Source: Bacteroidetes bacterium HGW-Bacteroidetes-17 (GTDB taxonomy: Bacteria; Bacteroidota; Bacteroidia; Bacteroidales; GCA-2711565). From it: a DNA stretch of 32,870 bases. A program made the translations under genes and the position numbers. The notes beneath the pieces are model-generated. The model worked only from the letters and a program-made list of their open reading frames with translations. It was not told the DNA's origin and made no database searches. The stretch is taken from NCBI GenBank assembly GCA_002840985.1, contig PHDM01000026.1, positions 1-32,870 on the forward strand, written 5' to 3'. Positions 1 through 32,870 of this stretch are shown here, in pieces; positions within the stretch are counted from its first letter, which is position 1, and every line of letters starts with the position of its first letter.

Positions 1-15
1 ACTTAATAATATCAA

Positions 16-23
16 TACTTTTG
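16..23 (+). promoter_or_regulatory. Candidate -7 promoter box for the tricorn-like protease gene
   Basis: TACTTTTG matches the Bacteroidota -7 consensus TAnnTTTG exactly. It lies 50 bases before the start codon, giving a plausible leader of about 40-45 bases. The -33 element would fall at or beyond the left edge, so it cannot be judged. Confidence 0.45.
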
Positions 24-73
24 AATATTAATCCTTTCTGAAACTCAATAATGTTTAATATAAATAAAAAAAA

Positions 74-3000
74 ATGAAAACTTTTAGATTGTTTATTCCG
101 GTTTTATTATTCTTCGTAATGATAAGCCTGACTGCAATGGGAGCAGCACAATTAATGAGGTTTCCTGATATTCACGGGAATCAGATTGTATTTGTTTCAG
201 GTGAAGATATATGGTCAGTCCCTGCAAACGGTGGGATTGCTACCCGTTTAACCTTAGATGATGGACAGGAGCGTTATCCACGTTTTTCTGCTGATGGATC
301 AATGATCGCGTTTACAGGTGAAATTGATGGAAATGCGGATGTTTATGTTATGAATAGCAATGGTGGGGATATTCATCGGGTAACTTATCATCCCGGAGCA
401 GATGAAGTAATTGGCTGGCATCCAACAAAAAACAAAATAATTTTTAGCTCAGGCCGAAATAGTACAAGCCGTTATACCAAGTTATTTTTGATTTCTCCAG
501 ATGGTACAGGGATTGAAGAGTTGATCATGTATGATGCCGCAAGAGGAAGTTTCTCTTCGGATGGTACAAAGATCGCGTATAATAAAACAAGCCGTGAAGA
601 CAGAACCTGGAAACGTTATACCGGTGGCCGTGCTCAGGAAGTTTATATTTATGATTTTGCAACCGACGAAGAAAAAAATATTACCAACTTCCAGGGTACC
701 GATCGTATGCCTATGTGGATCGGTAATAAAATTTATTACGTATCGGATAAGGACAGAGTTTTAAACCTTTATTCATTTGATAACAATACAGGCGAAACCG
801 AACAGCTTACCCAACATAGTGAGTATGATATTCGTAGACCTGATTTTGATGACAATAATATTGTATACGAATTAGGCGGTCAAATTTGGAAATACGATAT
901 AGCAACGAATAAAGCAATTCAGGTACCTGTCAAGATTCTCACGGATGCACCTGAAACCCGTCCAACTATTGAGAATGTAAGTAGTGTGATTCAAGGTTTT
1001 GATATTTCACCAACCGGGAAAAGGGCACTGATTAATGCAAGAGGCGAAATTTTTAGTGTTCCGAGCGAAGATGGGAGCATCAAAAATTTAAGCAATAATT
1101 GTGGTGCTCGTGACAAAGACGCAACCTGGTCGCCTGACGGATCAAAAATTGCTTACCTGTCCGATAAAAGTGGGGAACTTGAAATTTATGTTCAGGACGC
1201 CAAAAGTGAGACCGAAGCTGTTCGTTTAACAACTCATAAAAATGGATACCGGCATACTTTAAGATGGTCGCCTGACGGAACAAAAATTGCATTTGCCGAT
1301 CAAACTTTAAGATGCTATTTTATTGATGTTGCCACAAAAAAAATTACTGAAGTAGCTCAGGCAAAACACGAAAATGTTGATATTTCATTGGATCATAAAC
1401 CAATTTATGATTTTCAGTGGTCGCCCGATAGCAAATACATCGCTTATTCGCACATGAATTCAAGCTTTGTATATCAGGTTTATATTTATTCATTGGAAAA
1501 CAAGAAAATTTATTTGGCCAGCAACGGACTATTCAATGATTTCAACCCTGTATTTACAAAAGATGGTGAATATCTGTTATTTATTTCGAATCGACGTTTC
1601 GATCCTACATTTTGCGATATAGAATGGGAGATGGTTTACAAAGATATTGCAGGAGTTTATGCCATCAGCTTGAAAGCTGATGGGAAGTCAATCCTTCCTT
1701 ATAAAAGTGATGAAGAGAATGTAAAAAAAGTTGAAAAAGTAAATACCCCGTTCCGAATTGACTTTGATGGATTGGTCGGGAGAATAGAAGCATTGCCTGT
1801 TGCAAGAGGCAACTATCGTGATTTGACCGTTAATGACGGAAATTTGTTCTATTTAAATGCCGAAGATGGCGATTTCAATCGAATGGATTATCGTGCATTA
1901 CCACCGCGTACGCTTTATGCCTATAATTTTGAATCGGCAAAAGAGGAAATCGTTATTGAAGAAGTTAATAATTATAAACTTTCCGCTGATGGTTCAAGCA
2001 TTGTTTACAGTAAAGGAAGGAATATCGGTATCATCTCCTCAAAAGTAAAAAACAGCAAAGGCAGTAATTTGAATCTCTCTGAATTAAAAATGAATATTGA
2101 CCCGCGTTCAGAGTGGAAAGCCGTATTTAATGAAGCATGGAGAATGGAACGTGATTTCTATTATGAAGCAGGAATGCATGGTATTGATTGGAATCAAATG
2201 CGTGTGAAATATGGTAAATTAATTGATTTGGCTACTTGCCGACAAGATGTTCAATTTATCATAGGAGAACTAATAGGGGAATTGAATACCTCACATACCT
2301 ACGTATATGGTGGACCAAGGGAGCGTGAAGCTAGTCGTGTAAATGTTGGTGTTTTAGGAGTTGATTGGAAGATTGACAAAGGTCATTATCAATTCAAAAG
2401 GATTTACCGTGAACCGGATTGGTCAAGAGAAATTTACCCACCACTGGCCAAGCCCGGATTAAACGTAAGTGAAGGTGAATATTTGTTAGCTGTTAATGGA
2501 GTTGAAGTGAGAGCTGATAAAAATATTTATAGCTATTTCGTTGACTTGGGCGGGAAACAGATTGACCTCTTGATCAATAATATGCCTGATAAAAAAGGGG
2601 CCAGAACAATTACGGTAGTTCCTGAACGCAACGAAACAGGTATCAGGTATATGGAATGGCTTGAAGATAACCGGAAAACTGTTGATAAGGCTTCCGGAGG
2701 TAAGATTGGATACATTTATTTCCCTGATACCTATGAAGGTTCGGCAACTGATTTCCCAAGATATTTTTATTCGCAAACGAAAAAAGAAGGCTTGATTATC
2801 GATGGCCGTTTTAATGGGGGAGGGCTTGATCCTGAAATTTTCTTTCAGCGATTACTTAAAAAGCCTCATGGATATTGGACTAGAAGATATTCAGCAGATC
2901 AACAAATTCCTGCGCTGGCTGTTACAGCCCACATGGCTTGTTTAACGAATCGTTATGCGGGTTCCGGAGGCGATGAATTACCTTATGAGTTTCAGTTCAA

Positions 3001-3301
3001 CAAAATGGGCCCTGTAATTGGTACCCGGACATGGGGCGGACTTGTTGGTGTTTCGATGTTTTTAGAGTTGCTGGATGGAAGCGGTTTGACTGCACCTGAT
3101 TATCGGATTTATAATGAACAAGGAGATTGGGTTGTTGAAAATGAAGGAGTAACTCCCGATATTATTATTGAACAAAAATCTTCGGATTTAGCTAAAGGCT
3201 ACGATACCCAGCTTATGAAAGCTGTTGAAGTACTTATGAAGCAAATAAAAGATCAGCCATATGTGTTTCCAACGCATAAGCCTTATAAAATTGATCGCTA
3301 A
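74..3301 (+). CDS. Exported tricorn-like S41 family serine protease
   Basis: Predicted periplasmic or surface peptidase that cuts oligopeptides. The first 24 or so residues form a signal peptide (hydrophobic stretch ending in AMGAAQ), unlike the cytosolic archaeal tricorn protease. Residues about 30-660 are beta-propeller with repeated blade motifs such as FSADGSMIAF, WSPDGSKIAY and WSPDGTKIAF. They are followed by a helical segment, a PDZ-like region (about 770-860) and the S41 catalytic core. Likely catalytic residues are Ser740-His741 (NTSHTY), nucleophile Ser964 (AGSGGDELPY) and a Glu at 1022 or 1024 (VENEGVTPDI). The residue after the nucleophile is Gly, where Thermoplasma tricorn has Asp. 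The length of 1075 aa matches full-length tricorn proteins. The gene is monocistronic, with a promoter box before it and a terminator after it. Family assignment is firm; substrate is unknown. Confidence 0.93.
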   Translation: MKTFRLFIPVLLFFVMISLTAMGAAQLMRFPDIHGNQIVFVSGEDIWSVPANGGIATRLTLDDGQERYPRFSADGSMIAFTGEIDGNADVYVMNSNGGDIHRVTYHPGADEVIGWHPTKNKIIFSSGRNSTSRYTKLFLISPDGTGIEELIMYDAARGSFSSDGTKIAYNKTSREDRTWKRYTGGRAQEVYIYDFATDEEKNITNFQGTDRMPMWIGNKIYYVSDKDRVLNLYSFDNNTGETEQLTQHSEYDIRRPDFDDNNIVYELGGQIWKYDIATNKAIQVPVKILTDAPETRPTIENVSSVIQGFDISPTGKRALINARGEIFSVPSEDGSIKNLSNNCGARDKDATWSPDGSKIAYLSDKSGELEIYVQDAKSETEAVRLTTHKNGYRHTLRWSPDGTKIAFADQTLRCYFIDVATKKITEVAQAKHENVDISLDHKPIYDFQWSPDSKYIAYSHMNSSFVYQVYIYSLENKKIYLASNGLFNDFNPVFTKDGEYLLFISNRRFDPTFCDIEWEMVYKDIAGVYAISLKADGKSILPYKSDEENVKKVEKVNTPFRIDFDGLVGRIEALPVARGNYRDLTVNDGNLFYLNAEDGDFNRMDYRALPPRTLYAYNFESAKEEIVIEEVNNYKLSADGSSIVYSKGRNIGIISSKVKNSKGSNLNLSELKMNIDPRSEWKAVFNEAWRMERDFYYEAGMHGIDWNQMRVKYGKLIDLATCRQDVQFIIGELIGELNTSHTYVYGGPREREASRVNVGVLGVDWKIDKGHYQFKRIYREPDWSREIYPPLAKPGLNVSEGEYLLAVNGVEVRADKNIYSYFVDLGGKQIDLLINNMPDKKGARTITVVPERNETGIRYMEWLEDNRKTVDKASGGKIGYIYFPDTYEGSATDFPRYFYSQTKKEGLIIDGRFNGGGLDPEIFFQRLLKKPHGYWTRRYSADQQIPALAVTAHMACLTNRYAGSGGDELPYEFQFNKMGPVIGTRTWGGLVGVSMFLELLDGSGLTAPDYRIYNEQGDWVVENEGVTPDIIIEQKSSDLAKGYDTQLMKAVEVLMKQIKDQPYVFPTHKPYKIDR

Positions 3302-3423
3302 ATTTTAATCCTCCATCGCGTTCGCTTCGGCGGACAAGAAGTTGGTTAAATTCCTCGGAGTTTTACTCTGAAAATAAGGGTTCAGGATTCCCTGAGGTTT
3401 AATATCATTTATTTGTTTTATTG

Positions 3424-3457
3424 AAAAATGCTGTCTTTTCAGGCAGCATTTTTTTTG
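3424..3457 (+). terminator. Rho-independent terminator of the tricorn-like protease gene
   Basis: Perfect 10-bp stem AAAAATGCTG (3424-3433) / CAGCATTTTT (3444-3453) with a 10-base loop, running into an uninterrupted T tract. It sits about 120 bases after the stop codon. The A-rich left arm could let it work in both directions, but no minus-strand gene ends here. Confidence 0.85.
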
Positions 3458-3649
3458 TTATTTATACAGGTAAATTATTTGATAATTTATTAACAGTGTT
3501 TTATAGCTACTGAAATATAATTATAATCATCACAATTTTAATTCATTATCCTTCAAAAATTATCCTTTTTTTATCGCCGGATTTATGTGAATTAGTGACT
3601 TTATCATTCTAAATAAGCCTTAGCTGTTAAAGCGTATCATAAAATGAAA

Positions 3650-3657
3650 TAATTTTG
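3650..3657 (+). promoter_or_regulatory. Candidate -7 promoter box for the YceI/porin genes
   Basis: TAATTTTG is an exact TAnnTTTG match, 48 bases before the first YceI start codon. No good TTTG -33 box is visible 19-21 bases upstream. The call rests on the -7 box and its position. Confidence 0.45.
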
Positions 3658-3705
3658 TCCTAGTAATACAGATGGATAAGTAGGATAAATTTAAATTTTA
3701 TTAAA

Positions 3706-4293
3706 ATGATAAAAAATACAGGACTAATTTTGATGATTATTTTGCTCTTCATGTGTCATAATACTTATGCACAAAAGGAGTATCAAATCGTATCCGAGAA
3801 GAGTGAATTAACTATTGATGGAACCTCTACGTTGCACGACTGGCAAATGATTGCCAATGATTTTGTATGTGCTGCCAGCATCGATTTCGATGCGTTAAAG
3901 AATAAACAAGTTAAAGATGTTCATTTTCAATGTGATGCTGAGAAGATTTTAAGTGATAAAAATGCGATGGACAAGAAAGCTCATAAGGCCCTAAAGGTGG
4001 ATGAGTTTCCAAAAGTAGAATTTGCTTTCCAATCAGTAAAATCGTTTGAGCAAAAAGAAGATCAATTTGCTGGTGAAATTATGGGGTTTTTGACCCTTGC
4101 CGGTGAGAAAAAAGAAATCATGTTGCCTTTCGTCGGTAAGATTTTAAGTGAATCACAATTTGATATTTCAGGAACTGTCCCACTAAAAATGTCGGACTTT
4201 GGAATTAGTCCGCCAATTTTTATGTTCGGTGCAGTAAAAACGGGTGATGATGTCAATCTAAAATTCCAATTCACATTTAAAACTATTGAATAG
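3706..4293 (+). CDS. Exported YceI-family protein
   Basis: YceI-like lipid-binding protein: a small beta-barrel fold that in characterised members binds isoprenoids or similar long apolar molecules in the periplasm. Residues 1-22 are a signal peptide (hydrophobic core, cut near TYA-QK). The mature part shows the family hallmarks: an opening SELTIDGTSTLHDW strand, a central MDKKAHKALKVDEFPKVEF segment and a closing PLKMSDFGISPP strand before the final FQFTF. Its 195 aa are normal for the family. It is the first gene of a plus-strand set with the porin-like barrel 68 bases downstream, which suggests a joint role at the envelope. The ligand cannot be told from sequence. Confidence 0.88.
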   Translation: MIKNTGLILMIILLFMCHNTYAQKEYQIVSEKSELTIDGTSTLHDWQMIANDFVCAASIDFDALKNKQVKDVHFQCDAEKILSDKNAMDKKAHKALKVDEFPKVEFAFQSVKSFEQKEDQFAGEIMGFLTLAGEKKEIMLPFVGKILSESQFDISGTVPLKMSDFGISPPIFMFGAVKTGDDVNLKFQFTFKTIE

Positions 4294-4361
4294 CAACTAT
4301 AAAAAATAACAGAGCAGATGCTGCTACGTAAATTAATTTAAAATAAACATCTAAATTTTAC

Positions 4362-5588
4362 ATGATTATGAAAAAAATAAATATTCTCTTTATTGCATTG
4401 CTTTTTACAACTACCGTTTTTAGTCAACAATTTGAAGAAACTAAAATTAAAAGTGATGCATTTGATAAACTAAAGGTAAATGTGAAAGCTGATTTTGCAC
4501 TTCAATATCAGGCTTTAAGCCATGAGGCTGTTACACCATTAATAAAACTTGGCAAAGGAATTAATCTTCCAACTGCAAATTTCACCATCGATGGATATTT
4601 AGATCGTGGTGTAAAAGTTAGCCTTACTACCTATCTGTCATCTCGCCATCATACTGAGTCTTGGGTTAAGGGTGGTTATTTGTTGATGGATGAAATGCCC
4701 TTTTTCCATTCTGACTTTGTTGATGATCTAATGAAAAACCTATCTGTTAAAGTGGGTGTGATGGAAGTTAATTTTGGCGACGCCCATTTCCGCAGATCTG
4801 ATAATGGTAGTGTTAGTTCAAATCCATTTGTGGGTAATTACATAATGGATGCTTTTACGACTGCCCCTGCTATGGAGGTATTATACCGTAATGAAGGATG
4901 GTTGGCTATGGCTGGTCTCAACACAGGCAGTTTAAAACCTACATTGGCCGGATATAGTGCCACCGATGGTTATACCGAATACAATACGGGAGAAGAATTA
5001 GCATTCTACTGGAAAGCCGGTTTTGATAAAAATATTGATGAAGATATTAGGCTCAGGGCTACAATGTCTGGCTTTCATAATGCAAAGCAGCACTCAGGAT
5101 CTTTATACAATGGAGATAGGACTGGTTCACGTTATTATCTGGTGATGAAACCACAAACGAATAATGCAACTGATGTGGATCCTGCAAGCGGCCCTAATAC
5201 CGGTAGATGGAGTCCGGGTGCTACAAGTAAAGTTAATTCAATCATGTTAAACGTATTTGCTAAATTTCATGGATTGGAGTTTTTTGGAACTTATGAAAAT
5301 GCAACGGGTTTGACAACTAAAAATGTGGATTTTGATTTCAACCAATATGCCATTGAAGGATTGTATCGTTTTGGTAAACAAGAACAATTTTATCTAGCCG
5401 CCCGATATAATCAGGTTAAAAATGATGCTGATTTATCGGTTGATAGAATCCAGTTTGATGGAGGTTGGAACCTGAATCAATATGTAATCCTTAAAGCGGA
5501 ATACGTGGATCAGAATTACACGAATTTTACCTATGGCAATGGTGCCGGGTTCAAAGGCATGATGATTGAAGCCGCCATTTCATTCTAA
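4362..5588 (+). CDS. Porin-like outer-membrane beta-barrel protein
   Basis: A 408-residue exported protein with a signal peptide (residues 1-21, cut near VFS-QQ). The mature part alternates short polar turns and amphipathic strands rich in aromatic residues and glycine, and ends in Phe (EAAISF), the usual signal for barrel insertion into the outer membrane. It resembles the phosphate-selective porin O/P-like proteins of Bacteroidota, but no substrate-defining motif is recognised. The start could be ATG 4362 or ATG 4368 (MKKINILF); the second gives a more standard signal peptide. Neither has a Shine-Dalgarno sequence. It follows the first YceI gene and ends just before a strong terminator. Confidence 0.75.
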   Translation: MIMKKINILFIALLFTTTVFSQQFEETKIKSDAFDKLKVNVKADFALQYQALSHEAVTPLIKLGKGINLPTANFTIDGYLDRGVKVSLTTYLSSRHHTESWVKGGYLLMDEMPFFHSDFVDDLMKNLSVKVGVMEVNFGDAHFRRSDNGSVSSNPFVGNYIMDAFTTAPAMEVLYRNEGWLAMAGLNTGSLKPTLAGYSATDGYTEYNTGEELAFYWKAGFDKNIDEDIRLRATMSGFHNAKQHSGSLYNGDRTGSRYYLVMKPQTNNATDVDPASGPNTGRWSPGATSKVNSIMLNVFAKFHGLEFFGTYENATGLTTKNVDFDFNQYAIEGLYRFGKQEQFYLAARYNQVKNDADLSVDRIQFDGGWNLNQYVILKAEYVDQNYTNFTYGNGAGFKGMMIEAAISF

Positions 5589-5597
5589 AATTAAACA

Positions 5598-5638
5598 TTT
5601 AGTCGTCGTGCAGTAATGCATGACGACTAAAGTTTTTT
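5598..5638 (+). terminator. Strong rho-independent terminator after the porin gene
   Basis: A 15-bp stem with one G-T wobble (5598-5612 with 5617-5631) is closed by a GTAA loop, a GNRA-type tetraloop in RNA, and followed by GTTTTTT. It begins 9 bases after the porin stop and ends only 5 bases before the start codon of the next gene. It must therefore act as the end of the YceI-porin transcript, as an attenuator for the following genes, or both. Confidence 0.9.
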
Positions 5639-5643
5639 GATTT

Positions 5644-6249
5644 ATGATTAGGAAAATTATCTTATTTATTGTTTTTATTTTGTCTTTTTATGAAGGGAAA
5701 TCGAAAAGTCCTTTTAAGATGAATGGCAATGTATATTGTTTTCTGGAATCAGTTCAAATTGAAGGGAGAACAAATCTAAATAAGTTTATTCTCTTTTATG
5801 ATAATCCGAGCCAAATACCGAATTTTTTAAACAAATCAACATTAATCAATTCTCCCGCTTCCGGGATGGAGGTTGTGGAATTTATAATTCCAATCAAGGA
5901 TATTCAGGGAAAAAATGAAAATATACTGAGAGATTTTCGTACGATGATGAATTCGAAAGAATATCCAAATGTGATAGTCGAAATTGATAAAATAGATTTT
6001 TTGTCAATTATTGACAGCCGGTTTCAGCAAAAGCTTTATATGAAATTGACCTTTGCCGGCATTTCAAATTCAATTATTACAGAATACATGATTCACGAAA
6101 ATTCTGATGGCAAAATTAAGCTTCAAGGCTTAACCAAAGTTAAGTTGTCGGACTTCAAATTAACCCCTCCTAAAAAAATCCTTGGACTGATAAAAGTTCA
6201 GGATGTTATTTTTATTACTTTTGACATTCTAATTAATGAATCTCAATAA
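5644..6249 (+). CDS. Second, diverged exported YceI-like protein
   Basis: A 201-residue protein with an N-terminal signal peptide (about residues 1-20, MIRKIILFIVFILSFYEGKS). It shares the YceI layout: FRTMMNSKEYPNVIVEI aligns with the central helix-strand of the first YceI protein, and KVKLSDFKLTPPKKILGLIK aligns with its closing strands. The opening TSTLHDW-type motif is weak or replaced, so it is a distant paralogue whose ligand pocket may differ. The start codon lies 5 bases past a terminator T tract. A promoter would have to sit inside the porin gene, or expression depends on read-through. The Rrf2 gene follows after 20 bases, so the two are probably co-transcribed. Confidence 0.7.
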   Translation: MIRKIILFIVFILSFYEGKSKSPFKMNGNVYCFLESVQIEGRTNLNKFILFYDNPSQIPNFLNKSTLINSPASGMEVVEFIIPIKDIQGKNENILRDFRTMMNSKEYPNVIVEIDKIDFLSIIDSRFQQKLYMKLTFAGISNSIITEYMIHENSDGKIKLQGLTKVKLSDFKLTPPKKILGLIKVQDVIFITFDILINESQ

Positions 6250-6269
6250 TTTAATAAAACTTCCATCAA

Positions 6270-6692
6270 TTGAAATTTAGTACCCGAACCCGTTACGGAA
6301 TCAGGGCCATTCTTGAAATAGCGATCAATGAGAATGGAACCGGAGTTTTTCAAAAAGATATCGCCATCAATCAAAAATTATCGAACAAATACCTCGATCA
6401 TATTATTGCTTCCTTAAAGATTGCAGGATTAATTTGTAATGTAAAAGGTAAAAAAAGCGGGTATATTCTTACAAGGCCTCCTGATCAAATTACTATGCTT
6501 GATGTGCACAATGCCTTTGAACCTGAAATTTGTGTGGTAGAATGCTTATCCGGAATTGTTAAATGCGAGATGCAGGAAACTTGTGTAACCCAGGAATTCT
6601 GGCAAGGGTTAAACAACAGGATTGAAGACTATTTGAAGGGTGTAAGTTTGGCTGATTTATTGAAAAAACATCAAGATATTAATATTCCTTAA
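6270..6692 (+). CDS. Rrf2-family transcriptional regulator, probably iron-sulfur
   Basis: A 140-residue winged helix-turn-helix regulator of the Rrf2 family (IscR, NsrR, RsrR relatives). It opens with the family signature KFSTRTRYGIRAILEIA; the recognition region is LSNKYLDHIIASLKIAGLI (about 37-55). Cysteines at 88, 92, 99 and 105 lie in the loop that holds the Fe-S cluster in family members. The spacing 92-x6-99-x5-105 is close to IscR (92, 98, 104), so redox, NO or Fe-S sensing is likely. The start is TTG at 6270, chosen because the conserved N-terminus begins exactly there and no ATG is near. It lies 20 bases after the second YceI gene, so control of this cassette, including its own expression, is a reasonable inference. 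Confidence 0.88.
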   Translation: MKFSTRTRYGIRAILEIAINENGTGVFQKDIAINQKLSNKYLDHIIASLKIAGLICNVKGKKSGYILTRPPDQITMLDVHNAFEPEICVVECLSGIVKCEMQETCVTQEFWQGLNNRIEDYLKGVSLADLLKKHQDINIP

Positions 6693-6729
6693 TAAACTTA
6701 GCCATCCGAAAAGCTATATTAAAATTTAA

Positions 6730-6822
6730 CTGGTCACATCGAGCAAAGTCGAGATGTTTGATTCTAAATTGAACTAAAATTTCGACTTTTATCCGCCTCT
6801 GGCGGAAGCTCAATCTGACCAG
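6730..6822. repeat. Small inverted-repeat element between convergent genes
   Basis: Arms CTGGTCACATCGAGC (6730-6744) and GCTCAATCTGACCAG (6808-6822) are inverted copies matching at 13 of 15 positions, bounding a 93-base element. Inside are an imperfect palindrome CATCGAGCAAAGTCGAGATG (6737-6756) and a perfect hairpin TCCGCC-TCT-GGCGGA (6792-6806). It fills the gap between the rrf2 and EF-G 3' ends. It resembles short palindromic intergenic repeats seen widely in Bacteroidota; a role as a bidirectional transcription barrier is possible. Confidence 0.6.
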
Positions 6823-6850
6823 CCGTTATTTTTTCAGGTAGTTCTATCGA

Positions 6851-8923
6851 TTATTTATTTTCTTTCTTTTCCGCTAATTTTTTAAGAACTTCTTCCTGCG
6901 TAGCGGCCGGAATTGGCATGTATTGAAAAAATTCCATCGAATAATTTGCCCTGCCGCTTGAAATATTCCGTAATGTATTTGCATAGCCAAACATCTCCAT
7001 CAAAGGAACAAGGCCATTCAGTTTTTGTGAACCTGCACGGTGTCTTCTCATCGATTCAATTTTACCTCGCCTTTTGTTCAAATCTCCGACAACATTTCCG
7101 ATATAATCATCCGGGGTATTGACCTCAATTTTCATAACAGGTTCAAGCAATATAGGATTAGCTTTCATAAATCCGTTTTTGAAACAGATAGAAGAACAAA
7201 TCTGGAATGCCATATCTGAGGAGTCGACCGCATGGAAACTACCATCGACCAATACCACTTTAACATCAACAACTGGGAACCCGGCTAAAATACCTTTTTC
7301 CATCGTTTTTACAACACCTTTATTAACAGATGGAATAAATTCGTTAGGGATAACACCACCTTTAATCTTACTTGTGAATTCATATCCCCCGCCACTGTTT
7401 GGCTCAAGTCGCATAATGGTATGAGCGAACTGTCCTTTACCCCCTGATTGTTTACTGTGTTTGTAATTACTTTCAACCTCATTCGTGATTGTTTCCCTGA
7501 AAGAAACAGCTGGTTCTCCAACAACTACTTCAACTCCAAATTCATGTTTAATTCTATCCATGATTATTTCGAGGTGGAGTTCACCCATTCCCGCAACGAT
7601 GGTTTCTTCGGTTTCGTCATCATAACGAACATTAAATGAAGGATCCTCATTGGCGAGCTTTGCCAGTGCCTCGCCTAATTTGCTTTGGTCTCTGCGTTTA
7701 TCAGGGCTAACTTTTAATTCAACAACAGTAGGTGGAATATGTATGTTTTCAAGGAAAAGCTTATGCGCAGGATCGCAGAGTGTATCTCCCGTTTTGGTGA
7801 GCTTCATCCCGACAAGGGCAACAATGTCGCCGGGTCCTGCCTCATGAATTTCTTCTCTGTCTTTAGCCCTTATCCTGAAAATTCTACCGGCACGTTCCGT
7901 TTTGCCTTTCGTTGAATTAAACAACAGCATCCCATTGGTTAGTTTACCGGAAAAAATTCGGATAAATGTTTGTTGACCAACATAAGGATCATTAATCAAT
8001 TTAAAAGCCAACGCTGAAAATGGATCTTTAGCGGTGGGACATCTGGATTGTGTTTTTTCAGGATCATCAACATCGGTTCCAATTGTAGCTCCAACATCAA
8101 TAGGGGAGGGTAAGTAGTCGAGCACTGCATCAAGCAATAATTGAACACCCTTGTTTTTGTAAGCTGCACCGGTAAATACAGGAGTAATTAAAAGTTTCAA
8201 CGTTGCATCACGTCCGGCAGCTTTAAGTAAATCGGCTGGAACTTCTTTCTCTTCAAGAAATAATTCCATAATTTCATCATTAAAGTCCGAAATTTTTTCT
8301 ACAAGAAATGATCTGGCTACTCTGGCTTTTTCAACATATTCAGCAGGAATATCAATCTCAACACGCTCTGCATCAGTAAAAGTATAGGCTTTCATCATCA
8401 CCAGGTCAATTACCCCAATAAAATGTTCTTCAGCGCCCATTGGTATTTGAAAAGGAACTGCATTTGCATCAAGGTATTTGTTCATTTGATCTACTACTTC
8501 GCTAAATTCAGCTCCTGTACGGTCCATTTTGTTAATAAAAGCAATTCTTGGAACGCGGTACCTGTCGGCTTGATTCCAAACTGTTTCACTTTGAGGTTCA
8601 ACACCACCAACTGCGCAAAATAAAGCAACCATACCATCAATTACCCTAAGTGAACGTTCAACTTCAATGGTGAAATCTACGTGACCCGGAGTATCGATGA
8701 TATTAATTTGTGAGTCTTTCCAGTTGGCTGTAATAGCAGCAGATGCAATGGTAATTCCTCTTTCCTGTTCCTGTTTCATGAAGTCCATGGTAGCCTGACC
8801 ATCATGTACTTCACCCATTTTTCGGCTTACCCCGGTGAAAAATAGAATTCGTTCAGTTACCGTTGTTTTGCCTGCATCAATATGAGCTGCAATTCCAATA
8901 TTTCTTAATCTGTTTAATGACAT
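6851..8923 (-). CDS. fusA: Elongation factor G (stand-alone gene, possible paralogue)
   Basis: Translation GTPase that drives tRNA-mRNA translocation on the ribosome and helps recycle ribosomes. Its 690 aa are normal length. G-domain motifs are intact: AHIDAGKT (13-20), RGIT (55-58), DTPGH (77-81, with the catalytic His81) and NKMD (131-134). Domains II-V follow, with domain IV marked by SGGKGQFAH and the [10 protein letters not shown] loop region. The gene is not flanked by rpsL, rpsG, tuf or rpsJ. It sits alone between an inverted-repeat element and its own promoter, so it may be an extra EF-G rather than the str-operon copy. The start codon is conserved and followed by the usual LNRLRNIGI opening. 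It is not a tetracycline ribosomal-protection protein, given the EF-G-type motifs throughout. Confidence 0.92.
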
Positions 8924-9038
8924 AGCAATGTTTGTTTTTTATAAATCTATAAAATTAATCGATATTAAACCGACTAAAATTGTAAAATATTAATTGAGAG
9001 CTGATTAAAATGTGTGGTCTGTTTTTACAAAATTCGGG

Positions 9039-9046
9039 CAAAGGTA
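9039..9046 (-). promoter_or_regulatory. Candidate -7 promoter box for the EF-G gene
   Basis: Read on the minus strand this is TACCTTTG followed by C, an exact TAnnTTTG match. A TTG (9071-9069 on the minus strand) lies 22 bases upstream as a weak -33 element. The implied leader of about 110 bases is long, but no stable leader structure is obvious in it. Confidence 0.5.
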
Positions 9047-9137
9047 GTGTTTTTTTATATCCAAAAAGCAAGAAAATGTTCTTTCGTAACAAAATATTAA
9101 TATGTAGTTTGTACTGTTTTTTTTAATTTGATAAAAT

Positions 9138-9165
9138 AAAAAAGGCTCCATAAAGAGCCTTTTTT
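9138..9165 (-). terminator. Rho-independent terminator of the Asp-box propeller gene
   Basis: Perfect 11-bp stem (AAAAAAGGCTC at 9138-9148 with GAGCCTTTTTT at 9155-9165) and a 6-base loop, about 20 bases past the stop codon of the minus-strand gene. T-rich sequence follows on the minus strand. Because both flanks are A/T tracts it could also stop plus-strand transcripts. Confidence 0.85.
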
Positions 9166-9186
9166 AATCGATAGGTGTTGAGAGGC

Positions 9187-12100
9187 TTATTTAAAATTTG
9201 TAAAATAATTGATCTTGTTTAGTTCAATGGCTTTTTTATAGGAAACCCAATTATTACTAAAAAAGTGATCAATATCGGTAATGAATTTTTGAATTTCTTT
9301 ATTGGCCTTACCTACCGCAATTTCTTCACGTATTCCCGGTTTGTCAATAAAACTGCCAATGGCCCGGGAAGCCATCCGGATTTGAGAAGTAAATGAATTT
9401 TCATCCCTGAAAATTCCCTGAACTTCTTTTGGAGTTAGCCGCTCCAGTAAAGTTTTTAAACTATCAGCCGTTTCTTTCTGGATTTTCTTTAATTCAGCAT
9501 ACTCGTCACCCTTCAAATCTTTGATAACTGCATCTGTTTGATTGACAATTTTCTGAGCGTCCCTCAGTCGATCGGCAGCCATCGTTGCTTTTAGGATTTC
9601 TTTTTCAAATTTAATACTCATCTCATTTCTTTCTTTCATTCCAGCTATATCATAAGGAATGCGATGATCGAAAATCACGTCAACCATGCTTGAATCGGAT
9701 TGACTATTATAAGTGAGTTTTATTTTGTATTTTCCCGGTAATACTTCACCCCAATAAATTTGATCATCGTCCTTTTCAGGTTTTGCCCGTTCAGGATTTC
9801 TTAATCTTTTTTTATCAAAAATCCAGTATAAACGATTAATTCCATCTTTTGGTTCGACTTCTATGGTGGTTACCAGATTGCTTACATGATCGAATATTTC
9901 AAATTTTGCTTTGTCTTTATTTTCTTTAACCGGTTTGGCGATAAATGAGATCATAGCTCCACCAATTTTATTGTCCCCGTCGTAATCCGAATCGGCCGGA
10001 AAATGCATCCCCGCAGGCTGACTGTTCTGTGCCATTTCTGCTTCAGGAATTGGGAACAGATAAGCACTTTTGTCAAATAGTGCAGGGCCATTCTTTGCAA
10101 TTTCACGCAATGGTTGAATATTATCGATGATGTAAGCAGCCCTACCAAAAGTTCCGATAATCAAATCATTTTCACGTGGATGAATTCTTAAATCGATTGT
10201 TGAAACCGTTGGATAATCATTTGTCCATTTTGTCCAGTTTGCCCCTGCATCAATGCTGAAATATAGTCCGCTTTCGGTACCCAAAAAATAAAGGTTTTCA
10301 ACAACAGGATCCTGAACGAATGATAAAGCATATCCTTTTACCTGGTCTGCTGATACAATTGATTTCCAGTTTTTACCAAGATTTTTGGTGTAAAAAACAT
10401 AAGGTGCCCAATTATCGCGCCTGTAATCGTTTATTACAACAAAGGCTTCTGATTCATTGTATTCAGATGGATTCACTTGCGGAATCCAAGATCCTTCAGG
10501 TACACCTTTAATATTTTTAATCATATTGTTCCAGGTAGTTCCACCATCCGTGGTTAGTTGCAGATTTCCATCGTCTGTACCAACCCAAATAATGTCCTTG
10601 TTTTTTGGACTTGGGCCTATAGCTATAATTGTCGTGTAATTTTCAGCTCCTGTGGCATCATAAGTCAAGCCGCCACTTTCTCCTGATTTTTGTTTTTGAG
10701 GATCATTGGTCGTCAAGTCGGGTGAAATAACGGTCCAGCTATCTCCTCTATCATTGCTTTTATGAAGAAATTGACTTCCAAAATAAAGACCTTTATCGTC
10801 GAAAGGATCAGCTGCGATTCCTGCATTCCAGTTAAAACGAAGCTTTATCCCATCGGGATGAACAGGCTGCACAAATTTGTTAAATCCGGTTTTGGTATCA
10901 TAACGTACCACATTGCCTTGTTGCGACATTGAAAAACCCTGACTGGGATTTGTGCGATCAGGAACCACATCAAAACCATCTCCAAATGATAATTCTTTCC
11001 AGTCGGTATTTTTAATGCCTGAGTTGGTGTAAACCATACTTGGACCGATCCATGATCCGTTATCCTGCATCCCTCCATAAACATTATAGGGTTTTTGCAT
11101 ATCATAATTAATATGATAAAATTGTGCCAAAGGCAGGTTTCCTACAAACCTCCAGGTTAGTCCACGGTCTCTTGAAATGGCCATTCCACCATCATTTCCG
11201 TTTATCAGGTAACTTCCATCAGTTGGATGTGAGAACCATGCATGATGATCGGGATGTACTTTTGCGTAAGGAACTAGATTGGTGAAGGTTTTACCCCCAT
11301 CATCCGAAACATCAACTACCGTATGGATATTATACAAACGATTCTCATTTTCAGGATCGGCATGAATTTCTCCATAATAAAATGGTCGGCCACCAATATT
11401 TTTATCCGCTACTTTAAGGAATTGATTGCCGCCATCATCGCTACGGTAGAGTGCATTCTTTTTTGATTCAACCAGTGCATAAACCACTTTCGGATTATGT
11501 GCCGACATGGCAAGTCCAATCCGGCCCAATTCACCTTTTGGCAAACCATTGCTGTCATCTAAGCGTTTCCAGTTTTCACCTGCATCCAAACTAATATAAA
11601 GTCCTGACCCTTCACCTCCTGATTTGAAAAACCATGGATCACGGGCAAACTCCCACATAGCGGCAAATAATTTTTTAGGATTGGATGGATCCATGATGAA
11701 TTCACCAATTCCGGTTCTGTCGTTCACAAATAAAACTTTCGTCCAGGATTTTCCGCCATCAGTAGATTTGAATACTCCTCTATCCTCGGACTGTCCCCAT
11801 GCAGAACCTTGAGCACCAACATAAACAATGTCGGAATTAGTAGGATCAAGTATGATACGGTGTATATTCCTGGTGTTTTCGAGTCCCATATATTTCCAGG
11901 TTTTACCAGCATCTATGCTCTTGTATACGCCATTGCCACTGCTTTGGCTATTTCTGGGGTTTCCTTCGCCGGTGCCTACCCAAATGATATCAGGAATATT
12001 TTGATCAATTTTGATCGCACCAATAGATGCAAAATCCTGATCCTGAAATAAGGATTCCCATTTTACGCCACCACTGGTTGATTTCCATACCCCGCCTGAA

Positions 12101-12303
12101 GCTGAACCTATATAAATAATGTCAGGCTGATTTTTAATCACATCGATGGCAGTTACCCTGCCGCTCATTCCTGCCGGGCCTATGCTCCGTGGTTTGAGGC
12201 CCTTTAATAAATCAATATCAATACTTTGTGCCTGTAAACTGCTAGCGGCAAAAATTAGTATTACCATCAACCCACAGATTGAATTAAATATGTTTCGTTT
12301 CAT
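9187..12303 (-). CDS. Exported Asp-box (VPS10/BNR-type) beta-propeller protein
   Basis: A 1038-residue exported protein with a signal peptide (1-25, cut near LQA-QS). Residues about 30-720 hold at least ten Asp-box repeats of the form S-x-D-x-G-x-x-W, such as SIDAGKTWK, STDGGKSWTK, SLDAGENWKR, SNDRGDSW and TTDGGTTW. This is the sortilin/VPS10-like or sialidase-like propeller, often annotated 'glycosyl hydrolase, BNR repeat'. The C-terminal third has a beta-rich segment (about 780-870) and a helical, charged region (about 880-1030). No sialidase catalytic set is visible, so enzymatic activity should not be assumed. A binding role, or a role in handling secreted proteins, is equally possible. 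No type IX sorting domain is seen at the C-terminus. It appears monocistronic. Confidence 0.85.
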   Translation of the reverse strand: MKRNIFNSICGLMVILIFAASSLQAQSIDIDLLKGLKPRSIGPAGMSGRVTAIDVIKNQPDIIYIGSASGGVWKSTSGGVKWESLFQDQDFASIGAIKIDQNIPDIIWVGTGEGNPRNSQSSGNGVYKSIDAGKTWKYMGLENTRNIHRIILDPTNSDIVYVGAQGSAWGQSEDRGVFKSTDGGKSWTKVLFVNDRTGIGEFIMDPSNPKKLFAAMWEFARDPWFFKSGGEGSGLYISLDAGENWKRLDDSNGLPKGELGRIGLAMSAHNPKVVYALVESKKNALYRSDDGGNQFLKVADKNIGGRPFYYGEIHADPENENRLYNIHTVVDVSDDGGKTFTNLVPYAKVHPDHHAWFSHPTDGSYLINGNDGGMAISRDRGLTWRFVGNLPLAQFYHINYDMQKPYNVYGGMQDNGSWIGPSMVYTNSGIKNTDWKELSFGDGFDVVPDRTNPSQGFSMSQQGNVVRYDTKTGFNKFVQPVHPDGIKLRFNWNAGIAADPFDDKGLYFGSQFLHKSNDRGDSWTVISPDLTTNDPQKQKSGESGGLTYDATGAENYTTIIAIGPSPKNKDIIWVGTDDGNLQLTTDGGTTWNNMIKNIKGVPEGSWIPQVNPSEYNESEAFVVINDYRRDNWAPYVFYTKNLGKNWKSIVSADQVKGYALSFVQDPVVENLYFLGTESGLYFSIDAGANWTKWTNDYPTVSTIDLRIHPRENDLIIGTFGRAAYIIDNIQPLREIAKNGPALFDKSAYLFPIPEAEMAQNSQPAGMHFPADSDYDGDNKIGGAMISFIAKPVKENKDKAKFEIFDHVSNLVTTIEVEPKDGINRLYWIFDKKRLRNPERAKPEKDDDQIYWGEVLPGKYKIKLTYNSQSDSSMVDVIFDHRIPYDIAGMKERNEMSIKFEKEILKATMAADRLRDAQKIVNQTDAVIKDLKGDEYAELKKIQKETADSLKTLLERLTPKEVQGIFRDENSFTSQIRMASRAIGSFIDKPGIREEIAVGKANKEIQKFITDIDHFFSNNWVSYKKAIELNKINYFTNFK

Positions 12304-12747
12304 TGGTCGTTCTTTTTATTTATATCTCAAAGATGGGAAAAAGAGCTAATTAATCCAATTAAAATCGACGAGTAATGAATTTTGTGTGATTATCCTAAAA
12401 CCTAATATTTCTTTTTCTATTAAATATTAAGCTGAATAAGGATAAGAACCCTTCATTGATGTCGAAGAATATCTGACCTTCGTCTTTGAGTTATATCAGC
12501 CCTTGTGGGTGGGTCAAATAAGCACAACTCTGACACAACAATTAGTTAGCACTTTCTGAATCGCGAATTGTAATTATATTATCATTACAAATATAAATAT
12601 CTTAATAACAGAGACATAATATACCTTTCTCCGATGATAACATACACCGTACAAAAGAATAAATTGATCAACAGAAATTTTGGTCTGCTTTTTGAATAAG
12701 AGGTATCTGATATTCGGTCGATCTCGTTTAATACTTATATTTACACC
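12304..12747. other. Non-coding gap of 444 bases between divergent genes
   Basis: I see no gene here. It must hold the promoters of the propeller gene (minus) and of the N-formylglutamate amidohydrolase gene (plus). Weak candidates are CATCTTTG (minus strand, 12328-12335, one mismatch to TAnnTTTG), TATATTTG (minus strand, 12588-12595, exact but far from the gene) and TATATTTA (plus strand, about 12736-12743, one mismatch). A perfect 7-bp inverted repeat TTGTAAT (12568-12574) / ATTACAA (12584-12590) could be an operator. The stretch at 12460-12540 is less AT-rich and has no recognised origin. Confidence 0.45.
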
Positions 12748-13656
12748 ATGAAAAATCCCTCTTTTCTTATACTGATCCTTTTCTTTGCTTTCACGGTAAA
12801 TCAGGTTATGGGTCAGGCGCCCTATAATCATGTTTTTGGTACAAAGGATTATGTAGAATATGTTGAAGGTAATATGCCTTTTGTGATCTCCATACCTCAT
12901 GATGGCACGCTTAGACCCGAAGATATCCCTGATAGAACTTGTATCGGTTGCTCAAAAAATCAGGATATTTATACCATTGAAATAGGTAAGGCTATCAGAG
13001 AGCATATCTTTAAATTGACAGGTTTCTATCCCTACCTTATTATTAGTCACCTTCACAGGGCGAAGTTGGATCCTAACAGAAGTATCCAGGAAGCTGCAGA
13101 TAAACATGAACTGGCTGAAATAGCATGGACCGAATTTCATCATTTTATTGATAGTGCCATTACCGAAGTTGAACAGAAGTTTGGAAAAGGACTTTATATT
13201 GATCTCCACGGACACAGGCACAAGGTGGATAGAGTTGAGTTAGGTTATCTTGTTTCGGGCGAAGAGTTGCGATTGCCGGATGAGTTCCTGAATGATGAAA
13301 GTTTTCATGAATACAGTAGCCTTAAGAGTTTAATAAGCAACAACAACAAATCCTATTCCTATATAGCGCTTTTAAGAGGACCTGAAAGTTTTGGGGCAAT
13401 GCTTGAGAACAGGGGATATACAACAGTTCCCAGCTTAAATATTCCTTTTCCGAAAGAAGATGAACCTTTTTTTAGCGGAGGTTTTAATACCGAAAAACAC
13501 AGTTCAAGGTCAGGTGGGACTGTTGATGGAATTCAGGTTGAGATAGGCCTGGAGTTAAGAATGGAACCTGTTGGCAGAATCGAATTTGCAAAAACACTAT
13601 CTGAAGTGGTTCTCAAATATCTCAAAACTTATTATTTCGAAAATTTAACTTATTAA
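12748..13656 (+). CDS. Exported N-formylglutamate amidohydrolase-like protein
   Basis: Member of the N-formylglutamate amidohydrolase family (HutG-type zinc hydrolase fold), which frees glutamate from N-formylglutamate at the end of one histidine-degradation route. The metal and substrate motifs are present: ISIPHDG (47-53), SHLHRAKLDPNR (100-111) and DLHGHRHKVDRVELGY (152-167). Residues 1-23 are a signal peptide (cut near MGQ-AP), so this copy acts outside the cytoplasm. That is unexpected for a hut enzyme, and no other hut gene is nearby. Its substrate is probably a different N-acyl amino acid or peptide; that is inference. The 302 aa fit the family. Confidence 0.82.
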   Translation: MKNPSFLILILFFAFTVNQVMGQAPYNHVFGTKDYVEYVEGNMPFVISIPHDGTLRPEDIPDRTCIGCSKNQDIYTIEIGKAIREHIFKLTGFYPYLIISHLHRAKLDPNRSIQEAADKHELAEIAWTEFHHFIDSAITEVEQKFGKGLYIDLHGHRHKVDRVELGYLVSGEELRLPDEFLNDESFHEYSSLKSLISNNNKSYSYIALLRGPESFGAMLENRGYTTVPSLNIPFPKEDEPFFSGGFNTEKHSSRSGGTVDGIQVEIGLELRMEPVGRIEFAKTLSEVVLKYLKTYYFENLTY

Positions 13657-13771
13657 AAACCATCGAATATCGCTCGATGTTTAATGAATAAGCATCTCAA
13701 GCAAACTTAGAAGAAATGCTGACTAAGTAAGCAAAATTAAAAGTATTGAGAATAGGTTAGAGCCGGCTTGC

Positions 13772-14500
13772 TTAAAAACTAATTTTATTTGGTTCAAAAG
13801 TCTTTATTTTTTCAGCCATTAAATAAATTCTTACAGTTTGGAATTCAAAATCATAGATGGGTTGTCTTTCTTGAATTTCAAGAATTCTGAATCCAAATTT
13901 GTCAATCAGGTATTTTAATTTATCCTTGGTATAAGTTTGATAAAAAACGGACATTCCATTTTCTTCAAAGAATCCGCTATAATTTCCAGCATGAACAGCA
14001 ATTGCTAATTTCCCATTTGGTTTTAGAATGCGGTTCAAATCAATGAATAATCCTTCAATTTTTTCATCTGGTATATGAATAATCGAATAAAAAGCATTGA
14101 CAGCATCAAACGTATCACTCTCAAAATTCATGGCGAGCATATCCATTTGAAGAAAATGAATTCCTTTAAAACTAGCTTTTGCAGTTGCAATGCACTTTTC
14201 CGACAAATCAATACTTGTGGTCTGGAATCCTGTATCTCTAAAAAATTGTGCCTGCTGAGCTGATGAAGAACATCCAATATCCAATACTTTGGCATCTTTC
14301 CCAATCAATGTTGAAAACCGTGTCAAGAATTCCTTGTCGTAAGGTTTTACCGACAATTCATCGTGGTACTGATCATGATAATCCTGATGTGCAGCATCAT
14401 AATAATTTACACAGGATTGTTTTGCTTTTTCAAGATCAATCTTCTTCCAACGCTTTGTTTTACTTTTGTCGGGCTTTATGGGCTGACTAAATAGCACCAT
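13772..14500 (-). CDS. Class I SAM-dependent methyltransferase
   Basis: Cytosolic methyltransferase of 242 aa with a Rossmann core. Motif I is VLDIGCSSSA (72-81), the acidic residue closing strand 2 is Asp98 (TTSIDLS), and motif III/post-I lies around DTFDAVNAFYSIIHIPD. The N-terminal 60 residues are charged and contain CVNYYDAAHQDYHDQYHDEL, seen in other small-molecule methyltransferases. The methyl acceptor is unknown. The gene begins 26 bases after the flavodoxin-like gene ends, so the pair is likely one transcript. Confidence 0.8.
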   Translation of the reverse strand: MVLFSQPIKPDKSKTKRWKKIDLEKAKQSCVNYYDAAHQDYHDQYHDELSVKPYDKEFLTRFSTLIGKDAKVLDIGCSSSAQQAQFFRDTGFQTTSIDLSEKCIATAKASFKGIHFLQMDMLAMNFESDTFDAVNAFYSIIHIPDEKIEGLFIDLNRILKPNGKLAIAVHAGNYSGFFEENGMSVFYQTYTKDKLKYLIDKFGFRILEIQERQPIYDFEFQTVRIYLMAEKIKTFEPNKISF

Positions 14501-14526
14501 TTTCTAATCTGATATTAATAAGTTCT

Positions 14527-15162
14527 TTACCTTATAAAATTGGTCACTTCTTTCTTTTCTTTTTTAGGAGCCTCGATTGTGTTTTTTGTGGCTTCTTTCA
14601 TTTTTAACAGCCATGCCATATTTTTTCCCAAAACACGCATAATTTGTTTACCTTCTATATCTTGCTCAACTTCTCCGGCATTTCTACCATGAATGATGTT
14701 CCAATAATTTGAAGTGGCAATAATCATTTCAGCATAGGCGATATAATGATACAAACCATCAAGGGTAGCTGAACCGCCCGATCGTCGTACGGCAACTACT
14801 GCCGCGCCAACCTTATGGCGGAACAGGTTGCCATTTGCACCGCTCACATAAAATAACCGATCCAGAAAACTTTTCATAGTGCCTGCAATACCTGAATAAT
14901 AAACAGGCGAGCCCAGAATGATACCATCAGCTTCTTTAATTTGCTGAATCCATACGTTTAAATCATCCGTCTTTAAACTGCATTTTTCATCTTTATTTAC
15001 AGCACATTTACCACATGCCGTGCAGCCATGAATCATTTTATGGCCGATATGCAGGATTTCAAAATCAATTCCTGCCGATATAAGCTCATCTCCAACCATA
15101 TTCAAGGCATGGAAAGTATTCCCTTCCTTATTTGGACTTCCATTTATTGCAATTACTTTCAT
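14527..15162 (-). CDS. Flavodoxin-fold NAD(P)H-dependent oxidoreductase with a cysteine cluster
   Basis: A 211-residue FMN-binding reductase. The opening KVIAINGSPNKEGNT (2-16) is the FMN-phosphate loop, and GSPVYYSGIAGTMKSFLDR (84-102) is the second flavin-contacting segment. Between them HGCTACGKC and Cys61 give the pattern C47-x2-C50-x2-C53-x7-C61. This resembles the compact cysteine motif that holds a 4Fe-4S cluster in the archaeal iron-sulfur flavoprotein Isf. The start at 15162 is chosen because the family begins at MKVIAINGSP; an in-frame ATG further upstream (15228) would add 22 unrelated residues. The C-terminal 25 residues are lysine-rich. It is probably co-transcribed with the downstream methyltransferase. 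Confidence 0.82.
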   Translation of the reverse strand: MKVIAINGSPNKEGNTFHALNMVGDELISAGIDFEILHIGHKMIHGCTACGKCAVNKDEKCSLKTDDLNVWIQQIKEADGIILGSPVYYSGIAGTMKSFLDRLFYVSGANGNLFRHKVGAAVVAVRRSGGSATLDGLYHYIAYAEMIIATSNYWNIIHGRNAGEVEQDIEGKQIMRVLGKNMAWLLKMKEATKNTIEAPKKEKKEVTNFIR

Positions 15163-15275
15163 TATTTTGAGTTTTATCCGTATTGATTGTAAAATACTAC
15201 TTAACATGAGTTCTATATAAGAAAACATTAAAATACAGACTTCCTATATCATAATCGTTTTAATAAATTAATATA

Positions 15276-15348
15276 TAAGACGTTAGACTTTAGATATTAG
15301 ACAAAAGAAGTTTAATCCATATTTTAACTTCTAATATCTAACGTCTTA
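15276..15348. repeat. Inverted element built of TCTAAnn heptads, copy 1
   Basis: Terminal arms TAAGACGTTAGA (15276-15287) and TCTAACGTCTTA (15337-15348) are perfect 12-bp inverted repeats. Each arm continues in 7-base units: the right arm reads TCTAATA, TCTAACG, TCTTA, and the complement of the left arm reads TCTAATA, TCTAAAG, TCTAACG, TCTTA. A second copy lies at 31870-31977, and similarity runs on for about 30 bases past the right arm in both. It lies in the 272-base gap before the flavodoxin gene and after the amidase gene; no gene is seen in that gap. Confidence 0.75.
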
Positions 15349-15434
15349 ATAGCTCAAAAGGCTAAATTTCAGACATCCTGAACCAGTTTCATAAGAAACG
15401 CTTAGATCGAACTGAGGTTCCATAATAAAAACTT

Positions 15435-17084
15435 CTATTTATATAGTGCAGGTGTTATTCTCATTTTTGTGGCTTGTTCAAATGCATATCCCATTTTCAA
15501 CAGTTTATCTTCCTCAAATGGGCGGGCAATAAATGTAAGGCCGGCAGGCTGTCCATTCTCCCGATAACCCATCGGAATAGTCAGGCAGGGGTATTTGGCT
15601 GCTGCAGCAAAACCTGCACCTCTATTGTTGATGGTCAAAATCGCATCTAGATCATTAGCAACCATTGGGATTTCAAAATATCTAACTCCTTCCGCGTGAA
15701 GTCGATTTCTTAATTGATCCAGGCTGTCATTACTCATTTCTATTTCAGATGCTGCTTGAAAAATAACCTGACCGTAAGGAATTCTAACTAACGTATCCTC
15801 ATTGTTATAAACTACGATTTCTTTCATCGAGCGCAATTTAATATCTGCTGATGCATGGGCATCCAGATAATTAGGGAGATCAATTTTCATATCGGCGCTT
15901 AATAAATCACTGAATCCGCTAAAATCAACTGTTTCCGGTTCAACCTCAATAATGATAGCACCCAAATCGGTAAGTTTATCTAAGGTCAGTTTATAAATCG
16001 AATCTCTTAAAAGGTTTTTGTATGCTCCAAAGCGCAATCCTTCCAGCGTTCCGGATTTTAAATCTTCAAAATATTTTTTATCTTTTGGGTTGTCTTTGGT
16101 TGCCTGGTCAGCAGGGTCTTCACCTGTCATTGCCGATAGAAAAATAGCATTATCGATGATATTTCTGGTCATGGGGCCGGGAGTGTCCAGGGTACTTGAT
16201 AATGGAACAATCCCACTTCGGCTTAACAAACCAACTGTTGGTTTAAGCCCCATTAATGAGTTATTACTAGATGGTGATAAAATTGATCCTGATGTTTCTG
16301 TACCAACTGCAGCTGCTGCATAATTAGCTGCAATAGCTGCTCCACTTCCCGAACTAGATCCTCCCGTATCAAAAATTTTGCGACCATAAGGATTTAAGGT
16401 TTGTCCACCAACCGCACTAAAACCATTGGGACCTCCTCTGAAAAGAAAATTGGCCCATTCACTCAGGTTTGTTTTGCCTAAAATAATTGCCCCCTTTTCT
16501 TTCATCCTTTCAACAATATATGAATCGGAAGCTTTATTGTTTCGCAAAAAATGTGTTCCTGCCGTAGTGGGCATCCCTGCTGCATCAACATTGTCTTTCA
16601 ATAGAACCGGCATACCATAAATCGGATGATCGTTAGCCGATCTGTTTTTATCTTTTATTCGGGCCTCTTTTACAGCATTGGGGTTGATGGCAACAATGGC
16701 GTTCAGCATTTTGTCTTTATCGTTTTCAAATTTTACAATGCGGTAGAGATACCATTGAGTGAGTTTTTCGTAGCTAAGTTTACCCGAATTTATTTGTGAC
16801 TGAATACTTGGGATGTCTTGTTCGAAAATTAATGGTTTAAGCGATTGATAATCTTCTTCTGAGAAATTGCTGATTTGATCTGCGATATTTTTCCAAAGTT
16901 CGTTCTTATCCAGAATTTTTGACTGGATCTGTTTATAACGCATGTTTTGTGCTTCGTTATTTGCACAAAAAACTATTTCTGCAGATTCATCATAGGCAAC
17001 CCATGGGGCAATCACTGTTTTAGGTTTCTGTGTGCAAGCTACTGTAATGGTGAGCAGCAATAAAAGGGAAATTCTAGTTTGCAT
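15435..17084 (-). CDS. Amidase-signature hydrolase, predicted periplasmic lipoprotein
   Basis: A 549-residue amidase-signature enzyme that hydrolyses amide bonds with a Ser-cis-Ser-Lys triad. Lys163 lies in MPVLLKDNVD, the cis-Ser is within GGSSSGSG (241-248), and the nucleophile is Ser267 in GTETSGSI. Residues 1-17 form a lipoprotein signal (LLLLLTITVAC) with Cys18 as the lipidated residue, so it is predicted to be anchored in an envelope membrane facing the periplasm. The start at 17084 gives this signal peptide cleanly; an in-frame ATG at 17150 would put a charged leader before it. It is the last gene of a packed minus-strand group, 49 bases after the methyltransferase gene. Substrate unknown. 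Confidence 0.88.
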   Translation of the reverse strand: MQTRISLLLLLTITVACTQKPKTVIAPWVAYDESAEIVFCANNEAQNMRYKQIQSKILDKNELWKNIADQISNFSEEDYQSLKPLIFEQDIPSIQSQINSGKLSYEKLTQWYLYRIVKFENDKDKMLNAIVAINPNAVKEARIKDKNRSANDHPIYGMPVLLKDNVDAAGMPTTAGTHFLRNNKASDSYIVERMKEKGAIILGKTNLSEWANFLFRGGPNGFSAVGGQTLNPYGRKIFDTGGSSSGSGAAIAANYAAAAVGTETSGSILSPSSNNSLMGLKPTVGLLSRSGIVPLSSTLDTPGPMTRNIIDNAIFLSAMTGEDPADQATKDNPKDKKYFEDLKSGTLEGLRFGAYKNLLRDSIYKLTLDKLTDLGAIIIEVEPETVDFSGFSDLLSADMKIDLPNYLDAHASADIKLRSMKEIVVYNNEDTLVRIPYGQVIFQAASEIEMSNDSLDQLRNRLHAEGVRYFEIPMVANDLDAILTINNRGAGFAAAAKYPCLTIPMGYRENGQPAGLTFIARPFEEDKLLKMGYAFEQATKMRITPALYK

Positions 17085-17133
17085 AAGGCATTGTTTTATG
17101 TTAAGTTTAAATTTGGTTAAATATAATAAGTTT

Positions 17134-17964
17134 TTATTCTTTATTAGCATTAATCAATATAAAAGGAATGCTAAGTTTAAGCCCGCCATCTATCATCGAT
17201 TTATTGTTGAGTTGCATTTCAATCCGGTCGAATACCTGCTCCAATTTATCTTTAGGCACAATCCTGATCCAGGAATCCATGAATGCCAATCGAATAAAAT
17301 AATGGTTCATCATAGCAGTACCATCTGTAAATTTATAATTGAACCGATCCTGTTTTAAATTTTTAATCTTAAATCCGTGCTTTTGAAGCAGTGAATTAAT
17401 TTCATCGAGTGGGCGGCGCTTTTGATAAATATGTTGATGCATCAATTCAATTTCTTTATTCAGTTTTAATTCCGATAAAACCAGTTCAAATTGTTCATAA
17501 AACTCAATCATGCTTTTATCCATATTCATCGTTAGTACGAATTGTCCGTTAGGTTTAATGATACGCGAACATTCAGAAATAACCTTATCCATGTCACTCA
17601 CGTTATTGATCCCGTTGTTGCTGACAATCAAATCGATCGAATTATTATCAAGTGGAATTGATTCTGCAACACCTTCGATTATTTTAATATTTTTGATCCT
17701 GTAAAAATCAATCTTTCTCTTTACATGAGCAATGGCTTCTTTCCAGGGATCAATTCCGTAAACGGTGGAACTTTCTCCAAGTCGCATTGCAAGTTCAGTC
17801 AACGGAAATCCGGTTCCAAATCCGATATCGATTGCCAAAATATTTGGCTTATAATCAATGGAATTAAGCAGTTTTAATCCAAATGGTGCCGACCAAATTG
17901 ACAATTCATCCGCGACATGGACATATTCGGTTAAATTAAAATCATTGTCAAGGTACTTTTTCAT
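17134..17964 (-). CDS. Class I SAM-dependent methyltransferase (UbiE-like)
   Basis: A 276-residue methyltransferase. Motif I is AIDIGFGTGFP (44-54), followed by Asp72 at the end of strand 2 (VYGIDPW), IIEGVAESIPLDNNSIDLIV as motif II, and IIKPNGQFVLTMN as motif III. This is the Methyltransf_11/UbiE class that acts on small molecules. The C-terminal 130 residues are family-specific, with RFNYKFTDGTAMMNHYFIRL, and are not recognised further. It starts 26 bases after the phosphoesterase gene and is followed by the amidase gene, so it is probably part of a four-gene transcript. Confidence 0.8.
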   Translation of the reverse strand: MKKYLDNDFNLTEYVHVADELSIWSAPFGLKLLNSIDYKPNILAIDIGFGTGFPLTELAMRLGESSTVYGIDPWKEAIAHVKRKIDFYRIKNIKIIEGVAESIPLDNNSIDLIVSNNGINNVSDMDKVISECSRIIKPNGQFVLTMNMDKSMIEFYEQFELVLSELKLNKEIELMHQHIYQKRRPLDEINSLLQKHGFKIKNLKQDRFNYKFTDGTAMMNHYFIRLAFMDSWIRIVPKDKLEQVFDRIEMQLNNKSMIDGGLKLSIPFILINANKE

Positions 17965-17990
17965 ATTTTGGATGATTAGATTTTTGTCCT

Positions 17991-18839
17991 CTAACAGATG
18001 ATCCTTTTGGCCATTGAAGGGTCTTTGAGATCAAATTTAACGATTGATAGCTCCGGCCCGTCATGTGCTGCGTTAAATGAAACCGTATTCCCTATTTGTT
18101 GTTTCCAGAAACCGGTTAATCTGGTTGATTCATGAATATGACCATGAAGGGTGATAAATGGATGTCTTTCCTCAATAAGTCGTTTTATGGCAATACTTCC
18201 AACATGAACATCCATTGGAACATGATCAACCATTATCCCGTCGAGCGAAGCCCGGTCGAGATAGGTCTTATAAGGAGGTGAGTGGAAGAGGAAAATGGCT
18301 TTGGAAACATCTTCATTTTCTGTCAAGATTTCTAAATCTTTCTGTATGGTTGCAAATTCGATATCTTCAGTTGGAGCATATGTCCTAAACCCTTCATTCG
18401 GATGGACACAGCCGGGATCTACATACCTGGATACATCATATTTTTCCCAATCTTTCATCTGGAAAGGGGTTGGAGGTACGAAGGAATACCCAAAAATGAG
18501 GTAATCCCCAAATGATATTTTTTGTTGATTGGAATAATGAAACAATCCATTGTTGCTTTCTGTCAGAAACTTCTCCTCTTCGCAACGTGCATCGTCATTT
18601 CCAAGAATTAAGTAAATCCGGGGGTAACGATCCTTTAAATCCTTTTTAAGTTGATAAAGGCTTGGAAAAAGAAAATCGGTGGTAAAATCATCATAGTTCC
18701 CCATTTTCTTAAGACGATGTGGCAGCAAATCTCCTCCAAAAAAAACAGCTTCCGGTTTTTCTTCTTTAATTTGAAGGAATAACTTATCATATCTGTCGAT
18801 GTGACCATGAAGATCCGTTACAAAGAAACATTTACTCAT
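17991..18839 (-). CDS. Calcineurin-like metallophosphoesterase
   Basis: A 282-residue dinuclear-metal phosphoesterase without a signal peptide. The five family blocks are present: DLH (D9, H11), GGD (D37), GNDD (N81, where many members have GNHD), FHSPPY (H186) and HGHIHES (H234, H236). Members cleave phosphomonoesters, phosphodiesters or nucleotide conjugates; nothing here fixes the substrate. Its start codon directly abuts the stop codon of the nucleotidyltransferase gene (18839/18840), which implies co-translation and a shared function. Removal of a nucleotidyl group added by the partner is an attractive but untested idea. Confidence 0.85.
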   Translation of the reverse strand: MSKCFFVTDLHGHIDRYDKLFLQIKEEKPEAVFFGGDLLPHRLKKMGNYDDFTTDFLFPSLYQLKKDLKDRYPRIYLILGNDDARCEEEKFLTESNNGLFHYSNQQKISFGDYLIFGYSFVPPTPFQMKDWEKYDVSRYVDPGCVHPNEGFRTYAPTEDIEFATIQKDLEILTENEDVSKAIFLFHSPPYKTYLDRASLDGIMVDHVPMDVHVGSIAIKRLIEERHPFITLHGHIHESTRLTGFWKQQIGNTVSFNAAHDGPELSIVKFDLKDPSMAKRIIC

Positions 18840-19700
18840 CTAAATCTTTTTAATAAGTTTTGCTCCATCGGTTAAGGCTCCAATCATGGTAGCGAAGCTG
18901 TTTTTATTTTTAATATCATCATCGGTAACAATATGTAAATCAATCAACCCATCAGTTTTATAACCTGTTTTTAGGAAATTCATTTCTGAGAGGCAAAGAC
19001 TCCATCCTTCGAACCAGGCTTTTAGTTCCGTTTCTTGGGTAGGGTTACCTTCAAAGTGAACCAGAAGGTCAATATCGCTCGCGGGACCTGCATTTGCATT
19101 TTTGGTACTCCCGATAATATAGAAAGCTTTCACACCTAGTTTTTTCATGTCTAGCTTCTGTGCAATGATGTTTGCAAAGTCGTATCTCCATTTCCAATGA
19201 ACATTCGCTTGTGAATGCATCAAGGAAGTTGAATGATCATCTATTATTTCTTTTTGAAGTTTTTCAGCATCTAAAATTTCAAGTGTTTTTTTCAACCTTT
19301 TATTAAAGATGTGGTTGCCAATCTGGTGGGCTATTGTATTCAGCAACTTTTGCTCTTCCGGCAAAAACTGGCTATCCCTGACCATCTGTTTGAATTTGGT
19401 ATAATAAACCTCAATTCTTCCTGAAATTTCTTCGTCTATTATGATGTCAGAGAACTGAACCCACTCGGTTTCTTCCCATCCCGACTCTTTGTAAATTTTG
19501 TCTTCAAATATTATTTTTACCCTGGTGATTATTGGATATTGCCACCCTCCCCAGATATGTTTTACGATTTCCATTAAGAACTCATCAACCGGTAAATTTT
19601 CGCTTATTATTTCCTGAACTTTATACAGGCATTTCATCTCTTTCTCCCTCTCTCTCAGGCTGTTGATTTTTTCTTGGTCGAGGTATTCATTTCTGATCAT
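18840..19700 (-). CDS. Nucleotidyltransferase with an N-terminal sensor-like region
   Basis: A 286-residue protein with two parts. Residues 185-286 form a pol-beta-type nucleotidyltransferase domain: Gly197-Ser198 in IIGSTKN, the metal pair Asp209/Asp211 in SDIDLLVHF, and a third acidic residue, Asp254, in LIDLHIV. Residues 10-140 (LREREKEMKCLYKVQEIISE, HIWGGWQYP, LNTIAHQIGNHIF) resemble the GAF-like module found at the start of some PEP/pyruvate-binding-domain proteins and sensor proteins. The family usually transfers AMP or another nucleotide to a small molecule, protein or RNA; the target is unknown. A TATATTTG promoter box lies 55 bases upstream. The phosphoesterase gene begins at the very next base after its stop, making this the first gene of a likely four-gene operon. 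Confidence 0.8.
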   Translation of the reverse strand: MIRNEYLDQEKINSLREREKEMKCLYKVQEIISENLPVDEFLMEIVKHIWGGWQYPIITRVKIIFEDKIYKESGWEETEWVQFSDIIIDEEISGRIEVYYTKFKQMVRDSQFLPEEQKLLNTIAHQIGNHIFNKRLKKTLEILDAEKLQKEIIDDHSTSLMHSQANVHWKWRYDFANIIAQKLDMKKLGVKAFYIIGSTKNANAGPASDIDLLVHFEGNPTQETELKAWFEGWSLCLSEMNFLKTGYKTDGLIDLHIVTDDDIKNKNSFATMIGALTDGAKLIKKI

Positions 19701-19754
19701 TTGTATTTTACTTTAATAAAACAATAAATGTTGGTTTTTACTGATTAGTAAAAG

Positions 19755-19762
19755 CAAATATA
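19755..19762 (-). promoter_or_regulatory. Candidate -7 promoter box for the nucleotidyltransferase operon
   Basis: On the minus strand this reads TATATTTG, an exact TAnnTTTG match, with its downstream end 55 bases before the start codon. It would drive the nucleotidyltransferase, phosphoesterase, methyltransferase and amidase genes. No clear -33 TTTG is seen. Confidence 0.45.
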
Positions 19763-19925
19763 ACAATTTGATGAAATTGTTTTGAAGATGATAAAGCTAA
19801 ATTGTGGATCCGTGATCTCCTTGTTTGCAGAAAGCCAGAATTAAAACTGACAAAGGGATTCCTACTTGTGTGTGAATGATGGTTGAAAAAACTGAAATTA
19901 TCATGATGTCCTGTTACCTTTAAAC

Positions 19926-21395
19926 TTATTTGTTCTTTGCTTCCTCCACAATCTGTTTCACATCTGCCAGCATTTTTACGGCATCGTAAACAATCCCATC
20001 TTTAATGGTCCATTTTACCCCACCTTTGGTTTTAACAACTCCATCTTCAACAACAGTAATTCCGGTAGGATAGAGGTATTTTAAATTTTCAAGCGGGTTG
20101 CCTTCAACCAAAATCAAATCGGCTAAAAATCCTTCTTTAATTCGTCCGATTTGATCCTCAAATCCTAATATTATTGCATTATTACCTGTTGCATTCATCA
20201 TTACATCAATGGGATGGAAACCTGCCTCGTGCATCAGTTCCAACTCGCGGATATAGGTGAACCCATACATCATGTAAATAAATCCGGCATCTTCGCCTGC
20301 ACCAACTAAGCCGCCCATATCTGCAAAATCTTTTACGGCTTTCATCCAGATTTTATAATTTTCTTTCCAGTTTTTTTCGTCGGTAGTGGTCCAATTCCAA
20401 TGGTAGGAACCATGATTTTGAGGTGAAGGTGAAAAATAATTTGCCAATGTTGGATGCAAATATTCATTGAACCATGGCTGGGTTTGGGCCCTTTGTAAAT
20501 CACGGTTAGCTTCATAAATGGCAAAAGTAGGAATCCATGCCACATGATGATCGACCATTCCTTTTAGTATTTTTTCGAGACGAACAGGGTCGGCTTCTTT
20601 CCATAAACTCCCGGCCCATCTGAAACGATCATTCTCATTATTATAATTATACCAGGATGGGAAATTCTGAGAGCCTATAAGCGCCGCATCAGGGATGCCG
20701 TACCAATGCTCGATGGTTGAAGTGCCATATTGAATATCATCGCGCGCATCGGTTTCTTCAACCCCTACATGGTGTGCCACTTTTAAACCCAATACATGGC
20801 TTTCGGCCAAAACAGCTTCCCTCACCTCTTTGTCCATACCGAATATTTTAATCCCATCGGCACCCATTTTTTTAAATTCACGAATCTGGGCAATTGCACC
20901 TTTAATATCTTTATTGCGAACGACCATGTAAATTAAAATTCGTGGAGCCGTAAGATAGCCCATTTGGCTTTTTTGTCGGTCAGCCAAGGTTAATTCAATG
21001 TCGCTACCAACATCACGCACAGTAGTAATACCACATGCCAGCCATAGTTTGTATAAATATTCAAGTGTGCAATTCGGCCTTTCATGGATGTGCACATGAT
21101 TGTTGATCAAACCGGGTAACAAATACATTCCCGTACCGTCGATAAAGTGTTTTTCATTGGCATAGGCATCTTTCCCTGTTTTGGTATTTGTTATGGCTGT
21201 AATTTTGTTTTTTTCAACAATCACATCATTTGGTCCTTTCATTGGTGTTCCTTTTCCATCAATCAACATCACATTTTTAATCAAAAATCGATCATATTTC
21301 CCCGCATTTTCAATTCCGACATGCTGAGATTTTAAAAAGTTGAATGGATAAATCAGGATAGTGAGTAGTAATAAATAGGGAAGTACGTTTTTCAT
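19926..21395 (-). CDS. Exported metal-dependent amidohydrolase
   Basis: A 489-residue amidohydrolase-superfamily enzyme (imidazolonepropionase/prolidase-like branch). A signal peptide covers about residues 1-23. Metal ligands follow the superfamily order: H100 and H102 (NNHVHIHERP), Lys183 in GIKIFG as the likely carboxylated lysine, a His at 208 or 209 (VAHHVG), H230 (STIEHW) and Asp369 (GAGEDAG). Such exported members in Bacteroidota often act on dipeptides or cyclic amides; the substrate is not fixed by sequence. It is transcribed away from the exported RidA gene across a 124-base shared promoter region, hinting at a linked role. No terminator is obvious after it. Confidence 0.86.
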   Translation of the reverse strand: MKNVLPYLLLLTILIYPFNFLKSQHVGIENAGKYDRFLIKNVMLIDGKGTPMKGPNDVIVEKNKITAITNTKTGKDAYANEKHFIDGTGMYLLPGLINNHVHIHERPNCTLEYLYKLWLACGITTVRDVGSDIELTLADRQKSQMGYLTAPRILIYMVVRNKDIKGAIAQIREFKKMGADGIKIFGMDKEVREAVLAESHVLGLKVAHHVGVEETDARDDIQYGTSTIEHWYGIPDAALIGSQNFPSWYNYNNENDRFRWAGSLWKEADPVRLEKILKGMVDHHVAWIPTFAIYEANRDLQRAQTQPWFNEYLHPTLANYFSPSPQNHGSYHWNWTTTDEKNWKENYKIWMKAVKDFADMGGLVGAGEDAGFIYMMYGFTYIRELELMHEAGFHPIDVMMNATGNNAIILGFEDQIGRIKEGFLADLILVEGNPLENLKYLYPTGITVVEDGVVKTKGGVKWTIKDGIVYDAVKMLADVKQIVEEAKNK

Positions 21396-21433
21396 AAGGG
21401 TTATAATTATGGATTTTTAAATTAAGTTCTTAA

Positions 21434-21441
21434 CAAATATA
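21434..21441 (-). promoter_or_regulatory. Candidate -7 promoter box for the exported amidohydrolase gene
   Basis: TATATTTG on the minus strand, an exact TAnnTTTG match 39 bases before the start codon. A plus-strand AATATTTG (21476-21483, one mismatch) may serve the divergent RidA gene, so the two promoters would be about 40 bases apart. Confidence 0.4.
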
Positions 21442-21519
21442 AAAGATTTTATATATGACTAATTGTTGACATCATAATATTTGTAAATTAGTATGCGATA
21501 ACCATCTAAAAAATCCAAA

Positions 21520-21966
21520 ATGAAAAAGTTTTATTTGATCCTGATTAGTTTTTTTATGCTGACTTCAGTCATTGCAGAGGAAAAACCTGGTGAAGGTTCT
21601 GCCCCGCCATATAGCAAAGCCAGAATGGTGAATGAAACCTTATATATTGCCGGACAAATTGCCCGCGATGAAAGCGGGGAGTTGGTCATTGGTGATATTA
21701 AAGAATCGACACGCCAGTGTATGAAAAATATCGGCACCATTTTAAAAGACTATAAAATGGATTATAAAGATTTGGTGATGGTTCAAATATTTTTAATGGA
21801 TTTAGATGATTATGATTTTGTGAATGAAGCTTACCGCGATTTTTTTACCGACGAAATTTTCCCTGCCCGTCTTTGTCTTCAGGTAGCAAAAATACCCGGT
21901 GGATCCCCCATCGAAATTTCTGCAATTGCTGAAGCGAAAAGGCGAAATGGTATTTATTTTCCTTAA
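21520..21966 (+). CDS. Exported RidA (YjgF/YER057c/UK114) family protein
   Basis: RidA proteins hydrolyse reactive enamine/imine intermediates made by PLP enzymes, normally in the cytosol. This 148-residue protein keeps the active-site pattern: Arg117 and Cys119 in FPARLCLQVA and Glu132 in PIEISAIA, matching Arg105, Cys107 and Glu120 of the E. coli protein. It also keeps the SAPPYSKA and LYIAGQI openings. Unlike classic RidA it begins with a signal peptide (residues 1-19, cut near VIA-EE), so it should work in the periplasm or outside. It sits divergently from an exported amidohydrolase, and its stop codon overlaps the stop codon of the convergent dehydrogenase gene. The fold assignment is firm; an enamine substrate outside the cytosol is uncertain. 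Confidence 0.87.
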   Translation: MKKFYLILISFFMLTSVIAEEKPGEGSAPPYSKARMVNETLYIAGQIARDESGELVIGDIKESTRQCMKNIGTILKDYKMDYKDLVMVQIFLMDLDDYDFVNEAYRDFFTDEIFPARLCLQVAKIPGGSPIEISAIAEAKRRNGIYFP

Positions 21967-22892
21967 TACCCCAATTTGGTAGAAACCAGATTCAATAAGG
22001 GTTGACCTGCCATTGCCCGCTTATAATTCTCGATTATTTGAGGAGCCACTGAAATAGGATTGGTCAAACTGGCAATATGAGGGGTTATATTAATTTTGGA
22101 ATGAGCCCAAAACGGATGATTTTCGGGCAAAGGTTCAATACGGAAAACATCCAAACTTGCACCTGACAATCTATTGCCATCAATCATTTCAATCAAATCT
22201 TCATCAACCAAATGATTGCCCCTGGCTACATTAATGATATAAGCCTGATCCTGAATTTTTGAAAATGTTTCCTTATTCAGTATGTTTTTTGTTTTCTCAG
22301 TTAAGGGAAGAAGGCATACCAAAATGTTCGTTTCCGACAGAAATTCATCGAACTCATCTGATCCTGTGTAAACTTTTACATTTTTGATTTCTTTTGGCGA
22401 TTGGGCCCAACCAACTACCTTAAATCCAATAGCGGCCAACTTGATGGCTAAATCCTGCCCTAAAACACCCATTCCCATGATGCCGACATGAACATTAGGG
22501 GCAATCTGAAAATTATTGACATCCCAAATTTTTTGTTTTTGATTTTCGTGATATTGGGTAAACGCGCGTAAATGGTTAAATATTAAACCAATCACAAATT
22601 CGCTCATGGCATGTGCAAGCTCCGGATCTACGATTCTGACAATAGGGATGTTTAAAGGTAAATCCGGATCACTTAGCAAATGGTCAACTCCGGCACCCAG
22701 CGATGAGATAGCTTTTAGGTTTGGATAATGTTTCAAAATTCCTCTTGGATGTTTCCAACAAAGCACAAATTCAATCTCTTCCAAATTTCCCTCTTCAGGA
22801 TAGACACGAAGTTCAATTTTGGGATCGATATTTCTTAAAGCAGACGTCCAGGGACTTAAGTCACGATCGTTACAGATAATCAGAAGAGCCAT
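21963..22892 (-). CDS. D-2-hydroxyacid dehydrogenase (glyoxylate/hydroxypyruvate reductase A-like)
   Basis: A 309-residue NAD(P)H-dependent reductase that interconverts 2-oxo acids and D-2-hydroxy acids, closest in layout to GhrA. The cofactor motif is GMGVLG (140-145), and the catalytic set is Arg224 (NVARG), Glu253 (FRIEPLP) and His272 (TPHIAS). The N-terminal substrate domain has SSLGAGVDHL. It begins 10 bases after the PLP enzyme gene, so the two form an operon: the PLP enzyme would release a 2-oxo acid such as pyruvate or 2-oxobutyrate that the dehydrogenase could reduce. That pathway is inference. Its last codons overlap the RidA stop tail-to-tail. Confidence 0.86.
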   Translation of the reverse strand: MALLIICNDRDLSPWTSALRNIDPKIELRVYPEEGNLEEIEFVLCWKHPRGILKHYPNLKAISSLGAGVDHLLSDPDLPLNIPIVRIVDPELAHAMSEFVIGLIFNHLRAFTQYHENQKQKIWDVNNFQIAPNVHVGIMGMGVLGQDLAIKLAAIGFKVVGWAQSPKEIKNVKVYTGSDEFDEFLSETNILVCLLPLTEKTKNILNKETFSKIQDQAYIINVARGNHLVDEDLIEMIDGNRLSGASLDVFRIEPLPENHPFWAHSKINITPHIASLTNPISVAPQIIENYKRAMAGQPLLNLVSTKLGY

Positions 22893-22902
22893 GAGTAAAT
22901 GT

Positions 22903-23880
22903 TTAATTTGATAACTGAGCTATATAATTAAAAGTTGCAGGGAAGCCACCTGTATGCCAGAAAAGAACGGATGAACCTGACCTGATTTTTTGATTTATGA
23001 TCTGATCGATCATGCCATAAAATGCACGTCCTGTATAAACTGGATCTAGCAGAATTCCTTCTTTTTCAGCTAATAATTTGATGGCATTAATCTCATTATT
23101 TGTCAACACACCATATCCGGCTTTTTCATAATCAAGTAATAAATGGATTTCATCAAGACAAAAGTCGCGTGTTATATTCAATCTTTTTTTAGTGTCATTC
23201 ATGATGTTCAGAATGTTTTGATTAAGGCTCAATCCATTGATTTCGTCTTTATCAATACAAACTCCTATAATTTCGCTATCAAGCTGATAAAGCGCTTTTC
23301 CTAACAACATCCCCGCATGGGTGCCTCCGGAACTGCTGGCAAAATAAATATAATCAATAGGTTGTTGCAGCTCTTTTAATTGGTCCTGAAGTTCTTTGAT
23401 TGCACGAACATACCCAAGTGCGCCAATTGAATTGGAGCCGCCATAAGGAATGATATATGGACGCTGTCCATTTTTTTTACAAGATGCGGCGATCAATGGA
23501 ATATCTTCACCCTTTCTGTTTTCTCCGGTAAAATGAAGATGAGCACCCAAGAGCTTACTCATGAGTAAATTTCCGGTAAATTCTTTTGGTTGATGGCCAC
23601 CCAGAACAAGGTGGCATTTTAACCCTGCCCTGGCTGCGGCAGCGGCGGTTTGCCTGCAATGATTTGACTGTTGGGCACCGGCCGTGATAATGCTGTCGCA
23701 CGACTGATCAAGTGCCGTTTGAATTAAATATTCAAGTTTGCGGGTTTTATTCCCACCAGTCGCCAGTCCGGTTTGGTCATCCCTTTTAATATATATCTGA
23801 TAACCAGGAAATTGATCAGACAAATTATTGAGCCTTTCAAGAGGAGTCGGGAAGAAGCCAAGTTTCATAAAATGATCCAT
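22903..23880 (-). CDS. PLP-dependent D-cysteine desulfhydrase / ACC deaminase family enzyme
   Basis: Fold-type II PLP enzyme of about 325 aa that deaminates D-cysteine (to pyruvate, sulfide and ammonia) or 1-aminocyclopropane-1-carboxylate. Lys45 in TGGNKTRKLEYL is the PLP lysine; AGAQQSNHCRQTAAAAA (67-83) and SSGGTHAG bind the substrate carboxylate and cofactor phosphate. The segment LDPVYTGRAFYGM is typical of the desulfhydrase branch. The start is set at 23880 (MDHFMKLGFFPTPLERL) or possibly 23868 (MKLGFF). An in-frame ATG at 23952 is rejected because a perfect -7 box lies inside that extension. It is co-transcribed with the downstream dehydrogenase. Desulfhydrase is favoured over ACC deaminase, without proof. 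Confidence 0.85.
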   Translation of the reverse strand: MDHFMKLGFFPTPLERLNNLSDQFPGYQIYIKRDDQTGLATGGNKTRKLEYLIQTALDQSCDSIITAGAQQSNHCRQTAAAAARAGLKCHLVLGGHQPKEFTGNLLMSKLLGAHLHFTGENRKGEDIPLIAASCKKNGQRPYIIPYGGSNSIGALGYVRAIKELQDQLKELQQPIDYIYFASSSGGTHAGMLLGKALYQLDSEIIGVCIDKDEINGLSLNQNILNIMNDTKKRLNITRDFCLDEIHLLLDYEKAGYGVLTNNEINAIKLLAEKEGILLDPVYTGRAFYGMIDQIINQKIRSGSSVLFWHTGGFPATFNYIAQLSN

Positions 23881-23915
23881 GATACGATAATTGTTTACAT
23901 TTGAGATTTCAATTT

Positions 23916-23923
23916 CAAAAGTA
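23916..23923 (-). promoter_or_regulatory. Candidate -7 promoter box for the PLP enzyme/dehydrogenase operon
   Basis: TACTTTTG on the minus strand matches TAnnTTTG exactly. Transcription would start around 23908, downstream of the ATG at 23952, which supports the shorter PLP-enzyme start at 23880 with a leader of roughly 30 bases. Confidence 0.45.
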
Positions 23924-24025
23924 AGAACAATTAATGGGATAAATGAGATCAATGTCCTATTTGCTGCTTAAGAAGATTTTACTATTCTGGATACTCCTTC
24001 CTATATCTTAAATAGGAGGCAAATC

Positions 24026-26116
24026 TCATTTATTTTCTTGAGCCTGAATAGCGGTAATCAACACAGTATTTACAATATCTTTAACGGTGCAACCCCTGCT
24101 TAAATCGTTGATTGGTTTGTTTAATCCCTGTGAAACAGGGCCAACTGCTACTGCATTAGCTGATCGCTGAACTGCCTTGTAAGTATTGTTTCCTGTATTC
24201 AGGTCCGGGAAAATGAAAACGGTTGCTTTACCGGCAACTTCACTATTCGGCATTTTTTGGATCGCTACTGTTGGATCAATCGCGGCGTCATATTGAATCG
24301 GTCCTTCAATTTTTAAATCAGGTCGGCGGCTTTGAGCAATTTCCGTTGCTTGTCGTACTTTATCAACATCCGCACCTTTACCCGATTTACCCGTAGAATA
24401 AGATAACATTGCAATTCGCGGTTCAATTCCAAACATCAATGCAGTATCGGCAGTACTGATGGCTATATCTGCCAATTGTTCAGCATCTGGATTGGTATTT
24501 AAGGCACAATCTCCATAAAGCAAAACCTTGTCTTCAAAACACATTAAAAAGCTTGATGAAACAATCGAAAAACCTGGTTTGGTTTTGATAAATTCAAAAG
24601 CAGGGCGAATGGTATGTTGGGTTGTATGTGCAGCGCCTGAAACCATTCCGTCGGCGTGGCCTTTATAAACCATCATGGTTCCTAAATAGCTCACATCCTG
24701 CATCAAATCAACAGCCATTGCCTTGGTGATTCCTTTTTCTTTTCTTAATTTATAATAAGTAGCCGAATAGTCGTTAATCAAATCATTATCGAATGGATCA
24801 ATAATATTTACTCCGGCAAGTTTTAACTGTAGTGACTCTGCTTTTTTATAGATTTCTACTTCGTTTCCAAGTAAGGTAATATCGACAGCTTTTCGCTTTA
24901 ACAATATTTCACAAGCCCTTAAAATACGTTCATCATCACCTTCGGGCAATACAATGTGTTTATGATGCGCTCTTGCACGTTCAAATAATAAATACTCGAA
25001 CATAATTGGGGTGAGTACTTTGGAAGGAGTGAAGCTTATTAAATCAGTCAGCTCTTTTTCTTCAACATGTGATTCAAAAAGACCCAGAGCTGCAGCCATT
25101 TTACGTTCGTTGCTTGCTTTCAGAACGGTTTTTATGTTATGTACTTTTAAAGCTGTTGTATAAGTGTCATCGGCAACTTGAAGAACAGCAATAGGAAGTT
25201 TTTTTATTCCTGTAATCAAATTCATAATTTCCTTGCTGGGTTTGTATCCACCGGTAAGGAGAATTCCCGCGATCTTTGGGAAATTTTCGGAAATATAAGT
25301 CATGAAAAGACTGATAATAACATCCGGGCGATCACCAGGCGTTATCACAAGTGCCCCTGCTTTGGTATGTTCCAGCACATGTTCGATACTCATTGCACCA
25401 ATATGGTATTCGTCAACATCATAATCTAAAACCACGTCATCACCATAAATCTTGGTAGCCTTTAATGCATTGCTGATTTGACGTATAGTAAGTTTTTGTA
25501 ATAATGCCAATTCAGGAATTACAATATTTATTTCTTTATCAGTATGTTCTAACTTTATAAAGTTTTCAATTTTAGGTTTATCTTCAAATTTAACCCGATT
25601 TGCAAACATTCCGAAATAGGAACATTTTTCATTGGCTAAGATTTTTTTATTGAGATGAATGGTCCTTTTTATTTCTTCGACGCTTTTAGCGTATCCATTT
25701 ATTACAATAATGATTGGTGAACCCAAGTTATTGGCAACCCTTGCATTAAAATCAAATTCAAATGGTCGTAGGGATCCTGTAAAATCTGTTCCTTCAATTA
25801 AAACAAAATCACATTTTGATTCAAGTTGCTTATATTTATTGAGAATAGCGGAAAATAGGCTATCCATATCATCTTTCCGAATGAAATCAAAGGCTTCCTC
25901 GTCGTTTAAACCATACAGTTCCCTGTGCTCAAAAGGAAGTTTAAAATGCTGACGGATAAGTTCAATATGTGGATCGTTACCTTGACTTATATTTACGATT
26001 GGTCGAAAAATTCCGACACGTTTCAAATTTCGTAGTAGAATGTTCATGATCCCTAAAACGATGAGGGATTTGCCGGAGTAAGCTTCTGCTGCAGCTATGT
26101 ACAGATTTTTTGTCAT
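24026..26116 (-). CDS. pta: Phosphate acetyltransferase (long, three-domain form)
   Basis: Converts acetyl-CoA and phosphate to acetyl phosphate and CoA, the first step of acetate formation, in the cytosol. The 696 aa match the long Pta form. It has an N-terminal P-loop-like domain (AAAEAYSGKS, 8-17, related to dethiobiotin synthetase), a central DRTGG domain (about 215-325, GALVITPGDRPDVI) and the C-terminal PTA catalytic domain (about 370-690) with VLPEGDDERILRA, GMVSGAAHTTQHTIRPA and FIFPDLNTGNNTYKAVQR. The usual partner ackA is not next to it in this window. A good promoter box precedes it, and it seems to be transcribed alone. Confidence 0.95.
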   Translation of the reverse strand: MTKNLYIAAAEAYSGKSLIVLGIMNILLRNLKRVGIFRPIVNISQGNDPHIELIRQHFKLPFEHRELYGLNDEEAFDFIRKDDMDSLFSAILNKYKQLESKCDFVLIEGTDFTGSLRPFEFDFNARVANNLGSPIIIVINGYAKSVEEIKRTIHLNKKILANEKCSYFGMFANRVKFEDKPKIENFIKLEHTDKEINIVIPELALLQKLTIRQISNALKATKIYGDDVVLDYDVDEYHIGAMSIEHVLEHTKAGALVITPGDRPDVIISLFMTYISENFPKIAGILLTGGYKPSKEIMNLITGIKKLPIAVLQVADDTYTTALKVHNIKTVLKASNERKMAAALGLFESHVEEKELTDLISFTPSKVLTPIMFEYLLFERARAHHKHIVLPEGDDERILRACEILLKRKAVDITLLGNEVEIYKKAESLQLKLAGVNIIDPFDNDLINDYSATYYKLRKEKGITKAMAVDLMQDVSYLGTMMVYKGHADGMVSGAAHTTQHTIRPAFEFIKTKPGFSIVSSSFLMCFEDKVLLYGDCALNTNPDAEQLADIAISTADTALMFGIEPRIAMLSYSTGKSGKGADVDKVRQATEIAQSRRPDLKIEGPIQYDAAIDPTVAIQKMPNSEVAGKATVFIFPDLNTGNNTYKAVQRSANAVAVGPVSQGLNKPINDLSRGCTVKDIVNTVLITAIQAQENK

Positions 26117-26156
26117 TAATTCAAATAGGCTTAAAATAGATATTATAAATACGGTG

Positions 26157-26164
26157 CAAAGATA
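26157..26164 (-). promoter_or_regulatory. Candidate -7 promoter box for pta
   Basis: TATCTTTG followed by C on the minus strand, an exact TAnnTTTG match 40 bases before the pta start codon. The -33 region is A/T-rich with a possible TTG about 24 bases upstream. Confidence 0.5.
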
Positions 26165-26275
26165 ACAAAGCTATTGTTAAGAATTAAACAATAAAAAGAT
26201 TATTTCTGGAAAGATTATATTGATAAAAGATTTATTGATATGCAATTAAATAGGAGGTTGAGCTTTAATCAAAAG

Positions 26276-26396
26276 AATTCCTCGAAGCTCTGCTTCGCGG
26301 TAAGAATTCAGAAGGGGGATTAACATATCTTCAAAAAAATTCTGACTTCTGTATTCTATATTCCAGATACCTCGCAGCTCTGCTACGGGGTAGTTC
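26276..26396. repeat. Twin palindrome element in the gldG-pta gap
   Basis: Two related 25-base imperfect palindromes lie at 26279-26303 and 26371-26395 within the 341-base gap. Both share the core CCTCGnAGCTCTGCTnCG and fold as hairpins around TCT. They differ at four of 25 positions, and one pair of changes keeps base pairing (A-T versus C/A). Between them AGAATTCAGAAG (26303-26314) and CTTCTGTATTCT (26347-26358) form an inverted repeat with 11 of 12 matches. Apart from this element and the pta promoter, the gap shows nothing else. Confidence 0.65.
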
Positions 26397-26457
26397 ATTA
26401 TATCTTTAATATTCCATTTTTATCCATTGATAAGATAAGTATTGCTTAAGTTAATGC

Positions 26458-28182
26458 TTATCCGGCATACTTTTTTCGGCGAATCATAAATAGAATAATA
26501 CCAAAAAGAATGACTAACATGATTGGGACCAAACTGTTTAATAATTGCCAGTATATCCTGTCCTTGGTTATTTTTGCTTTGTCGAGCAATCGCAGTTTTA
26601 ACTCACGGTTCCGCAAGCTGATCAAACCTTTACCATCCGTAAGGTAATTCATTGCATTTAATATAAAATCCTTATTTCCATAAGTTTGTCCGGTATATTG
26701 ATCATAGCCTAGTGGAAGCGGATAGAATTGTGTACGATGTAATTGGTTTTTTATCAAATCTCCATCTGTGATGACAATCATCTGGGTCGATACACTATTT
26801 TCAAGGAATTTGGAGTTTTGAAATTCATTCGAGAGTGGTGAGAATCGATTCTTAAATACGGATTCGAATTCACCTTCGAGCAATACTGCAATACTTTGTG
26901 ATCCCTGATTAAAAAACCGTGGGTCAGGTTCCGATTGTAAAATATCGAAACTGATGATGGCAGGTGTATTGATAGTCCTTGAATAATTAGAACTTGACAA
27001 TAAAATAGTCTTAACTATTCCACTTTTTGAAAGGGGATCAATACTACTCACAAATTCAGTACTGATCGAGTTCAGGTTTTTAACAATGGGATGATTCGAT
27101 TGCGGACCAATTGCCGGAAAATAAAACCAGGGGAAAAAATCAATTTTTGCCTGTGTGCCAACTTGCCCCGTTCGCAACGGAATTTTCCGGGAATTCAAAT
27201 CCATGATCAGGTTGTTCTTAAGCCTCACCCCATAAGTGAAAAGCTGGTCATCGAGATTTAAATATTTGCTGATGGCCATGATGGATTGATTATTTTTGAG
27301 GCTATCCATCGAAGCATCAACCGGATCAATTAGCCACAATATTTTTCCTCCAATCATGATGTATTGATCGATTACATATTTATCGGCTTCAGTAAAGACC
27401 TTTTCAGGTTTAGCAATAATGATGGTCGCGTACTTTGGCTGCATCGAATCAGTCCCAAAATTTTCAATCAGAGATTTGGGATTGCCAAGAATTTCAACCT
27501 CATTTAATCGATAATCCTTGGTAAGTGCTTCAGTTATATCCGCGATGAATTCACGACCTAATTCTCCATGCCCCTTTAAAAAAGCGATATCAGGTTTGGT
27601 TTTGTTAATCAATCTTTTTATCGCGCTTGCGATACTAAACTCAAGTGATTGGATAGAATTGTTTAATACGGCTTCGGGTGGGACGCCCAATTGCGTTTTT
27701 AATAAATCCATTGGAAGTTCATTCATGTTATGACTAACGATTGCACCCGGGAAAATCAGTTGTTGTTTTAACCCATCTTTGGTTTTAACCTGAAGGTCAG
27801 TCTGTGTAAGTCCTTTGTCGATTAATTCCTGATATAGTTGATTGCGTTTATTGTTGTCTTTTTCCTGATTGGGATTGATAAATCGAAAACGGATATTTTT
27901 ATTGTATGCCTGAAATTCATTCAGCATCTCCTTTGTTTTCTGTTTTAAACGCATAAATCCGGCCGGAAAATCTCCTTCCAGATACACATTGAAAAATATT
28001 TCATCATTAACCGATTTCAATAAGGTTTTACTTTCATCAGAAAGCGAATATCTTTTTTCTGAACTCCAATCCCATCTTACATAATAAATAGAACTGAGCC
28101 AGTTGATTAAAAACAGCGCTGCCAAAACAAATAAAATTTGTTTCAGTGTTTTGATCCAATGAGATTTGCCTTTACTTACCAT
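26458..28182 (-). CDS. gldG: Gliding motility ABC-transporter-associated protein GldG
   Basis: A 574-residue membrane protein of the GldG/ABC_transp_aux family. With GldF and the ATPase GldA it forms an ABC-type complex associated with gliding in Flavobacterium. One membrane segment near the N-terminus (about 14-34) and one near the C-terminus (about 548-567, LVPIMLVILFGIILFMI) flank a large periplasmic domain. That domain has FFNVYLEGDFPAGFMRLKQ, PDIAFLKGHGELG and GGKILWLIDPVDASMDSL motifs. The length and the gldF-gldG order are typical. Its start overlaps the end of gldF by 7 bases, indicating translational coupling. gldA is not in this window. Confidence 0.92.
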   Translation of the reverse strand: MVSKGKSHWIKTLKQILFVLAALFLINWLSSIYYVRWDWSSEKRYSLSDESKTLLKSVNDEIFFNVYLEGDFPAGFMRLKQKTKEMLNEFQAYNKNIRFRFINPNQEKDNNKRNQLYQELIDKGLTQTDLQVKTKDGLKQQLIFPGAIVSHNMNELPMDLLKTQLGVPPEAVLNNSIQSLEFSIASAIKRLINKTKPDIAFLKGHGELGREFIADITEALTKDYRLNEVEILGNPKSLIENFGTDSMQPKYATIIIAKPEKVFTEADKYVIDQYIMIGGKILWLIDPVDASMDSLKNNQSIMAISKYLNLDDQLFTYGVRLKNNLIMDLNSRKIPLRTGQVGTQAKIDFFPWFYFPAIGPQSNHPIVKNLNSISTEFVSSIDPLSKSGIVKTILLSSSNYSRTINTPAIISFDILQSEPDPRFFNQGSQSIAVLLEGEFESVFKNRFSPLSNEFQNSKFLENSVSTQMIVITDGDLIKNQLHRTQFYPLPLGYDQYTGQTYGNKDFILNAMNYLTDGKGLISLRNRELKLRLLDKAKITKDRIYWQLLNSLVPIMLVILFGIILFMIRRKKYAG

Positions 28183-28913
28183 TTCCGTCTCCCTAATAAT
28201 ATTTTAGTAAAATAGATGAATAAAGAAATGATACTTAGAAAATAAATAAGATCGCGTGTATCAAGTACCCCACGACTAATTGAAGTATAATGTGCACTAA
28301 TTCCCAGATTTTGGATCAGTAAGGACAGGTTGTTAAAGCTTTCAGCCTGAGAAATATAATCTAGACCCAAATAAAAAAAAGCACTCAATGTAATTGCAGC
28401 AATAAACGATAAAATCTGATTATTTGTTAAAACCGAAGAAAATATGCCAATGGAGACAAAAGTGGCACCCAGTAAGATCAGTCCGGTAAAAGATCCCCAA
28501 AATGCACCAAAATCAAGATTTCCTTTGGGAAACCCTAGTTGATAAACCGAATAAAAATAGATCAGGGTAGGGATAATCGAAAAAATGACCAAAGCCAAGG
28601 CAGCTAAATATTTTGCCAGTATAATATTTAAATCACTGATGGGTTTAGTCAATAAAAGTTCAATGGTTCCACTGCGATGCTCTTCAGAGAAAAAACGCAT
28701 CGTAAGTGCCGGTATCAGAAACATAAAAGTATAAGGAGCAATACCGAACAAACCATCCAAATCAGCATATCCATAATCCAACATGTTCAAATTGCCGGGT
28801 AAAATCCATAAAAACAAACTGTTAATCAATAAAAAAACGATCACGACTACATAAGCAGTTAAAGAATTGAAAAATCCAAAAAATTCTTTTTTAAAAATTG
28901 TGATCATCAACAA
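28176..28913 (-). CDS. gldF: Gliding motility ABC transporter permease GldF
   Basis: A 245-residue ABC-2-type permease with about six membrane segments. It shows the family motif RSGTIELLLTKPISDLNII at about 90-108 and a cytoplasmic N-terminus (ITIFKKEFFGFF). It pairs with GldG, whose gene it overlaps by 7 bases. The start could be residue 1 (28913) or Met3 (28907, MITIFKKE); the second gives the more usual N-terminus. The gene lies 86 bases downstream of the SAM hydroxide adenosyltransferase gene on the same strand, with a small stem-loop between them. Confidence 0.92.
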   Translation of the reverse strand: MLMITIFKKEFFGFFNSLTAYVVVIVFLLINSLFLWILPGNLNMLDYGYADLDGLFGIAPYTFMFLIPALTMRFFSEEHRSGTIELLLTKPISDLNIILAKYLAALALVIFSIIPTLIYFYSVYQLGFPKGNLDFGAFWGSFTGLILLGATFVSIGIFSSVLTNNQILSFIAAITLSAFFYLGLDYISQAESFNNLSLLIQNLGISAHYTSISRGVLDTRDLIYFLSIISLFIYFTKILLGRRKW

Positions 28914-28943
28914 AAAAATTAAACGCTAAAATAATGAATAATT

Positions 28944-28962
28944 GAGAAACGCTATGTTTCTC
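28944..28962 (-). terminator. Stem-loop between the SAM hydrolase and gldF genes
   Basis: Perfect 7-bp stem GAGAAAC / GTTTCTC with a 5-base loop, about 38 bases after the adenosyltransferase stop. It lacks a clean T tract on the minus strand, so it may be a weak or partial terminator. Confidence 0.3.
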
Positions 28963-28999
28963 GAAATATTACGAATTGGTATTCAAAATTGAATTGAAA

Positions 29000-29776
29000 T
29001 CATTTTTCGAATTCGATCCTAATCGCGTCATTTATGGCTATGCCAAGCAAGCTTCCAGCGTTTCCCTGATTAATGGCTATTTCCAAATGGCCATTTGAGG
29101 CAAAAACTGCAACCGTTTCTCCTGTCGGGACATCAAGATATGATTGTGCGATTGATCTGATTTGCACCCCCCTGAGCTGGATTGCAAATTTTTTACCATT
29201 TCCAACTTTATCGAAAAGATCTTTTGTAATATTCGTGATCAGGTTTTCATAACCATCAATATGAATAACCATGCCTTTAATCAGCATTTCTTCGACGGTA
29301 GGCTTGAATAACATCTTCGTTTGAATGTTTTTCAATGGATTCCCTAATTCCTCAATTGGGTTACCGTTTGCCAGATGAACGGCAGCTTTTACAAAGCGAT
29401 CGCGAGCTGAAAAAGTAAAAAAATCAGTGTCTTGTGGAATAGTAAGTTCAACTATTTTCTCCGGTTGATCGGTAAATATCATTGAAAAAATACCATTGTC
29501 GGTACCAATAAAATATTGATTGTGATGATAAAGAACAACGTGGGAATCTTTATCAGATTCTTCTGTATTTACGCCAATGATATGAATACTTCCTTCCGGG
29601 AAATCCTGATAACAATTCTTGATCACAAATGCTGCATGTTCAATATTGAACGGACTGATTTGATGCGAAATGTCAATGATATTAACTTCCTGAATATTGG
29701 CAAGAATCTTACCTTTTACTGAAGCCAAATAGTGATCCCTTAATCCCCAGTCACTGGTTAATGTAATTATTGGCAT
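29000..29776 (-). CDS. S-adenosyl-L-methionine hydroxide adenosyltransferase (SAM hydrolase)
   Basis: A 258-residue member of the DUF62 family, which shares its fold with fluorinase and chlorinase. Family enzymes split S-adenosylmethionine into adenosine and methionine using water. The N-terminal signature ITLTSDWGLRDHYLASVKG (4-22) supplies the Asp/Trp/Arg contacts. NIIDISHQISPFNIEHAAFV and IGTDNGIFS follow, and a small C-terminal barrel ends in GSLLGIAINDAIRIEF. There is no sign of the halogenase-specific loop, so water-dependent hydrolysis is the default. It is transcribed divergently from the PhoH-like gene from overlapping mirror-image promoters. Confidence 0.9.
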   Translation of the reverse strand: MPIITLTSDWGLRDHYLASVKGKILANIQEVNIIDISHQISPFNIEHAAFVIKNCYQDFPEGSIHIIGVNTEESDKDSHVVLYHHNQYFIGTDNGIFSMIFTDQPEKIVELTIPQDTDFFTFSARDRFVKAAVHLANGNPIEELGNPLKNIQTKMLFKPTVEEMLIKGMVIHIDGYENLITNITKDLFDKVGNGKKFAIQLRGVQIRSIAQSYLDVPTGETVAVFASNGHLEIAINQGNAGSLLGIAINDAIRIEFEK

Positions 29777-29814
29777 ACGATATTATATTAACTTCCGTTT
29801 ACTTTAGGAAATTA

Positions 29815-29837
29815 TTAATTTTGTAATTCAAAATTAA
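29815..29837. promoter_or_regulatory. Mirror-image divergent -7 boxes forming a palindrome
   Basis: TTAATTTTG (29815-29823), five bases, then CAAAATTAA (29829-29837): a perfect 9-bp inverted repeat. Each arm contains an exact TAnnTTTG box (TAATTTTG), one facing the PhoH-like gene (plus, 29816-29823) and one facing the SAM hydrolase gene (minus, 29829-29836). The -7 boxes are so close that both promoters probably cannot be occupied at once. Confidence 0.5.
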
Positions 29838-29882
29838 GAAAATTATCACTGTAAATAAGAATAATCAATTTTTTAAAACGTA

Positions 29883-30842
29883 ATGCCGATGATAGAGAAA
29901 ACGATCATGCTTGATGATTACAATCCGTTGGAAATTTTGGGGGTTAATGATGTGAACTTGGAGCAAATCAAAAAGTATTTTTCGAAATTAAAGGTGATTG
30001 CCAGGGGGAATGCGATTAAACTAATTGGCCCGGAAAATGAAATTCAATTATTCGAAGAAAAGTTTTCTTTAGTTCTGCTTACCCATGACAAGTTCGGGCG
30101 TATAACGGAGAATGATATAAATCAGATACTGGAAACTACAGAAGCTGAATTTAATGCCAAAAATGGTGATTCTTCAGAGGTCCTTGTACATGGTCGTAAT
30201 GGATTGATGGTTAAAGCCAGAACAGAGAATCAAAAGAAGATGGTAGAAGCCATTGACAAAAATGACATGTTATTTGCGATTGGTCCTGCCGGTACCGGAA
30301 AAACATATACAGCTGTAGCATTGGCTGTCAGGGCTTTAAAAAATAAAGAAATCCGAAGAATTGTATTGACCAGACCTGCGGTTGAAGCAGGTGAAAATCT
30401 GGGTTTTTTGCCAGGTGATTTAAAAGATAAATTAGATCCATATTTACAGCCACTTTATGATGCTTTACGCGACATGATTCCAACGCAAAAATTATTGACC
30501 TACATGGAAGATGGGACCATTGAAATTGCTCCGCTTGCTTTCATGCGAGGAAGAACTTTAGATAATGTATTTGCCATCCTGGATGAAGCTCAGAATGCAA
30601 CATCAAATCAACTTAAAATGTTTTTGACCCGTATGGGTCGTTCCGCAAAATTTGTGATAACAGGTGATGTGACACAAATTGATTTACCCAAAAACCAGTC
30701 TTCAGGCTTAATTGAGGCTCAACGGATTTTGAAGGGCATCAAAGGGATTTCCTTCATTGAATTGGGTAAAGAAGACATTATTCGCCATAAACTGGTGACT
30801 AATATAGTTAATGCTTATTCAAAAAATCAAAACGAAAAATAA
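29883..30842 (+). CDS. PhoH-family (PhoL-like) ATPase
   Basis: A 319-residue P-loop ATPase of the PhoH family, often linked to RNA metabolism and ribosome maturation. The Walker A motif is GPAGTGKT (134-141), the Walker B region is [10 protein letters not shown] (231-240), and [19 protein letters not shown] (162-180) is the family signature. The N-terminal 110 residues include the KH-like small domain seen in PhoL ([16 protein letters not shown]). The start could be ATG 29883 or ATG 29889 (MIEKTIML). purC follows after 7 bases, so the two are co-transcribed; this pairing recurs in Bacteroidota as far as I recall. Confidence 0.92.
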
Positions 30843-30849
30843 TAGCAAT

Positions 30850-31797
30850 ATGAAAAATGCCATTGTAAAAACCGATTTCAATTTCCCTAACCAAAAGGGT
30901 GTATATAAAGGAAAAGTCCGAGACGTTTATAATATCAACGATGAATTGCTTGTTATGATTGCTTCCGATCGAATTTCGGCTTTTGATGTGGTGCTTCCTA
31001 AAGGTATTCCTTACAAAGGACAGGTACTCAACCAAATTGCTGCCAAATTTTTAGATGTGACTGCCGACATTGTTCCAAACTGGAAATTGGCTGTTCCTGA
31101 TCCAATGGTAACCGTTGGCCATTATTGTGACCCCGTAAAGGTTGAAATGGTAATCAGGGGCTATTTGTCGGGTCATGCCTGGAGAGAATATCGGGAAGGT
31201 AAAAGAAGTATCTGTGGAGTGGCTATGCCGGATGGCTTGAAAGAAAACGATAAATTCCCTGAACCCATTTTAACTCCAACAACCAAGGCAGCAGTGGGTC
31301 ATGATGAGGACATTTCACGCGAAGAAATTATCAGGCTTGGACTGGTTGAAGAGAAGGATTATATTCAATTGGAAAATTACACCAAAGCTTTATTTCAAAG
31401 AGGTACGGAGATCGCGGCTACAATGGGTTTAATTTTAGTGGATACAAAATATGAATTTGGTAAAGTTGGAGATAAAATTTATTTGATTGATGAAATTCAT
31501 ACTCCCGATTCTTCAAGATATTTCTATAAGGATGGATATCAGAAAAGACAAAATGCAGGAGAATCTCAAAAACAACTTTCAAAAGAATTTGTGAGAGAAT
31601 GGTTGATGGCAAATGGCTTTCAGGGTAAAGATGGTCAGAAAGTGCCCGAAATGCATGACGAGTTTGTAAACTCAGTATCTGAGCGATATATCGAATTGTA
31701 CGAGCACATTACCGGCGATAATTTTGTTAAAGCCGATAGCAATGATGTTTTAGCAAGGGTTGAGAAAAATATCAATCAATATCTGAAGAACAGATAA
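30850..31797 (+). CDS. purC: Phosphoribosylaminoimidazole-succinocarboxamide synthase
   Basis: SAICAR synthetase, which joins aspartate to CAIR using ATP in purine biosynthesis (cytosol). This is the longer form of 315 aa. Motifs: YKGKVRDVY (19-27) and [14 protein letters not shown] (37-50) for ATP binding, [12 protein letters not shown] for the substrate, [11 protein letters not shown] and [12 protein letters not shown] near the C-terminus. The start at 30850 is chosen because family members begin close to this point and the PhoH-like gene ends 7 bases before. An in-frame ATG at 30811 would overlap that gene and add 13 residues without similarity. Confidence 0.95.
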
Positions 31798-31869
31798 TTA
31801 AAGTTCAGATCCGTATTTGATTTAGAAGGCACTAAAATAAAAGCTCCTTAATTGTTTTAAATTAAGATA

Positions 31870-31977
31870 TAAGACGTTAAACTCTGGATATTAGACAAAA
31901 GTTAACCTACTAACTACTAACTACTGTCTACTATATTCTGTATGTCTATAGTCTAACTTCTAATATCTAACGTCTTA
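31870..31977. repeat. Inverted element built of TCTAAnn heptads, copy 2
   Basis: Related to the element at 15276-15348. The left end reads TAAGACGTTAA and the right end TTCTAATATCTAACGTCTTA, again inverted. The inner part is longer: from 31910 to 31977 the sequence runs in ten successive 7-base units (CTAACTA, CTAACTA, CTGTCTA, CTATATT, CTGTATG, TCTATAG, TCTAACT, TCTAATA, TCTAACG, TCTTA). Similarity to copy 1 continues for about 30 bases after the right end. It sits between the 3' ends of purC and dnaB in a 260-base gap with no other feature. Confidence 0.75.
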
Positions 31978-32057
31978 TTAGCCCAATGGGATAAATATCA
32001 GATAGGTTGAATACTGTTTAAATATCGAATCCAGATTTGAATTAGTTCTATTCTTAT

Positions 32058-32870
32058 TTAGAAAGGAATATCTTCGTCGCCCATCTCGTTCATTTTTGAT
32101 GGAATGATGCGAGTGGGTTGACCGCTGTCAAAATCTTCGTTGGCATCAAATCCTGAATAGGCAAGTCCATCACCATCTGTATGAAGGTCGGCAAACTTGG
32201 CAAACTTATCAATGAACCGTAATGGGATATCTTTTAGGGCACCATTTCGATGCTTTGCAATGCAAATTTCGGCTATTCCTGCCGTTGAATTACCATCTTC
32301 ATCAACCTCAATTTTATAATATTCAGGACGATAGATGAACATAACCATGTCGGCATCCTGCTCGATGGCACCCGATTCACGTAAATCCGAAAGAATTGGT
32401 TTTTTTGAACCCCCTCGTGTTTCAACTGCACGACTTAACTGCGATAAAGCAATAATCGGAATATCCAGTTCTTTTGCAAGTGCTTTAAGTGAACGGGATA
32501 TTGCACTGATTTCCTGCTCCCGATTTCCTCTTGCATCTCCGCTGCCGCTCATTAATTGCAGGTAATCGATAATTACCATATCAATATCGTGTTGTGCTTT
32601 CAAACGACGGCATTTGGCACGGAGTTCAAAAACAGTGAGGGCAGGGGTATCGTCAATTAAGAGCTTGGCATCAGTGAGTTTCCCAATTTTTGAGTGTAAT
32701 TGTTCCCACTCGTAATTTTCAAGGTTTCCTTTTTTGAGTTTGTCGGCAGATAACTGGGTTTCGCTTGAAATCAAACGTGTAACCAACTGAATTGATGACA
32801 TCTCTAAAGAAAAGAATGCAACTGCTTTGCCAAAATCAACGGCACAATTCCTGGCCATGGATAAAACGAA
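32058..32870 (-). CDS. dnaB: Replicative DNA helicase DnaB, C-terminal part (cut by the window edge)
   Basis: The reading frame stays open to the right edge, so the start and N-terminal domain lie outside. The visible 270 residues are the RecA-like motor domain just after its Walker A motif. They show FVLSMARNCA at the edge, AVAFFSLEMSS (motif H1a), DMVIIDYLQLMSG (Walker B), ALSQLSRAVE with SDLRESGAIEQDADMVMFIY (H3), and CIAKHRNGALKDIPLRF (H4). The acidic tail ends in MGDEDIPF, a common style in Bacteroidota DnaB. The protein unwinds DNA at the replication fork as a hexamer. An internal Met at 32858 is not the true start. Confidence 0.96.
   Translation of the reverse strand, partial: FVLSMARNCAVDFGKAVAFFSLEMSSIQLVTRLISSETQLSADKLKKGNLENYEWEQLHSKIGKLTDAKLLIDDTPALTVFELRAKCRRLKAQHDIDMVIIDYLQLMSGSGDARGNREQEISAISRSLKALAKELDIPIIALSQLSRAVETRGGSKKPILSDLRESGAIEQDADMVMFIYRPEYYKIEVDEDGNSTAGIAEICIAKHRNGALKDIPLRFIDKFAKFADLHTDGDGLAYSGFDANEDFDSGQPTRIIPSKMNEMGDEDIPF

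Follow-up and report, generated by a model that had tools for sequence, protein, structure and literature searches.

A transposase-free IS982-type MITE with a hypervariable core of 7-nt repeats in a Bacteroidetes genome

The window, that is, the whole stretch of DNA analysed here, comprises 32,870 nucleotides of contig PHDM01000026.1 of Bacteroidetes bacterium HGW-Bacteroidetes-17 (genome G000). It carries two copies of an inverted, repeat-rich element. Copy 1 lies between two genes: it is located 15 nt past the end of an amidase gene, and 40 nt separate it from the likely start of an FMN-reductase gene, which it precedes. The Pfam match of the reductase begins at residue 23 of the open reading frame. 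The reading frame of the reductase extends into the element. Its first base, at 15228, belongs to an in-frame ATG contributed by the end of the MITE, and a start there would add 22 codons upstream of the likely start at 15162. The features of the two copies are as follows.

15203–15419, minus strand: complete 217-nt MITE, copy 1, with ends AAC...GTT; the empty site is in C69 of genome G001
15401–15419, minus strand: C-type terminal inverted repeat (TIR) AACCTCAGTTCGATCTAAG, which fits the TIR pattern with 0 mismatches
15203–15221, plus strand: G-type TIR AACATGAGTTCTATATAAG, which fits the pattern with 2 mismatches
15276–15299, plus strand: inner inverted arm with heptads TAAGACG TTAGACT TTAGATA TTA
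15325–15348, plus strand: the other inner inverted arm, with heptads TCTAATA TCTAACG TCTTA
15198–15202, no strand: left flank TACTT, one side of a 4–5 bp target duplication; TCCTT is ancestral in G001
15420–15424, no strand: right flank CCATA, which completes the target duplication; the empty site has CCTT
31800–32047 (approximate borders), minus strand: copy 2, with degenerate outer ends and CTACTAA heptads inside

Copy 1 contains no open reading frame of 80 amino acids and is a short element without a transposase gene; a transposase is likewise absent from every copy inspected. Searches of the element against Rfam and for tRNA genes gave no match. The first-pass annotation had placed an element at 15254–15390, bounded by perfect 12-bp inverted ends. 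A perfect 12-bp inverted repeat, TAAGACGTTAGA / TCTAACGTCTTA, is indeed present at 15276–15287 / 15337–15348, within a pair of 24-nt arms that both contain TCTAANN heptads. When all copies are printed out, these 12-mers prove to be the inner arms of copy 1 and not its ends, and the element reaches from 15203 to 15419. Conserved outer arms of about 70–85 nt flank the 12-mers on each side and terminate in diverged inverted repeats, one reading AACCTCAGTTCGATCTAAG and the opposite one AACGTGAGTTCGATATAAG. These repeats of about 19 nt, AAC(C/G)T(C/G)AGTTCGAT(A/C)TAAG, are the true ends. The second copy announced 16.6 kb away is found at about 31800–32047, with inverted arms near 31870–31978. It is not perfect, because one of its inner arms is TAAGACGTTAAA.

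The element is not confined to these two copies. In the window, TCTAANNTCTAA occurs 5 times, always within the two copies (0.08 expected). A count of TAAGACGTTAGA throughout G000, proposed in the first-pass annotation, gave 24 occurrences and none for a reversed control, and the TIR pattern at up to 3 mismatches gave 63 matches against 3 for its reversed control. By profile search, G000 has at least 41 copies with common ends (23 with both arms, 14 with the left arm only, and 4 with the right arm only) and G001, of the same genus, has at least 13; these counts are lower bounds because the search covered loci fetched by TIR, 12-mer, or heptad patterns. The initial description of a dispersed, inverted, heptad-built element holds.

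Mobility of the element is evident from empty sites and target duplications. G001 matches the window up to 15204 and resumes at 15419; on the G001 sequence these matches have 7 bases in common. The filled site of copy 1 reads ..ATACTACTT, then the element from AACATGAG to CTGAGGTT, then CCATAATAAAAAC; the empty site in G001 reads ..ATACTCCTTAATAAAAAC. The target duplication of copy 1 is 4–5 bp long and imperfect, with one substitution on each side. Another copy of G000, in C178, also has an empty site in G001, and its 5-bp duplication is AAAGT. Copy 2 is common to G000 and G001 and is thus older. Target-site duplications, which had been suggested as a check, were sought in 27 of the 32 two-ended copies (5 were dropped since the right end is missing). 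Flanking repeats of at least 4 bp occur in 16 of the 27 (shuffled mean 3.0; none of 2000 shuffles had as many) and repeats of at least 5 bp in 9 (shuffled mean 0.5), and the remaining 11 copies lack an exact duplication of 4 bp or more. The first-pass annotation had set the element apart from a plain transposon-derived repeat. That distinction falls, as the element is marked as transposon-derived by its inverted termini, its target duplications, and the empty sites.

The copies are unevenly distributed relative to genes. Among 39 copies of G000 (2 of the 41 were left unclassed, and gene-pair classes are based on mechanical open reading frames), 14 lie between convergent genes as compared with 36 of 317 adjacent pairs (p 2e-4). 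Only 1 of the 39 lies between divergent genes as compared with 37 of 317 (p 0.10), a weak avoidance. The excess between convergent genes is what one might see if the element were a conserved RNA hairpin or transcript-end structure, whose inner arms are kept since the transcript must fold. A long RNA hairpin had also been proposed in the first-pass annotation, and for copy 1 it is possible: its inner 73 nt fold at −23.8 kcal/mol (z −6.2), and the whole element has a z of −4.6. Across copies, however, pairing is not accompanied by compensatory conservation. In the 32 two-ended copies 339 of 382 cells pair, against a mean of 341 when arms are shuffled between copies, and double compensatory changes number 1 against 1.5 under shuffling. 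No RNAalifold consensus structure was obtained for 46 left or 31 right outer arms, and neither a terminator-like site nor an Rfam family was detected. Since the compensatory-pairing test is negative, an RNA hairpin is not supported as the reason for the arms, and we regard it as very unlikely.

In other bacteria, the same TIR is found on elements of about 1,030–1,070 bp that carry IS982 transposases. These are the following.

G047: IS982 element with the same TIR, 1,032 bp; an in-frame stop is present
L247: IS982 element with the same TIR, 1,072 bp; NF033520, E 5.5e-72; flanks ATTTT/ATTTT
L264: IS982 element with the same TIR, 1,035 bp; NF033520, E 9e-75; flanks AAAAT/AAAAT

In G011 and G039 the TIR lies beside IS982 fragments. 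Three further IS982 loci were considered as carriers of the TIR, those of G005 of the same genus (L093), G024 (L094), and G028 (L092); each is a complete transposase locus without the TIR at up to 3 mismatches. An IS982 transposase had 0 matches in G000 itself, an absence that weighs little because the assembly is 87% complete and consists of 182 contigs. From the ends shared with IS982 elements, the duplications, and the empty sites, it follows that the element is an IS982-type MITE. The common TIRs could also stem from a different DDE family with similar ends. For example, ISPg3, which has a similar TIR, is placed under IS5 in the Porphyromonas gingivalis table among the excerpts of PMC4596501. 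An IS982-family IS195 is named in P. gingivalis in excerpts of PMC13305171.

The TIR pattern is present in at least 116 stretches of a database of genome contigs. Among the matches listed, most are from Bacteroidota groups, and Calditrichaeota, Poribacteria, and others are represented as well. At 80 loci examined there are 37 TIR pairs 60–500 nt apart, of which 21 have flanking repeats of at least 4 bp (a count without a shuffled control). None of these 37 other MITE-like elements contains a period-7 array; therefore, MITEs of this kind are widespread, whereas among the elements examined a heptad core is peculiar to the present lineage. The same or related ends also occur on elements of other builds. 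G009, of the same order, has 82 TIR matches and harbours a different MITE-like family of large size, whose ends AACCTGAGTTCGATATAAT are related; one pair of them (L075) is about 297 nt apart. In G003, of the same genus, L058 and L067 carry the same TIRs and are very short, at about 70 and 167 nt, and the interior of L067 has octamer-like repeats ATTGTTCA.

The core between the arms is built of 7-nt units, among them TCTAANN, TCTTGAA/TCTTGTG, CTACTAA, GTTATGA, GAAGTTT, and the TTAGCTATTGGCAT type. These are tandem 7-nt units in intergenic DNA, the hallmark of a heptamer SSR. The heptads are in register across copies, and the periodicity does not vanish beyond the first two: in the 23 of 32 two-ended copies with a usable anchor, 79 of the 144 TCT triplets that precede the right anchor fall in one phase of 7, where 20.6 are expected if uniform. 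Rough regular expressions were used to class the left modules of the core; 14 of 49 are 'other' and some labelled 'rightlike' (L010, L013) are in fact the common left type, and these class counts carry no weight in the conclusions. Within the heptad arrays of the L001, L016, L029, L039, and L147 cores there is a GC-rich palindrome like CCCTGCCTGCGGCCGGCAGG; in L147 it occurs three times, once slightly changed, and resembles a nested repeat. L006 and L016 start abruptly at TAAGACG next to a preceding reading frame (AAAATAAGACG), and thus the inner arm may supply a stop codon TAA.

Orthologous insertions reveal how the core changes. In four pairs of G000 and G001 insertions with good flanks (L001/L086, L007/L145, L021/L143, L008/L147), the flanks are 88–94% identical whereas the cores are 30–48% identical, and thus the core turns over fast. 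A further pair, L020/L141, is orthologous on one side, and its left flank, which aligns at only 46%, is the reason for its omission from the flank range. Core types differ between the two genomes at one and the same insertion site. The left part of the L007 core reads as the usual right array in reverse complement, as arm-to-arm recombination or template switching might produce. Slippage together with copy-to-copy exchange accounts most simply for the fast turnover. Slippage growth is the best of the three origins that had been offered for the heptads in the first-pass annotation, although the length differences between orthologous cores are not clean multiples of 7.

The strict TCT/AGA phase would also be expected of an array of binding sites at 7-bp spacing for a host or transposase protein. 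There is no candidate protein, unit sequences vary between copies and at orthologous insertions, and the wholesale differences between orthologous cores speak against a fixed site. It is reasoned that such an array is highly improbable.

A broader question is whether the heptads are primary. Cyanobacterial STRR are heptamer repeats, that is, 7-nt tandem units that are intergenic and variable in length. A similar intergenic heptamer system, like STRR and other heptamer SSRs, might operate independently in this lineage and the MITE be a mere carrier. TTAGANN arrays and inverted arrays do occur outside MITEs (e.g., L149, L154, L155), period-7 arrays of other motifs are present in unselected stretches, and the other MITE-like elements with the same TIR are, as noted, free of them. 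In the non-coding part (57 kb) of 400 kb of unselected G000 DNA, periods 7 and 8 stand out, with 10 and 7 arrays respectively, under a looser threshold than the strict one, which yielded few arrays. Other periods have 0–3 arrays, apart from the multiples 14, 16, 21, and 24; smaller samples of six other genomes have 0–3 arrays at periods 7 and 8. Such a system leaves the outer arms, ends, duplications, and empty site of copy 1 unexplained, and it complements rather than replaces the MITE reading. We hold it to be an appreciable, if tentative, possibility. As for the non-MITE 7-nt arrays themselves, those of L155, L149, L154, L140, and L136, in intergenic DNA of G000 and G001, often adjoin gene ends. 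Inverted TTAGANN...NNTCTAA arrays are seen outside any MITE, and other non-MITE motifs are GTTACTG in L136, TAGTTAG in L156, and AACTCCA in L157.

Taken as a whole, the element is very probably an IS982-type MITE, moved in trans by an IS982-family transposase and carrying a slippage-prone heptamer core that is swapped between copies. Direct observation covers the ends and their presence on IS982 elements of other genomes, the copy number, the duplications, and both empty sites. The identity of the moving transposase we infer, since none was found in the 87%-complete G000. The transposase, acting in trans, would recognise the ends of about 19 nt and paste the element into an A/T-rich target of 4–5 bp, which would thereby become duplicated. 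The core between TAAGACGTTAGA and TCTAACGTCTTA is a hypervariable heptamer array, most likely gaining and losing 7-nt steps by replication slippage or unequal recombination. Judging from the orthologous insertions, it is most likely also swapped between copies via gene conversion or arm-to-arm recombination. No sign of a conserved function of the array or hairpin was found. A bolder and rather unlikely extension is that heptamer arrays are seeded at gene boundaries with the MITE as their vehicle, the inverted inner arms serving as a recombination cassette and a lineage-specific process producing 7- and 8-nt units of many sequences. As part of this extension, unrelated heptad cores would be swapped or flipped among copies while outer arms and flanks stay fixed.

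Why 7-base units are in excess in bacteria is a known puzzle; slippage is the sole explanation given in the excerpts of PMC4692102 and PMC4679880. Here, 7-base arrays changing inside a mobile element can be dated from empty sites and from orthologous insertions that are about 90% identical. In addition, a MITE family is added whose ends are common to many IS982-type MITEs, found here across Bacteroidota and further phyla.

This is a new IS982-type MITE family with a hypervariable heptamer core, ordinary in kind and unusual in its core; an IS982-type MITE with such a core is not described in the excerpts of PMC9769881, PMC4596501, PMC4692102, and PMC4679880. Its nearest relatives by type are described in the same excerpts. 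MITECca01 of Cardinium is an IS982-derived MITE of about 240 bp (PMC9769881) and resembles the present element in its IS982-family ends, similar length, lack of transposase, mostly intergenic location, and high copy number. In contrast to the present case, its parental IS is in the same genome, and a heptamer core is not mentioned in those excerpts. BrickBuilt of P. gingivalis is a minisatellite inside a MITE (PMC4596501), and like the present element it is an intergenic MITE with a tandem-repeat core and filled and empty sites between strains. It has 23-nt units and IS5-type ends GAGACCTTTGCA, whereas here the units are 7 nt and the ends AACNTNAGTTCGAT; with its 23-nt unit and GAGACC-type ends set against 7-nt units and AACNTNAG ends, membership in BrickBuilt was rejected. 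The end ACGTGAGTTCGATATAA of MITE239 of P. gingivalis, in the table of PMC4596501, matches the G-type end, and heptads are not reported for it in the excerpts. The core itself is closest to heptamer SSRs, such as GGGAATC in Xanthomonas and GGGGA(T/C)T in Nostoc (excerpts of PMC4692102) and TAACTGA in Beggiatoaceae, Cyanobacteria, and Bacteroidetes (excerpts of PMC4679880), with which it shares tandem 7-nt units, intergenic location, and variable length. As described there, those SSRs have one fixed unit, whereas the present arrays have several units, many of them housed as an inverted pair in a mobile element.
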